This document shows positions 1-64,000 of a stretch of 64,000 bases of DNA, one piece after another. This stretch comes from Caulobacteraceae bacterium (lineage in GTDB: Bacteria; Pseudomonadota; Alphaproteobacteria; Caulobacterales; Caulobacteraceae). Each line of letters starts with the position of its first letter. The first letter of the stretch is position 1. Under the pieces are notes generated by a model that did no database searches, had not been told where the DNA came from, and saw nothing but the letters and a program-made list of their open reading frames with translations. The translations under genes and the position numbers were made by a program. The stretch covers positions 1-64,000 of the forward strand of contig JAIBAU010000012.1 of NCBI GenBank assembly GCA_019695035.1, in the 5' to 3' direction.

Positions 1-387
1 CGTATGGCCCAGCACGACCACCCGCGCGCCCGCCTCGCGCGCCGCCTCCGCAAGCAGCCGGTGCCGCGCCGCCCGGGCCGCCGCGCTCACGCCCCGGGCC
101 GGCTTCTCGCCCGCCCAGCGCAGCAGGCGTCCCCCGGCGCCGAGCCGGGCGGCCGTCTCCAGGGCGAAACGGCTCCAGCCCGCGCCCTCGGGCTGCAGTC
201 CATGATCCACCGACAGCGCCAGCACCCGCCGATTGCGCGGCTCGGCCCAGGCGCAGGCAAGCGCCAGCAGGGCGATGGAGTCGCCGCCCCCCGACACGCC
301 CACGCACAGCGGGGCGTCCGCCGCAGGGCAGAGCCGCCGGTCAAGCGCCGCGAACACGCGATCGCGCAGGTCGTGAGAGTCGGTCAC
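1..387 (-). CDS. tilS: tRNA(Ile)-lysidine synthase TilS, N-terminal part (runs off window start)
   Basis: The enzyme converts C34 of tRNA-Ile(CAU) to lysidine with ATP, so that the tRNA reads AUA. Reading back from a GTG at 387 gives 129 residues with the ATP-pyrophosphatase P-loop SGGGDS near residue 34 and the following LSVDHGLQPEG strand, both typical of TilS. The frame stays open to base 1, so the C-terminal part lies outside the window. It is the last gene of the tol-pal run, 62 nt after cpoB, a common neighbour order in alphaproteobacteria. The GTG start is chosen because it is the first start that leaves a normal short N-terminus before the P-loop. Confidence 0.88.
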   Translation of the reverse strand, partial: MTDSHDLRDRVFAALDRRLCPAADAPLCVGVSGGGDSIALLALACAWAEPRNRRVLALSVDHGLQPEGAGWSRFALETAARLGAGGRLLRWAGEKPARGVSAAARAARHRLLAEAAREAGARVVVLGHT

Positions 388-449
388 GCGCCGAGTTTAG
401 CACCCGCCGCGCAACGGTCCGCAGCAACGTCCGGTCGGTCGGCGCCCGG

Positions 450-1316
450 CTAGGCCGCGCACTTCGCGCGCGTCTTGATCGAGGCGGCGCGGTTCTTGGC
501 GTTGGCGCTCGAGGTCGAGGCGTAGCGCTTGTTGAACTCGTTGACGGCGGCGCAGGCTTCGGCGTTGCGCCCGATGTTGGCCAGCGAGGTGGCCAGCTTG
601 AGCGTCGCTTCCGCGGCCCAGCGGGTCTGCGGCCAGCCCTTCAGGGCGCGGGCGTAGGACTGGGCGGCCAGGGCGGCCTCGTCGCGCACGTAGAGGCTCT
701 CGGCCAGTCGATAGTGGGCCTCGGGGGTCTGGGGCGCGTCCGGCCACTTCTCGATGAAGGCGGCGAAGGCTGAGCCGGCCTCGGTGTAGGCCTGGTCGTT
801 CATCAGCTTCATGGCGGCGTCGAAGTCGGCCTGGGGATCGCCCTCGGCCTCCGAACCGCCGGGCTGGGCCCCCGCCTCGAGTGCGGCGATGCGGCCCTCC
901 AGCTCGGCCAGGCGCGTGCGCAGCTGGCCGTTGTCCTGGTTCACGCTCTGCTGCGCCTCGCGGGCCCGGGCGAGGTCGAAATTGGCCCGTTCGAGATCGC
1001 CCGACAGGTTGCGGATGGTGCCTTCCATGTCGCCCAGCCGCTCGTTCATCTGACGCACCTGCGCCTGCAGGGCGATGACCTCGGGGTCCGGCTCGATGAT
1101 GGTCGGCGGCGCGTTGGGGTCGCGGTTCATGCGATTGAGCTGGGCCTCCAGCTTGCGCACGTTGCGCTCCAGCTGGGCCAACCGCTTCTTGTCCCACTCG
1201 ATGGCGGGGGGCGGCGGCTCGGGGCCGTCGGCGCGACGCGACTGGGCCAGGGCCGAGCCGTCGGCGATGAGCAGGACGGCCATGGCGGCCGAGGCGATCC
1301 AGAGCTTGCGGTTCAT
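450..1316 (-). CDS. cpoB: Tol-Pal cell division coordinator CpoB (YbgF)
   Basis: Periplasmic protein of the Tol-Pal system that links outer-membrane constriction with septal peptidoglycan synthesis. 288 aa: signal peptide to about residue 25 (ending SALAQ), a coiled-coil region about 43-150 rich in heptads (QLERNVRKLEAQL and RTRLAELEGRIAALE), then TPR-like repeats from about 165 to the end. A strong hairpin lies between pal and this gene, so expression may be lower than that of pal or depend on read-through. Length and layout match the family. Confidence 0.92.
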   Translation of the reverse strand: MNRKLWIASAAMAVLLIADGSALAQSRRADGPEPPPPAIEWDKKRLAQLERNVRKLEAQLNRMNRDPNAPPTIIEPDPEVIALQAQVRQMNERLGDMEGTIRNLSGDLERANFDLARAREAQQSVNQDNGQLRTRLAELEGRIAALEAGAQPGGSEAEGDPQADFDAAMKLMNDQAYTEAGSAFAAFIEKWPDAPQTPEAHYRLAESLYVRDEAALAAQSYARALKGWPQTRWAAEATLKLATSLANIGRNAEACAAVNEFNKRYASTSSANAKNRAASIKTRAKCAA

Positions 1317-1380
1317 GGCTTCAGGTCAACATGCAATGGCGGCTTCAGTTGGGCGGGCCGGGCGCGGACCCCGGTCACGA

Positions 1381-1414
1381 AAACGGCGGCGCAGGGTGTC
1401 CCGCGCCGCCGAAA
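1381..1414 (-). terminator. Hairpin terminator/attenuator between pal and cpoB
   Basis: On the minus strand the arms CGGCGGCGCGGG and CCTGCGCCGCCG form a long GC stem closing on a short loop and are followed by TTTTC. This is a good intrinsic-terminator shape just after pal. cpoB lies downstream in the same direction, so it may act as an attenuator rather than a full stop. Confidence 0.6.
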
Positions 1415-1439
1415 ACGCTTCCGGACTGCGGCGCGGAGA

Positions 1440-1970
1440 CTAGCGCGCGCCGGCGGTGATGGCGGTGTGACCGTTGCGGTTGCGCGCCCACGCCTCCTCG
1501 TTCGAGCCCGGATCGATCGGGCGCTCCTTGCCGTAGGAGATGGTCTCGATGCGCGACGGGTCGATGCCGCGGCTGACCAGGTAGTTGCGGATGCTCTCCG
1601 CGCGGCGGCCGCCCAGCGCGAAGTTGTACTCGCGGGTGCCGCGCTCGTCGGCGTTGCCCTCTATGCGCACGCGCACCGAGCGGTACTGGTTCAGCCAGCG
1701 CGCCTGGGCGTCGAGGATCGGACGCGCGTCGGCGCGCACGTCGTACTGGTCGTAGTCGAAGAAGACGCGGTCGCCGACATTGACGATGAAGTCCTGCTCC
1801 GACCCGGGGGTGGGCGCCATGTTGGTGACGTCCACGCCGTTCGAGGCGCCGCCAGGACCGGTCGCGGTCCCGCCGTCAGTCGGATTGGGCTTGGGCTTGG
1901 AGGCGCAGGCCGCGCCGGAGATCAGGAGGACCGCACAGGCGGCGGTCAGGAACTTTCTGGTCACGGACAT
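1440..1970 (-). CDS. pal: Peptidoglycan-associated lipoprotein Pal
   Basis: Outer-membrane lipoprotein that binds peptidoglycan and TolB. 176 aa: lipoprotein signal with lipobox SGAAC near residue 23, a short Pro/Gly-rich linker, then an OmpA-like domain (about 65-176) containing GNADERGTREYNFALGGRRA, the peptidoglycan-binding signature. An ATG lies two codons upstream, but GGAGG sits directly against it and 7 nt before the ATG at 1970, so the latter is chosen. Follows tolB by about 115 nt. Confidence 0.95.
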   Translation of the reverse strand: MSVTRKFLTAACAVLLISGAACASKPKPNPTDGGTATGPGGASNGVDVTNMAPTPGSEQDFIVNVGDRVFFDYDQYDVRADARPILDAQARWLNQYRSVRVRIEGNADERGTREYNFALGGRRAESIRNYLVSRGIDPSRIETISYGKERPIDPGSNEEAWARNRNGHTAITAGAR

Positions 1971-2086
1971 CGTCATTCCTCCAAAAGTCTCAATCGGTTG
2001 GGCGGATCCCTCGTCCCCAGCCGCCTAAGCTAGGCCTTTACCCTAGGCGGTGGTTCCAAATTCTCCAAACAAGCTAGTTTGGGACC

Positions 2087-3433
2087 CTAGTTCAGCAGCG
2101 GCGACCAGGCCGGATCCGAAGCCGAACCCGAGTAGGGGACCTGCCGTTCCACCCGCCCGGTCAGGTCCACGTACCAGAGGCGCGGGTTCACGCCCGGCGC
2201 TTCGCGGTGGAAGATGATGTAGCGGCCATTGGGGGCCCAGCTGGGGCCCTCCTCGAAATAGCTGGAGGTGAGCAGGCGCTCGCCCGAGCCGTCCGGCCGC
2301 ATCACCCCGATGGAGAAGCGACCGCCGCTGGACTTGGTGAAGGCGATCCAGTCGCCGCGCGGGCTCCACACCGGCGTGTGGTAGCGGCCGCCGCCCTGGC
2401 TGATGCGGCGAACCCCCGAGCCGTCGGCGTTCATCACATAGAGCTGCGGCGAGCCGCCCCGGTCCGAGTTGAAGACCATGCGCGATCCGTCGGGCGAATA
2501 GCTTCCCGAGGTGTCGATCGACGGATCCGAGGTCAGGCGGGTGGTCTGCCGGGTGCGCAGGTTCATCTGCATCAGGTCGACGTTGCCGCCGCGCTCGACC
2601 GAGAACACCACCTTGGTTCCGTCCGGCGAGAAGCGCGGGGCGAAGACCACGCCGTTGAACTGGCCCAGGCTCTCCTGGCGCTGGGTGTCGATGTTGAGCA
2701 GGTAGATGCGCGCCCAGTTGTCGCCCAGGCACATGTAGGTGACCTCGGACGAGTTGGACGAGAAGCGCGGCGTCATCACCTGGCAGGACCCGTCGGTCAG
2801 GTACTGCGGGTTGGCCCCGTCCTGGTCCATCAGGGCCAGCTTCTTGATCCGGTGCGTCTTGGGGCCGCTCTCGGCGACGAACACCACCCGGGTGTCGAAG
2901 TACCCCGGTTCGCCGGTCAGCTTCTGATAGATGGCGTCGGCGATCTTGTGCGCGATCCGCCTCCAGTTCTCGGGCGTGGCCGTGTACTGCAGCCCCAGGA
3001 GCTGCTGCTGGCCGAACACGTCCCAGAGGCGGAAGTTCGAGCGCAGGCGGCCGTCGGCGTCGCCGGTGTCGGCTCCGATCACCAGGGCCTGGGCGTTGAT
3101 GCGCCGCCAGTCGTCGAAGCGCGGCGCCACGGCCACGTCGAGATCGCGCTGGATGAAGGCGTTGGGATCGATCGGCTCGAAATAGCCGGAGCGCTCGAGA
3201 TCGGCGCGAACCACGCGCGCGATGTCGTCGCCGTGGGGGCCGCTGAAGGCCGGAATGGCGATGGGATAGGGCCGCAGGACGCCCTCGGTGACCTCGCCCT
3301 CGATGACGTCAGGCTGGCCGGCGGGCGCGGTCGCGGGCTGGGTCGAAGGGGACTGCGCCTGCTGGGCGACCGTAGGCGCCACCGACATCAGGAGCACCGC
3401 GGCGGCGGCGGCGGTCATGGCGATCAGTCGCAT
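2087..3433 (-). CDS. tolB: Tol-Pal system beta-propeller protein TolB
   Basis: Periplasmic beta-propeller that passes energy from TolA to Pal. 448 aa from the ATG at 3433, which begins a clean signal peptide ([15 protein letters not shown], cleavage after VAQ). Upstream codons in the same open frame are Arg/Asn-rich and not signal-like. The N-terminal TolB_N domain (about 45-160) is followed by WD40-like PD40 repeats with recurring SPDG/APNG motifs ([30 protein letters not shown]). Sits between tolA and pal in the standard order. Confidence 0.95.
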
Positions 3434-3582
3434 CGAACAGTCTCTCCCCGGGATCGGTACGGCCGAGTTTGGATCATGACCCGCCGAATTGGGCGACCGC
3501 AAGGCGGGGGGATGAACAGTTCGGTGATCGGCTCTGAAAACATTCCGGTTTCCCCTTTTTCCCCACCTGCCGTCGAACCGTC

Positions 3583-4380
3583 CTACCGGTCGCGGCACGC
3601 CTTGGCGGCGTCGAAGGTCAGTTGCAGGGTCGGGCCGACCAGGTCGTCCGTGACGTCGTCGAACGGCTCGGTCTGACGCATGGCGGCCTCGGCGCGGCGA
3701 GCGTTGGCCTGCCCTGGATCGGGATCGCCGCGGACGTATTCCGGCCGCCCCACCAGACGTCCGTCGCTGGTCAGGCGGAAGCGGAACACGGGCTTGATGT
3801 CGGCAAGGTCCGACCGCGCGCAGTCCAGCGCCCAGTTGCGGGCGATCTGCCGCGAGATCAGCGCCAGGCTGGCTCGCCCTGTCAGGGACAGCGGCCCCGC
3901 CCGCGGCGCTCCGCCGGCGCGGTTTTCCTGCTTCACCGGTGCGTCTGCCGGGCGGGGAGACGCGCTGCGGCGCGGCTTGGCCGGCCCGCTGGCGACGTTG
4001 TCCAGCCAGTTGTCGTTCACCTGCGGGGTGGTCCGGCTCTTGGCCGGCGGCGGCTTGACCGGCGTGGGGGTCGGCTTGGGCTTGGGCGGCTTGGGCGTGG
4101 GGGCCGGTTCGGGCGGCGCGGGGGGCGGAGGCGGCGGCGTGGCCTCCTCTTCGGCGACCTCGGGCTGGTCGGGCGCCGCCTCGGGGATGTCGAGCTCGGG
4201 GGTCGGCGCCGTCGCCGGCGCGTCGGAGAGGATGGTCACCGGCACCGAGGAGACGATCATCTCCCGGTCGCCCTTGGGCGCGAAGACCAGGAAGGCGGCG
4301 AACAGGCCGGCGTGCAGCACCGCCGCGGCCGCCAGGGCCGGAGCCAGATTGCCTTTCCGCTCGCGCCCGATCATCGCCAT
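3583..4380 (-). CDS. tolA: TolA-like cell envelope integrity / energy-transducing protein
   Basis: Spans the periplasm and couples the TolQR proton channel to TolB/Pal. 265 aa: one N-terminal membrane helix (about 14-35), a long Pro/Glu/Lys-rich linker (about 55-115, runs of [13 protein letters not shown] and KPPKPKPTP), and a C-terminal globular domain with two or more cysteines. The linker is Pro-rich rather than the Ala/Lys helix of E. coli TolA, as is usual in alphaproteobacteria. The ATG directly follows the tolR stop codon, so the two are translationally coupled. A second ATG two codons in is an alternative start. Confidence 0.88.
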
Positions 4381-4899
<519 letters not shown>

Positions 4900-4901
4900 G
4901 C

Positions 4902-5621
4902 TCAGCGCGCCCCGTCGTGGGCGCCGCCGATGCGGTCGCCGATGCGGCGGGCGACCGCTGCGCCGAGGTCGTCGGCGAAGCTCTCCAGCCGGCCGACGAA
5001 CTTGGACGCGTCGAGGGTGAACTTGTTGTAGCCGATGTAGGCCGGAATGGCGGCGGCCAGGCCGATGCCGGTGGCGAACAGGGCCTCGGACACGGCGGGG
5101 GCGACCGTGGCCAGGTTGGTGTTGCCGCTGACGCCGATGTCGTGGAAGGCGTTCATGATGCCCCAGACAGTGCCGAACAGGCCGATGAAGGGCGAGGCGG
5201 TGGCCACCACGGCCAGCACGCCCAGGCCGTCCTCGATGCGGCGACCCTCGCGGGCGATGATCGAATCCAGGCTGCGGTCGATGCGGTTGATCACCAGGGC
5301 CGACTGGGTCTCGGTGATGGCGCCCTTGGCGCGCGCCTCGCGCCAGTCGCGCAGGGCCGTGACCAGCATCAGCGGCAGGGGCTGGTCGGGATGTTCGCCC
5401 GCCTGCGCTCCAATGTCCTCCAGCGAGCGTCCCGAATTGACCTGGCGCTCGAAGCCGTCGGCGGCCGAGTTCATGGCCGTGAAGCGGAAGAACTTGTCGA
5501 TGATGACCGCCCAGGACCACAGCGAGGCCAGGGCGAGAAAGATCATCACTCCCTTCACCACCCAGTCCGCCTGGATGAAGAGGGTCACGATGTTCAGGCC
5601 GACGTCGGCGCCTTCACCCAT
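4902..5621 (-). CDS. tolQ: Tol-Pal proton channel subunit TolQ
   Basis: MotA/TolQ/ExbB family inner-membrane protein. 239 aa with three membrane helices (about 20-42, 140-160, 178-200) and the family segment FIGLFGTVWGIMNAF in helix 2. The start at 5621 (MGEGADVG) is preferred because AGGAG lies 8 nt upstream; a start 17 codons earlier is open but lacks a binding site. First gene of the tolQRAB run. The 384-nt gap before it holds tandem repeats. Confidence 0.93.
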   Translation of the reverse strand: MGEGADVGLNIVTLFIQADWVVKGVMIFLALASLWSWAVIIDKFFRFTAMNSAADGFERQVNSGRSLEDIGAQAGEHPDQPLPLMLVTALRDWREARAKGAITETQSALVINRIDRSLDSIIAREGRRIEDGLGVLAVVATASPFIGLFGTVWGIMNAFHDIGVSGNTNLATVAPAVSEALFATGIGLAAAIPAYIGYNKFTLDASKFVGRLESFADDLGAAVARRIGDRIGGAHDGAR

Positions 5622-6005
5622 GCGGATCGCTCCTGCGACTTCAAGATCGGCGCCTCGCCCCGACGCGGACACCCGTTGAACCGAATAACCACGCCGAATT
5701 CATGGCGCTAGGCGCTTCGCCTGCGAAGATTGTGCAAGCCGCGCGCCAGAGGGGCGGCGGAAGGGGCGCGGAGCAGGCCCCGGAATCGACGCTTGATCCG
5801 GGGCCCGGCGTCAAGCCCCGTCGCGGCTCGGGACGCCTCGGTCCCGGATCGGCCGGAAAGGCGGGTGAACGGGCCGGAAAGGCGGGTCGTCCGAACCGGA
5901 AAAGGGGGTCAAACGACCGCGAAAATTCCTGATGTGCCGGGATTTTCTTTTGTAAAATAAATCACTTGGCCCGCGCACGAGGATCAGGACACCCTTCCGG
6001 GATGT
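5622..6005. other. ybgC-tolQ intergenic region, regulatory
   Basis: 384 nt without a convincing gene. It contains three iterons at 5851-5909 and an AT-rich patch at about 5928-5962 next to the ybgC stop. On the minus strand a TTGACC-like hexamer occurs at the edge of the third repeat. I read it as the tolQRAB promoter region; no clear -10 box could be assigned. Confidence 0.5.
5851..5909 (-). repeat. Three-copy iteron upstream of tolQ
   Basis: Three 16-bp units on the plus strand, GGCCGGAAAGGCGGGT at 5851, GGCCGGAAAGGCGGGT at 5872 and AACCGGAAAAGGGGGT at 5894. Units 1 and 2 are identical and unit 3 differs at four positions. Spacing is 21 and 22 bp, that is two helical turns, so all copies face the same side of the helix. 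This fits a protein-binding array in the tol promoter. Confidence 0.7.
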
Positions 6006-6461
6006 CTACTTCCCGTCCGTCTCGGCCAGCCAGGGCCGCAGGCTTTCCGCCAGGCCGCGAGGCGGGCGGCGCGCCCGTCCGTCCAGCCCGACCACGGCGA
6101 TCTCGACCCGGGCCCGGCAGATCGTCTCCCCGCCCCGCTCGATGGACTGCGAGATGAACAGGCGCGGCCCCTTCACCCGGTCGTAGGCGGTGCGCACCAC
6201 CAGTTCGTCGTCGATGCGCGCGGCCTTCACGAAGTCGATCTCGATGCGCGTGGCCACGAAGGCGAGCTGATGGTCGTCCTGCAGCTCGGCGTGGCCGGTC
6301 GAGGCCAGGCGCAGGAAGTCCGACCGTCCGCGCTCGAAAAAGCGAAGGTAATTCGCGTGATAGACCACGCCGGTGAAGTCGGTGTCCTCGTAGTAGACCC
6401 GGACCGGCAGAAGGTGTTCGCGGCCGGCGAACACGCCGGCGGTCGGGGTGGGAGCACTCAT
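6006..6461 (-). CDS. ybgC: Tol-Pal associated acyl-CoA thioesterase YbgC
   Basis: Hotdog-fold thioesterase acting on short acyl-CoAs or acyl-ACP, found at the head of tol-pal operons. 151 aa from the ATG at 6461 (MSAPTPTAG). It contains the family signature VYYEDTDFTGVVYHANYLRF with the active-site aspartate. The start overlaps the stop of the upstream membrane protein by 4 nt (ATGA), supporting coupled translation. Longer in-frame extension upstream lies inside that gene and is rejected. Confidence 0.92.
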   Translation of the reverse strand: MSAPTPTAGVFAGREHLLPVRVYYEDTDFTGVVYHANYLRFFERGRSDFLRLASTGHAELQDDHQLAFVATRIEIDFVKAARIDDELVVRTAYDRVKGPRLFISQSIERGGETICRARVEIAVVGLDGRARRPPRGLAESLRPWLAETDGK

Positions 6462-7105
6462 GCCAGACCGCTGGTGAAGTAGATGATCGCGCCGACCAGG
6501 CCCAGGACCAGCACCACCGCCAGACCCAGCAGCCCGAAGACAGGAAGGTTCTCCCCCGGTCCCCCCGCCGGTCCGGCGTCGACATGGCCGGGCTCGCGCT
6601 CCGCCACCGTCGCCTCCGTGGCGGCGCACACGGCCTCCAGCAGCAGGCTTTCATCATGGCGCGCGAACCAGCGGCCGACCGAACCCAGCAGCACGAGGAA
6701 CAGCAGGAAGCCGAACGGCACGACAGCGAAGGCCGCCCGCGTCGGACCATCGACCTGGCCGCCCCCGGCGCTGGTCAGGAAGGTCGCGCCGATGCCCAGC
6801 ACCATCACCACCCAGACCGCCATGAAGGCGACCACCAGGTTCGACAGGCCGAAGCGGCACCGGATGGTGGTCCCCGATCCGGCCGGTTCGAAGGCCGCCC
6901 GCAGCTCGGTCTGGAAGGAGTTCCGATAGCCGAGGCGCCGCCGCAGCGTCGCTCCCGACGGGGACACGCTTCCGATCAGCGGGCGCTCTCCGAACAGGTT
7001 GAAAAGCCCGTCGGTCCGGGCGGCCACCCGCTCGGCGCAGGCCTGCGGGGTGAGCGGCGATCGCAGGGTGGCGGTCCGTACGGCGAACAGCGCGAGCGGG
7101 TTCAT
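6458..7105 (-). CDS. Hypothetical membrane protein upstream of ybgC
   Basis: 215 aa, not recognised. A soluble N-terminal half (1-88) rich in Arg is followed by two membrane helices (about 90-113 and 124-144) and a third at the C-terminus (about 190-212). The soluble part has strand-like segments (FNLFGERPLIGSV, TTIRCRFGL). Overlaps ybgC by 4 nt, so it is probably co-transcribed with the tol cluster. No catalytic motif seen. Confidence 0.7.
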   Translation of the reverse strand: MNPLALFAVRTATLRSPLTPQACAERVAARTDGLFNLFGERPLIGSVSPSGATLRRRLGYRNSFQTELRAAFEPAGSGTTIRCRFGLSNLVVAFMAVWVVMVLGIGATFLTSAGGGQVDGPTRAAFAVVPFGFLLFLVLLGSVGRWFARHDESLLLEAVCAATEATVAEREPGHVDAGPAGGPGENLPVFGLLGLAVVLVLGLVGAIIYFTSGLA

Positions 7106-7181
7106 GAGCCTAGCCGTAACGCGGGTCGGGAAAACAGGACAGGGGTGAAGCTGACCTTCGCCCCCTGCGGCGACGTTAGGC

Positions 7182-8219
7182 CTACTTCCCGTCCTCGAAC
7201 AGCCCCGCCTGCTGGGGCCGGACGGGGCTCGCCGGCGCGGCCAGACCCAGGTGCTCGTAGGCCTTGGCGCAGGCCATGCGGCCGCGCGGCGTGCGCTGGA
7301 TGAAGCCCTGCTGCAGCAGGAAGGGCTCGATGACGTCCTCGACGGTGTCGCGCGCCTCGGCGATGGCGGCCGCGAGCGTGTCCATGCCTACGGGTCCGCC
7401 GCCGTAGTTCTCGATCAGAGCCTTGAGGAAACTGCGGTCCAGCCGGTCCAGCCCGCTGGCGTCGACCTCGAGCCGGGCCAGGGCGCGCGCCGCCACCGGC
7501 CGGTCGATCACGGTCGCGCCCTCGGCCTCGGCGAAGTCGCGGACCCGGCGCAGCAGCCGGCCGGCCACCCGCGGCGTTCCCCGGGCGCGCGCTGCGATCT
7601 CGGCGGCGCCGTCGCCGCCCAGGTTCGCCCCCATCTTGCGCGCCGCCCCCAGCAGCACGCGCTTCAGCTCGTCGGGGGTGTAGAACTCCAGCCTCAGCGG
7701 AATGCCGAACCGGTCGCGCAGGGGCGTCGCCAGGAGCCCGGCGCGGGTCGTCGCGCCCACCAGTGTGAAGGGCGCGAGGTCGATGCGGACCGACCGTGCC
7801 GAGGGCCCCTCGCCGATCACCAGGTCCAGCACATGGTCTTCCATGGCGGGATAGAGGATCTCCTCCACGGCCGGGCCCAGGCGATGGATCTCGTCGATGA
7901 ACAGGACGTCGCGCGGCTCGAGGTTGGTCAGGATGGCGGCGAGGTCGCCCGCCTTGGCCAGCACCGGCCCGGCGGTGGCGCGGAAGTTGACGCCCAGTTC
8001 GCGCGCCACGATCTGCGCCAGGGTGGTCTTGCCCAACCCCGGCGGGCCGAACAGGAGCACGTGGTCGAGCGCCTCGCCTCTCTGCTTCGCCGCCTGGAGG
8101 AAGATCTTGAGGTTGCCCTTGGCCTGCTCCTGGCCGACGAACTCGTCCAGGGTCTGGGGCCTCAGCGCCTTGTCGGCCGGCTCGTGGCCGCCCGCCTCGC
8201 CCGACACCAGCCGGCTCAC
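7182..8219 (-). CDS. ruvB: Holliday junction branch-migration helicase RuvB
   Basis: AAA+ motor of the RuvAB complex. 345 aa with Walker [10 protein letters not shown] (58-66), Walker B FIDEIH (D109, E110), sensor 1 VGATTRAG, and a C-terminal winged-helix domain ending in [18 protein letters not shown]. The start codon overlaps the ruvA stop by 4 nt. Length is typical. Last gene of ruvCAB. Confidence 0.97.
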
Positions 8220-8827
8220 CGGCCGGTCTCCTGCAGCGCCGCCTTGATGATGGCCGAGAGGACCGCGTCCTCACCCAGCCGGATCATGGCCTGATCGACC
8301 GCGCGGCGGGCCAGGACCTCTGCGATGCCGAGCCCCATCAGCGCCGAGACCGCCTCGCCGGCGAGGGATGGCTGGGCGGGGGCTGGCGCGGCGACGCCGG
8401 CGGGCTGGAAGACCGGCTCGCCGGTGATCGGCTTGTCCTTCAGCTCGACGACGATGCGAAGCGCCAGCTTGGGCCCCACACCGTTGGCGCGGCCCACCGC
8501 CGCCTTGTCCTCGCGCGCCACCGCCGAGGCGAGCTCCGGCGGACTCAGCACGTCCAGCACGGCCATGGCGGCCTTCGGGCCTACCCCCTGGATGGCGGTC
8601 AACGCCTGGAAGGCGCGACGCTCGTCCCGGCCCAGGAAGCCGTAAAGCCTGGGCCCGTCCTCGGACGACCAGCGGGTCTCAACGTGGACGATCACCTCGT
8701 CGCCGGGCGGGGGCAGGCGGCCGAGGGTGCGCGCGCCGGCCCGCACCACATAGCCCACGCCGCCGGCGTCGATCAGCATCTCCTCGTCGCCGGTCTCGGC
8801 CAGCACGCCCCTGAGCCGGCCGATCAT
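8216..8827 (-). CDS. ruvA: Holliday junction DNA-binding protein RuvA
   Basis: 203 aa, begins MIGRLRGVL as expected. N-terminal OB fold (1-64), two helix-hairpin-helix motifs (IQGVGPKAA near 80 and ANGVGPKLA near 115), a flexible Pro/Ala linker, and the C-terminal domain III that contacts RuvB (about 155-200). Start overlaps the ruvC stop by 4 nt. Confidence 0.96.
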
Positions 8828-9327
8828 GCGGCCGCTCCCAGACGGCGAAGCCGCCGCGCATGGCTGTGGGTGATCGCCACGGCCAGGGCGTCGGCCGCGT
8901 CGGCCGCGACCCCGCCCGCCGCCGGCAGCAGGCGCGCAACCATGAAGGCGACCTGGTCCTTGTCCGCCCCCCCGGTCCCCACCACCGCCTTCTTCACTTC
9001 GCGGGCGGCGTACTCGGCCACCGACAGCCCGGCCCGGGCGGGCGCCAGCATGGCGGCGGCCCGCGCGTGCCCCAGCTTGAGCGTGGACTGGCCGTTGGTG
9101 TTCACGAACACCTCCTCGATGGCGCACTCGTCGGGCCGGTAGGCCTCGACCAGCGCGCCCACACCCTCCATCAGGGCCAGCAGGCGATCGGACAGAGGCG
9201 CCTTGTCGTCAGGCGCAATCACGCCGTGGGCCACCCACGAGAGGCGCGCGCCCTCGCTGATCACCACGCCCCAGCCGGTGCGGCGTAGGCCGGGATCGAG
9301 CCCGAGGATGCGGACGGCGTTCGTCAT
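8824..9327 (-). CDS. ruvC: Crossover junction endodeoxyribonuclease RuvC
   Basis: Holliday-junction resolvase. 167 aa with the RNase H-like acidic residues: [14 protein letters not shown] (D11), the glutamate in CAIEEVFVN and the C-terminal acidic pair [12 protein letters not shown]. Heads the tightly overlapping ruvC-ruvA-ruvB operon. The 49 nt between it and the upstream gene holds an AT-rich stretch suitable for a promoter, not resolved further. Confidence 0.96.
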
Positions 9328-9376
9328 TCGTTCCCTTACTGCCCCGGGAATCGTTCACGAACAATGACCAATTCGC

Positions 9377-10063
9377 CTAGTCGTCGCGCGGCGTGATCGA
9401 GAACTCGGCGATGGCCGGGGTGCGGTTGAGTTCGGCGACCAGGGCCTCGGTGCGCAGGGGCGTCTTGCCGACCACCTTGAGATGGTGGGTCTGCTGCTCC
9501 TTGGTGACGCTCCAGCCGATGCGCTTCAGACGAAACCCGAAGCGGCGCAACAGTTCGCGGATGTCGTCCTCATGCATGGCGTCGGCGCGCCCGTAGCGCA
9601 GGGTCATGTCGACGCCGATCTGGCGCGAGATGCTCTGCTCGACGATCCGGAACAGGGCCAGCACCGCCAAGGTGGACACGGCGGCGCTGATCGCCAGGGG
9701 GTACAGCTCAACCCCGAACAGCACCCCCACCGCCGAGGTCATCCACAGGGACGCCGCCGAGGTCAGGCCGTGGATGGAGAACCCCTCGCGGAAGATGACG
9801 CCGCCGCAGAGGAAGCCGATGCCGGTCAGGATGCCGTGCGCCATGCGCGTCGGATCCGAAACCAGGTTGGCTCCCGGCAGGACGACGTAGTTCCACTCGC
9901 TCTGCCGCGCAGCCGCGAGCATCAGCACGCACGAGGCGAGGCAGACGAGGATGTGGGTGCGGAAGCCCGCGGCGCGGCCGCGAAACTCGCGCTCGAACCC
10001 GATGAGGCCCCCGGCGCCGAGCGCGCCCAGGATCGGCCAGAGGTAGGCGGTCAGATAGTCCAT
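9377..10063 (-). CDS. MgtC/SapB family membrane protein
   Basis: 228 aa. Four N-terminal membrane helices (about 10-25, 40-58, 70-120 as two, 125-140) with family motifs GGLIGFEREFRGRAAGFRTH and the THILVCL segment, followed by an ACT-like C-terminal domain (about 145-228). MgtC relatives are linked to Mg2+ limitation, acid survival and F-ATPase control; which role applies here cannot be read from sequence. Stands alone between yebC and ruvC. Confidence 0.88.
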   Translation of the reverse strand: MDYLTAYLWPILGALGAGGLIGFEREFRGRAAGFRTHILVCLASCVLMLAAARQSEWNYVVLPGANLVSDPTRMAHGILTGIGFLCGGVIFREGFSIHGLTSAASLWMTSAVGVLFGVELYPLAISAAVSTLAVLALFRIVEQSISRQIGVDMTLRYGRADAMHEDDIRELLRRFGFRLKRIGWSVTKEQQTHHLKVVGKTPLRTEALVAELNRTPAIAEFSITPRDD

Positions 10064-10116
10064 ACGCCCATCAAGGCGCGACTCTCGCCGGATTTCAAAC
10101 GCTCGTCGCAGGCGGC

Positions 10117-10890
10117 CTAGTCGCCGAGCTTGGCCATGTCCTCATCGCTGACGTCCTCGTTCGAGTAGACGTTCTGCACATCGTCCTCGTCGTCGAGTGC
10201 GTCCAGCATCTTCATCAGGGTGCCCACCGCGTCCCCCTCGACCGGCGTCAGGGTCTTGGGCCGCCAGATGATCCCCGTGGACTTGGGCTCACCCAGCACC
10301 GGCGTCAGGGCCTCGACCACGGCGTTCAGGTCCTCGAAGGCGGTGTAGATCGTGTGGCCGGGGGCGTCCTCGTAGATGTCGGGCTTGACCAGGTCGCTCT
10401 CGACGTCCTCGGCGCCGGCCTCGATGGCCGCTTCCATGACCTTGTCTTCCGAGCCCGCCTCGGCGGGGTAGATGATCTGGCCCACGCGATCGAACATGAA
10501 CGAGACCGCCCCGGTCTCGCCAAGGTTTCCGCCGTTCTTGCCGAAGGCCGTGCGCACGGCCGTGGCGGCGCGATTGCGGTTGTCGGTCAGCACCTCGACG
10601 ATCACGCCCACGCCGCCGGGGCCGAAGCCCTCGAAGCGGATTTCCTCGTAGGACGCCGCGTCGCCGCCCGCAGCCTTCTTGATGGCCCGCTCAATGTTGT
10701 CCTTGGGCATCGATTCGGCCTTGGCGTTGTTCACGGCAAGGCGGAGGCGCGGGTTCATGGCCGGATCGGGCAGGCCGGACTTGGCCGCCACGGTGATCTC
10801 CCGCGACAGGCGCGAGAACAGCTTGGAGCGCAACGCGTCGGCGCGCCCCTTCTTGTGCATGATGTTCTTGAATTTTGAGTGGCCGGCCAT
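10117..10890 (-). CDS. yebC: YebC/PmpR family DNA-binding transcriptional regulator
   Basis: 257 aa, a full-length YebC/TACO1-type protein starting [19 protein letters not shown]. The three-domain fold has conserved segments [27 protein letters not shown] and YEGFGPGGV-type ([14 protein letters not shown]). Relatives act as transcription regulators or ribosome-associated translation factors. Often next to ruvCAB in proteobacteria, as here (ruvC is 790 nt downstream with one gene between). Confidence 0.93.
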
Positions 10891-11043
10891 GGTCGCGCTC
10901 GTCGATGGGGGCGGCGCGTCGCCGCGCCCGCGTCCGTCAGGAATGGATTGGAGGCGCCGCTTTAACCGAAGGTCCGCCCGCTGTCATCCTTGCCGGAACC
11001 GCGCGGACATGACCGAATTGAGCAAGCGAGGGAGTTTGCGCAG

Positions 11044-11223
11044 ATGCACGAAGACGAAGTCCGGCTGGACGAGGACGACACGCCCGAGCTGGTGCACTGG
11101 TTCGACCGGCCCCCGGTCGAGCTGAACAGCGGCCAGATGGCCGCGCTGCTGGCCCTGGCCTTCACGGGCGGCGCCCTGGCCGCGGCAGGTCTGCTGGCCC
11201 TCGGCGGGCGGCTGCGCGACTGA
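11044..11223 (+). CDS. Small single-helix membrane protein, hypothetical
   Basis: 59 aa, unrecognised. Acidic N-terminus (HEDEVRLDEDDTPEL) and one Ala/Leu-rich membrane helix (about 30-54). The frame can be opened further upstream only with a TTG, so the ATG at 11044 with GGGAG 10 nt before it is preferred. The stop overlaps the start of the next gene (TGATG), so the two are coupled. Confidence 0.6.
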   Translation: MHEDEVRLDEDDTPELVHWFDRPPVELNSGQMAALLALAFTGGALAAAGLLALGGRLRD

Positions 11224-11492
11224 TGACCCCGTCTGAACGCAGGGCGTTCACGCCTCCGCGGCGTCCTCCGGCGCACCCCGTGGCGCGCGCGCCGCTGGCC
11301 GTCGTCGGCGGGGTCAGCGCGGGATCGGGCGCGGTCGGCGCCCTGGCGCTGGGCGCGCTGGCGATCGGAGCCCTGGCCATCGGGGCGCTCGCCATTGGTC
11401 GCCTGACCGTGAATCGCACCCGACTTCGCCACGTGCGCATCGGTCGACTGGTCGTCGACGAATTGATCCTGAACGGCCGGCCCTTTCGCTAA
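11223..11492 (+). CDS. Small Ala-Leu-Ala-Ile-Gly repeat protein
   Basis: 89 aa with four or more perfect pentapeptide-like repeats (ALAIG/ALALG, about 40-60), then GRLTVNRTRLRHVRIGRL and an ending ELILNGRPF. The repeat could form a right-handed beta-helix stack or a membrane-embedded hairpin. A Pro/Arg N-terminus precedes it. Coupled by 1 nt overlap with the upstream membrane protein. Function unknown. Confidence 0.65.
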   Translation: MTPSERRAFTPPRRPPAHPVARAPLAVVGGVSAGSGAVGALALGALAIGALAIGALAIGRLTVNRTRLRHVRIGRLVVDELILNGRPFR

Positions 11493-11499
11493 CCGCGGG

Positions 11500-12342
11500 C
11501 TAGGCGCCGACCCTCATCCCGGCAACCACCGGAACGTTTTCGCTGAGCCGGCCGCCGATGCGGATCGGCTCGATTCGCACGGCCTTGCCGGTGCGGTCGT
11601 CGGTCTCGAGGTAGACGCCACAGACCGTCGCCTCGCCCGAAGCCGGCTTGTAGCGCTCCTGACTGATCCGGGTGGTGAAGCGGCGCAACGGTTCTTCCTT
11701 GTCGTTGCCGATCACGGAGTCGTAGTCAGCGCAGGCCCCGGCGTCCGTCTGGTAGGCGGTGCCGCCCGGCAGGATCTGGCTGTCGGCGGTCGGCACGTGG
11801 GTGTGGGTTCCCACCACCAGCGAGGCGCGACCGTCACAGAAATGGCCCATGGCCATCTTCTCGCTCGTCGCCTCGGCGTGCATGTCGACGATGGCCGCAT
11901 CGCAGGCCATGCCCAGGGGACAGGCCTCCAATTCGCGATCAACCGCCGCGAAGGGGTCGTCCATGGAGTCCATGTGCACCCGGCCCAGCACGTTGATGAC
12001 CAGCACGCGGCGGCCGTCGTCGGTGACGAACAGGTCGGCGCCGCGGCCCGGAGGATCGGAGAGGCGGGGATAGTTCACCGGCCGGATCAGCCGGGGCTCG
12101 CGCACGATGTAGGTCAGGGCTTCCTTCTGATCCCAGGCGTGATTGCCCAGGGTCAGGACGTCGGCCCCCGCGTCGTACAGCTCGCGGGCGGTGTTCTCGG
12201 AGATGCCGAAGCCATGGCAGGCGTTCTCGGCGTTGACGACGACGAACTCGAGCCCCAGCCGCCGGCGCAGCCCCGGCAAATGATCAGCCAGCCCGTCCCG
12301 GCCGGAACGGCCCACGACGTCTCCGAAGAATCCAATGCGCAT
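11500..12342 (-). CDS. TIGR00282-type metallophosphoesterase (YmdB-like)
   Basis: 280 aa calcineurin-like phosphoesterase. Metal-binding motifs are present: GDVVGRSGR (D9), NAENACHGFGI, LTLGNHAWDQKE and GTHTHVPTADSQILPGG. Bacillus YmdB hydrolyses 2',3'-cAMP and affects multicellular behaviour; the substrate here is not known. Starts with a 1-nt overlap to the upstream cyclo-ligase stop, giving a two-gene unit with it. Confidence 0.9.
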   Translation of the reverse strand: MRIGFFGDVVGRSGRDGLADHLPGLRRRLGLEFVVVNAENACHGFGISENTARELYDAGADVLTLGNHAWDQKEALTYIVREPRLIRPVNYPRLSDPPGRGADLFVTDDGRRVLVINVLGRVHMDSMDDPFAAVDRELEACPLGMACDAAIVDMHAEATSEKMAMGHFCDGRASLVVGTHTHVPTADSQILPGGTAYQTDAGACADYDSVIGNDKEEPLRRFTTRISQERYKPASGEATVCGVYLETDDRTGKAVRIEPIRIGGRLSENVPVVAGMRVGA

Positions 12343-12923
12343 CAGGCGTCCTTTCGGGCGGGCATATAGCCCCTTTCCGTCAGGATGCCGTCGAGTTTCT
12401 GGTCATGGGGGTCGAGCGGCGCCTGCGCCACCTCCTGCCCGGCGAAGCCCAGACCGACGAACAACGGCCGCCGGCGCCCGTGCAGGGCCGCCAACGTCCG
12501 GTCGTAATAGCCTCCGCCCTGCCCCAGCCGCCCTCCCCGCCGGTCGAAGGCGAGCAGAGGGACAAGGATTAGATCGGGGGCCCCAGGGTCGGACCCGGCC
12601 GGAGGGGCCGAGCATCCCTGCAGATCCGGCTCCAGCGCCTGGCCCGGCTCCCAGGCCAGGAAGTCCAGCGGCTGATCGGGCTCCCTCACCCGGGGCAGAA
12701 GGAGGCGCAGGCCGCGGCGGCGCAATTCGGCGGCGAGTGGAGCCGTGTCCAGCTCGGACCCCATCGGAACGTAGAGGGCGACCGTGCGGACCTCGACCGG
12801 CTGTGCCGAGAGCACGGCATGGAGGTGGGCCGCGGCCCGGGCGCCTGCGTCCGGCAGGGCGAGCTTGAGCTGCTTGCGCTCGGCGCGCATGCGGCTCCTC
12901 AGCTCGGCCTTGGTTTCGGTCAT
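12342..12923 (-). CDS. 5-formyltetrahydrofolate cyclo-ligase
   Basis: 193 aa. Converts 5-formyl-THF to 5,10-methenyl-THF with ATP. Start at 12923 (MTETKAELRSRMRAERKQ); the family motif GQGGGYYDRTL near residue 140 is clear, preceded by [18 protein letters not shown]. In many proteobacteria this gene (ygfA/fau) lies directly downstream of the 6S RNA gene, and the upstream sequence here folds accordingly. The longer upstream open frame falls in that RNA and is rejected. Confidence 0.93.
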   Translation of the reverse strand: MTETKAELRSRMRAERKQLKLALPDAGARAAAHLHAVLSAQPVEVRTVALYVPMGSELDTAPLAAELRRRGLRLLLPRVREPDQPLDFLAWEPGQALEPDLQGCSAPPAGSDPGAPDLILVPLLAFDRRGGRLGQGGGYYDRTLAALHGRRRPLFVGLGFAGQEVAQAPLDPHDQKLDGILTERGYMPARKDA

Positions 12924-12944
12924 CGCCCTGACATGAAACGGGTG

Positions 12945-13110
12945 GCGGCGCCGCGAGAACCGTGAAGGCGTTTCAATCCCCTCGGACCTGGATAACCAGG
13001 TGGGCGCCATGTGCTCGGACCCTCGGGTCCATGCAGGGACAGCTCCCGTCGAGAGTGATTAAGGTCCCCGGGAATGAGGCCTTCGACGAGAACCGCAGCA
13101 TGTCCCGCCG
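12945..13110 (-). ncRNA. ssrS: Probable 6S RNA (ssrS)
   Basis: Minus-strand sequence upstream of the cyclo-ligase folds as a long interrupted hairpin. GAAGGC (13084-13079) pairs with GCCUUC (12969-12964), extended outward by CGU/ACG across a bulge, with CCC/GGG pairing inside and a terminal CACCUGG-UUAU-CCAGGU hairpin. A -35/-10 pair at 13140-13145 and 13117-13122 would start the RNA near 13110. The ends are approximate (about 165 nt). Synteny with the folate cyclo-ligase is the established 6S context; zapA, often on the other side, is absent and replaced by a kinase gene. Confidence 0.6.
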
Positions 13111-13116
13111 CCGATC

Positions 13117-13145
13117 AAGATAGGACTTGGGCTCCCCGCGAACAA
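13117..13145 (-). promoter_or_regulatory. Promoter for the 6S-like RNA
   Basis: TTGTTC (13145-13140), 17-nt spacer, TATCTT (13122-13117) on the minus strand, a good housekeeping-sigma layout for this GC-rich genome. Predicted start lies near 13110. Confidence 0.55.
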
Positions 13146-13322
13146 GCGAAGCCGTTATCCGGAGCGGATCGGCGCCGCGGCCGATCCTCGCGCCGCCGCG
13201 CTGTCCAATCCGTTGATTGCGCCCACAAACCTCCGCCCGGCAATCTCGTCGAAACGATTTTGCTCTAGTCCGTGTAATCAACGGCGACGCTTCAGATCGC
13301 CGGCGGCTGATGCGGGGCGGAC

Positions 13323-15704
13323 ATGACGTTGGCGAATGCGGCGACAGGCGGAGAGACGCTCGAGGCGCTCCGGCGCCAGATCGAGGAGAGCAGTCGCCTC
13401 CTGGCCCTGGCGGAAGGCATGGCGGGCGTCGGTCACTGGCGCTTCGATCTCGGCACCGGAATCATCACCTGGTCGGAGGGGGTCTACCGCCTCAAGGGCG
13501 CCGATCCCGAAACCTTCGAGGTCACCCTCGAGTCGGTCGTCGACTTCTATCATCCGGACGACCAGGCCGGCCTTCAGGAGCGGATCGAGCGGGCCGTCGA
13601 GACCGGCCAGGGTTATGACCTCGAAATGCGCATCATCCGGACCGACGGCGAGGTGCGCGACGTGCAGGCCCGCGCCCAGTGTGAAGTCGACGCCGATGGC
13701 AAGGTCACCGCCCTTTTCGGGGTGATCCAGGACATTACCGAACACAAGGAAGCCCTCCGGGCCGTCAGGCGGAATAAGGCTCTCTACAAGCTGGTGGCCG
13801 AGAATACGGACGACTCCACCGGCCGCATCAGCCTGGACGGCGAAGTGCTGTGGGCCTCGCCGGCCTGCGAACGCCTGACCGGGTTCACTTCGGCGGAGAT
13901 GGCCGGGGTGAAGATCCTGCACCGGACACACCCCGATGATCGTCCAAGGCTGATCGAGCGCTTCCGCGCGGTCATGCGCGGGGACGATGTCGATCCGACG
14001 GTGGAATATCGCTACCAGCACAAGGACGGGCGCTGGATCTGGGTCGAAGCCAAGCCGACCCTCGTCCGCGACGAAGCCGGCCAGCCGGTGGAATTCATCG
14101 ACGTCGTCCGTGACATCTCAGCTCGCAAGGTCGCCGAGGCCCGCCTCGCCGACAGCGAAGCGCGCTTTCGCCGCCTGACCGAAAGCGGGTCCGACCTGGT
14201 CATCGAGATGACCCCGGACCGGACGCTCACCTACGCCTCGCCATCCATGTTCAAGCTGATCGGCATCCGGGCGGAGGAGGCGATCGGGCGGCCCGCAGCC
14301 GAGTTCATCCTGCCCGAAGACATTCCGGTGGTGCGGGCGCGCTTCGAGGATGGCTCGCTTGGGGACGGAGCGGCTGTGCAGTGCCGGATGCGCCGCGCGG
14401 ACGGTACGGTGGTCTGGGTGGAGGCGCGCCCGACCTTCGAACGCGACCCGGTCACCGGCGAGGTTCTGCGCATTACCGATGTGGTCCGCGATATCAGCGC
14501 GCAGAAGGCCCTGCAGGCCGATCTGCAGGCGGCCCGGACCGCCGCGGAACAGGCGGCGGCGGTGAAGGCGGAGTTCCTCGCCAACATGAGCCACGAACTG
14601 CGCACGCCGCTGACCAGCATCATCGGGTTTGCGGGCCTGCTCCGCGCCCGACCGACGCTGGACGCTGAAAGCGCGCGCTTCGTCGATCGGCTGACGACCG
14701 CGACAGACGCGCTCCAGGCGCTCGTCAATGACATTCTCGACTTCTCCAAACTCGAAGCCGGCCAGGTCGAGATCGAAACGACGCCAGTCATGATCCGCGA
14801 CTTGGCGACCGCCTCCCTGGAACTCTTCCTGCCCCAGGCGGAAGAAAAGGGCGTAGCCCTCGAGTTCCGCTGCGATGCGGACGTTCCGGACGCCTTGGCG
14901 CTGGATGCGGCGCGCACCCGTCAGATCCTGCTGAACCTCGTCGGCAACGCCCTCAAGTTCACCCCAAGTGGAAGCGTGACGCTTCATGTCGGTTGGAGCG
15001 GAGGAAGGCTCGCCTGCCGCGTCGAGGACACCGGCATCGGCATCCCAGCCGACAAGGCCGCGCGTCTCTTCCAGCGGTTCAGCCAGGTCGACGGCTCCAT
15101 CAACCGCATGCATGGCGGCACTGGCCTTGGCCTGGCTATTTCGAAGGGCCTGGTCGAGCGCATGGGCGGCGAGATCGGGCTGCAGAGCACGCCCGGCGCG
15201 GGCTCGACCTTCTGGTTTGATATCCCGGCCCCGGAAGCGGTCGCACCGACGGCCGAGGCCGGGGACGTCGCCCGGCCGGCGGCCGGGATCGCAGCCCGGG
15301 TGCTGGTGGTCGACGACAATCCGGCCAACCGAGAGTTGGCTCGCCTGGTCCTTGCCGCCGCCGGCATCACGCCTTGTGAAGCAGCGAACGGTCTGGAGGC
15401 CGTGGGCCTGGCCGGACAGCAGCCCTTCGACCTCATCCTGATGGATGTCCGCATGCCGATCATGGACGGCGTCAGCGCCACCCGCGCCATCCGCGCGGGC
15501 GGCGGGCCGAACAGGGGCGTCCCGATCCTCGCCTTCACCGCGGGCGGCGACGGCAGCGACGAGAGCGCACTGCGCAGCGCCGGTTTCGACGCCTGTGTGG
15601 CTAAGCCGATCCAGCCGACGGTCCTGTTGCAGACCTTGGCCGAGTGGTCGGACCGGTCCCCGCGACCGGATCCTGCGGAGGGCGTTTGCCGGGGCGTCGG
15701 CTAG
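13323..15704 (+). CDS. Hybrid sensor histidine kinase with multiple PAS domains
   Basis: 793 aa, no membrane helix, so a cytosolic sensor. Three PAS/PAC units (about 30-150, 155-275, 280-400; PAC ends such as RDISARKVAEARL and RDISAQKALQADL), HisKA with phospho-acceptor H424 in MSHELRTPLTSIIGFAG, HATPase_c with N box NLVGNALKF and G boxes EDTGIGIP and GTGLGLAI, then a receiver domain with D708 in LILMDVRMP. It can pass phosphate within itself; no separate Hpt or regulator gene is adjacent. The signal sensed cannot be read from sequence. Confidence 0.93.
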   Translation: MTLANAATGGETLEALRRQIEESSRLLALAEGMAGVGHWRFDLGTGIITWSEGVYRLKGADPETFEVTLESVVDFYHPDDQAGLQERIERAVETGQGYDLEMRIIRTDGEVRDVQARAQCEVDADGKVTALFGVIQDITEHKEALRAVRRNKALYKLVAENTDDSTGRISLDGEVLWASPACERLTGFTSAEMAGVKILHRTHPDDRPRLIERFRAVMRGDDVDPTVEYRYQHKDGRWIWVEAKPTLVRDEAGQPVEFIDVVRDISARKVAEARLADSEARFRRLTESGSDLVIEMTPDRTLTYASPSMFKLIGIRAEEAIGRPAAEFILPEDIPVVRARFEDGSLGDGAAVQCRMRRADGTVVWVEARPTFERDPVTGEVLRITDVVRDISAQKALQADLQAARTAAEQAAAVKAEFLANMSHELRTPLTSIIGFAGLLRARPTLDAESARFVDRLTTATDALQALVNDILDFSKLEAGQVEIETTPVMIRDLATASLELFLPQAEEKGVALEFRCDADVPDALALDAARTRQILLNLVGNALKFTPSGSVTLHVGWSGGRLACRVEDTGIGIPADKAARLFQRFSQVDGSINRMHGGTGLGLAISKGLVERMGGEIGLQSTPGAGSTFWFDIPAPEAVAPTAEAGDVARPAAGIAARVLVVDDNPANRELARLVLAAAGITPCEAANGLEAVGLAGQQPFDLILMDVRMPIMDGVSATRAIRAGGGPNRGVPILAFTAGGDGSDESALRSAGFDACVAKPIQPTVLLQTLAEWSDRSPRPDPAEGVCRGVG

Positions 15705-15814
15705 GCGATCAAATATTTTACCCCCATAATATTTGCCTGGGAATTTCTTCGGGGTACAAATCGACGGGTTGAGCGCTCCACCGGCGCTGCACATCCATCC
15801 AGGGAATGCGCCCC

Positions 15815-16270
15815 ATGACCCCCGACCACCCGCTCAAGCGAAGACTGACCGCGTTCATCCGGGATGTCTGGGACCAGGGGGACGCCGACGCAGCGGACGC
15901 CTACCTCGCTCCGGCCTACACGATCCGCCACGACCCGGGCGCTCCCTGGGAAGGCCAGGTTCTTGATCCAGACGCCTTCAAGCAACGCCTTCGACAGTTG
16001 CGGGAGGCATTCCCCGACCAGCGCTTCCAGGTGCAGGCGCTCGTCGCTGAGGGAGACCAGGTCGCCATGACGTGGCTGTGGTCGGCCACCCACACGGGCG
16101 ATCTGCCCGGATTTGCCGCCACCGGCAGGACCGTTCGGATGTCCGGTGCGACGGTCTACAGTTTCGACGCGGATCAGCGACTCACGGGTCATTGGCAGAT
16201 CACCGATCGCCTCGGGGTCTACCAGCAACTGCAGCGGAATCTCGCCGAATCCGGCGCATCGCCCGCGTAA
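15815..16270 (+). CDS. SnoaL-like / ester cyclase family protein
   Basis: 151 aa alpha+beta-barrel (NTF2-like) protein. Motifs include LAPAYTIRHDPG, LREAFPDQRFQVQALVAEGDQVAMTW and a C-terminal HWQITDRLGVYQQLQ. The family includes polyketide cyclases and many proteins of unknown role. The ATG at 15815 has AGGGA at a better spacing than an ATG three codons earlier. A strong terminator follows directly. Confidence 0.8.
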   Translation: MTPDHPLKRRLTAFIRDVWDQGDADAADAYLAPAYTIRHDPGAPWEGQVLDPDAFKQRLRQLREAFPDQRFQVQALVAEGDQVAMTWLWSATHTGDLPGFAATGRTVRMSGATVYSFDADQRLTGHWQITDRLGVYQQLQRNLAESGASPA

Positions 16271-16273
16271 TGA

Positions 16274-16303
16274 AAACGCCCGCCGGTCCCCCGGCGGGCG
16301 TTT
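16274..16303. terminator. Bidirectional terminator between SnoaL-like gene and ctrA
   Basis: Perfect 13-bp arms AAACGCCCGCCGG and CCGGCGGGCGTTT around loop TCCC, with A and T tracts on the two sides. It ends the plus-strand gene and the convergent ctrA. Confidence 0.85.
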
Positions 16304-16326
16304 CGGTGTCTCGAAGGTCGCCTAGC

Positions 16327-17022
16327 CTACGCCGCGGCGACGGCTTCCTGCGGGTCGCGCAGCACGTAACCGCGGCCCCAGACGGTCTCGATGTAGTGCT
16401 TGCCGCCGGCGGCGGTGGCCAGCTTCTTGCGAAGCTTGCAGATGAAGACGTCGATGATCTTCAGCTCGGGCTCGTCCATGCCGCCGTAGAGGTGGTTGAG
16501 GAACATCTCCTTCGTCAGGGTCGTGCCCTTACGAAGCGAGAGCAGCTCCAGCATCTGGTATTCCTTGCCGGTCAGGTGGACCCGCAGGCCGTTCACTTCG
16601 ACCGTCTTGGCGTCGAGGTTCACCAGGATCTCGCCGGTCTTGATGACCGACTGGGCGTGGCCCTTGGAGCGACGGACCACCGCGTGGATGCGGGCGACCA
16701 GCTCCTGCTTGTGGAAGGGCTTGGTCATGTAGTCGTCAGCCCCGCCGCCGAAGGTCTTCACCTTGGTGTCGATCTCGGTCGTGCCCGACAGGATCATCAC
16801 CGGCGTGTTGACCTTGCCCACGCGGAGCTGCCGAAGCACGTCCAGGCCGCTCATGTCCGGCAGGTTAAGGTCGAGCAGGATCAGGTCGTAGTCGTAGATC
16901 TTGCCCAGATCGACGCCTTCCTCCCCCAGGTGCGTCGTATAGACGTTGAACCCCTCGGACTTCAGCATCAGCTCGATGCTCTGCGCCGTGGCCGCATCGT
17001 CCTCGATCAACAGAACTCGCAT
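16327..17022 (-). CDS. ctrA: Cell-cycle master response regulator CtrA
   Basis: OmpR-type regulator that controls replication, division, flagella and pili in alphaproteobacteria. 231 aa from the ATG at 17022 ([17 protein letters not shown]), the usual CtrA length. Receiver with D51 (ILLDLNLP), then winged-helix DNA-binding domain from about 125 ([26 protein letters not shown]). The C-terminus ends in Ala residues (VAAA), as needed for ClpXP degradation of CtrA. The divergent region to fliI is dense in GANTC sites. Confidence 0.97.
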
Positions 17023-17326
17023 ACATGCCCCTCCAGGCAAGGTGCTCCCGTCGCCGGAGTCCACCCCGAACCCCGACGTGTTAACGGAACGCTAGGCCCC
17101 GAAACCCTTAAGAGTGGTTAATCCTAACCCCTGCCCGAATCGTTAGGCTGATTTGCGAGTCGGCGTCTAGCGCCGCCGTCAACGATTCGATTCACGGAGT
17201 CGTTTCGCCGCAGTTTTCCGGTTTGGGGACGGGCGAGAGAGGCGAGCCTTCACCCCTGCTTAACCTCGCCATCGCAATTCTTAACGGGCACTCCGCGCGA
17301 TCCGGCGCGGCGCTCGAGGCCTCCGC
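17023..17326. promoter_or_regulatory. ctrA-fliI divergent control region with GANTC cluster
   Basis: 304 nt with six GANTC (CcrM methylation) sites at 17057, 17137, 17157, 17184, 17189 and 17197, five of them within 65 bp; random expectation for 145 bp is about 0.6. Several TTAA half-sites also occur: TTAA-N6-TTAA at 17108-17121, TTAAC at 17080, TTAACC at 17260 and TTAACG at 17281. In Caulobacter crescentus the methylation state and CtrA itself control the ctrA promoters, and class II flagellar genes such as fliI are CtrA targets. None of the half-site pairs shows the exact TTAA-N7-TTAAC spacing. Confidence 0.7.
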
Positions 17327-18667
17327 TTGCAGTCCCTGATTTCCGCCGTCGAACGCATCGATCCCCTCTCCGTCAGCGGCCGGGTTGCGGCGGTGAACGG
17401 CCTGCTGATCGAGGCCCGGGGCGGCCTGACCCGGTTGTCTGTGGGCGCACGCACCGAAATCCTGCGGCGGGGTGAACCGGCGCTGCCGGCCGAGGTCGTG
17501 GGTTTCCGCGACAGCTCGGCCTTGCTCATGCCGTTCGGTCCTGTCGAGGGCGTCGCGCCCGGCGCCGAAATCCGCATCATGAGCGACGGCGCCAGCGTCC
17601 GCCCGACCCTGGGATGGCTCGGCCGCATCGTCGACGCCTTCGGCGCGCCTATCGATGGCAAGGGGCCGCTGCCGACCGGTCCCGCCCCCTACGCCCTGCG
17701 CGCCCCGCCGCCCTCGGCGCACGCCCGCGGTCGTGTGGGTGATCGGCTCGACCTCGGCGTTCGGGCCATGGACGTCTTCACGACCACTTGTCGGGGCCAG
17801 CGTCTCGGGGTCTTCGCAGGCTCGGGTGTGGGCAAGTCGGTGCTGTTGTCGATGCTGGCGCGCGAGGCGTCCTGCGACGCCGTCGTGGTCGGCCTGATCG
17901 GCGAGCGCGGCCGCGAGGTCCGCGAATTTATTGAGGAGACCCTCGGCGAAGCCGGACTGGAACGCGCGGTCGTGGTGGTCGCGACCTCGGACGAACCGGC
18001 GCTTAAGCGCCGTCAGGCGGCCTTCCTGACCATGGCGATTGCGGAGTTCCTGCGCGACCAGGATCTCGAGGTGCTCTGCCTGATGGACTCGGTCACGCGT
18101 TTCGCCATGGCCCAGCGCGAGATCGGCCTGGCCGCGGGCGAGCCGCCGACGACCAAGGGCTACACGCCGACGGTCTTCTCCGAATTGCCCAAGCTCCTGG
18201 AGCGCGCCGGCCCCGGCCCGATCCGCCAGGACGGAACCCAGGCCGGCCCGATCACCGGACTCTTCACCGTGCTGGTCGACGGCGACGACCACAACGAGCC
18301 GATCGCCGACGCGGTGCGCGGCATCCTGGACGGGCACATCGTGATGAGCCGAGCCGTCGCCGAGCGTGGGCGTTTCCCGGCCATCGATCCCCTGAAATCC
18401 ATCAGTCGGACCATGCCGGCCTGCCAGCACCCGCATGAACGCGAGGTGGTGCGCAAGGCTCGCGAGGCCATGAGCGCCTACGGCAACATGGAAGAACTGA
18501 TCAAGATCGGGGCCTACAAGGTCGGCACCGATCCGGTGATCGATCGCGCCGTTCGACTGAACCCTGCCATCGAGGAATTCCTGCGGCAGCGCCCGGACGA
18601 GGTGACTCGCCTCGACGAGAGCTTTGCGCAGCTGGACGCCATCTTGAGTGAAGGACACGACGCATGA
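17327..18667 (+). CDS. fliI: Flagellar type III export ATPase FliI
   Basis: 446 aa, F1-beta-like ATPase energising flagellar export. Walker A AGSGVGKS (164-171), [13 protein letters not shown] motif, Walker [12 protein letters not shown] and T3SS signature [23 protein letters not shown]. The start is a TTG ([14 protein letters not shown]): the frame has a stop at 17282 and no ATG or GTG between, and GAGG lies 8 nt upstream. Stop overlaps the fliJ start by 4 nt. Confidence 0.95.
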
Positions 18668-19083
18668 CCCAATGGGCCAACTCGCTGATCCGAATTTCGG
18701 GCTATGAGGTCGAGACGCTGCAGAAGCGCCTCGCCGACATTAGCACCCGCCGCGCGGCCTCGGAGATGCGGATCGCCGTCCTGGACGCCGAGATGGAGGT
18801 CGAGAAGGCCCGGGCGGCCGATGACCCCCAGGCCGCCATGTTGATGGCGGCCTACACCACCGGGTGGAAGATCCGCCGACAGCTCGCCGACAGCGACCTC
18901 GCCCAGGCGTCGATCGAGGAAGACGGCGCGCGCGACGCGCTTTCCCGGGCGTTTGAGGAGCTGAAGAAGTTCGAGCACGTCGCCGAGATGACGCGCCTGT
19001 CGCGCCTTAAGGCCGAAGCCGCCGCCGAGACCATCGCGCTCGACGAGCTGGCCGGCCGGCGCAAGCAGAAGAAGAAGGCCTGA
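18664..19083 (+). CDS. fliJ: Flagellar export protein FliJ
   Basis: 139 aa, almost wholly helical and charged, as expected of the FliJ coiled coil that links FliI to FlhA. Residues 5-75 and 80-139 form two long helices ([39 protein letters not shown]); C-terminus is Lys-rich. Identification rests on the position after fliI and the helical pattern more than on sequence motifs, since FliJ is poorly conserved. Confidence 0.85.
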
Positions 19084-19084
19084 C

Positions 19085-20101
19085 ATGAACCGGCGGCGGC
19101 TTCTGGCTGCGCCGCTGGTCCTGGCCGCCTGCAGCCGTGCGACCGCGGATCCTGTCGCTACGGAGCTGCCGCCGCTGAAATCAATCACGTCGTTTCCACT
19201 GGGCGTGGCTGCATCCGGGGACCAGTTCACCGATCCGGCCTGGGCCCGTCTGGTGCGCGCCAACTTCGACCGCATCACGCCCGAGTGGGAGATGAAGGCC
19301 GAAGCCTTTGCCCCCGCCGGCGGGGGCTTCGACTTCTCCGCACCCGACCGGCTCGTCGGCGCCGCTTTGGCGGCCCGTCTCTCCGTCTTCGGCCATACCA
19401 TCGTCTGGCAGGAGCAGGTCCCGCCGGCGCTTCAGGCGATTGACGGAGATCGGCGGACCTTCGCCGCCGGGTTCGCCAACTATGTGCGGGGCGTCGCCGG
19501 TCACTATGTGGGCAGCCTTGATGGCTGGGACGTGGTCAACGAGGCCGTGGCCGACGATGGCTCGGGCCTGAAAACGCGCAATGCGTTCATGGCTAACCTC
19601 GGCCCGGACTACATCCGCCTCGCCTTTGAACACGCGCGCGAGGCCGACGCGCGCACCCCCTTGCTGCTCAACGACTACAACCTGGAACAATTGCCGGAGA
19701 AGCGGCGTCAGTTTCTCCGCCTCGCGGAGAACCTGCTCCGGGCAGGCGCGCCGCTGACCGCCCTGGGAACGCAGACCCACGTCCCCGCTGACCTGCCGCG
19801 CGGCGCCATTGCGGCTTGCCTGCGCGATCTGGCGTCCCTCGGCTTGCCCGTTCACGTCTCCGAACTGGATGTCAGCCTGGCCCGCGCTCGCGGCCCCGAA
19901 CGCCCGGCGGCCATCGTCGGCGAGACCGTGGACGCCCTCATGGCGCTGCCTGAGCGGCAGCGTTTTGGGCTCACGATCTGGGGCGCGCGCGACAGGGACT
20001 CCTGGCTGGTCCGCGGCGGGCGGCGGGACGCGCCGGTCCTTTTCGATGACGCCGGGCGGCCCAAGTCCATGGCCGCAGCGCTGGTCGAAGCGTTGCGCTA
20101 G
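19085..20101 (+). CDS. GH10 endo-1,4-beta-xylanase, lipoprotein or Tat-exported
   Basis: 338 aa glycoside hydrolase family 10. Signal region MNRRRLLAAPLVLAAC has a lipobox LAAC (Cys16) and an Arg triplet reminiscent of Tat signals. Acid/base glutamate E153 in DGWDVVNEA, nucleophile E260 in HVSELDVSL, plus HTIVWQEQVP typical of the family. Begins 1 nt after the fliJ stop, so it appears to be the third gene of the fliIJ operon, an odd place for a hemicellulase. Confidence 0.92.
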   Translation: MNRRRLLAAPLVLAACSRATADPVATELPPLKSITSFPLGVAASGDQFTDPAWARLVRANFDRITPEWEMKAEAFAPAGGGFDFSAPDRLVGAALAARLSVFGHTIVWQEQVPPALQAIDGDRRTFAAGFANYVRGVAGHYVGSLDGWDVVNEAVADDGSGLKTRNAFMANLGPDYIRLAFEHAREADARTPLLLNDYNLEQLPEKRRQFLRLAENLLRAGAPLTALGTQTHVPADLPRGAIAACLRDLASLGLPVHVSELDVSLARARGPERPAAIVGETVDALMALPERQRFGLTIWGARDRDSWLVRGGRRDAPVLFDDAGRPKSMAAALVEALR

Positions 20102-20104
20102 CTC

Positions 20105-20599
20105 CTAGGAGCGGGAACGAATGCGCCCGGTTGGCCGAGGCGCCGGCGGCGCTTCCACCGTCGGCGGGGCAGGCTCAGCCACTGCTGCCTCCGGCTCTGT
20201 CGCCGACGCGGTCACGCCCGGCATCGGCTGTCCCTGCCCGATGGCTCCTCGGATGAAGCGCAGATCGTCAGAAATCCGGAACACTGCGACGTAGAATTCG
20301 CAGAACGACCGCCAGATCAGGGCCCCCGCTCCAAGCATCAGGAAGCCCGCCACCAGCACGGGGATCGGCAGCAGGAAGCGGTTGATGCCTTCCCCGCGAA
20401 GGGCCACCCCCACCGCGCCCCCGATGGTGCCGAAGCCGCCGAGCACGATCAGGGCCAGGCCCGCCCAGTAGATCAGATGGATCACCGGACCGGTCATCAG
20501 CCTGTCAAAGGTCAGCAGGTCCCAGAAGATCTCTCCCGGAGAGGTCTTCTTGAAACCCTCCATCGACGGGCGCGGACTGGACTTGGGGCGCGGGGCCAT
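20105..20599 (-). CDS. DUF4282-type small membrane protein
   Basis: 164 aa from the ATG at 20599 (MAPRPKSSPRP). A central DUF4282-like core has two membrane helices (about 42-65 and 75-98), starting with SPGEIFWDLLTFDRLMTGPVI, and the soluble C-terminal tail is Ala/Pro-rich. 87 nt after flhA on the same strand, so it could be the tail of the fliF operon, and convergent with the xylanase gene. Role unknown. Confidence 0.75.
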   Translation of the reverse strand: MAPRPKSSPRPSMEGFKKTSPGEIFWDLLTFDRLMTGPVIHLIYWAGLALIVLGGFGTIGGAVGVALRGEGINRFLLPIPVLVAGFLMLGAGALIWRSFCEFYVAVFRISDDLRFIRGAIGQGQPMPGVTASATEPEAAVAEPAPPTVEAPPAPRPTGRIRSRS

Positions 20600-20686
20600 G
20601 ACTCGCTCCGTGGGGGAACCGTCCCTGTCGCTAACAGCGCCTCCGGCTGCGCGCAACTCGTGCGATCACCGACCCCGCGTCGACGG

Positions 20687-22786
20687 CTAGATCTGGCCGA
20701 CGGTGCGCAGGCGGGCGCGGGGGTGGATTTCGTTCTGGCTCATCACCACCGTCTGGCCGCGGAAGCGCTCGACGATCGAGCGCACGTAGGGCCGGATCTG
20801 GGGCCCGGTCAGAAGCACCGCCGCGTCGCCGTTGGCGGCCGCCGCCTCGAAGGCGTCCCGCACGCCCCGAATGAATTCCTGCAGGCGCGAAGGCGGCAGC
20901 GCCAACTGCTTCTCCTCACCGGGCCCTATGAGTGCGTCGTGGAAAGACTGTTCCCAGTCGGGCGTCAGGGTGACGATGGGAAGCGCCCCGTCCGACCCCT
21001 TGTTCTGGAAGCAGAGCTGGCGCGCCAGGCGGGTGCGGACGTGTTCGACGAGCTGGGTGACCGAATTGGTGTGCGGCGCCGCCTCGGCGATGCCCTCGAG
21101 GATGACCGGCAGGTCGCGTATCGAGACGCGCTCGCGCAGCAGCGCCTGGAGAACCCGCTGGATCGTCGTGGCGGTGACCACCGACGGCACAAGTTCGTCG
21201 ACCAGCTTCTTCTGTTCGGCGGGAAGCTCCTTGAGCAGCTTCTGGACCTCCCCGTAGGAGAGCAGGTCGGCCATGTTCTCCTTGAGAATTTCGGTCAGAT
21301 GGGTGGTCAGCACCGTTGCGGGATCGACGATGGTGTAGCCGCGGAAGGTCGCCTCCTCGCGCAGCGCGTCGTCGATCCAGGTGGCCGGAAGGCCGAACGC
21401 CGGCTCCCGCACATGCTCCCCGGGCAACTCGACCTGCCGGCCGGCGGGGTCCATCGCCATGAGACATCCGAGGCGGACCTCGCCCTGACCGGATTCGAGC
21501 TCCTTGATCCGGATCGCGTAGCCCTGGGTGGCGAGGCGCATGTTGTCGAGGATGCGCACCGGCGGCATGACGAAGCCGTACTCGCTGGCCAGGGTGCGCC
21601 GAAGCGCCCGGATCTGATCGGTCAGGCGCCGGCCCTCCAGATCGTTGATCAGGGACAGCAGGCCATAGCCCAGTTCGATCTTCACCTCGTCGATGGTGAG
21701 CGAATTGGCGATCGGCTCCTCGACATCCTCCGCGGGCTTTTCCTCCGTCTCGGCAGGCTTCTCGGCCTCCGCCGGCTTTCCGCCGAGGCGCCACGCCAGA
21801 AAAGCCGCACCCGCGGCGAGTCCCCAGAACGGCAGGATCGGCATGCCGGGAATGACGCCGATGATGGCCGAGGCCGCCGCAACCATGCCCAGCGCAATCG
21901 GATTGGTCGCCAGCTGGGCCACGAGCGCCTTGTCGGCGGAGCCCTCGACCCCTGACTTCGAGACGAGAAAGCCCGCCGCGATCGAGATGATGAGCGCCGG
22001 GACCTGCGTCACCAGGCCGTCGCCGACGGTCAGCACCACGTAGGAGCCGGCCGCCTCGGCGGCCGGCATGCCGTGCTGAAGGATGCCGATGAGCAGCCCG
22101 CCCACGGCGTTGATGAAGACGATCACCAGCCCGGCGACGGCGTCCCCCCGGACAAACTTCGAGGCGCCGTCCATGGCGCCGAAGAAGGTCGATTCCTGCT
22201 CCAGCTCCTTGCGGCGGCGCTTGGCTTCAGTCTCGTCCACCAGCCCGGCCGAGAGGTCGGCGTCGATCGCCATTTGCTTGCCCGGCATGGAATCGAGGGC
22301 GAAGCGGGCGGCGACCTCGGCGATGCGCGTCGAACCCTTGGTGATCACAACGAAGTTCACCACCACAAGGATGGCAAAGACGATCAGGCCGATGACGAAG
22401 TTCCCGCCCATCATGAGATGGCCGAAGGCCTCGATCACCTGCCCTGCCGACCCCGTCCCCTCGTGCCCGTGCCCGAGCACCAGGCGGGTCGACGCCAGGT
22501 TCAGGCCCAGCCGGAACAGCGTGGTGACCAGCAGCACGGTCGGAAAGACGGCGAACTCCAGCGGCTTCTTGATCAGGAGCGCCGTCATGAGGATGAGAAC
22601 GGCGGAGACAAGCGACATCGCCAGCAGAAGATCGAGCACGATCTTCGGCATGGGAATGATGAGGAGGACGACGATGAAGATGACGCCGACGGCCATGGCC
22701 ACCTCGCCCCGCATCACCCAGCCGCTGACGTCGCGCAGGCTCGGGAATGCGCGCGGCGGTTGGCGGGTAAGGGCGGCGTCGGTCAC
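20687..22786 (-). CDS. flhA: Flagellar export gate protein FlhA
   Basis: 699 aa inner-membrane export-gate subunit. Eight helices in the first 320 residues with the FHIPEP region (GEVAMAVGVIFIVVLLIIPMP start, FVIGLIVFAILVVVNFVVIT, RFALDSMPGKQMAIDADL), and a large cytoplasmic domain (about 350-690) binding chaperone-substrate complexes. Last flagellar gene of the fliF operon, 17 nt after flbD. Confidence 0.96.
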   Translation of the reverse strand: MTDAALTRQPPRAFPSLRDVSGWVMRGEVAMAVGVIFIVVLLIIPMPKIVLDLLLAMSLVSAVLILMTALLIKKPLEFAVFPTVLLVTTLFRLGLNLASTRLVLGHGHEGTGSAGQVIEAFGHLMMGGNFVIGLIVFAILVVVNFVVITKGSTRIAEVAARFALDSMPGKQMAIDADLSAGLVDETEAKRRRKELEQESTFFGAMDGASKFVRGDAVAGLVIVFINAVGGLLIGILQHGMPAAEAAGSYVVLTVGDGLVTQVPALIISIAAGFLVSKSGVEGSADKALVAQLATNPIALGMVAAASAIIGVIPGMPILPFWGLAAGAAFLAWRLGGKPAEAEKPAETEEKPAEDVEEPIANSLTIDEVKIELGYGLLSLINDLEGRRLTDQIRALRRTLASEYGFVMPPVRILDNMRLATQGYAIRIKELESGQGEVRLGCLMAMDPAGRQVELPGEHVREPAFGLPATWIDDALREEATFRGYTIVDPATVLTTHLTEILKENMADLLSYGEVQKLLKELPAEQKKLVDELVPSVVTATTIQRVLQALLRERVSIRDLPVILEGIAEAAPHTNSVTQLVEHVRTRLARQLCFQNKGSDGALPIVTLTPDWEQSFHDALIGPGEEKQLALPPSRLQEFIRGVRDAFEAAAANGDAAVLLTGPQIRPYVRSIVERFRGQTVVMSQNEIHPRARLRTVGQI

Positions 22787-22803
22787 GTCGGTCTACTCTT
22801 CAC

Positions 22804-24171
22804 TCAGGCTGCGGAGGCCGAAAGTCCGCTTTGGGGGGCAGGGATCATCACGCCCGCTCCGGCGTACTCGTTGAGCTTGTTGCGCAGGGTGCGGATCGAG
22901 ATGCCAAGGATATTCGCCGCATGGGTCCGGTTGCCCAGGCAGTGGGTGAGGGTGTCCAGGATGAGCGCCTGCTCCATCTCGGCCACGGTCTGGCCGACGA
23001 ACGAGCGGGAAACGGCGTCCGCCGCCTGGGCCGCACGACCGGCGACGCTCTCGCCGGCGGCCGCCAGCTGCTGACCGTCCGGCATGCGGACGGCGGTCTC
23101 GTCAATCTCGGGTCCCGTGGCGAGGAGCACCGCGCGGTGCATGGCGTTCTCGAGCTCGCGGACATTGCCGGGCCAGCTGTGGGCCCGCAGGCGCCGCTGC
23201 GCCTCTTCGGACAGAGGCCGCTCGGGCACGCCATTGGCGGCTGCGTACTTCTTCACGAAGTGAGCGGCCATGACCGCCACGTCGCCCGGCCGCTCGCGCA
23301 GCGGGGGAAGCCGCAGGTTCACGACGTTGAGGCGATAGAGAAGGTCCTCTCGGAAGGTCCCCTCACGCACGGCCTGAGCCAGGTCGCGGTTGGAGGTGGC
23401 CAGGATGCGGATGTTCACCTTCACCGGCTTCTGTCCGCCGACCCGGTCGATGACCCTTTCCTGGATCGCACGCAGCAGCTTGGCCTGCAGCCGACCGTCC
23501 ATTTCGCTGATTTCGTCGAGCAGCAGGGTGCCGCCGTCGGCCTCCTCGAACTTTCCGATCCGACGCGCGACCGCGCCTGTGAAGGCGCCCTTCTCGTGAC
23601 CGAACAGCTCACTTTCCAGCAGGTTTTCGGGAATGGCGGCGCAGTTGACCGAAATGAACGGCTTGGACGCGCGCCGCGACTTCTGATGGACGTAGCGGGC
23701 CATCACCTCCTTGCCGACGCCGCTCTCGCCGGTGATGAGGATGGACGCCTCCGATGCCGCCACCTGGTCCGCCAGTGCGATCACCGCCTTCATCGACGGG
23801 TCGTTCACCACCATCGGACGTTCGTCGTCGGCGACCGCGGCCAGCACAGCTGCGATGAGTTCGGCGTCCGGCGGCAAGGGAATGAATTCCTTCGCGCCGG
23901 CGCGAATGGCGTCCGCCGCCTTGTCCGGGTCGGCCCCCACGCCGCACGCGACCACGGGCACGTGGATGCGCTCGGCCTCGTTGGCGTCGATGAGCGCTCG
24001 AATGTCGAGCTCGTAGTCGACCATGAGGAGGTCGGCTCCCTGCCCGCGCCGCAGCGCGTCGGTGGCCTGGGCGCACGTCTCGACGTGGCCCACCTTGGCG
24101 CCCTGGCTCATCGCCATCTTCACGGCGGCGGCGAGCTGACCGCTCAGTCGTCCGACTACCAGAAGCCGCAT
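22804..24171 (-). CDS. flbD: Sigma54-dependent flagellar regulator FlbD
   Basis: 455 aa. N-terminal receiver-like domain (1-115) lacks the paired acidic residues expected near position 8-10 (VVGRLSG) though D52 and K94 remain, so it looks degenerate, as in Caulobacter FlbD. AAA+ domain about 120-355 with Walker A GESGVGKE (148-155), sigma54-contact loop GAFTGA (195-200), then a Fis-type HTH (about 410-440, AANILGISIRTLRNKLNEY). Activates late flagellar genes and represses fliF in C. crescentus. Possible binding sites are marked at fliF, fliK and flgK. Confidence 0.94.
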   Translation of the reverse strand: MRLLVVGRLSGQLAAAVKMAMSQGAKVGHVETCAQATDALRRGQGADLLMVDYELDIRALIDANEAERIHVPVVACGVGADPDKAADAIRAGAKEFIPLPPDAELIAAVLAAVADDERPMVVNDPSMKAVIALADQVAASEASILITGESGVGKEVMARYVHQKSRRASKPFISVNCAAIPENLLESELFGHEKGAFTGAVARRIGKFEEADGGTLLLDEISEMDGRLQAKLLRAIQERVIDRVGGQKPVKVNIRILATSNRDLAQAVREGTFREDLLYRLNVVNLRLPPLRERPGDVAVMAAHFVKKYAAANGVPERPLSEEAQRRLRAHSWPGNVRELENAMHRAVLLATGPEIDETAVRMPDGQQLAAAGESVAGRAAQAADAVSRSFVGQTVAEMEQALILDTLTHCLGNRTHAANILGISIRTLRNKLNEYAGAGVMIPAPQSGLSASAA

Positions 24172-24199
24172 GGGTATTCTCCTTCAGTCAGCCGCCCGT

Positions 24200-24535
24200 T
24201 CAGGCCGCCGCGTCTTCACTCTTGATGATTTCGGTCATGGTCACGCCGAGGCGTTCGTCGACGACGACCACCTCGCCCCGGGCGACCAGGCGGTTGTTCA
24301 CGTAGATGTCGATGGCCTCGCCGACCTTCCGGTCGAGCTCCAGCACGCTACCGCTGCCCAGCTTGAGCAGCTGGGCGACCGTCATGTGCGCCTTGCCCAG
24401 CACAGCGGAGATGTTGACCGGGACATCGAACACAGGCGCCAGGTCGACCGCGGTCTTCTCAGGTTCGTCCGAGAGTGTCGCGAGCGCAGTGCTCTCGGGA
24501 AATTCTTCGAGCGGCAGGTCATTGTCGTCAGACAT
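24200..24535 (-). CDS. fliN: Flagellar motor switch protein FliN
   Basis: 111 aa, C-ring protein. SpoA domain about 35-107 with PVNISAVLGKAHMTVAQLLKLGSGSVLELDR and NRLVARGEVVVVDERLGVTMTEI. Acidic N-terminal tail of about 25 residues. Its ATG directly follows the fliH stop with no gap. Confidence 0.95.
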   Translation of the reverse strand: MSDDNDLPLEEFPESTALATLSDEPEKTAVDLAPVFDVPVNISAVLGKAHMTVAQLLKLGSGSVLELDRKVGEAIDIYVNNRLVARGEVVVVDERLGVTMTEIIKSEDAAA

Positions 24536-25183
24536 TTACGCTTCTCCGTCTGGAGACAGGTCGATGGGGTCGGCATGCAGGCGCTCCGCCGCGAGGGCGG
24601 ACGCGATGACGTCGGCGATGCGGGCGGCGGTGGATTCGGGATTGAAGACGGCAGAGCCGTCCCCCCAGTCGAGGCTGAACGCCGCGCCGGTCTCCCCGGC
24701 CTCCGGCTTCACCACGATCTGGCCGGCGTATCCGATGTCGGCCGCGATCTGCTCGGCGATTTCGCTCATCAGGGCGGGCTCGAGGGGGGTCCGCAGGATC
24801 AGTCGCGGCTGCTCCGTGAACTCTCGCGACAGGGACTCCAGCGCAGCCTCCAGCGGCGCCTGCGGAAACCGCTCCAGCGCAGCGTCGGCGATCGCCTTGC
24901 CCGCCGCCATGGCCAGCCCCGCAGCGTGGACCCGGTGGTTGTGCGCGACCTGCGCCAGGGCGGCCAGGCCCGCGCGCGCGGTCTCCGCGAGGTCAGCGAG
25001 GGCCTGAGCCTGCAGACCCTGCAGCGACGCCAGGGCCGCCGCCTCCCCTTCGCGACAGGCCTCCTGTCGCAGCACGTCGGCCTCGTCGGCCGTATAGGCG
25101 CGCTTCATCCGCACGGGCGCGGACACGACCTCGCCCCCGCCGTCGAACACCGTATCGAAGGAGAACTTCCGGGCTTCTGTCAC
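24536..25183 (-). CDS. fliH: Flagellar assembly protein FliH (FlbE)
   Basis: 215 aa regulator of FliI. Helical, Ala-rich central part (about 40-120) and a C-terminal V-ATPase E-like domain (about 130-215, FSLDWGDGSAVFNPES). Called by position between fliG and fliN, where C. crescentus has flbE/fliH, and by the usual length. Confidence 0.85.
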   Translation of the reverse strand: MTEARKFSFDTVFDGGGEVVSAPVRMKRAYTADEADVLRQEACREGEAAALASLQGLQAQALADLAETARAGLAALAQVAHNHRVHAAGLAMAAGKAIADAALERFPQAPLEAALESLSREFTEQPRLILRTPLEPALMSEIAEQIAADIGYAGQIVVKPEAGETGAAFSLDWGDGSAVFNPESTAARIADVIASALAAERLHADPIDLSPDGEA

Positions 25184-25196
25184 GCGAGCTGCTCCA

Positions 25197-26228
25197 TCAG
25201 TAGATCAGCTCATCGTCGCCGCCCTGGCCGGCCAGCATGATTTCGCCCTTGGCGGCGAGATCCTTCGCGACCTGGACCATGGCCATCTGGGCCGCGTCCA
25301 CATCCTTAAGCCGGACCGGGCCCATGGACTCCATATCCTCGCGCATGATCTTCGACGCGCGCTCGGACATGTTGGAGAAGAACATCTCACGCAAACTGTC
25401 CGAAGCCCCCTTGAGGGCCAGACCCAGCTGGTCCTTCTCGACCGCACGCAGCAGTGTCTGGACGCCGCCGGGGTCGAGCTTCGAAAGGTCTTCGAAGACG
25501 AACATCAGGGCGCGGATCCGCTCGGCCGCTTCGCGATTGCGCTCTTCCAGCGCGGCGATGAATCGACCCTCGGTCTGGCGGTCGAAGGAGTTGAAGATCT
25601 CCGCCATCATCTCGTGGCTGTCTCGCTTGGAGGTGCGGGCCAGGTTCGACATGAATTCGTTGCGGAGCGTCTGTTCGATCTTGTCGAGGATCTCCCGCTG
25701 CACCGGCTCCATGCGCAGCATCCGCTGCACGCACTCGAGCGCGAAGTCCTCGGGCAGGGCGGAGAGGACCCGACTGGCGTGCTCGGCCTTGATCTTGGAC
25801 AGCACCACGGCGACGGTCTGGGGGTATTCGTTCTTGAGGTAGTTCGCCAGAACCGCCTCGTTCACGTTGCCCAGCTTGTCCCACATGGTGCGGCCGGCCG
25901 GACCGCGGATTTCCTCCATGAGGCTGTCGACGCGCTCGTTCGGCATGAACGAGGACAGCAGGCGCTGGGTCTGCTCGAAGCTTCCCATCACCGATCCGGC
26001 GCCGGACATTCCCGACACAAACTCGATCAGCAGCTGCTCGACCACCGCGGCCGACACGGTGCCCAGGCTCGACATCGCCTGGGAGATCTCCTTGATCTCG
26101 TCCTCGTCGAGGCTCTCCCACAGCTTGTGGTGATCCTCGCCGAGCGCCAGCAGGATGATGGCGGCCTTCTCCGGACCCGTAAGTTTCTTGGGATCCTCGA
26201 CGGCCCGCTTCTGGACGCGGATGGCCAT
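25197..26228 (-). CDS. fliG: Flagellar motor switch protein FliG
   Basis: 343 aa. Domains N (1-110), M (110-200, [20 protein letters not shown]) and C (230-340). The torque helix near 290-310 carries charged residues ([24 protein letters not shown]). 3 nt after fliF. Confidence 0.96.
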
Positions 26229-26231
26229 GGA

Positions 26232-27878
26232 TCAGGTCTCGTGCAGCCAGCCGCGGAGGATCGAAATCGACTCCTCGGGATGGTTGTCGACGAACTCCGC
26301 GACCCGCTTGACCGAGGAGGTCTTCAGACCGCCCTCGATGCGGGCGATGTCGATCCGCTGCTCCATTTCGCTGGGTCCCGGGAGGCTCAGCTGACCGCCA
26401 GCGCCGGCGGGTGAGAAGGCGACAACGTTGGAGCCGTCGGTGAGCTGGGGCGCGCCGCCCGCAGCCATGGCCAGCGCCGGAACGGGCATGGCTCCGCCGC
26501 CCGGGCCGCCCGCCGACTTGAGCAGGGGACGCACCACGAAGAAGATGATCAACAGGCCGACGACGAGGAGGACGAGAAGCTCTACACCACGCATGATGTC
26601 GTTCTTGTCGAAGGAGAACGGCGTCGAGGACGTTCCGCCGTCCACCCCGTCGGCGTCGCGATTGAAGCGGACGTTGACGACCTGGACCTGGTCCTGGCGG
26701 GACTGGTCGTAACCCATGGCCGAACGCACCAGTTGCTCGATCTTCTGCATGTCGGCGGCGGATCGCGGGGCGTAGGTGACCTTGCCGTCGCGGTCCGTGG
26801 TGGAAACCCCGTCGACAGCGACTGCGACGGACAGGCGCTTGATTGCGCCCGGCTCGATCACCTCGGTGCGAGTGGTGTTGGAGATCTCGTAGTTGGTGGT
26901 CTCCTGGGTGTTGCCGCTCTGCGATCCGTTGGTCGAGCCGAGGCCCGGCGCGGCTCCTCCGGGCAGATTGGCGGCCGCCCCGACCGCGCCGTCGGGCGAG
27001 GCCGAGGTATCGGAGGAGGTCTCCTCGCTTGTGGTGGTCGAGCGCACGACCTGCCCGTCCGGGTCAAAGGTCTGGCGTTGCTCGGTGACGCGGGTCTCGT
27101 CCACGTCGGCGGTAACCTGGACGCGGGCCTTGCCGGGCCCCACGACGCCTTCGACGACGTCGCGGATCGCGCGCCGCAGCCGTTCCTCCACTTCTGTCTT
27201 GCGGTCGTCAGCCATGGCGCTGGCGCTCGCGCCGTCGTCCTCGGAACCTGCAGCGAGCATCTTGCCGCTCTCATCGACGACGGTGACGTGCTCCGGCTTC
27301 AGGTTGGGAACGGCGCCGGCGACCAGGTTACGCAACGACCGGACCTGATCACCGGAGAGATCGCGGTGCCCCAACCCGACCACGATAGAGGCGGTGGGCG
27401 CGGCTGCCTCCTCCTCGAACAGCTGCCGCCGCGGAAGCACCAGGTGCACACGCGCGGATGTCACGCCGTCCAGCGAGCGGATCGTGCGGGCCAGTTCGCC
27501 TTCGAGAGCCCTCTGCCGGTTCAGGTTCTGGACGAAGTCCGTCTGCCCGAGGGCCGAGGCGTTGTCGAAGATCTCGTACCCGACCGACCCGGATGTCGGC
27601 AGCCCTTTCGAGGACAGCATAAGGCGGGTCGACGCGACCTTGTCCCGGGGGACCATGATGGTCGAACCGTCGCCCTTGGCTTCGTACTTGATGTTCGCCT
27701 GGTCCAGGGCGGCGGTGATCTCCGCAGCCTCCTTGAGATCCAGGTTGGAATAGAGCAGCGCCGACGGCTCCGAGCCGACCTTGAGCATAAGGAAAATGAG
27801 CAGCATCGCGGCGCCGGCCGCGGCGCCGAGGACGACGCCCCACCGCCCGATGCCAAATCTCTGCAAACCTGCGAACAC
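26232..27878 (-). CDS. fliF: Flagellar MS-ring protein FliF
   Basis: 548 aa. N-terminal membrane helix (about 15-33), YscJ/FliF ring domains (45-220) with LEGELARTIRSLDGVTSARVHLVLP, a variable Ser/Thr/Gly-rich loop (about 290-340), a second helix (about 440-462) and a C-terminal FliG-binding tail (about 505-548). First gene of the six-gene fliF-fliG-fliH-fliN-flbD-flhA operon. A CtrA-box-like site and an FlbD-box-like site sit upstream. Confidence 0.96.
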   Translation of the reverse strand: MFAGLQRFGIGRWGVVLGAAAGAAMLLIFLMLKVGSEPSALLYSNLDLKEAAEITAALDQANIKYEAKGDGSTIMVPRDKVASTRLMLSSKGLPTSGSVGYEIFDNASALGQTDFVQNLNRQRALEGELARTIRSLDGVTSARVHLVLPRRQLFEEEAAAPTASIVVGLGHRDLSGDQVRSLRNLVAGAVPNLKPEHVTVVDESGKMLAAGSEDDGASASAMADDRKTEVEERLRRAIRDVVEGVVGPGKARVQVTADVDETRVTEQRQTFDPDGQVVRSTTTSEETSSDTSASPDGAVGAAANLPGGAAPGLGSTNGSQSGNTQETTNYEISNTTRTEVIEPGAIKRLSVAVAVDGVSTTDRDGKVTYAPRSAADMQKIEQLVRSAMGYDQSRQDQVQVVNVRFNRDADGVDGGTSSTPFSFDKNDIMRGVELLVLLVVGLLIIFFVVRPLLKSAGGPGGGAMPVPALAMAAGGAPQLTDGSNVVAFSPAGAGGQLSLPGPSEMEQRIDIARIEGGLKTSSVKRVAEFVDNHPEESISILRGWLHET

Positions 27879-27953
27879 GCGCTGGAGCCCCGCCCTCTAA
27901 GTCTGCGGACGCCCTTCGAGCCATACCCGCTAGGCAGGAATTTCCGGGTACAT

Positions 27954-27970
27954 GGTAAAGAGGTGATTAA
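27954..27970 (-). promoter_or_regulatory. CtrA-box-like site upstream of fliF
   Basis: Minus strand TTAA-N7-TTTACC at 27970-27954; the C. crescentus consensus is TTAA-N7-TTAAC, so one mismatch. About 75 nt upstream of the fliF start, the expected region for a class II flagellar promoter. Confidence 0.6.
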
Positions 27971-27995
27971 GCTTCCAATGCGGAAGCCTTGGCGA

Positions 27996-28015
27996 CGCGG
28001 CCCAAATTTGCCGCG
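27996..28015. promoter_or_regulatory. FlbD-box (ftr)-like inverted repeat at the fliF promoter
   Basis: Perfect 6-bp arms CGCGGC and GCCGCG separated by CCAAATTT. Core AAATTTGCCG resembles the sites near fliK and flgK. In C. crescentus, FlbD represses fliF from an ftr element in its promoter. Placed 26 bp upstream of the CtrA-like box. Confidence 0.5.
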
Positions 28016-28056
28016 AGACCGTTGAAACTGCTCAAGGGGTATCGGAGAAAGTCTCC

Positions 28057-28665
28057 ATGTTTCGACCGTTCCTGATCGTCGCTGCCGTCGTCGCCGCAGG
28101 CTCAGCCTCTGCCCAGACGGGCCCGACCCCGGGCCTTTTCATCAGCCCCGCCGGAGAACCGTTCCGGGCCCGGTCCGGGGAAGCCTATCCCCTGCCCAAG
28201 TGGTTCGCAGGAGCGGACTCCGACCACGACGGCGGCCTGACGCCGACTGAGTTCGAGCAGGACTCGCAGCGCTTTTTCGACGTGCTGGACACCAATCACG
28301 ACGGCAAGATCAACAACGTCGAAACGGTGGCCTACGAGACCAATGTGGCGCCGGAAATCGTCCGCAAGATTCCCCTGCTCAGCGATCAGCGGGGCCACCC
28401 GACGGCCGCCATGCGCACCCTGCCGCCGCCCGATGGCGGACCCACGCGTCTGCGGCCGCCCAACGAGGGCGCCGGTTTCTACGCTCTCCTGAACGAGCCT
28501 GAGCCCGTCACCGCCGCGGATATGGATTTCAATACGATTATTACCCGTCAGGAGTGGTCGGCCGCCGCCAAGCGGCGCTTCACGCGCCTGGACAAGAATG
28601 CAGATCGCAGACTGACTCTGGATGAGTTGCCGACGCCGCCCGTCGCGCAGGCCGCCGGGGGCTGA
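28057..28665 (+). CDS. Secreted EF-hand calcium-binding protein
   Basis: 202 aa. Signal peptide to about residue 20 (SASAQ). Four EF-hand-like loops: DSDHDGGLTPTEF, DTNHDGKINNVE, DMDFNTIITRQEW and DKNADRRLTLDEL; loops 1, 2 and 4 have near-canonical Ca2+ ligands, loop 3 is weaker. Divergent from the fliF operon and probably unrelated to it. Precise role unknown. Confidence 0.85.
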   Translation: MFRPFLIVAAVVAAGSASAQTGPTPGLFISPAGEPFRARSGEAYPLPKWFAGADSDHDGGLTPTEFEQDSQRFFDVLDTNHDGKINNVETVAYETNVAPEIVRKIPLLSDQRGHPTAAMRTLPPPDGGPTRLRPPNEGAGFYALLNEPEPVTAADMDFNTIITRQEWSAAAKRRFTRLDKNADRRLTLDELPTPPVAQAAGG

Positions 28666-28673
28666 AGGCGCGA

Positions 28674-28699
28674 AAGCCGCGCCCTTTCGGGCGCGGCTT
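28674..28699. terminator. Terminator between EF-hand gene and sciP
   Basis: Perfect 11-bp arms AAGCCGCGCCC and GGGCGCGGCTT around loop TTTC, between convergent genes. T tract is short. Confidence 0.75.
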
Positions 28700-28722
28700 G
28701 CGTCTCGGACCCTGGAAGCGGG

Positions 28723-29004
28723 CTAGCGGTACTGCTGGATGCGGGTCGTGCGCAGGCCGGCCATGCCCCAGCGGTCGATCGACTGTTGCCAGCCGAGGAA
28801 TTCCTCGGTGGTCAGACGATATCGCTCGCAGGCCTCCTCGAGGGTCAGCAGGCCCCCGCGGACAGCGGCCACGACCTCGGCCTTGCGACGGATCACCCAT
28901 CGTTGAGTATTCGCCGGCGGCAGATCAGCCAGCGTCAGCGCAGCGCCCGTCGGACCCACGATGTATCTCTCGCCTTTGCCATTTAGGCGTTGCTCTTGAA
29001 GCAT
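28723..29004 (-). CDS. sciP: CtrA inhibitor SciP (DUF1153)
   Basis: 93 aa helix-turn-helix protein that binds DNA-bound CtrA and blocks its promoters in swarmer cells. Start at 29004 (MLQEQRLNGKGERYIVGP) chosen over a start 18 codons upstream that adds non-homologous sequence. DUF1153 motifs: RYIVGPTGAALTLADLPP, RWVIRRKAEVVAAVRGGLLT and the helix ACERYRLTTEEFLGWQ. Sits between flgE and the EF-hand gene, matching the Caulobacter location beside the hook gene. Confidence 0.95.
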   Translation of the reverse strand: MLQEQRLNGKGERYIVGPTGAALTLADLPPANTQRWVIRRKAEVVAAVRGGLLTLEEACERYRLTTEEFLGWQQSIDRWGMAGLRTTRIQQYR

Positions 29005-29079
29005 GGGCTTTACGCCTCTCTCACCATCACCACACGGCGATGATAGCCACGCGGGCATAACATCGGCTTAATTGCGACA

Positions 29080-29095
29080 GTAAAAGAAGGGCTAA
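29080..29095 (-). promoter_or_regulatory. Weak CtrA-box-like site upstream of sciP
   Basis: Minus strand TTAG-N7-TTTAC, two mismatches from TTAA-N7-TTAAC, 76 nt before the sciP start in an AT-rich 165-nt gap. In C. crescentus sciP is activated by CtrA, so a site is expected here. Sequence match alone is weak. Confidence 0.3.
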
Positions 29096-29170
29096 CCCGA
29101 TAGCCATCGAGATGTCGCAACGCGTGGTGTGGTGAGAAAGGATTCATTTACTCTAATTCGAACTCAGTAA

Positions 29171-30577
29171 TTACCTCTTAACCCTGAGCAACTCCTCCAG
29201 CATCTCGTCGGCGGTCGTGATGATCTTCGATGATGCCGAGTAGGCGCGCTGGGTGGTGATGAGCCCGGTGAATTCCGACGACAGGTCGACAGTGGACGCT
29301 TCCAGGGTCGAGGGCGACAGCAACCCTGCCCCGCCCGTGCCGGGCGCCTTCAGGTTGAAGGTCCCCGAGGTGTCCGAAACCCGATAGGCGTTGCCGCTGA
29401 CCGGGCGCAGGCCGTCCGGATTGGGGAAGGTCGAGATCGCCACCTGTGCGATCCGGCGGGTGATTCCGTTGTCGAAGATCGCCGTGACGAATCCATCTTC
29501 GTCGATCTCGATATTGGTGAGGTTGCCGAAGGCCGTCCCGTTGGTCGTCACGGCCTGGACCACGGACTGGCTGTCATACTGCGTCAGGCCGCCGGCGCCG
29601 GTGGCGAACTGGAAGTCGACCAGCTGGCTGTCCACGCCAAGGCCCGCGGCCCAGTTGACCGCGCCGGCTCCGGGAGCCGCGCCGCTGGAGGGCCCGATGC
29701 TGATCTGAGGGTTGTTGGGATCGGCGAACAGGGTGGTGTTGGTCAGGTCGAGCCGCCCGTCGGAGGTGAAGGCGACCGTGCCGGTGCGGATCTGGCCGTT
29801 CGAGAGCCCTGTCCCCGTCACCACGTCCGAAGCCGGCACCGCGCGGATTTCCGCGTACCACTGGTTCGGGGTCGCGCTCTTCAGGAACGAGACGGCGATG
29901 GTGCGCTGTCCGCCCTTGGAGTCCGAGATGGGCATTTGAATCTCGAAGTCCGGCTTGACCCCGGCGCCCGTCTCCGGGTCGTACATGGCCATGGAATTGG
30001 TGGCCACGTCGTAGGTGCCCAGTTCGCTCGACAGAGTCTGGCTGGACTTGAGGTTGGCGTTGATCGCCACGCGGGTGGTCTGTTCGGCCGCTCCGCCGAC
30101 CGTTCCCACGTTGATGGACGAGAGACGGGTGATGTCCGAGGGATCGACCGTGATCTCGCCTTCTGAATCGACCACCCAGCCCTGCAGATAGAGACCTGCC
30201 GCGTTGCGGAGGTAGCCCAGATCATCCACCTGGAAAGAGCCGGCGCGGGTGAACAGGCGCGCATCGGTCGCGTCCAGGTCCTCGGCCTTCTGGGTGACGA
30301 CGAAGAAGCCCGAACCGGCGATGCCGAGGTCGGTGTTGGAGCTGGTGCGCTGCAACAGGCCCTGCTGGCTCACGTACTGGCGCGTCACGGCCTGGACCCC
30401 GCCGGCCGAGTAGGCGCCCTTGGCGGCCTGACTGGTCACGATGGTCTGGAACTGCGACTGACTGCGCTTGTAGCCGACGGTGTTGACGTTCGCGATGTTG
30501 TCGGAAATCGCGGCAAGCGCGGCCGAGTTGGCCGTCAGGCCCGACACGCCGGCGAGCATGGCGCTGTTGATGCTCAT
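29171..30577 (-). CDS. flgE: Flagellar hook protein FlgE
   Basis: 468 aa. N-terminal rod-type motif SGLTANSAALAAISDNIANVNTVGYKRS and C-terminal helix ELSEFTGLITTQRAYSASSKII-type (SSEFTGLITTQRAYSASSKI), with a variable D1/D2 middle. Shorter than the hook protein of C. crescentus. Third gene after fliK and flgD; 100-nt gap to flgD. Confidence 0.95.
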   Translation of the reverse strand: MSINSAMLAGVSGLTANSAALAAISDNIANVNTVGYKRSQSQFQTIVTSQAAKGAYSAGGVQAVTRQYVSQQGLLQRTSSNTDLGIAGSGFFVVTQKAEDLDATDARLFTRAGSFQVDDLGYLRNAAGLYLQGWVVDSEGEITVDPSDITRLSSINVGTVGGAAEQTTRVAINANLKSSQTLSSELGTYDVATNSMAMYDPETGAGVKPDFEIQMPISDSKGGQRTIAVSFLKSATPNQWYAEIRAVPASDVVTGTGLSNGQIRTGTVAFTSDGRLDLTNTTLFADPNNPQISIGPSSGAAPGAGAVNWAAGLGVDSQLVDFQFATGAGGLTQYDSQSVVQAVTTNGTAFGNLTNIEIDEDGFVTAIFDNGITRRIAQVAISTFPNPDGLRPVSGNAYRVSDTSGTFNLKAPGTGGAGLLSPSTLEASTVDLSSEFTGLITTQRAYSASSKIITTADEMLEELLRVKR

Positions 30578-30677
30578 TAAACCCTAGTCCCCAAACTTGA
30601 TGCGATGTGCGCCTGCTGCGTCGGGCTCTTGAGGCCCCAGGTCGCGCCGCCCTTTTGGCGACGCGTCTCGGTCATGG

Positions 30678-31358
30678 TCATCCGGTCGCCCCCGCCGCAG
30701 GCGGGGTCTCGACGCTGATGATGCTGCTGAGGGGCACGATGGCGCCTCCGATCGTGACGTAGGCGGCGCCGTTGTACATCTCGACGCCCTTGGCGATGCC
30801 GCGAGTCAGGACTTGCGAGGCCACGTCTGCCCCTGCCCCGTTCTTGGATGTGATCTTCAGGGTGTAGACGCCGCCGTCAGGCAGCTGCACGCCGGCGCTG
30901 TTCCTGCCGTCCCAGACGAAGTCGTGGATGCCCGCGCTGCGATCCGGCGCCTGGCCCGACCAGACCGTCTTGCCCGTGGAATCGACGATCTCGAGCTTCA
31001 CGTCCGTCGCGTCGTTGGCCAGTTCGTAGCTCCAGTTGGCCTTGCCATCCTGGAGTTCCGTCGCCGCGAAGGAGGCGGTGACCTGCTTGCCGATGTAGGA
31101 GACCCCGCTGGTCATCCCGCTAGCGCCCTGGCTGACCAGGGAGGTCAGCAGCTGGTTCGTCAGCAACTGCTGTTCCACGCCGGACATCTGCACCAGCTGG
31201 GCGGTGAAGGCGTTGGAGTCGACCGGGGCGGTGGGATCCTGGTTCTTCAGCTGAGCGGTGAGCAGGCTGAGGAAGGTCTCGTAGTTCTGCCCCAGCATCG
31301 ACGAACCATTGGAGATGGTCGCCTGGGCCTGGCCGATGGATGCAATGCCGTTCGCCAT
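30678..31358 (-). CDS. flgD: Flagellar hook-capping protein FlgD
   Basis: 226 aa scaffold for hook polymerisation. N-terminal motif FLSLLTAQLKNQDPTAPVDSNAFTAQLVQMSGVEQ is diagnostic, followed by the FlgD Ig-like and tudor-like domains with FVWDGRNSAGVQLPDGGVYTL. Starts 4 nt after fliK. Confidence 0.95.
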   Translation of the reverse strand: MANGIASIGQAQATISNGSSMLGQNYETFLSLLTAQLKNQDPTAPVDSNAFTAQLVQMSGVEQQLLTNQLLTSLVSQGASGMTSGVSYIGKQVTASFAATELQDGKANWSYELANDATDVKLEIVDSTGKTVWSGQAPDRSAGIHDFVWDGRNSAGVQLPDGGVYTLKITSKNGAGADVASQVLTRGIAKGVEMYNGAAYVTIGGAIVPLSSIISVETPPAAGATG

Positions 31359-31362
31359 GGGG

Positions 31363-32907
31363 TCAGACCTTCATGTCCAGGCCGAGCACGGCGCGGTTGG
31401 CAAGGCGCCCGGCGTCTTCGGCGAGGCGCGCGGTGCGATCGGCGTCACGGAACGCGCGGCCGCGAACCGCGTCGGACTCCTGACGGCTGCTCCGGGACTG
31501 CGCGAAACCCTGACCCTGCTCACGGTCGGAGAAGGTCAGGTCCTCATTGCGGACGCTGAATCCGGCTTGTTCCAGCTGACGGCGCAGTTCGTCCGCCTTG
31601 CCGCGCATGTCGGCTGCGGCGGCCGGGTTGTCGAAGGACATCTGGGCGGCGAGCCGGCCGTCAGCCTCGATCGAGAGCTTCACGTCCACCCGGCCGAGTT
31701 CGGCCGGATTCAGTTCCATGTTGAAGCGTGTGACCCGGCCTTCCAGCTTGCGGGAGATGGTGGCGGCGAGCTGCGCGACCAGTTCGGGCGCCCCCCGGGT
31801 GGCGGCGAGGTTGGCGACGTGCGCCGGGGCGGCCGGCGCCGGCGTGGCCGATGTGGCGGGAGTCCCTTCGGAGGAGGCCGCATTGGACCCGTCCGGGGTG
31901 CTCGCGACGGCCAGATCCGCGCGGGATTCAGCCGCCATGGCGGCGGCGCGCGACGCGCCGGCGTCCGCTGCGGCCGCAGGCGTGGCGGCAGACCCCGCAT
32001 CGGCCTTGACCGGCGGCGCGTCCATCGACCGGGCGGCCGGGCCGCCGTCCGCGCCGCTGACCGGCTTGCGGGGCGCCGACTCCATTGCGGCTCGCCCTTC
32101 TGACCGCATCTGGTCCACGAGATGCCCTCGGCTCTTCAGGTCGTTGAGCAGCGAGAGAGCCGCGCTGTCGGCGGAGCCGTTGCCCGCCGCAAGAAGAGCC
32201 TGGGCGATGGGAGTCGCGTGCCGGGCGCCTTGGGAAGCTGGTCTGTCCGATGCCGCCGTCTGATCCGCGCCTGCGGTCTCGACCGCGGCCATGGCGGCGG
32301 CGAGGCGCGTGGTGATACGGCCGGCGAAGGCGTGCAGGCGTTCCTGGAGCGGAGCGGGTGCGGCCGCGATGGCGGCGTCGAGCGCGGTCTGCACGGCGGG
32401 CGGCAGCTGCCCGGGCTGGGCGGCGTTGGCGGCGGGATCGGCGAGGGCCGCCTGAATGGCTTGTCCGAGAAGGTCGAGCGCAGCGCCGAAGGCGTCGAGC
32501 GGGCTGGCCGTCTTCGGGGTCGAGGTTCCCGTAGTTCGCGCCGTATCGCCCGGCGTGGCCGACGCGGCCGGGCTGTCGCCCGGCACGGCCGGCCGCACGT
32601 GCATCACCCCCATCTCGCGAAGGCTGGCCAGGAAGTCGCGCCACTCGCCGATCGCCGCGGCCATCTCGCCGTCGCCCCGGCCGAGGAAGCCGGCGGGCCG
32701 CTCGCGAACGGGGCGCGCCGCCCGCGGGGCCTGCGTATCGGCGTCGGTGGACGCCGAGGGACCGAGGCCGCACGGAGCTTCACCGCTGTCGGTGCTGCGC
32801 AGCTCTGTGTCGAGGACGCGGGCGAAGGCGTCGTCGTTCGGCGACGTCGCGGCGGGCGCGGGTCGAGGCGCGGAAGCGGCAAGGGCGAGCAGGTCGGCCG
32901 GGCGCAT
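31363..32907 (-). CDS. fliK: Flagellar hook-length control protein FliK
   Basis: 514 aa from the ATG at 32907 (MRPADLLALAASAPRP). Long Ala/Pro/Gly-rich low-complexity N-terminal region, then the conserved Flg_hook domain near 400-500 (FNMELNPAELGRVDVKLSIE, MRGKADELRRQLEQAGFSV). First gene of fliK-flgD-flgE. A sigma54 promoter lies 56 nt upstream. The open frame extends 30 codons further upstream but across that promoter, so it is rejected. Confidence 0.9.
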   Translation of the reverse strand: MRPADLLALAASAPRPAPAATSPNDDAFARVLDTELRSTDSGEAPCGLGPSASTDADTQAPRAARPVRERPAGFLGRGDGEMAAAIGEWRDFLASLREMGVMHVRPAVPGDSPAASATPGDTARTTGTSTPKTASPLDAFGAALDLLGQAIQAALADPAANAAQPGQLPPAVQTALDAAIAAAPAPLQERLHAFAGRITTRLAAAMAAVETAGADQTAASDRPASQGARHATPIAQALLAAGNGSADSAALSLLNDLKSRGHLVDQMRSEGRAAMESAPRKPVSGADGGPAARSMDAPPVKADAGSAATPAAAADAGASRAAAMAAESRADLAVASTPDGSNAASSEGTPATSATPAPAAPAHVANLAATRGAPELVAQLAATISRKLEGRVTRFNMELNPAELGRVDVKLSIEADGRLAAQMSFDNPAAAADMRGKADELRRQLEQAGFSVRNEDLTFSDREQGQGFAQSRSSRQESDAVRGRAFRDADRTARLAEDAGRLANRAVLGLDMKV

Positions 32908-32962
32908 GGCTCGTTTCGGATCTGGGAGCGCCTGCTGCGCCGGGCTTATTCGGCCTACGCGT

Positions 32963-32978
32963 TGCAAACCCGGGGCCG
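32963..32978 (-). promoter_or_regulatory. Sigma54 promoter of fliK-flgD-flgE
   Basis: CGGCCCCGGGTTTGCA on the minus strand: GG and GC separated by exactly 10 nt with TTTGCA at -12, as in TGGCAC-N5-TTGCA. Predicted start near 32953, 46 nt before the fliK ATG. Fits a class III flagellar promoter. Confidence 0.65.
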
Positions 32979-33055
32979 AACCCGCCCGGCCCGCCAATAG
33001 ACTGATTTTAAAAAACTTTCTCAGCCAACACGGCGCCGGCGACCGACAACTCTGG

Positions 33056-33071
33056 GGCGGAAATTGCCGCC
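33056..33071. promoter_or_regulatory. FlbD-box (ftr)-like inverted repeat upstream of fliK
   Basis: GGCGG-AAATTG-CCGCC, about 110 bp upstream of the predicted sigma54 start, the usual enhancer distance. Core AAATTGCCGCC resembles the fliF site. In the gap between blh and fliK, not in a gene. Confidence 0.5.
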
Positions 33072-33088
33072 GGGAGGGCTTTTGCTGC

Positions 33089-33952
33089 CTAGAGCGGAGG
33101 GTTCAGCGGCAGCTTGAGGAAGCGCCGGCCCTCGCGGTCCGCCACCGGCAGGGCGCCGGCGCGGATGTTCACCTGCAGAGCTGGCAACAGCAGGGCCGGG
33201 GCCGGCAGGGTGGCGTCGCGCGCCTGCCGCATGGCGACGAACGTCGCCTCGTCCTTCCCTCCGCCGACATGGATGTTGCCCTCCCGCTCCGCCCCGATCG
33301 TGGTGGTCCAGGCGAACTCGCGGCGACCGTCCTTGGGAAGGTAGTCGTGGCCTACGTAGACGCGCGTCTCCGGCGGCAGGTCCAGCAGCTTTCGGATGGA
33401 GCGGTAGAGGGTGCGTGCGTCGCCCCCGGGGAAGTCGGATCGCGCCGTGCCGAAGTCCGGCATGAACAGGGTGTCGCCGACGAAGACGGCGTCGCCGATG
33501 CGATAGCTGACGCAGGCGGGCGTATGGCCGGGCGTGTGAATCACGGTGATGGTCAGCTTGCCCAGGGACAGGGTTTCGCCATCACCCAGCAAGCGATCGA
33601 AATCCGTGCCGCCCGGCCGGACGTCGTCGACGCCGAGGATGGGCGCGAAAGTCTTTTGTACATCCAGGATGCCCGATCCGATCGCCACCGGGACGCCGGT
33701 CAGCTTGCGGATGTGGTCGGCTGCCGAAAGGTGGTCCGCATGGGCGTGGGTCTCGAGCACCCACTCCAGCTTGAGCCCGCGATCCCGGGCCGCGGTCAGC
33801 ACGCGGTGCACGCTGTCGGTCGCGATCTTGCCCGACGCCGAGTCGAAATCGAGCACCGGATCTATGACGACGGCCTTCTTGGTTTCCCCCTCCCAGACCA
33901 GGTACGTGACCGTGTTGGTCGGGCTGTGAAAGAAGGCCAGGACTTCCGGCAT
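33089..33952 (-). CDS. Persulfide dioxygenase-like MBL-fold hydrolase (Blh/ETHE1 type), copy 1
   Basis: 287 aa from the ATG at 33952 (MPEVLAFFHSPTNTVTYLVW). Metal motif ETHAHADHLSAADHI and later HTPGHTPACVSY and GHDYL, as in ETHE1-type sulfur dioxygenases, which oxidise glutathione persulfide. Very similar throughout to the blh gene at 50643, including LQVNIRAGALP at the C-terminus. Stands alone without bigR or rhodanese, and no BigR-type operator was seen in the 217 nt upstream. Confidence 0.87.
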   Translation of the reverse strand: MPEVLAFFHSPTNTVTYLVWEGETKKAVVIDPVLDFDSASGKIATDSVHRVLTAARDRGLKLEWVLETHAHADHLSAADHIRKLTGVPVAIGSGILDVQKTFAPILGVDDVRPGGTDFDRLLGDGETLSLGKLTITVIHTPGHTPACVSYRIGDAVFVGDTLFMPDFGTARSDFPGGDARTLYRSIRKLLDLPPETRVYVGHDYLPKDGRREFAWTTTIGAEREGNIHVGGGKDEATFVAMRQARDATLPAPALLLPALQVNIRAGALPVADREGRRFLKLPLNPPL

Positions 33953-34169
33953 GTCGGGATTCCCCCTCGGCGAACCGCAAGCATAGCCGTGCGTGGCCCC
34001 GGAGGCACCGTGGATTCCCTGCGCCGGCGTGAGGCGCGGCGGTGATCGTGCGACTGGTGCAACAGCCCCGCGCCCTGCGGACCGATCGACTTTCCCCAGC
34101 CGGATCGACTTGGGGCGTTGACTCGGAAAGCAGGGAGAGAACAAATAGAGAACAAGGGGAGTGAGCACC

Positions 34170-34346
34170 ATGCTGACGCGGCGGCTGGACCGGGCCTTCG
34201 AAGCAATGACCGAATGTCGGCGACGCGCGCCGGACCTGACGGCCGTATTCGGGCCGGGCACGGCCGAGCGCGAGGCCCTCAACGCCCTGATCGCAGCCCT
34301 CGACCTGGCCGAGCGGGCCCTCTATCCGACCCGGCCGCGAGGATGA
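34170..34346 (+). CDS. Small hypothetical protein
   Basis: 58 aa, charged and helical (MLTRRLDRAFEAMTECRRRA). ATG at 34170 has AAGGGGA 9 nt upstream; an in-frame GTG three codons earlier lies against that site. Followed 4 nt later by the next gene, probably co-transcribed. Not recognised. Confidence 0.6.
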   Translation: MLTRRLDRAFEAMTECRRRAPDLTAVFGPGTAEREALNALIAALDLAERALYPTRPRG

Positions 34347-34350
34347 CGCC

Positions 34351-34719
34351 GTGCCTATGGATGAAGGCCGACACGCCTTCCGCATCACCGCCGATATCGA
34401 GCAGGCGCGCATCTGGGAGTTGATCGAAGCTGGCGTCACCCTGGCGCTGGAATGCGTCGGCTGCCACCGACGCACGACCTGGCCGCCCGAACTGGTCAGA
34501 CGCCGGTTGCAGCGGGACAGTGGCAAGCGCCTGATCGCGGTCGCCTCCCGGTTCCGTTGCGCGGCCTGCCGCTCGCCGTTTGTCCTGGTCAGCCGCGAGC
34601 GCACGCCGGTCCGCGCCGCCGTCTCCACCACAACCGAACGCCGGGACCCCGCGGCGAAACGCGGCTTCGTTCCCGCCAATCTGGATCCCAACGCCCGCGG
34701 CGGCGGCCGCCTTCGCTGA
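34351..34719 (+). CDS. Zinc-ribbon-like small protein
   Basis: 122 aa, GTG start with GAGGAT upstream. Two CxxC pairs (CVGC at about 36-39 and CAAC at about 69-72) suggest a zinc-binding fold; the C-terminal 40 residues are Arg/Pro-rich and probably disordered. Not recognised further. Pairs with the small gene before it. Confidence 0.6.
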   Translation: MPMDEGRHAFRITADIEQARIWELIEAGVTLALECVGCHRRTTWPPELVRRRLQRDSGKRLIAVASRFRCAACRSPFVLVSRERTPVRAAVSTTTERRDPAAKRGFVPANLDPNARGGGRLR

Positions 34720-34807
34720 ACTCACCGGACGGCGTTCATACGGCTCAGGTTGACGCCTGCAGCATAATCCCGCCGTCTGCCGCCCAGCGCATGATAGTTG
34801 GCCGACC

Positions 34808-35371
34808 ATGACCCCGGTGCTTGATCTGATCCGCGAGGAGACCGCTGGGGACCACGCCCGCCTGGAAGGGCGGCTGGACATCTTCACGAGGCTGGCCAGC
34901 CCGGAGGGGCGCGGCGACCTGATGCAGCGCTTCTGGGGCCTCTACGCGGGCCTCGAGGATCGCCTCGCGGAGTGGCTGGAGCCCGTCGCGGGCCTCGACT
35001 ATGCGGCGCGGCGTAAACTGCCGGCCCTTGATCGCGATCTCGCGGCGCTGGGTCTTAGGCCCGATCCCGCCCGCCGCCTGCCGCCGCCGAAATTCAGCGG
35101 GGCCGTGGAGGCGATGGGTTTCCAGTATGTGCTCGAGGGATCGACCCTGGGGGGCAAGGCGATCGCCAGGCGGGTCCAGTCGCTGGGACTGTCTGGAATC
35201 GGACTGTCGTTTTTCGACGTTTATGGCAGTGACACCGGCAACCGCTGGCGGGACTTCCGCGTTCTGTTGGAGCGGGCTTGTGCGCCGGACCCCGCAGGGG
35301 CGGCGCGCGGAGCAAAACGCGGATTTGGCCTGGTCGAAGCCTGGCTGTGCGATGGAATGGTGAGGTCGTGA
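34808..35371 (+). CDS. bphO: Biliverdin-producing heme oxygenase (BphO-type)
   Basis: 187 aa. Opens heme to biliverdin, the chromophore of the phytochrome encoded next. Proximal His16 in EETAGDHARLEGRL and distal-helix glycines in LEGSTLGGKAIARRV are visible. The stop overlaps the phytochrome GTG start by 4 nt, so chromophore and photoreceptor are co-expressed. Confidence 0.92.
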   Translation: MTPVLDLIREETAGDHARLEGRLDIFTRLASPEGRGDLMQRFWGLYAGLEDRLAEWLEPVAGLDYAARRKLPALDRDLAALGLRPDPARRLPPPKFSGAVEAMGFQYVLEGSTLGGKAIARRVQSLGLSGIGLSFFDVYGSDTGNRWRDFRVLLERACAPDPAGAARGAKRGFGLVEAWLCDGMVRS

Positions 35372-37530
35372 CGACGAGCGTAAACGGCCCCCGGACCGGA
35401 CCTGTTAAAATTGGCGGCGACGCACCCGACCTGACCGCCTGCGATCGCGAGCCGATCCACATCCCCGGCGCCATCCAGCCGCACGGCGCGATGCTCGCCA
35501 TGGACGCCGGGGGCGTGATCCGCGCCGCTTCCGGACGCACGCTCGAGTTCTTCGGCTCTGAACCTGAGGCACTGCTGGACCGCCAGCTGAACGAGATCTT
35601 CGAAGACCCTTTTGCGGGCGTCTCCGGCTTCGCGGGTCAGGTGCAGGCCGGCGGTCACGACCTCGACCTCACGCGCCACCCCAGCGGCGACCTCGACCTG
35701 CTGGAGTTCGAACCCCGCGAGTCCGCACCTTTGTCGGGTCTGGCCCTGCTGCAGGCGTTGGAGACGGTCACACAGTCGCTGGACCAGGCCGACAGCGTCG
35801 AAGACCTCTGTGACCGCGCCGCAGGCGCCTTCCGGCGGCTCACCGGATTCGACCGCGCCATGGTCTACCGCTTTCTCGACGACGGTGCTGGTCGCGTCCT
35901 AGGAGAAAGCCGCCGCGCGGATCTGCCGTCGTTCATGAACCATCACTTCCCGGCCTCGGACATCCCGCGCCAGGCCCGGGCGCTCTACCTGCGCAACCTC
36001 ATTCGGGTGATCCCTGACGCCGCGTACACGCCCTCGCCGATCCTCGCGCGGGGGATCGAGCCGACGGCCATCGACCTTTCTGACAGCGTGCTGCGCAGTG
36101 TTTCGCCAGTGCACCTCGAATACCTCCGCAACATGGGCGTGGCGGCGTCCGCGTCGGTCTCGATCGTGGTCGACGGACAGCTGTGGGGGCTCGCCGCCCT
36201 GCACAATATGGAGCCCCGGCGCATGCCCCACGAGACCCGGGCGGTGTGCCGGGTCCTGGCCGGCGTCCTGGCGCGACGCCTGAAGCACTTCGCCGATCTC
36301 GCCGAGCAGGGCGAACGAGGCCGGCTCGAGGCCGTGCGTGCGGCCGTGGTCGCTGACCTGGCCCGCGAGGGAGGCGATCCGGAGCGGCTGGCGGACCAGC
36401 TGATCGACCTGATGGATGCAGCCGCCGCCGACGGCGTCGCCCTCAGCCTGCCGGACCGGGTGGTCACCCTGGGCAGCACCCCGCCCGCCGGCGCGATCCC
36501 CAGCTTGCGCGACTGGTCCCTCGGCGAAGCTCGCGACGGCGTTTTCGCAAGCGCGTCGGTGAGCAGTCTTTTCCCCCCGGCCGCCGACTACGACCAGGCC
36601 GCGGCAGGCCTGCTGGCCATTGACCTCGGCGCGGCCTGCGACGGGGCGGCCGCCGTCCTGTGGTTCCGGGCCGAGCAGGTCCAGGAGGTCCGCTGGGCGG
36701 GCGATCCGCACAAGGCCGCGCCGGCCGACCCCGAAGCCCGCCTGAACCCCCGCACTTCCTTCGAGGAGTGGAAGCAAACGGTTCGCGGCCAGAGTCGCCC
36801 CTGGAACAACGTCCACCTGGAGGCGGCCCGACGCCTGCGGGCCGAGATCATCGAACTCGACCGCCGCCGCCGCCTCAGCCACACCGCCGAAACCCTGACG
36901 GCCGCGGTCGCCGACCGTGACCAGCAGCTGGAGCAGAAAGACTTCCTGCTGAAGGAAGTGAACCACCGCATCCAGAACAACCTCCAGCTCGTCGCCAGCT
37001 TCCTTTCGTTGCAGCGTCGAGAAACGACCGACCCCCAGACCCGCGAGCATCTCGACGACGCCATGCGGCGGATGCGGGCGGTCGGCCTGGTGCACCGACG
37101 GCTCTACGCCTCACGCATGGTCGAGGCGGTGGAGATGGATCGCTACCTGACCGAGCTGGTCGAGGAGCTGATCGGCTCGCTGGGACCCGAATGGCGAGAC
37201 CTTCTCAGCCTGGAGGCCGAGTCCACCGAGGTGCCGACTGACCGCGCGGTCGCCATCGGCCTGGTGCTGACCGAACTGGTCATCAACGTAGCGAAGTACG
37301 CCTATGAAGGCCGCCCGGGCCCCGTGCAGGTGGGCTTTGGCCGCGCCGACGGGGAACTGGTGCTGACCGTCGCGGACCAGGGTCGCGGCCGTTCTCCGGG
37401 CGCCGTTCCGGCCAAGGGCGGGGGCTTCGGCACCCGCATGATGATGGCGTTGGTGGCGCAACTGGGCGGATCGCTGAGCTACGCCGACAATAACCCTGGC
37501 GCTCGGGCCGTCCTGACCGCCCCGGTCTGA
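35368..37530 (+). CDS. bphP: Bacteriophytochrome histidine kinase (HisKA_2/HWE-like output)
   Basis: 720 aa red/far-red photoreceptor. N-terminal biliverdin-binding Cys25 (LTACDREPIHIPGAIQPHG), PAS (about 20-120), GAF (145-310) with PASDIPRQARALYLRN, PHY (about 320-490), then a HisKA_2-type kinase with phospho-acceptor His533 (VNHRIQNNLQLVASFLSLQ) and a HATPase (ELVINVAKYAYEG; GGGFGTRM). HisKA_2 kinases often feed the general stress response (PhyR) in alphaproteobacteria; no response regulator follows, so the partner is elsewhere. GTG start chosen for the overlap with bphO. Confidence 0.94.
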   Translation: MTTSVNGPRTGPVKIGGDAPDLTACDREPIHIPGAIQPHGAMLAMDAGGVIRAASGRTLEFFGSEPEALLDRQLNEIFEDPFAGVSGFAGQVQAGGHDLDLTRHPSGDLDLLEFEPRESAPLSGLALLQALETVTQSLDQADSVEDLCDRAAGAFRRLTGFDRAMVYRFLDDGAGRVLGESRRADLPSFMNHHFPASDIPRQARALYLRNLIRVIPDAAYTPSPILARGIEPTAIDLSDSVLRSVSPVHLEYLRNMGVAASASVSIVVDGQLWGLAALHNMEPRRMPHETRAVCRVLAGVLARRLKHFADLAEQGERGRLEAVRAAVVADLAREGGDPERLADQLIDLMDAAAADGVALSLPDRVVTLGSTPPAGAIPSLRDWSLGEARDGVFASASVSSLFPPAADYDQAAAGLLAIDLGAACDGAAAVLWFRAEQVQEVRWAGDPHKAAPADPEARLNPRTSFEEWKQTVRGQSRPWNNVHLEAARRLRAEIIELDRRRRLSHTAETLTAAVADRDQQLEQKDFLLKEVNHRIQNNLQLVASFLSLQRRETTDPQTREHLDDAMRRMRAVGLVHRRLYASRMVEAVEMDRYLTELVEELIGSLGPEWRDLLSLEAESTEVPTDRAVAIGLVLTELVINVAKYAYEGRPGPVQVGFGRADGELVLTVADQGRGRSPGAVPAKGGGFGTRMMMALVAQLGGSLSYADNNPGARAVLTAPV

Positions 37531-37578
37531 GGTCACCCCCAATCCAAACCGCCACGACTCCGGTCCGGGCGAATTTGT

Positions 37579-37607
37579 TTGACATAATGTTATATATTTT
37601 TTACATC
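37579..37607 (+). promoter_or_regulatory. Promoter of the membrane protein/XRE pair
   Basis: TTGACA at 37579-37584, then an AT-rich 17-nt spacer containing the near-palindrome ACATAATGT, and TACATC at 37602-37607. One of the few truly AT-rich stretches in the window. The small palindrome could be the operator of the downstream XRE regulator. Confidence 0.5.
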
Positions 37608-37639
37608 GCGTGAAGCAAAACTGACTTGAGGAGGGGCCC

Positions 37640-38068
37640 GTGGCCTACCGTGAGAAGATCGCCTGGATGAGCCTCGTCGGCATGGCCGCGACGCTCGGCC
37701 TCTATTTCGTCTGGGTGAGAGTGGCCGGCGACGAAACGGCCCCGCTTCCCAACCTGGGCATGATGGGCGCCTACGCCGTGGCGGCCGTCGCCTGGGCCGC
37801 CTTCTACTTGCTGGGCGGCCTCGCGCTCCGCCTGAAGGATCCTGCCGAGGCGCGAGCCCGGCCGGATGAGCGCGACATCGCCATCGATCGGCGCTCCACC
37901 CAGGTCGCCTACTTCGTGTTGATGGGCCTGATGCTCTACGTCGGGGGCTTCAAGCCCTTCCAGAGCCAAGGTTGGGAGATCGTCAACGCCGCCATCGCCT
38001 CGGTCGTGATCGCCGAAGTCGTGCGCTGCATCGTCGCCGTGCTGTCCTACCGGCGGAGCGCCGCGTGA
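37640..38068 (+). CDS. Small multi-helix membrane protein of a membrane/XRE module
   Basis: 142 aa, GTG start with GGAGG upstream. Four membrane helices (about 8-27, 40-63, 88-105, 115-135) with a charged loop PDERDIAIDRRSTQ between helices 2 and 3, similar to DUF2178-type proteins. Stop overlaps the next start by 4 nt (GTGA), as in other modules of this type where the regulator is coupled to the membrane protein. Confidence 0.75.
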   Translation: MAYREKIAWMSLVGMAATLGLYFVWVRVAGDETAPLPNLGMMGAYAVAAVAWAAFYLLGGLALRLKDPAEARARPDERDIAIDRRSTQVAYFVLMGLMLYVGGFKPFQSQGWEIVNAAIASVVIAEVVRCIVAVLSYRRSAA

Positions 38069-38292
38069 GCGGAGGCGCGCCCATCGCCAACCAGATCCGC
38101 ACCCTGCGCTTCCTGGCGGGGGAGATGAGTCAGGCGGAACTGGGCCAGAAGATCGGCGTCACCCGCCAGACCATCGCCGCCATCGAGGCCGGGAAGTACT
38201 CGCCGAGCCTCGAGGCGGCCTTCCGCATCGCGGAGGTCTTCGGCAGACCGCTGGAGGACGTGTTCCAGTGGAAGGGGTCCGCCGGCTCCTAG
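38065..38292 (+). CDS. Short XRE/Cro-CI family regulator (YgzD-like)
   Basis: 75 aa, essentially one HTH domain: MSQAELGQKIGVTRQTIAAIEAGKYSPS plus the typical ending FGRPLEDVFQWK. GTG start overlaps the membrane protein stop. Likely represses its own operon. Its stop overlaps the stop of the convergent gene by 3 nt. Confidence 0.9.
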   Translation: MSGGAPIANQIRTLRFLAGEMSQAELGQKIGVTRQTIAAIEAGKYSPSLEAAFRIAEVFGRPLEDVFQWKGSAGS

Positions 38293-38801
38293 AGGCCGTC
38301 CCACAAGGTATAGCTGATGATCGCCTGAGTGGGCGTCACGGCCTCGACGGCGACCTCGCCGAAGTCGCCGGACTTGGTCATCACGCAGAGGAACATTCCG
38401 GCTCGTAGCGGCGGGCTGCCGACCGGCGAGCCCCAGCGGGCGGCGCGGCAGCCCTGCGGCCCACGCCGGGTGGTGACGCCGTCCGTGGTCAGGACCGTCC
38501 CGTAGGACGGCTGCAACTGCCAGAACCGAGAACCCGGCATCAGCCAAAGGGTGGCCTCCCCGGCGGTGACGTTGACCCCCTCCTCCAGCCTCACGCCCCG
38601 GTTGGCCTGCAACACCAGATGGTTGACCTGGCGCAGCACGCGCACCGGACCCGGGGCGCCGGCAGCCACGAGCCTGCCGGCGGCGCTGCCCGGCGGCGCG
38701 GCGGGAGGCGCAGCTGCGACTGCCCCGCCCGCCGACGCCGGCAGGGCGAACCCGGTCAGGCAAGCAGTCAGCGCAGCGATGAAGGAGCGGCGAAGCGCCA
38801 T
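38289..38801 (-). CDS. Secreted hypothetical protein
   Basis: 170 aa. Signal peptide to about residue 24 (FALPASAGG), then Ala/Pro linker and a beta-rich domain with few motifs. Two cysteines near the middle (QGCRAARWG, MFLCVM) could form a disulfide. Not recognised. Confidence 0.7.
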   Translation of the reverse strand: MALRRSFIAALTACLTGFALPASAGGAVAAAPPAAPPGSAAGRLVAAGAPGPVRVLRQVNHLVLQANRGVRLEEGVNVTAGEATLWLMPGSRFWQLQPSYGTVLTTDGVTTRRGPQGCRAARWGSPVGSPPLRAGMFLCVMTKSGDFGEVAVEAVTPTQAIISYTLWDGL

Positions 38802-38953
38802 GGATCGGTCCTTTGATCCGTCCCATCAAGACAGGGCCGGGTTAAGGGGTGGTTGGCGGTGGACCGGCAGCGCCGCGCCGAGGCAATAGCGCCTTCCCCA
38901 AGCACGGGCCGGGCCGGCGCATATTCCCGGTGGAGTTCGAATACCAACCCCCG

Positions 38954-38985
38954 AAAAAAAGGGCGGGCCCTTTCGGACCCGCCCT
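38954..38985 (-). terminator. Terminator of groES-groEL
   Basis: AGGGCGGGTCC and GGGCCCGCCCT arms on the minus strand around loop GAAA, followed by seven T, 33 nt after the groEL stop. Very good intrinsic terminator. Confidence 0.9.
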
Positions 38986-39017
38986 CATCGATTCAGACGA
39001 TTTGAGCGTCGGACCTC

Positions 39018-41017
<2,000 letters not shown>

Positions 41018-41075
41018 GGTCAGCTCCGGATAGTCGTTCGGTTTTCATGTAACGAAGCACCCGGCCCGTTCCGCT

Positions 41076-41102
41076 TTGGCAGCCGACCGGTGCGAGTGCT
41101 AA
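41076..41102. promoter_or_regulatory. CIRCE element (HrcA operator) of groESL
   Basis: TTGGCAGCC-N9-GAGTGCTAA; consensus is TTAGCACTC-N9-GAGTGCTAA. Right arm is perfect, left arm matches 6 of 9. Located between the -10 box and groES, the normal HrcA site. Confidence 0.8.
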
Positions 41103-41109
41103 CGGCGGG

Positions 41110-41138
41110 CAGATAGGGGCGGCCAAGGGGGGAGTCAA
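41110..41138 (-). promoter_or_regulatory. groESL promoter
   Basis: CTTGACT around 41139-41133, 17-nt spacer and TATCTG at 41115-41110, directly upstream of the CIRCE element. The C-rich run before the -10 box fits a sigma32-type or shared housekeeping promoter. Confidence 0.6.
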
Positions 41139-41251
41139 GGCGCGCGCCGCCCCCGCCGTGTCCTCGCGGGCGCCCCGAACCGAACCCTTGTGGAAAAGGG
41201 CGTTGCAGCGTCACCCGCGACGAGGCCCGCAGATCAACTTGACTCCATCGT

Positions 41252-41272
41252 GCACTTTATGTTGTAAAGTGC
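41252..41272. promoter_or_regulatory. Perfect inverted-repeat operator before the DUF2306-like gene
   Basis: GCACTTTA-N5-TAAAGTGC, 8-bp perfect arms, spacer TGTTG. TTGACT lies just upstream at 41239-41244 and the right arm overlaps the expected -10 region, so a bound protein would block RNA polymerase. Confidence 0.75.
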
Positions 41273-41301
41273 TTCACCACATGTTGAGGAGAGGATCAGC
41301 G

Positions 41302-41829
41302 ATGGCCGGTCGGACGGCGGGAGCGGAGTTGAGGCGTTTCGCCCTGGTGATGACGGCCTCGCTGGCGGCCATCGCGGCGATCCTGTCGATGCAGCCCGGT
41401 TCGGTGGATCTGGCGGCCATTCTGCACATCCAGCCTCAGCTGGACCTGGCCCCGCTCGCCCGGGCGCCGCTGCTGGTGCAGGTCCACCTTCTGACCGTGC
41501 TCTACGCCCTGCTGGTCGGCCCGATCCAGTTCCTGCTGCCCAAGGGTACGAGGCTGCACCGCGTGCTGGGCTGGAGCTGGGCCCTTGCCATGCTGGTCAC
41601 CGCCCTCGCCAGCCTCGGCATCCGCGAGATCAACCACGGGCAGTTCTCGCCCATCCACCTGTTCTCGGCCTGGACCCTGGCGAGCCTGCCGCTGGCCGTG
41701 ATCTTCGCGCGCCGCGGGGCGATCCAGGCCCACCGGGGCACGATGGTCGGCCTGTACGTCGGACTGGTCATCGCCGGCCTGCTGGCGATCGCCCCGGGAC
41801 GGCTGTTCTGGGACATCTTCTTCGGCTGA
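41302..41829 (+). CDS. DUF2306-like membrane protein
   Basis: 175 aa, ATG at 41302 with GAGGAGAGGATC upstream. Four membrane helices (about 13-30, 56-75, 88-106, 120-170 as two). The loop after helix 2 has GPIQFLLPKGTRLHRVLGW, typical of DUF2306, and a later HRGTMVGLYVG. Histidines in both could bind heme or metal; unproven. Operon with the next gene. Confidence 0.75.
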   Translation: MAGRTAGAELRRFALVMTASLAAIAAILSMQPGSVDLAAILHIQPQLDLAPLARAPLLVQVHLLTVLYALLVGPIQFLLPKGTRLHRVLGWSWALAMLVTALASLGIREINHGQFSPIHLFSAWTLASLPLAVIFARRGAIQAHRGTMVGLYVGLVIAGLLAIAPGRLFWDIFFG

Positions 41830-41876
41830 GGCCCCTGCCCCGCCGACCTTTCACCCTTCAAACGGAGACAAAAGCC

Positions 41877-42314
41877 ATGACGGTGAAGACGACGGCCGCC
41901 CTGATCGCGGTGGGACTGCTGGGCGTGACGGCGCCGAGTCTGGCCTGGGCCGGCGACCTGACGGTGACCCTTACGGGCGCCCACGCCGGCGGCGGACAGG
42001 TGCACGCCGCCCTCTACACCCGCGAGACCTTCTTCCGACCCGGCGGGCTGCAGCAGACCGTCGACCCCGCCTCCGGCGCGGTCACGATCGTCTTCCGCGA
42101 CGTGCCCCCCGGCGACTACGCCTTCACCGCCTATCACGACGAAGACGGCGACGGGCAGATGGACCGCTCCCCCATGGGCATGCCGAGCGAAGGCTGGGGC
42201 ATGAGCAACGCCGACCAGCTGATGGGGCCGCCCACCTTCGACGTGCTCAGGTTCACCGTTCCGGCGTCCGGCGTCGCCATCAGCGTGCCGCTGCACTACT
42301 CGACCGGCCGCTAG
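41877..42314 (+). CDS. DUF2141-family secreted protein
   Basis: 145 aa. Signal peptide to about residue 24 (SLAWAGD). Beta-sandwich DUF2141 features: GGGQVHAALYTRETF, VTIVFRDVPPGDYAFTAYHDEDGDGQMD and a C-terminal strand. The D-rich loop (HDEDGDGQMD) looks Ca2+-binding. Follows the DUF2306-like gene by 47 nt. Confidence 0.8.
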   Translation: MTVKTTAALIAVGLLGVTAPSLAWAGDLTVTLTGAHAGGGQVHAALYTRETFFRPGGLQQTVDPASGAVTIVFRDVPPGDYAFTAYHDEDGDGQMDRSPMGMPSEGWGMSNADQLMGPPTFDVLRFTVPASGVAISVPLHYSTGR

Positions 42315-42417
42315 GGCCCTCCGGCCTGGCGGTCGGCGAGCGGCGGGGCGAGCCAAGGGCTCTCCCCGCCGAAGCCTTTTTGCGTATGGTGACGGCAGAT
42401 TCGCCAACGGGACCCAC

Positions 42418-42837
42418 ATGGACGGACTGCACGCTTCCCTGATCGCCGGCGCCGTGGGCGCCTTGGCGGGCGTGTTCTCCGGCTGCCTGGCTCTGCTCGG
42501 CACCGACCTGAGCGGCGCTGCGCGCGAGGGCGACCCGACCGCCCCGCTGGACCAGCGCCTGGCGATCGGGGCCTTCCTGTTGTCGTCGCACGCCATCGCG
42601 GTGGCGGCGATCTGGCAGCTGCCCCAGGTGGGCGCATGCATCGCCGCCGGACTGGGCGCCGGATGGATGGGCGCCGCGGCGGCGGGCGCGATCGGCCTTC
42701 TCAGCCAGCCGGAACGGGTCTGGCTGCGCGTGACCCACATCGTGGTTCGCCTGTGCATCGGCGCGGCTCTGCTGGCGCCCCTGTGGACCTACATGCGGCT
42801 GATGCAGATGCAGGCCATGGGCGCGATGCACGCCTAG
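42418..42837 (+). CDS. Small hypothetical membrane protein
   Basis: 139 aa, four Ala/Gly-rich helices (about 5-28, 48-62, 70-92, 100-122). No motif recognised; Met-rich C-terminus (MRLMQMQAMGAM). Converges on the next gene with 4 nt overlap of ends. Confidence 0.65.
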   Translation: MDGLHASLIAGAVGALAGVFSGCLALLGTDLSGAAREGDPTAPLDQRLAIGAFLLSSHAIAVAAIWQLPQVGACIAAGLGAGWMGAAAAGAIGLLSQPERVWLRVTHIVVRLCIGAALLAPLWTYMRLMQMQAMGAMHA

Positions 42838-43079
42838 GCGTCCGAGCCTTCGTCGCGCCGTTCCAGGTCGGCCGGGTCAAAGTCGTAGTCCAGCAGGTCC
42901 GCGGGTTTGCATTTCAGCGCCGCGCACAACCTCGCCAGGGTGTCGAAACGGATGCCCTTCACCTTGCCGGAGCGAAGCAGGGACAGCTGGGTCTCGGACA
43001 GACCGATCTCGGCGGCCAGCGCGCGGGCCTTCAGCTTGCGCCGCGCCAGGGCCACGTCGAGGGTGACGACGACTGGCAT
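42834..43079 (-). CDS. XRE/Cro-CI family regulator (YozG-like)
   Basis: 81 aa from the ATG at 43079. HTH LAAEIGLSETQLSLLRSGKVKGI and family ending LKCKPADLLDYDFD. Start overlaps the stop of the membrane protein by 1 nt. Probable autorepressor acting at the direct repeats at 43599-43627. Confidence 0.88.
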   Translation of the reverse strand: MPVVVTLDVALARRKLKARALAAEIGLSETQLSLLRSGKVKGIRFDTLARLCAALKCKPADLLDYDFDPADLERRDEGSDA

Positions 43080-43582
43080 CAGACGAACCGCTCGAGCTCG
43101 GACTGCATCGCTCCGGCGCGCTTCAACAGCCGGCCCAGCAGCAGCATCGCCCCGCCCAGAACGGCCAACAGAACCGTGGTCGGGTCCAGGCGCACGCCGC
43201 CAAAGCCGTACTTGCCGTCCACCCAGGCTTGCAGCCAGGGCGCCACGACCGCCGTGGCGAGGGCGGCCCAGATCAGGGCGGAGCCGATGCCGCGTACACC
43301 TCGCCCGACCGCGTCTCCAAACAAGGCCCCTTCGGCCAGCCGCTTGAACAGCTTTCGGCAGGCGTCGATGGCCCCGGCCAGGGCGAAGGCGGGCAGGGCG
43401 TCGATGAGCAGCGCCCCGATCCCGTTCCAGAAGGCGGGCGTGTCGGGCGCAAGGCTGCGCAGCTCGCCGAGAACCGGCAAGACGATGTAGCGCGCGATCA
43501 GTCCCAGGAGGATGACCAGGAAGGCGATGAAGGTGATCACCTCCAGGCGCCGGGCTTCGGATTGCAACGAGCGGTCGGTCAT
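43079..43582 (-). CDS. DUF2975-type membrane protein
   Basis: 167 aa, four helices (about 16-36, 50-70, 95-115, 130-150). DUF2975-like proteins are usually coupled to a short XRE regulator, as here. Second such module in about 5 kb. Function unknown. Confidence 0.8.
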   Translation of the reverse strand: MTDRSLQSEARRLEVITFIAFLVILLGLIARYIVLPVLGELRSLAPDTPAFWNGIGALLIDALPAFALAGAIDACRKLFKRLAEGALFGDAVGRGVRGIGSALIWAALATAVVAPWLQAWVDGKYGFGGVRLDPTTVLLAVLGGAMLLLGRLLKRAGAMQSELERFV

Positions 43583-43598
43583 GGCGAGACCTCAATAG

Positions 43599-43627
43599 TT
43601 TTAGGTTATCGCCATATAATTTTAGGT
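43599..43627 (-). promoter_or_regulatory. Direct-repeat operator of the DUF2975/XRE module
   Basis: ACCTAAAA repeated twice on the minus strand (plus TTTTAGGT at 43599-43606 and 43620-43627), exactly 21 bp apart. TTGACT at about 43644-43639 and TTATAT at 43621-43616 would form the promoter, so the repeats flank its -10 box. Confidence 0.65.
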
Positions 43628-43645
43628 TTTACTTAAAGTCAAGAG

Positions 43646-44038
43646 TCATATGGCGCGGATGTAGTCGGCCAGATTGTCGATGACCTCGCCCTGCGCCTCA
43701 GACCGCCACTGCAGGCGCACCCCGGGACCCGGCTCTGTGAAGAGGGTCAGTCCATCCTCGTAGGGGAGAAAATCGTATCCCTTGAACACCCACCGCTCGC
43801 CCGCGGAGCGCAGCCGCCCGTCGACGTCGGTGAAGGATCGCACGATCATGTACTCGCGACCGGGCGTCATGGTCTGGTGGAAGGCGCGGGGTCCGACCGG
43901 GCCGGGCGGAGGCGACGGCGCAAGGCGCGGGCGACGGCGCGGCAGCAGTACACGGACGACCGTCGCCACTCCGGCGACCGCCAGCGCGGCGACGCCGATC
44001 AGCGCCAGCTCATCATGGGTCAGGGGCGACCAGGCCAT
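43646..44038 (-). CDS. DUF3601-like protein with membrane anchor
   Basis: 130 aa. One N-terminal helix (about 11-30), Arg/Pro linker, then a beta-rich domain with EYMIVRSFTDVDGRLRSAGERWVFKGYDFLPYEDGLTLF, the DUF3601 core. Function unknown. Confidence 0.72.
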   Translation of the reverse strand: MAWSPLTHDELALIGVAALAVAGVATVVRVLLPRRRPRLAPSPPPGPVGPRAFHQTMTPGREYMIVRSFTDVDGRLRSAGERWVFKGYDFLPYEDGLTLFTEPGPGVRLQWRSEAQGEVIDNLADYIRAI

Positions 44039-44084
44039 GAGGCCAGCCTAGCATGCCCGGAGGGACGATTCAGGAGGGACGGCG

Positions 44085-44161
44085 TGGTGGTTGGGGGCGG
44101 GATCGAACCGCCGACCTGTGGGTTATGAATCCACCGCTCTAACCATCTGAGCTACCCAACC
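44085..44161 (-). tRNA. tRNA-Met(CAU)
   Basis: Minus-strand cloverleaf of 77 nt with encoded CCA: acceptor GGTTGGG/CCCAACC, D arm AGCTCAGATGGTTAGAGC, anticodon loop TTCATAA (CAU) and T arm GGCGGTTCGATCCCGCC. The acceptor pair G1-C72 rules out initiator tRNA. Ile2(CAU) is a possible alternative, since lysidine-modified tRNA has the same gene-level anticodon. Position 31-39 is an A-C mismatch. Confidence 0.93.
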
Positions 44162-44215
44162 GCGCCACTCACGCAGGCCGCCCACGCAGGCGCTGGGCCA
44201 GCGGGAGGGACGGCG

Positions 44216-44243
44216 TATATAGCGAGGGGTCGCGGCGTTCAAG
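44216..44243 (-). promoter_or_regulatory. Promoter for the tRNA gene
   Basis: CTTGAA (44243-44238), 16-nt spacer and TATATA (44221-44216), one of few AT-rich spots here. About 48 nt of leader before the tRNA. Confidence 0.5.
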
Positions 44244-44321
44244 ACGCGTCGCGCTCCCACCTGTCCGCCGCCGCCGCCGCGCCTGGCGGATGTTCGCCGG
44301 CATCTGCTGGAGCTGCTCGCC

Positions 44322-45563
44322 ATGCGCAATGCCTGGGGTCTTGCCGCCGCCGCCTTCGTCCTCCTGGTCGCCTGCGGGCGGGCCGCCTCCCAAGGCGCCG
44401 AAGCCGCGCAGGGCCAGACGCTCGAGACCCGCCCGGCGAACACGCGGTACGCGCCTGCATTCCCGGGCCAGACACGCGCGCCGGCCCTGCCCTCGTCATC
44501 CTATCTGGTCGAGGTGGTGGCCGCCGGGCTGGAGAAGCCGTGGGCGGTGGAGCCCCTCGCCGACGGTCGATTCCTCGTCACGGAGAAGGCCGGCCGGATG
44601 CGCTTGGTGTCGGCCGACGGCGCGCTCTCGCCGCCGGTGGCGGGACTGCCCGCCGTCGATCCTCGCGGCCAGGGCGGTCTGCTCGACGTCGCCCTCTCGC
44701 CCACCTTCGCGGCGGACGGCCTGATCTACTGGAGCTACGCCGAACCGCGGGAAGGCGGGAATGGCACGACAGTCGCCCGCGGCCGCCTGGTCGAGACCCC
44801 GGGCGCCGCACCCCGTGTCGAGGACGTGCGGGTCATCTTCCGCGTCACCCCGACCTACGACGGGAACAAGCACTACGGCTCTCGCCTGGTCTTCGCGCCA
44901 GACGGCAAGCTGTTCATCACCGACGGGGAGCGCTCCGATCTCGCAACACGTCCGCAGGCTCAGCAGCTGGGCTCTCACCTAGGCAAGGTGATGCGCATCA
45001 ATCCCGACGGGTCGACGCCGGCCGACAACCCCTTCGTGCATACGCCCGGGGCCCTGCCCGAGATCTGGGCGCTTGGGCTGCGCAACGTGCAGGGGGCCGC
45101 GATCCGGCCGGGCACGAACCAGCTCTACACGGTCGAGCACGGACCGCGTGGCGGCGACGAGCTGAACCGGCCCGAAGCCGGGCGGAACTACGGCTGGGGA
45201 GTGATCAGCTACGGCCTCGAGTACTCCGGCGCTCCGGTCGGTCAGGGGATCACCGCACGCGAGGGGATGGAGCAGCCCCTGTACTACTGGGACCCGGTCA
45301 TCGCCCCGTCGGGGATGCAGTTCTACGACGGCGCGGCCTTTCCCGCCTGGCGCGGCGACCTGTTCATCGGAGGCATGAAGGATCGGCTGCTGGTCCGGCT
45401 CAAGCTGGATGGGGACCGGGTGATCGGCGAGGAACACCTGCTCAGCGACCGAGGCAAACGAATCCGGGACGTCCGGCAAGGGCCCGACGGCTATCTCTAC
45501 GTGGTCACCGACGAGACAGCAGGGGAGCTCTTGCGCATCCGCCCCAAGCCCGGCCGGAGTTAG
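44322..45563 (+). CDS. Soluble aldose sugar dehydrogenase-like PQQ enzyme (GSDH family)
   Basis: 413 aa. Lipobox-like signal LLVACG (Cys18). Six-bladed beta-propeller motifs of soluble glucose/sorbosone dehydrogenase: AVEPLADGRFLVTEKAGRM, GGLLDVALSP, NKHYGSRLVFAPDGKLFIT, EHGPRGGDELNRPEAGRNYGW, and a conserved ending RIRDVRQGPDGYLYVVTDE. Oxidises aldoses to lactones with PQQ. No PQQ synthesis gene in the window. Confidence 0.9.
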   Translation: MRNAWGLAAAAFVLLVACGRAASQGAEAAQGQTLETRPANTRYAPAFPGQTRAPALPSSSYLVEVVAAGLEKPWAVEPLADGRFLVTEKAGRMRLVSADGALSPPVAGLPAVDPRGQGGLLDVALSPTFAADGLIYWSYAEPREGGNGTTVARGRLVETPGAAPRVEDVRVIFRVTPTYDGNKHYGSRLVFAPDGKLFITDGERSDLATRPQAQQLGSHLGKVMRINPDGSTPADNPFVHTPGALPEIWALGLRNVQGAAIRPGTNQLYTVEHGPRGGDELNRPEAGRNYGWGVISYGLEYSGAPVGQGITAREGMEQPLYYWDPVIAPSGMQFYDGAAFPAWRGDLFIGGMKDRLLVRLKLDGDRVIGEEHLLSDRGKRIRDVRQGPDGYLYVVTDETAGELLRIRPKPGRS

Positions 45564-45661
45564 AGAATTTTCGCGGTTCCCCGCTTTTCAGAGCACGGTT
45601 CTTGCGTCTACAGAAGAACTGGCCGCCGCGGGCGGTGACTTCTTCCAGATTGGGCCGGGCC

Positions 45662-46150
45662 GTGGCTGAAGATCTCGACGCCATCGATGCGCGCATCCTG
45701 GAGCTGATCCAGGCCGACGCCAGTCTCTCTGTCGCCGACATCGCCGAGCAGGTCGGCCTGTCGCCCTCCCCCTGCTGGCGTCGTATCCGCCGAATGGAGG
45801 ACGCCGGAGTCATCCGCAAGCGGGTCACCTTGCTGAACGGGCAGAAGCTGGGGCTCGACTTCGAGGTCTGGGCGGTGGTGAAACTGACCTTGCCCACCCG
45901 GGAGAACCTGGACGCCTTCGATCAGGCCGTGGCCGGCTGGCCCGAGATCGTCCAGTGCGCCTCAATCACCGGTCGCGAAGACTATGTGCTGCGCATCGTC
46001 ACGCGGGACATTCACGCCTTCGACGCCTTCCTCCGCGACAAGCTGCTGGCGCTGGGCCTGGTCTCCGACATCGAAAGCCACATCGTCGTGCGGGGGGTGA
46101 AGGACACCACCGAACTTCCCCTCAGCCTTGTAACCGGCCACCCAGGGTAG
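45662..46150 (+). CDS. Lrp/AsnC family transcriptional regulator
   Basis: 162 aa. N-terminal HTH DARILELIQADASLSVADIAEQVGLSPSPCWRRIRRMEDAGVI, then RAM ligand-binding domain (about 75-155) with GREDYVLRIVTRD. GTG start inferred, since the upstream open frame is Arg-rich and lacks ATG; a TTG near 45602 is possible. The partner gene is not obvious; pirin follows. Confidence 0.9.
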   Translation: MAEDLDAIDARILELIQADASLSVADIAEQVGLSPSPCWRRIRRMEDAGVIRKRVTLLNGQKLGLDFEVWAVVKLTLPTRENLDAFDQAVAGWPEIVQCASITGREDYVLRIVTRDIHAFDAFLRDKLLALGLVSDIESHIVVRGVKDTTELPLSLVTGHPG

Positions 46151-46248
46151 ACATGCGGACTCCTGGCGGTTGCAAGCTGCGCCAATACGCCCGCTTGGGG
46201 CCGCGGCCCAGCATTGCTATGTAGCCAGCGCATTTCCGGGGGGCGGAC

Positions 46249-47190
46249 ATGATCGACGCTATCATCACGGCGAACCGAAAGAGCCTCGGCGACTTCGAGG
46301 TCGGCCGCGTGCTGCCGTCGGTTCAGCGGCGTATGGTCGGGCCGTTCATCTTCCTCGACCACATGGGGCCGGCCGACTTCCAGCCGGGCCAGGGCGTCAA
46401 TGTCCGCCCGCATCCCCATATCGGCCTGTCCACCGTCACCTACCTTTTCGAGGGCGAGATCATCCACCGGGACTCGCTCGGCTTCACCCAGGCCATTCGT
46501 CCGGGAGAGGTGAACTGGATGACCGCCGGCAAGGGCATCACCCACTCCGAACGCACCGATCCGTTCCGGCGCGACATGGGCGCGCGCCTGCACGGGATGC
46601 AGGCCTGGGTAGCCCTGCCCGACGGCCAGGAAGAGATCGAGCCCAATTTCGAGCACTACCAAGGCAAGGACATGCCCGCCTACGAGGGCGACGGGCTCTA
46701 TGCGCGCCTGATCGCGGGCGAGGCCTACGGCGCCAAGTCGAAGGTCCGCACCTCCTCGCCCCTGTTCTACGTGCACTGGGAAATGGGCGCCGACGTGAAG
46801 GCGACGCCTCCGGACGGCTACAGTGAGCGCGCGGCCTACGTGGTCTCCGGCGAAATCGAGGTGGACGGCCGTTTCATCCAGCCCGGCCAGATGGTGGTCT
46901 TCACGGTGGGCGCCCGCCCGGTGGTTCGCTCGGTCAAGCCCTCGACGGTGATGCTGTTGGGCGGCGAGCCCGTGGGCGAGCGTCACATCTGGTGGAACTT
47001 CGTGTCGTCCAGCATGGACCGCATCGAGCAGGCCAAGGACGACTGGCGCGAGGGGCGCATGCACCTGCCGGTGGGCGACGACCTCGAATTCATCCCGCTG
47101 CCGGACACCCCGCCGCCCCCCTCCAGGCCGACGCCGGGCGTCACCGAGGACGAGCCCGGAAAGACGGCGGCGGAAGCAGAACGCGCCTGA
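46249..47190 (+). CDS. Pirin family protein
   Basis: 313 aa cupin-fold iron protein. Metal ligands HPHIGLSTVTYLFEG and the HIS/GLU pair in TAGKGITHSERT; an FxDHMG motif (FLDHMGPADF) precedes. Pirins act as quercetin 2,3-dioxygenases or redox-sensing cofactors; role here unknown. ATG with GGGGGGCGG upstream. Pro-rich tail (about 285-313). Confidence 0.93.
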   Translation: MIDAIITANRKSLGDFEVGRVLPSVQRRMVGPFIFLDHMGPADFQPGQGVNVRPHPHIGLSTVTYLFEGEIIHRDSLGFTQAIRPGEVNWMTAGKGITHSERTDPFRRDMGARLHGMQAWVALPDGQEEIEPNFEHYQGKDMPAYEGDGLYARLIAGEAYGAKSKVRTSSPLFYVHWEMGADVKATPPDGYSERAAYVVSGEIEVDGRFIQPGQMVVFTVGARPVVRSVKPSTVMLLGGEPVGERHIWWNFVSSSMDRIEQAKDDWREGRMHLPVGDDLEFIPLPDTPPPPSRPTPGVTEDEPGKTAAEAERA

Positions 47191-47250
47191 GCGTTTCCTC
47201 CTCCCCGCCCCGCGTCTAGGATGGCGGGGTCGCCATCGCAGGACAGCCCC

Positions 47251-47661
47251 ATGACCCGCCTTCGAATGCTCGGCCTTTCCGCGCTCGTCGCCGCTCTCGC
47301 GGCTTCGTCCGCCCTGGCCGACGAACGGCCGATCGAGACCTATTACGCCAGCCTATCGGCCTGGGACCACGTCGACGGCATGGGTCACCGGCTGACCACG
47401 GTGGCGGCCATCCTCTGGCAGGACCGGGCCAACTTCCACAACCGCCATCTGCGCGATCCCAGCGACGTGGGGGACAACTACTTCCGTCGCAAGGAAAACC
47501 GGCGACGCATTCCCGCGCTGGTCGCCAACGGGCGCATGGACGACCTCACCGTTCAGCGCATCCTGCGCGCGGAGCCGAGGGTCCGGGTGGATCGGTATGC
47601 CGACCGGCTCGAGGTGACTGTCGAGACCAACGGAGGGGCGCCCGGCCCCCTCAACGACTAG
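47251..47661 (+). CDS. Secreted hypothetical protein, tandem paralogue 1
   Basis: 136 aa, signal peptide to about 24 (SSALADE). Core shared with the next gene: ERPxETYYAxL, WDHxxxxG, QDRANxHxxHxRD, GDxxFRxxENR, RVDxYxD. Charged, with several histidines. No known family recalled. Part of a three-gene run with paralogue 2 and an M15 peptidase. Confidence 0.75.
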   Translation: MTRLRMLGLSALVAALAASSALADERPIETYYASLSAWDHVDGMGHRLTTVAAILWQDRANFHNRHLRDPSDVGDNYFRRKENRRRIPALVANGRMDDLTVQRILRAEPRVRVDRYADRLEVTVETNGGAPGPLND

Positions 47662-47748
47662 GACTTCCGATATCGGTGTTCCGCCTGAACCCCGGCGGGT
47701 CTATGGTGCAGCCGGCAGGCTGAACCACCCCAGGTCGGGAGGATGCTC

Positions 47749-48129
47749 GTGAACCCCATCAAACCGGCGGCGCTGGCCGCGCTGGCTCTCCTGGCGACCG
47801 CCGCTCCGGCTGCGCTCGCCAAGGAACGCCCGTTGGAGACCTACTACGCCGAACTGGGCCGGTGGGACCATTTCAATTCCAACGGCGAGCGCCTGCGCAC
47901 AGCCGCGGCGATCATTCGCCAGGACCGCGCGAACTATCACAAGTTCCACCGCCGGGACGTCGGCGACCAGGGCGACAGCTTCTTCCGCTCGGCGGAGAAC
48001 CGCGCCCGGCTGGAAGCCATGCTGAACCGCGGCGACTCGGACCCGGGCGTGCTGGATCGCATCATCAACGGCACGCCGATCATCCGTGTCGACGTCTACC
48101 GCGACTATGTCGAGGTCACGGTCGACTGA
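47749..48129 (+). CDS. Secreted hypothetical protein, tandem paralogue 2
   Basis: 126 aa, signal peptide to about 22 (PAALAKE). GTG at 47749 chosen since GGGAGG is 6 nt upstream; the ATG two codons before is too close. Shares the spaced motifs of paralogue 1 through the whole mature region; a duplicated gene pair. Confidence 0.75.
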   Translation: MNPIKPAALAALALLATAAPAALAKERPLETYYAELGRWDHFNSNGERLRTAAAIIRQDRANYHKFHRRDVGDQGDSFFRSAENRARLEAMLNRGDSDPGVLDRIINGTPIIRVDVYRDYVEVTVD

Positions 48130-48143
48130 CCGGTCTTCCCTCC

Positions 48144-48929
48144 ATGCGGCGGACCGGCGGCCGGATCACCTTCGCCCTGATCCTGGCCGCCGGCCTTGCC
48201 ATGCCCTCGGACGCCGCGCCCCGGCCGGGACCGCAGGACCTCGCCCGCGCCTATCCGCAGTCGATCGCGCGGGTGGGGGACGGCAAGGTCGTCATGCGCA
48301 ACGGCCAGGTGTTCGCAATCTCCGACGGAGTCAGCGGCAAGTCTGACGAGCGGCGGCTCAACGCACCTGACATCGACGACATGTTCTTCGAGGCCTACGT
48401 CCAGGGTCCGCCGGCACGCCCTCCTTCCGGCGAGCCCGGCCGAGCGCGCTACGAACCCTTGTTCAACGCAATGTACGGCGACTGCTCCCGCGGGGGCGTG
48501 CGGCTGCGCCGGGTCGCCTGGATGCCGCACCGGCACGGGGGGACGGTCCTGTTCGCGACGGCCAACGGGGCGGATCGCGCCCTTGAGGCGGTGGTGCGCG
48601 ACCTCGAGAGGCTGCCGCCCGACATGACCCGTTTCCTGGTCCCGGCCGGCGGGACCTACAACTGCCGCAAGATCCAGGGCACGCCGCGCCGCTCGATGCA
48701 CGCCTACGGCGCGGCGATCGACATCTCCACGCGCTATTCGGACTACTGGATGTGGTCTGGCGGCGAAGGCGCGGCCTGGCGCAACCGCATTCCCATGGAG
48801 GTGGTGGAAGCCTTCGAACGGCACGGCTTCATCTGGGGCGGCAAGTGGCGACACTTCGACACCATGCACTTCGAGTACCGACCCGAACTGTTGCCGGCGC
48901 AACGGCGCCAGGATCCGGCGGCTCCCTAG
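48144..48929 (+). CDS. M15-type peptidase (D-Ala-D-Ala carboxypeptidase-like)
   Basis: 261 aa. Signal peptide to about 25 (PSDAA). Peptidase_M15_4-like zinc motif SMHAYGAAIDI, then RHGFIWGGKWRHFDTMHFEY with the second zinc histidine. 14 nt after paralogue 2, so the three genes form one operon, perhaps acting on peptidoglycan. Confidence 0.85.
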   Translation: MRRTGGRITFALILAAGLAMPSDAAPRPGPQDLARAYPQSIARVGDGKVVMRNGQVFAISDGVSGKSDERRLNAPDIDDMFFEAYVQGPPARPPSGEPGRARYEPLFNAMYGDCSRGGVRLRRVAWMPHRHGGTVLFATANGADRALEAVVRDLERLPPDMTRFLVPAGGTYNCRKIQGTPRRSMHAYGAAIDISTRYSDYWMWSGGEGAAWRNRIPMEVVEAFERHGFIWGGKWRHFDTMHFEYRPELLPAQRRQDPAAP

Positions 48930-49696
48930 CTCGGGCGGGTCGCCCGCCAGGCGACATAGGCCGCAACGACCAGGATAAGGCCCGCGAAGAGCTTGCGGCC
49001 GAACGCAGCGCGCTGACCCAGCGCCCTGGCCACCGGCAAGCCCGCAACCGTGCCCAGGCCCCCCCCCGCGACCATGGCTCCGACAATGGGCCAGTCGACC
49101 ATGCCAGACACCGCATAGTTCGCCGATGTCGCCGCCCCGAACAGGGCCACGCTCAGCAGCGACGAGGCCTGGGCGTTCGCCAGCGTCATGCCCGCCGCCA
49201 GCATCAATCCCGGCACGATCAGGAAGCCGCCGCCGATCCCGAAGAAGCCCGCCGCAAAGCCTGTCGCCAGGCCGACGGGCGCCAACCTGAGCACCAGGCG
49301 GCGGTCAAGGACGACGGCCGGGTCGCCTTCGCTGCCGGGCTTCCGGAACATGGAAAGCGCTATGGCCGCCATGGCCAGGGCGAACCAAAGCAGCAGGCTG
49401 TGGCCATCGACACGCTTGGCCAGCGTGGAGCCGGCCACCGAACCGGCCAGCCCGGCCGCACCGAAGACCAGGGCGCACGGCCATTTCACCCGCCCCGCCC
49501 GGGCATGACCGGCGAGGCCCACGGCGGCGTTGACCGCTACGCCGGCCGCGGAGGTTCCGATCGCGACATGGGGGTCCCTTACGCCGACGAGATAGAGCAA
49601 CAGGGGTGCGGCCAGCACCGATCCGCCGCCCCCGAAGACAGCCAGGAAAAGGCCGACCAGGCCGCCGCTGAGGGCGGCAAGCAGGAGGCTCAGCAT
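48926..49696 (-). CDS. TauE/SafE sulfite exporter family protein
   Basis: 256 aa, about eight helices, with internal repeat GGxxxVPxL-type segments (FGGGGSVLAAPLLLYLVG and FGIGGGFLIVPGLM). Family exports sulfite or related organosulfur anions. Third gene of the bigR operon after rhodanese; its product would remove the sulfite produced by Blh. Confidence 0.92.
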   Translation of the reverse strand: MLSLLLAALSGGLVGLFLAVFGGGGSVLAAPLLLYLVGVRDPHVAIGTSAAGVAVNAAVGLAGHARAGRVKWPCALVFGAAGLAGSVAGSTLAKRVDGHSLLLWFALAMAAIALSMFRKPGSEGDPAVVLDRRLVLRLAPVGLATGFAAGFFGIGGGFLIVPGLMLAAGMTLANAQASSLLSVALFGAATSANYAVSGMVDWPIVGAMVAGGGLGTVAGLPVARALGQRAAFGRKLFAGLILVVAAYVAWRATRPS

Positions 49697-49699
49697 TTG

Positions 49700-50233
49700 T
49701 CAGACGGCCCGGAGGCGGTTCCACGGCGCGAGCGCCAGAAGCTTGGCCATGCCGCAGAAGCCCGTCGCGCCGGCCACCGTCAGGCCTGCGCCCACGAAGG
49801 CCGCGAGCGCATACCAGTAGGGATGAACGAGAGCGCCGAGCGCGATGCCGGCAAGCACCAGTGATCCGGCGCCGATCTGGACCTGACGCATGATTTCGAG
49901 CGGCGCCTTGGCGTCCGCGACGGTGGCCAGGCCGGCCGCCTTCCATGCTTCGAGACCGCCCTCCATTACCCAGGCGGGGCCTTCGATCCGCGCCGAGAGG
50001 CGGCTGCAATTGACGGCTGTGCGATGGCCGGTCCGGCACATGAAAATGACGTCGCGGTCCGGTTCGAGCTTCAGGTGGGAGGTTTCGAAGACGGAGAGCG
50101 GCGCGGCGATCGCGCCTTTCACATGCTCGCGCGCAAACTCGTCGGGTTCGCGGATGTCGACGAGCACGGCGCTTCCATCGCGAAGTCGCGCCGCGATCTC
50201 GGCGGGGGATACCGGGGTCAGTACTGAGGTCAT
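49700..50233 (-). CDS. Rhodanese-DUF2892 fusion protein (YgaP-like)
   Basis: 177 aa. Rhodanese domain (1-110) with catalytic Cys in FMCRTGHRT, then a DUF2892 region with two membrane helices (about 122-142 and 145-165). Transfers sulfane sulfur; the helices tether it to the membrane. 3 nt before the TauE gene. Confidence 0.93.
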   Translation of the reverse strand: MTSVLTPVSPAEIAARLRDGSAVLVDIREPDEFAREHVKGAIAAPLSVFETSHLKLEPDRDVIFMCRTGHRTAVNCSRLSARIEGPAWVMEGGLEAWKAAGLATVADAKAPLEIMRQVQIGAGSLVLAGIALGALVHPYWYALAAFVGAGLTVAGATGFCGMAKLLALAPWNRLRAV

Positions 50234-50241
50234 GGGTCAGC

Positions 50242-50568
50242 CTATGGGGAGGGATCGGCCGGGCAGTAGATTTCGGCCAGGGTGGCGATCACCCGCACAG
50301 TCGCCTCGTCCGCGATCCGGTAGGAGATCGTCTGTCCTTCGCGGCGAGCGCTCACCAGACCTTCTTCGCGTAGCACTGCAAGGTGCTGCGAGAGGGCCGA
50401 TTGCGACAGGCCGACAAGCGGCTGCAGCGCGCCGACCGCCAGTTCGCGGTGGCCAAGCTGGCAGAGGATCATCAGGCGCCGTTCGTTGGACAGGGCTTTC
50501 AGCAGGCGCGCGGCGTCTCGGGCGCTGCTTTCGAACCGGGCGAAGTCGATCTGTGTCAGGTCGATCAT
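50242..50568 (-). CDS. bigR: ArsR-family persulfide sensor BigR/SqrR
   Basis: 108 aa. Winged helix with LSNERRLMILCQL and SQSALSQHLAVLREEGLV. Cys36 and Cys102 (EIYCPAD) match the redox pair whose polysulfide bridge relieves repression in BigR/SqrR. Represses the divergent operon via the site at 50581. First gene of bigR-rhodanese-tauE. Confidence 0.93.
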   Translation of the reverse strand: MIDLTQIDFARFESSARDAARLLKALSNERRLMILCQLGHRELAVGALQPLVGLSQSALSQHLAVLREEGLVSARREGQTISYRIADEATVRVIATLAEIYCPADPSP

Positions 50569-50580
50569 GGCTCAAATATA

Positions 50581-50600
50581 TTAGCAGTTGCTAAATTAGC
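50581..50600. promoter_or_regulatory. BigR operator
   Basis: TTAGCA-GT-TGCTAA palindrome (50581-50594) followed by another TTAGC half (50596), in the 74-nt AT-rich gap between bigR and blh; matches the described BigR box type (TTAGCAATTGCTAA-like). Confidence 0.85.
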
Positions 50601-50642
50601 AAGACCTAATATGTATGGCTTCACCGTAGAGGAGCCTCCCCC

Positions 50643-51518
50643 ATGTCCACGTCTGCGAAACCCCAGGTCAGAGCCTTCTTCGACCAGGCCACCCACACCG
50701 TCACCTACCTCGTTTCGGACCCCGACACCGGCATGGCCGCCGTGATCGACCCCGTGCTGGACTATGACCCCGCCGCAGCCCGGACCGCCACTCGATCCGC
50801 GAACCTCGTGCTGGCGGAGATCAGCGCCGGAGAACTCGAGCTTGCATGGATTCTCGAAACCCACGCCCATGCCGACCACCTGACGGCCGCCCACTACCTG
50901 CGCGAGGTCACCGGCGCCCCCGTCGTCATCGGCGCGGAGATTTCGCGCGTCCAGAAGACATTCGCCCCGTTGTTCCGGGCTGCTGACGTCCGCGCCGACG
51001 GCTCCGCCTTCGACAAGCTCGTGGCCGATGGCGATACCCTTCCCCTCGGCAATCTGACGATCGAGACGATCCACACGCCCGGACACACTCCGGCATGTGT
51101 GAGCTATCGCATCGGTGATGCAGTGTTCGTCGGCGACACCCTGTTCATGCCGGACTACGGCACCGCACGGGCCGACTTCCCCGGAGGGGACGCCCGCACG
51201 CTCTATCGCTCCATCCAGAAGATCCTGGCGCTGCCGCCGGAGACCCGGGTGTTCGTCGGCCACGATTATCTTCCCAGGGCGGGGCGCACCGAATTCGCGT
51301 GGGAGTCCACGGTCGCGGAAGAGCGCGCCCTCAACATCCATGTCGGAGACGAGCGCAGCGAGGACGCATTCGTCAGCTTGCGCCAGGCGCGAGACGCCTC
51401 GCTCGGCGCTCCGGATCTGATCCTGCCCTCGCTACAGGTGAATATTCGCGCGGGCGCCTTGCCCCCGCCGGCCCCCGACGGTCGGCGCTACCTGTCCCTG
51501 CCGCTGGACACGATCTAG
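50643..51518 (+). CDS. blh: Persulfide dioxygenase-like hydrolase Blh, copy 2
   Basis: 291 aa MBL-fold, with ETHAHADHLTAAHYL, HTPGHTPACVSYRIGDAVFVGDTLF, and GHDYL, as in ETHE1-like Blh. Divergent from bigR across the BigR site, as in Xylella and Agrobacterium. Oxidises persulfide to sulfite, which TauE could export. Resembles copy 1 at 33089. Confidence 0.94.
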   Translation: MSTSAKPQVRAFFDQATHTVTYLVSDPDTGMAAVIDPVLDYDPAAARTATRSANLVLAEISAGELELAWILETHAHADHLTAAHYLREVTGAPVVIGAEISRVQKTFAPLFRAADVRADGSAFDKLVADGDTLPLGNLTIETIHTPGHTPACVSYRIGDAVFVGDTLFMPDYGTARADFPGGDARTLYRSIQKILALPPETRVFVGHDYLPRAGRTEFAWESTVAEERALNIHVGDERSEDAFVSLRQARDASLGAPDLILPSLQVNIRAGALPPPAPDGRRYLSLPLDTI

Positions 51519-51536
51519 CCGCTCCGCGGGGAGCGG
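51519..51536. terminator. Short hairpin between blh and thiolase genes
   Basis: CCGCTCC-GCGG-GGAGCGG; no T tract, so terminator activity is uncertain. Confidence 0.35.
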
Positions 51537-51543
51537 GCCGGAC

Positions 51544-52731
51544 CTAGACGAGTTCGACCGCCATGGCTGTGGCCTCGCCGCCGCCGATGCAAAGCGAAGC
51601 CAGGCCCTTCTTCTTGCCCTGGGCCTGCAGGGCGCCGAGCAGGGTGGCCAGCACGCGCGCGCCGGAGGCTCCGATCGGATGGCCGAGCGCGCAGGCGCCG
51701 CCGTTCACGTTGAGCTTCTCGCGCGGGATGTTCAGGTCCCGCATGGCGATCATGGCCACCACGGCGAAGGCCTCGTTGACCTCGAACAGATCAACGTCGT
51801 CGACCGACCAGCCGGCCTTGTCGAGCGCCTTCTTCATGGCCGGGACGGGCGCGGTGGTGAACTTGCCGGGCTCATGGGCGTGGGCGGCGTAGGACACCAC
51901 CTTGGCCACCACGGGAAGGCCCAAGGTCTTCGCCGTGGACTCGCGCATCATCACCAGCGCGGCGGCGCCGTCCGAGATCGACGAGGCGTTGGCCGCGGTG
52001 ATGGTGCCGTCCTTGGCGAAGGCGGGCTTCAGCGAAGGGATCTTGGACGGGTCGGCCTTAAGAGGCTGCTCGTCGTGGGTGATGGTCTCTTCCCCCTTGC
52101 GGGTCTTGATGGTGACCGGCGTCACCTCGCGATCGAAAGCGCCGGACTCGATCGCCCTCTTGGCGCGCGAGAGGCTCTCGATGGCGTACTCGTCCTGCGC
52201 TTCGCGGGTGAACTGGTATTCCCGCGCCGCGTCCTCGGCGAAGGCGCCCATCAGCTTGCCGGGGGTGTAGGCGTCCTCCAGCCCGTCCAGGTACATGGAG
52301 TCCGAAATCACGTCGTGGCCGATGCGGGCTCCGCCCCGGTGCTTGGCCATGACGTAGGGGGCGTTCGTCATGGACTCCATGCCGCCCGCCACGATCACAT
52401 CGGCCGAGCCGGCCGCCAGTGCGTCGGCGGCCATCATCGCCGCCTGCATGCCTGAGCCGCACATCTTGTTGACGGTGGTGGCCTCTACGTTCAGGGGCAG
52501 GCCCGCGCCGAGGGCCGCCTGGCGCGCGGGGGCCTGGCCGAGGCCGGCGGGCAGCACGCACCCCATGAAGATCTGGTCGACCCTGTCGCCTTCGATGCCG
52601 GCGCGCTCGATCGCGGCCTTGACCGCCGCGGCGCCCAGCTCGGTCGACTTCGCGCCGGCCAGAACGCCCTGGAAGCCGCCCATCGGCGTGCGGGCGTAGG
52701 AAACGATGACGACGGGGTCTTGAGCGGCCAT
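51544..52731 (-). CDS. Acetyl-CoA C-acetyltransferase (thiolase)
   Basis: 395 aa type II thiolase. Nucleophile Cys91 in VNKMCGSGM, GHPIGASGAR histidine, and C-terminal base Cys in LCIGGGEA. Interconverts acetoacetyl-CoA and two acetyl-CoA. The window has no phaB or bktB neighbour, so a role in PHB or in fatty-acid/ketone breakdown cannot be separated. Confidence 0.95.
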   Translation of the reverse strand: MAAQDPVVIVSYARTPMGGFQGVLAGAKSTELGAAAVKAAIERAGIEGDRVDQIFMGCVLPAGLGQAPARQAALGAGLPLNVEATTVNKMCGSGMQAAMMAADALAAGSADVIVAGGMESMTNAPYVMAKHRGGARIGHDVISDSMYLDGLEDAYTPGKLMGAFAEDAAREYQFTREAQDEYAIESLSRAKRAIESGAFDREVTPVTIKTRKGEETITHDEQPLKADPSKIPSLKPAFAKDGTITAANASSISDGAAALVMMRESTAKTLGLPVVAKVVSYAAHAHEPGKFTTAPVPAMKKALDKAGWSVDDVDLFEVNEAFAVVAMIAMRDLNIPREKLNVNGGACALGHPIGASGARVLATLLGALQAQGKKKGLASLCIGGGEATAMAVELV

Positions 52732-52771
52732 GGAGAGGGCTCCGGAACGAGGTCTGGGTGTGGCGGGGTGT

Positions 52772-53644
52772 CTAGCCCCGGCTGATCATCTTGCGCAACT
52801 GCCGGGCGGCCGCGATGGGCGCGCCGTCGGGGGCCAGGGCGACGCCGTCTTCCAGCGCCCAGCCGTCGGAGACGTCATGACTCTGGAATTCGAAATAGGC
52901 CCAGCCTTCCGGCGAGGTCTCCGGCGTCAGAGTGTGGAAGAGGTCGTAGCGAAGATCGACCGACGTCGCGAGGGTCGGCCCCAGCACCATGAAATAGTTG
53001 GGGAACACGGCGTCCAGCAGGAAGGCGAGACGAAGGTCGTCGAGCGGCCTTCCGTCCCGGAGTCGCATCCAGACCCGTACGATCGGCTCGGCGTGGTTTC
53101 CCCAGCCCTTGAAGTCCATGGCGAAGCGGTACTCGACCCACCGCGTGAACCAGGGCACGCCCTCCCCAAGGGGGCCCTGGCTCTCGATGGCCGCCAGAGG
53201 CCGCGCCGGCGTCACCTGCTCGATCGGCCGCAGGCGTGGGCCCGGGCCGTCGCGACCGAAGGTCAGTCCTGCCACCAAGGCGGCGCGGCTGCCCTGGGCG
53301 GCGCGCACCTCCGCGAAGAGGGTCGAGCGCCCGCCGCGCAGGCTCTCGCCGGTGAAGCGCACGGGCTCGTCGAAACGCGCGCCCGCCAGATACTGCACCG
53401 TCAGGGTCCGCAGGGCGCTTTCCACGCCGAGGGTGACCCGCGCCGCTCTCACGGCCAGGGCCGCCATCAACCCGCCGAACGGGGCGCCCCGGGCGGGGTC
53501 CATGGTGACAGGCGCATTGGACAGGCTCTGCGGCACGACCGCGCTTACCGAGCCCTCGCCGGCGGGCTGGACTGCCAGCACCTGATCCAGATCGAAGGTC
53601 GAAAAATCAGCCCGCTCAAGCGCTTCGGCGTTCGGCAAATTCAT
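52772..53644 (-). CDS. Acyl-CoA thioesterase-like double-hotdog protein
   Basis: 290 aa. N-terminal hotdog with PARGAPFGGLMAALAVRA and C-terminal hotdog with WGNHAEPIVRVWMR and FLLDAVFPNYF. Likely hydrolyses acyl-CoA; 40 nt before the thiolase gene on the same strand, so possibly co-transcribed. Substrate unknown. Confidence 0.88.
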   Translation of the reverse strand: MNLPNAEALERADFSTFDLDQVLAVQPAGEGSVSAVVPQSLSNAPVTMDPARGAPFGGLMAALAVRAARVTLGVESALRTLTVQYLAGARFDEPVRFTGESLRGGRSTLFAEVRAAQGSRAALVAGLTFGRDGPGPRLRPIEQVTPARPLAAIESQGPLGEGVPWFTRWVEYRFAMDFKGWGNHAEPIVRVWMRLRDGRPLDDLRLAFLLDAVFPNYFMVLGPTLATSVDLRYDLFHTLTPETSPEGWAYFEFQSHDVSDGWALEDGVALAPDGAPIAAARQLRKMISRG

Positions 53645-53733
53645 GCTTACTCCGTTTCGATTGACAACTTAGTCGTTCCGTGCGGAAAAGCAACGGACTT
53701 GCAATTGCCCTGACCTAGGGTCACCTTTCGCCC

Positions 53734-54231
53734 ATGGGACGCACCGCTGACTACTCAAAACAGAGCTGCTCCATCGCCGCGGCGCTGGAAGTGATCGGCG
53801 ATCCGTGGACGCTGCTGGTGATCCGCGACGCCTTTTCGGGCCTGTCGCGCTTCGAACAGTGGCAGGAGCACCTGGGCGTCGCCCGCAACGTTCTGGCCGC
53901 GCGCCTGAAGACCCTGGTCGCCCACGGCATTCTCGAGCCGCGCGTCTATTCCGAACGCCCGCTGCGGCACGAATATGTGCTGACCAAGAAGGGCAAGGAT
54001 CTCTACGCCGTGCTCCTGACGCTGCACGGCTGGGGCTCCAAGTACATGTACGGAGACGGGGCCGGGGTGGCCATCATCCACAAGGCCTGCGGCAACCTGC
54101 TGGACCCGGGCCTCGCCTGCAACTGCTGCGGCGAGAAGGTCGAGCGTCGCGACATCGAGCTGGTCAAGCGGCCGGGCAAGCCGGTCGGCGAGATCATGGC
54201 CGAGCTGCGCGCCAAGGAAGAGGCGGCGTGA
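53734..54231 (+). CDS. HxlR-family regulator
   Basis: 165 aa. MarR-like winged helix: SIAAALEVIGDPWTLLVIRDAFSGLSRF and typical HGILEPRVYSERPLRHEY. Cys13 near the start matches the redox-sensing Cys found in some relatives. A cysteine-rich tail near 120-140 (KACGNLL, ACNCCGEK) could bind a metal, unusual for the family. Stop overlaps the GST start by 4 nt. Confidence 0.92.
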   Translation: MGRTADYSKQSCSIAAALEVIGDPWTLLVIRDAFSGLSRFEQWQEHLGVARNVLAARLKTLVAHGILEPRVYSERPLRHEYVLTKKGKDLYAVLLTLHGWGSKYMYGDGAGVAIIHKACGNLLDPGLACNCCGEKVERRDIELVKRPGKPVGEIMAELRAKEEAA

Positions 54232-54986
54232 CAGCGTCCGCGGGGGCGCCGGTCCTCATCGGCAATCCCGTTTCACCCTACGTACGCAAGGTGCTGGTCG
54301 CCTGCGCCCTGAAAGGGCTTGAGCCCGAACTCGACCCGATCGTCCCGTTCATGGGATCGGACGACTTCACGGCGGTCAGCCCGCTGCGCCGTGTGCCGGT
54401 GTGGATCGACGACCAGGTCACCCTGCCCGATTCCAGCGCCATCCTCGAATACCTCGACGACCGCTACCCCGACCCGCCGCTGAAGCCCGACGCCCCCGGG
54501 GATCGGGCCCGGGCCCGGTGGCTGGAGGAGTACGCCGACACCCGCATGGGCGACGTGTTCATCTGGCGCCTGTTCTATCAGACCATCCTGCGGCCCTTCG
54601 TCTGGCGCGAGGAGACCGATCAGGCGGTCGTCGCGCACGCTCGCGAGGTCGAGGGTCCGGAAATCTTCGACTACCTTGAAGGCCAGCTTCCCGCCGAAGG
54701 CTTCCTGTTCGGGCGGCTGAGCAGCGCCGATATCGCCATCGCCGTGCACTTCGCAAACGCCCGCTGGTCTCGTTTCGAACCTGATCCGGCGCGTTGGCCC
54801 AGGCTCGTCGCCTGGCTCGAGAAGATGGATCGGGAGACCCCGCTCGGGCCTCTCAATCGCACTGGCTCGAAGGTGCTGAAGACCCCGCCGGCGGACCACC
54901 GCGCCCTCCTCCCGACGTTGGGGTTGGGAATCAGCGCCCGCACCTGGGGCGGCAGGACGGCCCGGCGCGGGGTCTTCGGGATCTAG
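54228..54986 (+). CDS. Glutathione S-transferase family protein
   Basis: 252 aa from GTG at 54228. Thioredoxin-like domain (8-90) with NPVSPYVRKVLVACALKG and VPVWIDD, PDSSAILEYLDDRYP; helical C-terminal domain with SSADIAIAVHF. Probably regulated by the coupled HxlR gene and linked to detoxification. The last 35 residues are a Gly/Arg-rich extension. Confidence 0.92.
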   Translation: MTASAGAPVLIGNPVSPYVRKVLVACALKGLEPELDPIVPFMGSDDFTAVSPLRRVPVWIDDQVTLPDSSAILEYLDDRYPDPPLKPDAPGDRARARWLEEYADTRMGDVFIWRLFYQTILRPFVWREETDQAVVAHAREVEGPEIFDYLEGQLPAEGFLFGRLSSADIAIAVHFANARWSRFEPDPARWPRLVAWLEKMDRETPLGPLNRTGSKVLKTPPADHRALLPTLGLGISARTWGGRTARRGVFGI

Positions 54987-54989
54987 GCC

Positions 54990-55826
54990 CTAGAGGTTCG
55001 CGTCGCCCGGATCGGCCCGAACCGGGCCAAGGGTGACGTGATCGGTGCAGGGGGCGATGTCGTCGGCGATCTGGATGGCCTGGCTATTGCCCGGCGGCGT
55101 GGCCTGCAGCGTCGAGGCCGTGACGCAGGCCTTATCGGTCGCCTGGATGCCCGTGTAGGACACGAAGAAGACCGCCCGCGCGTGCGGCTGCAGCGCGACC
55201 TCCGAAGGCGGACCAGTCACGGGTCCGGCTTCCGACTGCACCACGGTGACCCCGTCCAGGGGCTTGCCATCGGCGTCGAGCCAGACCGCGGTCGGGTAGC
55301 CGTTCAGGGTGCAGGCCGTCGCGCTGTTGTTGATGAAGGCGTAGGTCACGTGCCGCTGGCCGGCCCCCGCGTCGGCGGCGATCTGCTTCAAGGACAGGTC
55401 GCCCGACTTGCAGGGGGACAGGCCGACCGGTGTCGGCGGGTTGGGTTGACCGACCCCCGGCGTCGGAGCCTTGCGGCAGACCGCGATGGGCGGTCCGCCG
55501 GCCGCCGCGCCCCCGGCCGAAGGCGACAGCGTTCCCTCCTCCCGGTCCGGATAGGCCTTGATCCACCATTCCCGCCCTGCCCCGACATAGCGGGATCCGG
55601 AAGCCGACTGGGCGAGCGTCAAGGTAAAGCTCTGGCCCGCGAAACCGACCACGGCGGTGCGGGCGTCGGGATAGGTCGCCGACAGAGTCCGGCCGCCGCC
55701 ACAGTCGTAGGAAACCTCGACCGGCCGGCCTTCGCTCGTTCCCGGCCCCGGCGCGGGGGCCGGCGGCTTTTCGCAAGCCGAAAGAGCCAGGGCGGCGATC
55801 AGGGTGGAGGCGGCGGCTGAACGCAT
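54990..55826 (-). CDS. Lipoprotein with MliC-like and DUF4232-like domains
   Basis: 278 aa. Lipobox LSAC (Cys18). First domain about 35-120 has VSYDCGGGRTLSATYPD and SGSRYVGAGREWW, resembling MliC-type inhibitors of c-type lysozyme, with two cysteines. After a Pro/Gly linker, a second domain about 135-278 resembles DUF4232 (FINNSATACTLNGYPTAVWLDADG). A two-domain arrangement not common to MliC. Function inferred. Confidence 0.68.
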   Translation of the reverse strand: MRSAAASTLIAALALSACEKPPAPAPGPGTSEGRPVEVSYDCGGGRTLSATYPDARTAVVGFAGQSFTLTLAQSASGSRYVGAGREWWIKAYPDREEGTLSPSAGGAAAGGPPIAVCRKAPTPGVGQPNPPTPVGLSPCKSGDLSLKQIAADAGAGQRHVTYAFINNSATACTLNGYPTAVWLDADGKPLDGVTVVQSEAGPVTGPPSEVALQPHARAVFFVSYTGIQATDKACVTASTLQATPPGNSQAIQIADDIAPCTDHVTLGPVRADPGDANL

Positions 55827-55872
55827 GGCGAAACTCCCGTTGGGCGGGAGGTAACCACGATCTGTCCGAGGG

Positions 55873-57087
55873 TTAAACCTTGGAAATCAGAGCGGTGGTT
55901 GAACGGATGAAGCCGCCGCCGAGCACCCGGTCCGCCGTCTCATGGTCGTAGAGCACGCAGGCCTGCCCCGGCGAAACGCCCTCCTCGCCCTCGTCGAACC
56001 GCACCACAGGCTCGCCCCCGTCCATCTCCAGGCGACCGGGCGTCGGCGGGCGGGTCGAGCGGACGCGGATGCGCACCGGCAGTCTCTCGCGCGCGGCCTC
56101 GGTCAGGCTGTCCTGGTCTCCCAGCCAGTTGACCTCTTCCAGCGTCAGCGACCGCGTCAGCAGCGCCTCGCGGGGGCCGACCACGACGCGGCGCGTCTCG
56201 GGCTCCAGCCGCACAACGAACAGGGGCTCGCCGACGGCGACGTTCAGCCCCCGCCGCTGGCCGACGGTGTAGCGCGTAATGCCCTGGTGCTCGCCCAGCA
56301 CCCGGCCGTCCAGATGCACGATCTCGCCGGGATCCCGCCCCTGGGGACGCAGCCTGTCGATGAGCGTGACGTAGTCCCCGTCCGGCACGAAGCAGATATC
56401 CTGGCTGTCGGGCTTGGACGCCACCTTCAGGCCCAGCTCCCGGCCCGCGCCCCGCACCTGCGGCTTCGGCAAGTCGGCGATCGGGAAGCGCAGGTAGTCG
56501 AGCTGCTCGCGGGTCGTGGCGAACAGGAAATAGGATTGATCCCGCGCGGGATCGAAGGCCCGGCGCAGCTCGGGTCCGCTGGGGCCGACGGCCCGCTTCA
56601 CGTAGTGTCCCGTCGCCAGGGCCTCGGCGCCCAGGTCGCGCGCCACCTGAAGCAGGTCGCGGAACTTGACCGTCTGGTTGCACCGGATGCACGGCACCGG
56701 CGTCTGGCCGCGCAGGTAGCTGTCGGCGAACTGGTCGATCACCGACTCCCGGAAGCGGCTCTCGTAGTCGAGAACGTAGTGCGGCACGCCCAGGGTCTCG
56801 GCGGCCAGCCGGGCATCGTGGATGTCCTGGCCTGCGCAGCAGGCCCCGGTCTTCTTCGCCGCGGCGCCGTGGTCGTACAACTGCAGCGTCACGCCCACGA
56901 CCTCGTAGCCGGCCGCGTGCACGAGGCCGGCGGTCACGGTGGAGTCCACGCCTCCGGACATGGCCACGACCACGCGGCTCCCCTTCGGCAGACCCACCGA
57001 GCGGCGCGCAGCCTCGATGGCCACGTCGAGGTCGACATGATCGATGGAGGGCACAGGGCAGACGGGCGCGTTCATGGTCCGCGCCAT
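55873..57087 (-). CDS. mnmA: tRNA 2-thiouridine(34) synthase MnmA
   Basis: 404 aa. PP-loop [10 protein letters not shown], catalytic cysteine pair ([13 protein letters not shown] and VPCIRCNQ), and the conserved [13 protein letters not shown]. Thiolates U34 of Glu/Gln/Lys tRNAs. ATG at 57087 or 57075 (four codons in) are both possible; neither has a clear binding site. Confidence 0.96.
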
Positions 57088-57123
57088 ATAGCGGCTAAGG
57101 CCGCCGATTTCGAGGCGCCGGCC

Positions 57124-58047
57124 CTAGGGCTGCAGCAGGTCCAGCAGGCTGACCCCGCGCAGCTGGGCGATCACCTGGGCGGACGCCTGCACGGAAAGCT
57201 GCGCTTGCTGCAGCTTGGTTATCGCCTCGGCCATGTCGACGTCGGTACGCTTGCCGATGATCTCCTGGAGGCTGTCGACCTGATCCTTCTGGGACGCCAC
57301 GTGGGTGTCGACCCGAGTCTGCAGGGCGCCGTTCCGGGCCGCATTGTTGGTGATGTCCTCGTGGGATTGCTGGAACGAGCCGACGATGCCCTCGAGGAAG
57401 GCGCGCTGGGTGGCGCTGAGCTGGCCGTTGAAGGGTTCGGTCTGCTGAAACTGCTGCACCGCCTTGAAGGCGGTCAGCACGTCGGTCCCCAGTTCGTTTG
57501 CGAGAAAACCGGTCTCCACCACGGTGAAGTCGTCGAGGCGCGAGGCGGCTTTCAGCTGATCGTTCACGAACACGCCGGCCACCGTCGGCGCAGCGGCCAG
57601 GTCGGCCAGGGTTTCGACATTGACGGGCTTGGTGTCGGTGCGGCCTCCGGCGAACAGGAAGCGGCCTTCGTGCTTGGCGTTCAGGGCGTCGACGGCCGAC
57701 TGGAAGCGACCCTCGATGTCGACCATCAGGGCGTCGGCCCGGCCCGATGCGAGCGCGTCGTTGATGGCCTGCCGGACACCGTCGGCGGCCTCGGCGAGGC
57801 TGGTCAGTCCCAGATCCTGTGACGTCAGGCGTGAAGCCACCGCCTCGCCGTTGGCCACGAACCCGTTCAGGCGCGCCTGCGCCGACTTGAAGGCCGTCAA
57901 GGTCTCCGAGGACCGCCCGTAGCCCTTCAGGTCGGTGGCCACCTTCTCGGAGGACACGCGGTTCTGGGCGTCGAACTGCCGCTGCTGGGCGTTCATCAGG
58001 TTGAGCAGGGCCGAATTCCAGCCCTCGCCGGTGGAGACACGGGTCAT
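57124..58047 (-). CDS. flgL: Flagellar hook-associated protein 3 FlgL
   Basis: 307 aa from the ATG at 58047; an in-frame GTG just before it is inside flgK. Flagellin-like N-terminal helix (NLMNAQQRQFDAQNRVSSEKVA) and C-terminal helix (DMAEAITKLQQAQLSVQASAQVI). Overlaps the flgK stop by 1 nt (TGATG). Confidence 0.93.
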   Translation of the reverse strand: MTRVSTGEGWNSALLNLMNAQQRQFDAQNRVSSEKVATDLKGYGRSSETLTAFKSAQARLNGFVANGEAVASRLTSQDLGLTSLAEAADGVRQAINDALASGRADALMVDIEGRFQSAVDALNAKHEGRFLFAGGRTDTKPVNVETLADLAAAPTVAGVFVNDQLKAASRLDDFTVVETGFLANELGTDVLTAFKAVQQFQQTEPFNGQLSATQRAFLEGIVGSFQQSHEDITNNAARNGALQTRVDTHVASQKDQVDSLQEIIGKRTDVDMAEAITKLQQAQLSVQASAQVIAQLRGVSLLDLLQP

Positions 58048-60173
58048 CACATCATCCCGAGCAGGACGTCATACATGTCCTTCGCCGCCTGGATCATCCG
58101 GGCCGAGGCGTTGAAGGCTTGCTGGTAGGTGGTCAGCTTGACCAGTTCCTCGTCGAGGTTGACGCCCTCGTAGGACGAACGCCGCGACTTGGCCTCGGTG
58201 TTGAGGGCGTCGGCCGCGCTCTGGCGCTGCTGCGCGGCCGAGGCGCGCCCGCCGATGTCGCCGGCCAGGTCGGAGAGGTAGCGGTTGATCGACATCGCCC
58301 CGCCGGCCGCGCCGCCGGCCGCCGCGAAGGTGATGATCGACTCGCCGACATCGGCCAGCGCGCGAGCCCCACGCCCATCGCCGGCCGCAAGCGCCGGCTG
58401 GCCGGACGCCACGCTGAGGTCCAGCTTGGCCAGGGCGAGGAGCCGGGGGTCGCGGTCGATGTCGCTGCGGATCGCGTAGCCCGAAGTCCGCACGGAGCGG
58501 GTCCCCGCGTCGAGCCCGAAGAGCTCGCTCATGGTCGGACCGCCCGCGCCGCGGCTGGTGGTGTCGTCGATCACGGAGAGACTGGCGGCCGGGGAGTTGG
58601 CGCTGGCGGTGAAGGTCATCCGCCCGTTGGCGTCCAGCGAGAAGGCGCCGTATCGGCCGACCCCCAGCGAGGGGTCGTTCAGCTGGGTCAGCAGGTCGGC
58701 CATCGTGCCGCCCGCCGGCACCGCCACGCTGATGTCGCGCAGACGCGCGCCCATGGCGTTGGCGAAGCGGAAAGTGACCGTCTGGCCGGCGGTGAAGCCG
58801 TGGCTGTCCGCAGCCGTCAGTCCCGTATCGTAGTTGGCGATCCGGTCCGATGTGATCAGGTCGTTCAGCCCGAAGAAGGCCGAGAATCCGCGCCCCGCCT
58901 TCATTGAAGGGGTCGTCGCATCGTCGGCGATGGCGATCCCCGCCCCGCCGGCGGCGCTGAGGCTGAGGGCCCCACCCGAGAAGCTAGCCGATCCGAAGGC
59001 TCCCAGCGCCGCGTTCAGGCTGGCCAGGAAGTTGGCCGGGGTGAAGGCCGTGGCCGCCCCGCCGTCAACGCTCATGGTCCCGGCGCTGAAATCGATGGCC
59101 ACCTGCCGCTGGATCACGCCGGCGCTGTTGGTCACCGCCAGGGTCGTCTTGCCGGTGAAGTTGTTGATCGCGGTCGGCAGGTCCAGGCCGGTGTTCCGGC
59201 CGGTCAGAGCGGCCGGCGCTGGAGAGGCGGAGGCGGCATTGTGGGCCTTGTTCAGCGCGTCGACAATGCGGGAGACCACCTCCGACAGCCGTTCGGCCAT
59301 CTGCGGGCCCTCGACGTCGCGATACTCCACCAGACCCTTCAGCTCTCCCGAGCCGAGGTGATCCATCAGGGATCGCTTCTGACCGTGCGGTTCGGTGATC
59401 CAGAGTTCGTTGAAGTCGGTGCGCCCGTCCACCGCGCCGGCCTGGTCGTAGCTGAGGGTGGCCGCGCCGTTCCCGGCCAGCATCATCCCGTCGCCCGTGC
59501 GAAGGGTCACCCCGCCGTTGGCCCGGGGCTGCATGCGCACGTCCATGTACCTGGACAGCTGGTCGATCAGCTGGGCCTGGGTGCTTTCGGCCCCCGAGGT
59601 GTCGTGCCCGGCGACGAAGCCGCGGCTGATCTCGAGGTTCAGGTTCTCGATATCCTCGAGCAGGCCGTTGACCGTGTCGACGTCGGACGCGATGCGGGTG
59701 TCCGCGTCGAGGCGGGCCGCGTCGATTCCCGCCGACATGCGCGCCGCCTCGTCGAGCAGCTGCCGGGCGTAAACGATGGCCTCCTGGCGGCGGGGGGAAG
59801 AGAGCGGGTCCTCGGCCGTGACGTTGAAGGCGGCGAAAAGCCTGTCGGCCATGGCGAAGAAGCCGGTGTCCCCGGACGGATCGCCGAACAGGTTCTGGGT
59901 CTTGTCGATCAGCTCGTAGCGAACGCCTGCGCGGCCGGCGTCGGCGGCGGTGTTCAGGGTCGCCGCCTGCAGGAACCTGTCGGTCGCCAGCCGGACCCTT
60001 GCGATTTCAACCCCGGTCCCGAGGCCCTCGACCGACATCGAGCGCTGCTCGGCGGTCTTCCGGACGTAGCCGACGGTGTTCACGTTGGCGACGTTGTCGG
60101 AGACGATCCGGATCTGCTGCTGGGCGACCTGCAGGCCCGAGTTGGCGGCGTTGAGGATCGAGGAGAGGCTCAT
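58047..60173 (-). CDS. flgK: Flagellar hook-associated protein 1 FlgK
   Basis: 708 aa. N-terminal rod-hook motif SILNAANSGLQVAQQQIRIVSDNVANVNTVGYVRK and C-terminal helices (NLDEELVKLTTYQQAFNASARMIQ). Large variable middle. Begins 2 nt after a possible 30-codon leader gene and is driven by a predicted sigma54 promoter at 60309. Confidence 0.95.
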   Translation of the reverse strand: MSLSSILNAANSGLQVAQQQIRIVSDNVANVNTVGYVRKTAEQRSMSVEGLGTGVEIARVRLATDRFLQAATLNTAADAGRAGVRYELIDKTQNLFGDPSGDTGFFAMADRLFAAFNVTAEDPLSSPRRQEAIVYARQLLDEAARMSAGIDAARLDADTRIASDVDTVNGLLEDIENLNLEISRGFVAGHDTSGAESTQAQLIDQLSRYMDVRMQPRANGGVTLRTGDGMMLAGNGAATLSYDQAGAVDGRTDFNELWITEPHGQKRSLMDHLGSGELKGLVEYRDVEGPQMAERLSEVVSRIVDALNKAHNAASASPAPAALTGRNTGLDLPTAINNFTGKTTLAVTNSAGVIQRQVAIDFSAGTMSVDGGAATAFTPANFLASLNAALGAFGSASFSGGALSLSAAGGAGIAIADDATTPSMKAGRGFSAFFGLNDLITSDRIANYDTGLTAADSHGFTAGQTVTFRFANAMGARLRDISVAVPAGGTMADLLTQLNDPSLGVGRYGAFSLDANGRMTFTASANSPAASLSVIDDTTSRGAGGPTMSELFGLDAGTRSVRTSGYAIRSDIDRDPRLLALAKLDLSVASGQPALAAGDGRGARALADVGESIITFAAAGGAAGGAMSINRYLSDLAGDIGGRASAAQQRQSAADALNTEAKSRRSSYEGVNLDEELVKLTTYQQAFNASARMIQAAKDMYDVLLGMM

Positions 60174-60175
60174 GG

Positions 60176-60268
60176 TCAGATGCTCCGACCCGGCAAGGCC
60201 ATCGCCTCACCGGGCAGCATTTGCCCGGCGTCGGGGTGGATCCCCATAGCGAAAGCCTTGAAACACAT
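60176..60268 (-). CDS. Possible 30-aa leader ORF of the flgK-flgL operon
   Basis: ATG at 60268 with GGAGG 7 nt upstream, 30 codons (starts MCFKAFAMG, ends MALPGRSI), TGA 2 nt before the flgK start. It lies wholly in the predicted 5' leader of the sigma54 transcript (start near 60298). Residues 12-30 are Gly/Pro-containing with three Met. No family recalled. It overlaps a candidate FlbD enhancer, which could alone explain conservation. Confidence 0.45.
   Translation of the reverse strand: MCFKAFAMGIHPDAGQMLPGEAMALPGRSI
60210..60228. promoter_or_regulatory. FlbD-box (ftr)-like inverted repeat downstream of the flgK promoter
   Basis: CCGGGCA-N5-TGCCCGG, 7-bp perfect arms, about +70 to +88 from the predicted start. 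Core ATTTGCCCGG resembles the fliF and fliK sites. FlbD sites downstream of start points are known in Caulobacter. Confidence 0.5.
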
Positions 60269-60308
60269 GGACTTGCCTCCAGACGCGCGTCCGTTCGGAG
60301 GGGACAGG

Positions 60309-60324
60309 GGCAAGGACGGGGCCA
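60309..60324 (-). promoter_or_regulatory. Sigma54 promoter of flgK-flgL
   Basis: TGGCCCCGTCCTTGCC on the minus strand: TGG at -24, TTGC at -12, GG-N10-GC spacing exact (consensus TGGCAC-N5-TTGC). Start near 60298. Confidence 0.7.
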
Positions 60325-60400
60325 GATTCCAAATTCTCCCCTTGCGCCGTACCCTGGGTCCGGCCTGACAAGGCGCCCCGTCCAACGGAAGGAACCCCCG

Positions 60401-61171
60401 GTGTCCCGCCCAAGCGAGTTCAGAACCGCCGCCGACACCGCGCGCCGTCTCGGCCTGACGGTGCGCGCGCTGCGGGTCTACGAGCGGCACGGCCTGGTGC
60501 GCCCGGGCCGCACGGCGGCGGGATGGCGGGTCTATGGACCCGACGAGGTGGCGCGCCTGCACCAGGTCACGGCCTTGAAGCGCCTGGGCCTCACCCTGGC
60601 GCAGATCGCGGCCCTGTTGCGGGGTCGTGGGGTCGACCTGGAGCGGCTGCTGGCGGCGCAGGAGGAGAACCTCTCGTCGCGCAAGCAGCGCATCGACCGC
60701 GCCCTGCATCTGGTCCGTCGCGCCCGCGCGCGCCTGGCCCGGGGCGAGATCCTTCCCGCGGACGATCTCGTCGAACTGACCAAGGAGACCGTCATGTCAG
60801 ATCAGCCGCCCGGCCCGGAAATGAAGGCCATCTTCGACAAGCACGTGGACGCCGAGCGGGTGAAGCACCTGCACCCCCAGGAATGGACGGCGGCCGATCA
60901 GGAAAAGGCCAGCGCCGAATGGGGCGCCCTGATCGCCGAGGCCGAGCGGCTCAAGGACGGCGATCCCGCCGCGCCCGAAGCCATCGACCTTGCGCGGCGC
61001 TGGATGGCGCAGGTGCGCAAGTTCACCCAGGGCGACGCCCAGCTCAACCAGCAACTGGGTGCGGCCTGGCGCGAGGTCGCGACCGATCCCAAGGCCTCGC
61101 AGCAGATGCCCTTCTCACCGGAGGTCTTTGCCTTCATCCAGAAGGCGCAGGCGGCGGCCGGCGGCTGCTGA
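60401..61171 (+). CDS. MerR-family regulator with TipA-S-like domain
   Basis: 256 aa, GTG start with GGAAGGA 7 nt upstream. MerR HTH (8-75) with TAADTARRLGLTVRALRVYERHGLVRP, dimerisation helix (80-125), then TipAS-like domain (about 135-250; MKAIFDKHVDAERVKHLHPQEW, ARRWMAQVRKFT). Such proteins sense cyclic peptides or drugs. Only Cys is at the C-terminus (GGC), so covalent thiostrepton-type binding is uncertain. Confidence 0.9.
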   Translation: MSRPSEFRTAADTARRLGLTVRALRVYERHGLVRPGRTAAGWRVYGPDEVARLHQVTALKRLGLTLAQIAALLRGRGVDLERLLAAQEENLSSRKQRIDRALHLVRRARARLARGEILPADDLVELTKETVMSDQPPGPEMKAIFDKHVDAERVKHLHPQEWTAADQEKASAEWGALIAEAERLKDGDPAAPEAIDLARRWMAQVRKFTQGDAQLNQQLGAAWREVATDPKASQQMPFSPEVFAFIQKAQAAAGGC

Positions 61172-61191
61172 GACGGGTTCAGGGCAAGAAC

Positions 61192-61221
61192 AACCCCGGA
61201 GGGCGCGCGCCCTCCGGGGTT
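61192..61221. terminator. Bidirectional terminator
   Basis: 15-bp perfect palindrome AACCCCGGAGGGCGC and its complement between the convergent MerR and M23 genes; 3' T run is short. Confidence 0.8.
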
Positions 61222-61242
61222 TGATCGTCGGGCCCGTCGGCT

Positions 61243-62616
61243 CTAGCGGCCGCGGGTGAGCGAGGCGGCGCGCAGGCCGTCGGCCGAGGCGGTCTGCAGG
61301 GGCGCGGCCTCCTGCGGTTCGGGCTGGGCCTTGCGCTTGGCGACGAGGGCGTCGATGCGGGCCTTCTCGGCGCGGAAGCGCTGCAGGTCGGCGCCGGCGA
61401 GGGTATTGGTCTGGGTCAGTCGCAGGCCCGCCGGATTGATGCGCTGGCCGTTGCGGAAGGCTTCGTAGTGCAGGTGGGGGCCAGTCGACATGCCGGTCGA
61501 GCCGACGTAACCGATCACCTGGCCCTGCTTGACGCGCACGCCCGGGCGCATGCCCGGCGCATAACGGCTCATGTGGCCGAAGCCGACGTCCAGGCCGCCG
61601 CCGAGGCGGACGCGAATCCAGTTGCCGTAGCCGCCGGCGCGGCGCGCCTCGACGACCACGCCGTCGCCCGGCGCACGGATCGGCGTGCCATAGGCCGCGC
61701 CGTAGTCGACGCCGGTGTGCATCTTGCGGAAGTGCAGCACCGGGTGGACCCGCCAGCCGAAGGTCGAGGTCATGCGCGCCCCGGGGATCGGCAGCACGAG
61801 GCCGGTGTTGCGCGTGTTCTGCCCGTTGGCGTCGAAGTACTCGACCTTGCCGTTCCGCTCGAAGCGGTAGAAGCGAACCGGACCGTGCTTGGTCTCGACC
61901 TCGGCGTACAGCAGCCCGCCGGTGCGGATGGTGCGGCCGCTCTCGGTGACCTCGCGATCGAACACCAGGGCGAAGCGGTTGTCGGCGCCAACGTCGCGGT
62001 TGAAGTCGATCTTGGTGGAGAACAGGCGGCGAGCCTGTTCGGCCAGCCCGCGGCTGGCGCCGGCGGCGGCGGCGGCGGAGCCAAAGGAATTGTCGACCTC
62101 GCCGATGGCCACCATGGTCTCGGCGGTCACCTTTTCCTGCAGTTCGCGCAAGCGCAGGGCGCCGTCGAAAGTGCGGGCGACCATCATGGTCGAGGCCGGG
62201 CCGTTGCGCAGGGTCAGGCCGATCAGGCGGGGCGAGCCGCGCCCGCTGCTGGGATTGGCGATCGCGGCCTGGAAGGAGGGGGCGTTGGCGACGCCGGCGC
62301 GGGCCAGGCTGCGGGCGGCGGCGCGGGCCTCGGCCTCGGTGACGCCGAGGCGTTGTACGGCGTCTTCGATGGTCTCGCCGCCGCGGACGCGGACCGGAAC
62401 CGTTTCGGGCAGGTCGAGGCCGGGGCGGGTTTCGGCGGCGACGAAGGCGCGCTGCTCCAGCGCGGCCACGGCCGTCGGATCGAGCGGCGGAACCTCGACC
62501 GCCTGGGCGGGTTCATATACGCGCCAGATGAGCGCGGTCACCGCGAGCGCAGCCACGCCCGTCAAGATGTGCGGCGCGAAACGCAAAGGTTGGCGGCGTG
62601 GATCGAACTGAGCCAT
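61243..62616 (-). CDS. M23 family metallopeptidase
   Basis: 457 aa from the ATG at 62616 (MAQFDPRRQPLRF). One membrane helix (about 17-36), LysM/OapA-like region (about 60-110), then the LytM domain with HTGVDYGAAYGTPI, GNWIRVRLGGG and HLHYE zinc motif (HxxxD, HxH). Likely cleaves peptidoglycan cross-links or activates an amidase. The longer upstream frame (32 codons) is disordered and rejected. Confidence 0.93.
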   Translation of the reverse strand: MAQFDPRRQPLRFAPHILTGVAALAVTALIWRVYEPAQAVEVPPLDPTAVAALEQRAFVAAETRPGLDLPETVPVRVRGGETIEDAVQRLGVTEAEARAAARSLARAGVANAPSFQAAIANPSSGRGSPRLIGLTLRNGPASTMMVARTFDGALRLRELQEKVTAETMVAIGEVDNSFGSAAAAAGASRGLAEQARRLFSTKIDFNRDVGADNRFALVFDREVTESGRTIRTGGLLYAEVETKHGPVRFYRFERNGKVEYFDANGQNTRNTGLVLPIPGARMTSTFGWRVHPVLHFRKMHTGVDYGAAYGTPIRAPGDGVVVEARRAGGYGNWIRVRLGGGLDVGFGHMSRYAPGMRPGVRVKQGQVIGYVGSTGMSTGPHLHYEAFRNGQRINPAGLRLTQTNTLAGADLQRFRAEKARIDALVAKRKAQPEPQEAAPLQTASADGLRAASLTRGR

Positions 62617-62984
62617 CGGTCCCCGTCGTTGCACGACCGGGGCCAACTCCCCCCGGACTGGTGAACAGAACTGTCGCGAGGGCGCGTCCCCGTGCCCTGA
62701 CGGTGGGGACAATGGCCTTTCCAGCCCCTTAACCGCAAGGGGTTTATCCCTGGGGGGCTGAAAAAGTAACGCTAACTGCGTCGCCAGCGGGCCGTCCAGA
62801 GCCTCGGCTATCCCTTACGTAAAAAGGTGAAACCGTTGCATTCCTGACACGGGGTCGCAGGTTGACCCGATGGCCGCCTGATCAACGTCTCCGGTCCGCG
62901 CCGCACCCCCTTAGCGCGAGGCCCCGCCCCCCGCACAGCCCTGCGGGGAAACCGCACCGCTCGAATCGTGAAGCGTGCGCCTTG
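62617..62984. other. Intergenic region upstream of the M23 peptidase
   Basis: 368 nt with no gene-like frame. It holds CCCCTT-N6-AAGGGG (62725-62742) nested in AGCCCC...GGGGCT (62723-62759), which could be a small RNA or leader hairpin on the M23 side, and an AT-rich TTACGTAAAAAGG stretch at 62814-62826. Otherwise nothing seen. Confidence 0.35.
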
Positions 62985-64000
62985 TCAGGCCGCCGCGCGT
63001 CCAGCGCCGGTCAGCAGGGGTTCCAGCACCTGCTCGGCAAGGGCGCGCACCACGGGCACGGCCACCCCGTCCCCCAGCAGCTTCATCGCCGCCGTCGAGC
63101 CGGCCGGCAGGCGATAGTCCTCCGGAAGGCCCATCAGGCGGGCGCCTTCGCGCGGCGTCAGCAGCCTGGCCCGTACGGACGTCCCTTCGGCGACGACGAT
63201 GACCTGGCGCGAGGAGCCGCCGGCCGGCGTTCGCAGGCATCCGGCCAGTCCGTCAAAACGGATCTCGGCCCGCTGCACCTTCGCGCCCGCCTCCGTGCGA
63301 ACCCGGCGGTAAAGGGCCCCGACCGCCCGGCCACCGGCAGCCGCGGCCTGCAGCCGCCGGCGATGCAGCGGGGCCATCAGCGCCAGCAGCCGCCTGGCCC
63401 GCTCCGGTGCGAACCAGGTCACCGCGTGATCCGGCTCCAGCACGTCGGCGAGCGTGGCGTTGCGGGCGGGAGGAACGGCCAGCCGCCACCAGACCCAGCG
63501 CGACTGCAGAGAGGGCGACAGGCGCCCGAAGGCGGACACCAGCCGCTCCCCGTGGAACGGGGCGGACGGACCGGCGGCGCCGAGCGCGCCCGGGTCCCGC
63601 GCAGCCACCACGAAGACGCGGGGGCGCGACTGCGGCAGCCAGAGGGCGGCGTCGATCTCCAGCGCGCCGAAGCGATAGCCGAGCCGGTCGAGCGCGGCGC
63701 AAAGCGCCGTGAAGTCGGCGCCGGCGTTGGAGCTGAGCAGGCCGGTGACGTTCTCGACCACCACCAGGCGCGGCGCCCGGCCTTCCTGAGCCAGAATCTC
63801 GAGCAGGCGGTGGAAGCCCCAGAAGGCGCCGGAGCGTCCGGCCTGAAGCCCGCCCCGCAACCCGGCCAGACTGAGGTCCTGGCAGGGAGACGAGGCCCAG
63901 GCCAGCGCCGGCCGATCGGGCAGGTCGCCCGGCTGCAGCCGCCAGATGTCGCCGCAGACCAGGTGCGTGTCGCCGAAGTTGGCGCCGTAGACCGCCGCCT
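62985..64000 (-). CDS. DNA (cytosine-5-)-methyltransferase, C-terminal part (runs off window end)
   Basis: Open from base 64000; 337 codons visible. Catalytic PCQ in ASSPCQDLSLAGL (near base 63875), ENV motif (VVVENVTGLL), QSRPRVFVVAA, and C-terminal RLLTPREGARLMGLPEDYRL. N-terminal SAM motif lies outside. No restriction endonuclease is seen on the 3' side, so it could be an orphan enzyme. Confidence 0.92.
   Translation of the reverse strand, partial: AAVYGANFGDTHLVCGDIWRLQPGDLPDRPALAWASSPCQDLSLAGLRGGLQAGRSGAFWGFHRLLEILAQEGRAPRLVVVENVTGLLSSNAGADFTALCAALDRLGYRFGALEIDAALWLPQSRPRVFVVAARDPGALGAAGPSAPFHGERLVSAFGRLSPSLQSRWVWWRLAVPPARNATLADVLEPDHAVTWFAPERARRLLALMAPLHRRRLQAAAAGGRAVGALYRRVRTEAGAKVQRAEIRFDGLAGCLRTPAGGSSRQVIVVAEGTSVRARLLTPREGARLMGLPEDYRLPAGSTAAMKLLGDGVAVPVVRALAEQVLEPLLTGAGRAAA

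Follow-up and report, generated by a model that had tools for sequence, protein, structure and literature searches.

Why does a reading frame of 30 codons lie between a sigma54 promoter and flgK, and what is selected in it? The question is raised by a stretch of 64,000 nucleotides from a Caulobacteraceae bacterium, which was analysed at its full length and is called the window here. An earlier note on this DNA had described, ahead of the flgK-flgL operon, a sigma54 promoter, a GGAGG 7 nt before an ATG at 60268, 30 codons, and a TGA ending 2 nt upstream of the flgK ATG (60173). All of these elements are present on the minus strand, where the ATG follows the predicted +1 by 30 nt. The features of the locus are as follows:

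60310-60324, minus strand: sigma54 -24/-12 promoter TGGCCCcgtccTTGC (GG-N10-GC), read from the sequence, with a predicted +1 near 60298
60276-60280, minus strand: Shine-Dalgarno GGAGG of the leader ORF, 7 nt upstream of its ATG
60176-60268, minus strand: leader ORF, read from the sequence, ATG 60268, 30 codons MCFKAFAMGIHPDAGQMLPGEAMALPGRSI, TGA 60178-60176
60251-60263, minus strand: IHF-like site TTTCAAGGCTTTC, 7/9 matches to WATCAANNNNTTR, overlapping ORF codons 2-6
60210-60228, minus strand: FlbD/ftr-like site CCGGGCAAATGCTGCCCGG, an exact palindrome (CCGGGCA-N5-TGCCCGG)
60189-60196, minus strand: second FlbD/ftr-like half-site TTGCCGGG, at promoter offset 129, as in Brevundimonas
60174-60190, minus strand: predicted RNA hairpin GGUCGGA-GCA-UCUGACC (MFE), holding the flgK GGAG (60186-60183) and the ORF stop codon
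58050-60173, minus strand: flgK, hook-associated protein 1 (TIGR02492 E=9.9e-78, PF22638)
57124-58047, minus strand: flgL-like second operon gene (PF00700; TIGR02550 E=1.3e-26, below the curated cut-off)

The FlgL of this operon scores 93.9 bits against the curated NCBIfam FlgL cut-off of 127.2, and is thus a divergent FlgL. On the other side, a divergent MerR/TipA-like regulator gene (MerR_1 and TipAS domains, 60401-61168, plus strand) adjoins the flgK promoter.

At the sequence level, the window holds the ftr/FlbD-type class III layout, with the promoter, downstream ftr-like sites and an IHF-like site between them. The candidate FlbD site of the earlier note was borne out as an exact palindrome at 60228-60210, the single exact match to its pattern in 64 kb, where 1.8 would be expected even at 2 mismatches; the sites of the window were called with what we take to be the FlbD/ftr consensus. 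The best IHF-like site of the window leader, TTTCAAGGCTTTC, lies at the offset usual for the family (61-63 from the promoter), and its PWM score is reached by only 7/127962 window positions. For the family, FlgK was searched in whole genomes of Caulobacteraceae and the upstream stretches were taken, giving ~180 flgK leaders, of which 178 distinct ones have a recognisable sigma54 promoter, 142-198 nt upstream of flgK; the element is absent from 5 flgK leaders located in this search. The best match to the IHF consensus (W)WTCAANNNNTT(R) falls 61-63 from the promoter in 145 of the 178 leaders, and WATCAANNNNTTR is matched at 8-9/9 in 110 leaders at a fixed offset, a putative IHF site as judged by its letters. 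CGGGCA/CCGGCA was found in 146/178 leaders and a TGCC[G/C]-type site in 165/178. Blocks common to the aligned leaders are the promoter, the IHF-like motif and two FlbD/ftr-like blocks, at fixed spacing. These data support a conserved downstream enhancer at the DNA level between promoter and flgK, to which IHF and FlbD would bind, and the suggestion of the earlier note that selection acts on DNA holds for the IHF-like and FlbD-like sites and their spacing.

Such an arrangement has a precedent. The flaN/flbG-type late flagellar promoter of C. crescentus, in work of Mullin and Newton in 1993 and Gober and Shapiro in 1992, reportedly has downstream ftr elements and IHF, and flaN is presumably flgK. 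In both, the FlbD and IHF sites for activation of the sigma54 promoter lie 3' of the transcription start. The two systems differ in that the C. crescentus elements were described, by the titles of the papers, as DNA elements, whereas the frame-conserved overlapping ORF comes from the present analysis. Control of late flagellar genes of Caulobacter by sigma54, IHF and FlbD is established (PMC3096577).

Hence, it could be asked whether the region is a DNA enhancer only, with conserved IHF/FlbD sites and an ORF that is a by-product of G+C-rich sequence. The good conservation and spacing of the DNA sites agree with this, as does the fact that the ORF is missing from some clades. The start and first codons of the ORF overlie the IHF-like site, and its middle and end overlie the FlbD sites, so that part of the apparent peptide conservation is DNA conservation; the peptide codons that look conserved (F-[KN]-x-L, [GR]-Q, L-P-G) fall on those sites. 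Moreover, the ORF of the window is by itself unremarkable: the frame is open in 49% of dinucleotide shuffles of the leader, which is no more than chance within one genome. An enhancer without further function was our initial conclusion, and it was dropped because across the family one frame is kept open and distances step by threes.

For the frame test, leaders were picked by the position of the ATG alone, and openness was ignored. A count of 149/178 leaders with an ORF ending near flgK was biased by choice for openness, and sets defined by start position were used instead; the finding that no changes in frame 0 create a stop was likewise set aside as evidence, since the loci had been chosen as open and the argument was circular. 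Genus names of relatives were obtained through shared contigs (G072 through Brevundimonas alba contig L101, G241 through Caulobacter sp. contig L113), and the group g7 probably belongs to Phenylobacterium, judging by similarity. When the ATG stands at one of its usual places, the frame ends within -4 to +11 of the flgK ATG in 127/136 leaders. This comprises 61/62 leaders with the ATG 28-30 from the promoter (Brevundimonas-type), 53/60 with the ATG at 55-58 (Caulobacter-type, including the window) and 13/14 with the ATG at 47 or 51. The +1 and +2 frames of the first two groups ended within even the wider band of -12 to +14 in only 0/62, 1/62, 0/60 and 5/60 cases (6/244 in total). Relatedness lowers the count of independent cases, and figures from representatives are safer. 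Among representatives <75% identical, the frame was open in 18/18 of the Brevundimonas-type versus 8.7 expected from shuffles (P = 9e-7), and in 13/15 of the second group versus 7.2 expected (P = 0.0013); clustering at 70% left 8/8 (P 0.005) and 6/7 (P 0.03) open. Selection on the frame of the leader ORF across the family, far beyond chance, is well supported by these counts.

Distances within the leader suggest the same. ATG-flgK distances of Brevundimonas-type leaders are 113, 122, 125, 128, 131, 134, 137, 140, 143 and 146, all 2 mod 3, a phase kept in 61/62 of them with 136 as the lone exception. From the ATG to the IHF site (34), FlbD1 (69) and FlbD2 (100), the distances are all fixed in most of these leaders, and the spacer between FlbD2 and flgK, which is not part of the enhancer, varies by threes (22, 28, 31, 34, 40, 43 and 46; lone exception 36). 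In a few Brevundimonas-type leaders the FlbD pair is shifted by ~10 nt and the total length is still in phase. The window, with FlbD2 at the Brevundimonas offset and a spacer of 22, has an ATG-flgK distance of 95 nt, again 2 mod 3, and its ATG is in frame with that of Brevundimonas, 27 nt apart. Start, frame and stop are kept although the frame relative to the FlbD sites differs between Caulobacter and Brevundimonas. An enhancer alone leaves unexplained the length steps of three in a spacer outside it, the single open frame of three, and this persistence of start, frame and stop across a change of frame against the FlbD sites. We therefore judge it an unlikely account of the locus.

The earlier note had named a frame or start codon unconserved in relatives as an outcome that would speak against the ORF. 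The ORF survived this comparison, although its start codon shifts between two or three positions and has been lost from some clades. In near relatives the same frame is open, with an ATG start, 33 codons and 92 nt to flgK in g4, and a TTG start, 32 codons and 95 nt to flgK in g9; a purine-rich ribosome site (GAGGAAGTCC / GGAGAAAGTCT) is placed in g4 and g9 as the GGAGG of the window. Among 8 Caulobacter-genus leaders added later, 7/8 contain an ORF that begins with ATG, spans 33-48 codons and ends at -3, +4 or +10; L250 is 18 nt longer than its relatives with the ORF kept, and one clade has its ATG at 53 and a TAG ending at -3. Junctions between ORF and flgK are TGATG (in one Brevundimonas clade), ATGA or ATGTCGCTGA overlaps, or a stop 1-6 nt upstream. 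Once the frame is right, the first codons of flgK supply stops at +4 and +10 for free, and hence the position of the stop counts as independent evidence chiefly for the class whose ORF is in the flgK frame. In this class 18 leaders have the stop at -3 and 2 have it at 0; otherwise the ORF would fuse to flgK. A leader labelled as from a Bordetella sp. MAG (L116, JAFKFS010000030.1) carries a Brevundimonas-type flgK and leader, and is probably mis-binned or mislabelled.

A conserved frame could mean a functional small protein, made first from the operon, which the earlier note had proposed as one reading. The ORF has its own Shine-Dalgarno in the window, its start and frame are conserved, and it is the first frame of the transcript. 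The amino-acid sequence of the leader ORF is not conserved. We compared 44 ungapped close pairs, with flgK codons 2-20 in the same pairs as positive control; these replaced an earlier pairwise synonymous test with a gap-happy aligner, whose ratios were unstable. Single-base codon changes in the leader ORF were synonymous in 84/267 cases versus 75.6 expected (P = 0.14), and its dN/dS-like ratio of 0.86 overall (0.94 and 0.83) is not different from neutral, so that the peptide is close to neutral. In contrast, flgK codons 2-20 gave 116/146 synonymous changes versus 46.0 expected (P = 1e-32) and a ratio of 0.12 (0.09-0.17). Purifying selection on the amino acids of the ORF was thus not found in the 44 pairs. 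Moreover, ORF lengths range from ~29 to 51 codons, the N-terminus moves, with starts that shift by 27 nt, the 3' part shifts in frame against the motifs, the same FlbD motif being read in different frames in different genera, and the peptide has no match in Pfam or NCBIfam. A functional small protein is therefore very unlikely. The family alignment that the earlier note had advised was meant to separate a peptide (synonymous bias) from an enhancer (conservation of the inverted repeat only). These outcomes proved not to be exclusive, as both the frame and the DNA sites are conserved and the peptide is not.

A regulatory peptide, which stalls or attenuates and so senses a signal such as an amino acid or an assembly state, would also sit between a promoter and the first structural gene, and passages of PMC4117421 describe such leaders in Caulobacter (ilvBN, trpS). 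Like them, the flgK leader has a short ORF in the mRNA leader; unlike them, it lacks conserved regulatory codons and a terminator hairpin. No conserved codon runs or peptide occur among the leaders of the family, a search of the leader for a terminator-like hairpin with a T-run gave none, and Rfam has no match for it. An attenuator thus seems extremely improbable, more so than any other reading considered here.

With the amino acids set aside, what remains to be explained is the open frame through the leader. We read the pattern as translation up to flgK because an open frame, a kept phase, a stop at the flgK start and indifferent amino acids are what it requires. Translational coupling is, in our judgement, the most likely role of the leader ORF; that part of the earlier note which concerned coupling to FlgK stands in so far as start, openness and stop at flgK are kept across many genera, and the coupling itself would follow from these. 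Two traits of coupled genes are found, namely an upstream ORF with its own start on what is predicted to be the same mRNA, and a stop that overlaps or abuts the flgK start. In the passages of a review on upstream-ORF translational coupling (PMC12548453), the stop likewise overlaps or abuts the next start (TGATG, ATGA). Textbook coupling differs in joining two functional genes, whereas the product of the flgK leader ORF is not conserved and the ORF overlies a transcriptional enhancer. A third trait, a weak or occluded flgK ribosome site, was not found across the family: most flgK genes have their own Shine-Dalgarno (>=4 matches), and accessibility of the flgK ribosome site is no lower than with shuffled leaders family-wide, with few exceptions (e.g. 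L035, L180). The leader ORF is for this reason described as working like a coupled gene, and is not filed as a proven member of that class. The idea that leader hairpins hide the flgK ribosome site until translation opens them was given up, as the hairpin of the window is not general and accessibility equals that of shuffles.

Translation of the leader might instead serve mainly to shield a long G+C-rich RNA from Rho or RNase E, with reinitiation at flgK as a secondary effect. This needs just an open frame reaching flgK and no peptide sequence, and so fits the same data; strong structure in the leader RNA (z -2.2 to -2.6) and the usual presence of a Shine-Dalgarno for flgK also agree with it. 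Protection alone does not require the stop right at the flgK start that is seen even for ORFs in the flgK frame. As the main role we consider protection rather unlikely. Protection from Rho or RNases, a simpler role, nevertheless fits nearly as well as coupling, and both could act together.

The ORF has been lost from several clades of Caulobacter (L033, L034, L036, L037, L043, L046 and L052, in which it stops at codon 7 or 11 or lacks the ATG), L040 has ATG-TAA at the usual place and only a later ATG in frame, and L067, L073, L108 and L114 are without a good leader ORF. It follows that the leader ORF is useful and not indispensable. In L033, L034, L036, L037 and L040 the ORF is cut short ~56-80 nt past the promoter, with the Shine-Dalgarno-like AGAAGGAAG kept and the ATG kept in most; the sister leaders L043, L046 and L052 keep the purine run, and the ATG is absent. 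The shortened ORF of this Caulobacter clade could reflect either decay or a different, short-uORF mode. As a control, sigma54 leaders of flagellin genes in the same regulon, which contain ATGs too, showed no consistent ORF end, with frames finishing from -28 to +881 across the family. Since these frames are unconserved, the pattern before flgK does not simply arise in any leader of these genomes.

Perfect matches to TGGCNCNNNNNTTGC numbered 27 genome-wide versus 20 for the reversed control, and are thus mostly chance; only those upstream of flgF (L211) and of a flagellin (L213) look real. In the own-genome flagellin leader (L213, G000:C52, 916-974, minus strand), an 18-codon ORF MSPAAKTASDIQKKDPFT has a stop that overlaps the flagellin start as ATGA. 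The flgF-like gene of the same genome (L211, G000:C55) has its ATG ~2 nt after the predicted sigma54 +1, which suggests a leaderless mRNA.

In our preferred reading, a translated leader ORF of indifferent sequence leads ribosomes across a transcribed enhancer and couples them to flgK, and we consider it probable that both the translation and the coupling take place. At the DNA level, a bend site of IHF type and a pair of FlbD/ftr-like sites would activate the sigma54 promoter from within the transcribed region. The need to transcribe this enhancer would leave the flgK-flgL mRNA with a leader of 125-150 nt. At the RNA level, the frame of the short ORF would cross the enhancer and stop at the flgK start. 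Ribosomes would start at the leader ORF, cross the leader while keeping its RNA covered, and terminate at flgK, where they would reinitiate or raise local initiation; the identity of the amino acids made would be irrelevant. The Brevundimonas-type ATG lies ~3 nt after the predicted +1 without a Shine-Dalgarno, and the frame would thus be leaderless, beginning at or within ~3 nt of the transcription start. In that case, whichever ribosome first engages the nascent RNA would already be committed to flgK.

Short leader CDSs have been mapped in C. crescentus. Passages of a ribosome profiling study (PMC4117421) report 94 new small CDSs, including translated leader peptides, and leaderless starts, which Caulobacter uses often and efficiently (375 mRNAs). 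Like the flgK leader ORF, these are short upstream CDSs of the same bacterial family; the text of the study makes no mention of flg genes.

On a broader proposal our opinion is evenly balanced: Caulobacteraceae may use a content-free ORF, selected only for openness, phase and an end at flgK and leaderless in Brevundimonas, to meet the cost of having a downstream enhancer that is transcribed, and this type may be general wherever sigma54 enhancers lie 3' of the start. Coupling and downstream enhancers are each already known; what would be new is a coupled leader ORF that overlies a downstream sigma54 enhancer. The flgK leader offers a clear natural case in which selection favours that a reading frame exists and keeps its phase, and is indifferent to its product. 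Screens for small ORFs that seek synonymous bias would discard such a frame, and an enhancer analysis would miss it; a conserved frame without a conserved peptide could hence serve as an annotation rule. If coupling is true, it explains how flgK is translated efficiently from a promoter with its enhancer on the transcribed side. It would then also add a translational layer to the flagellar hierarchy of Caulobacter, a model for timed gene expression.
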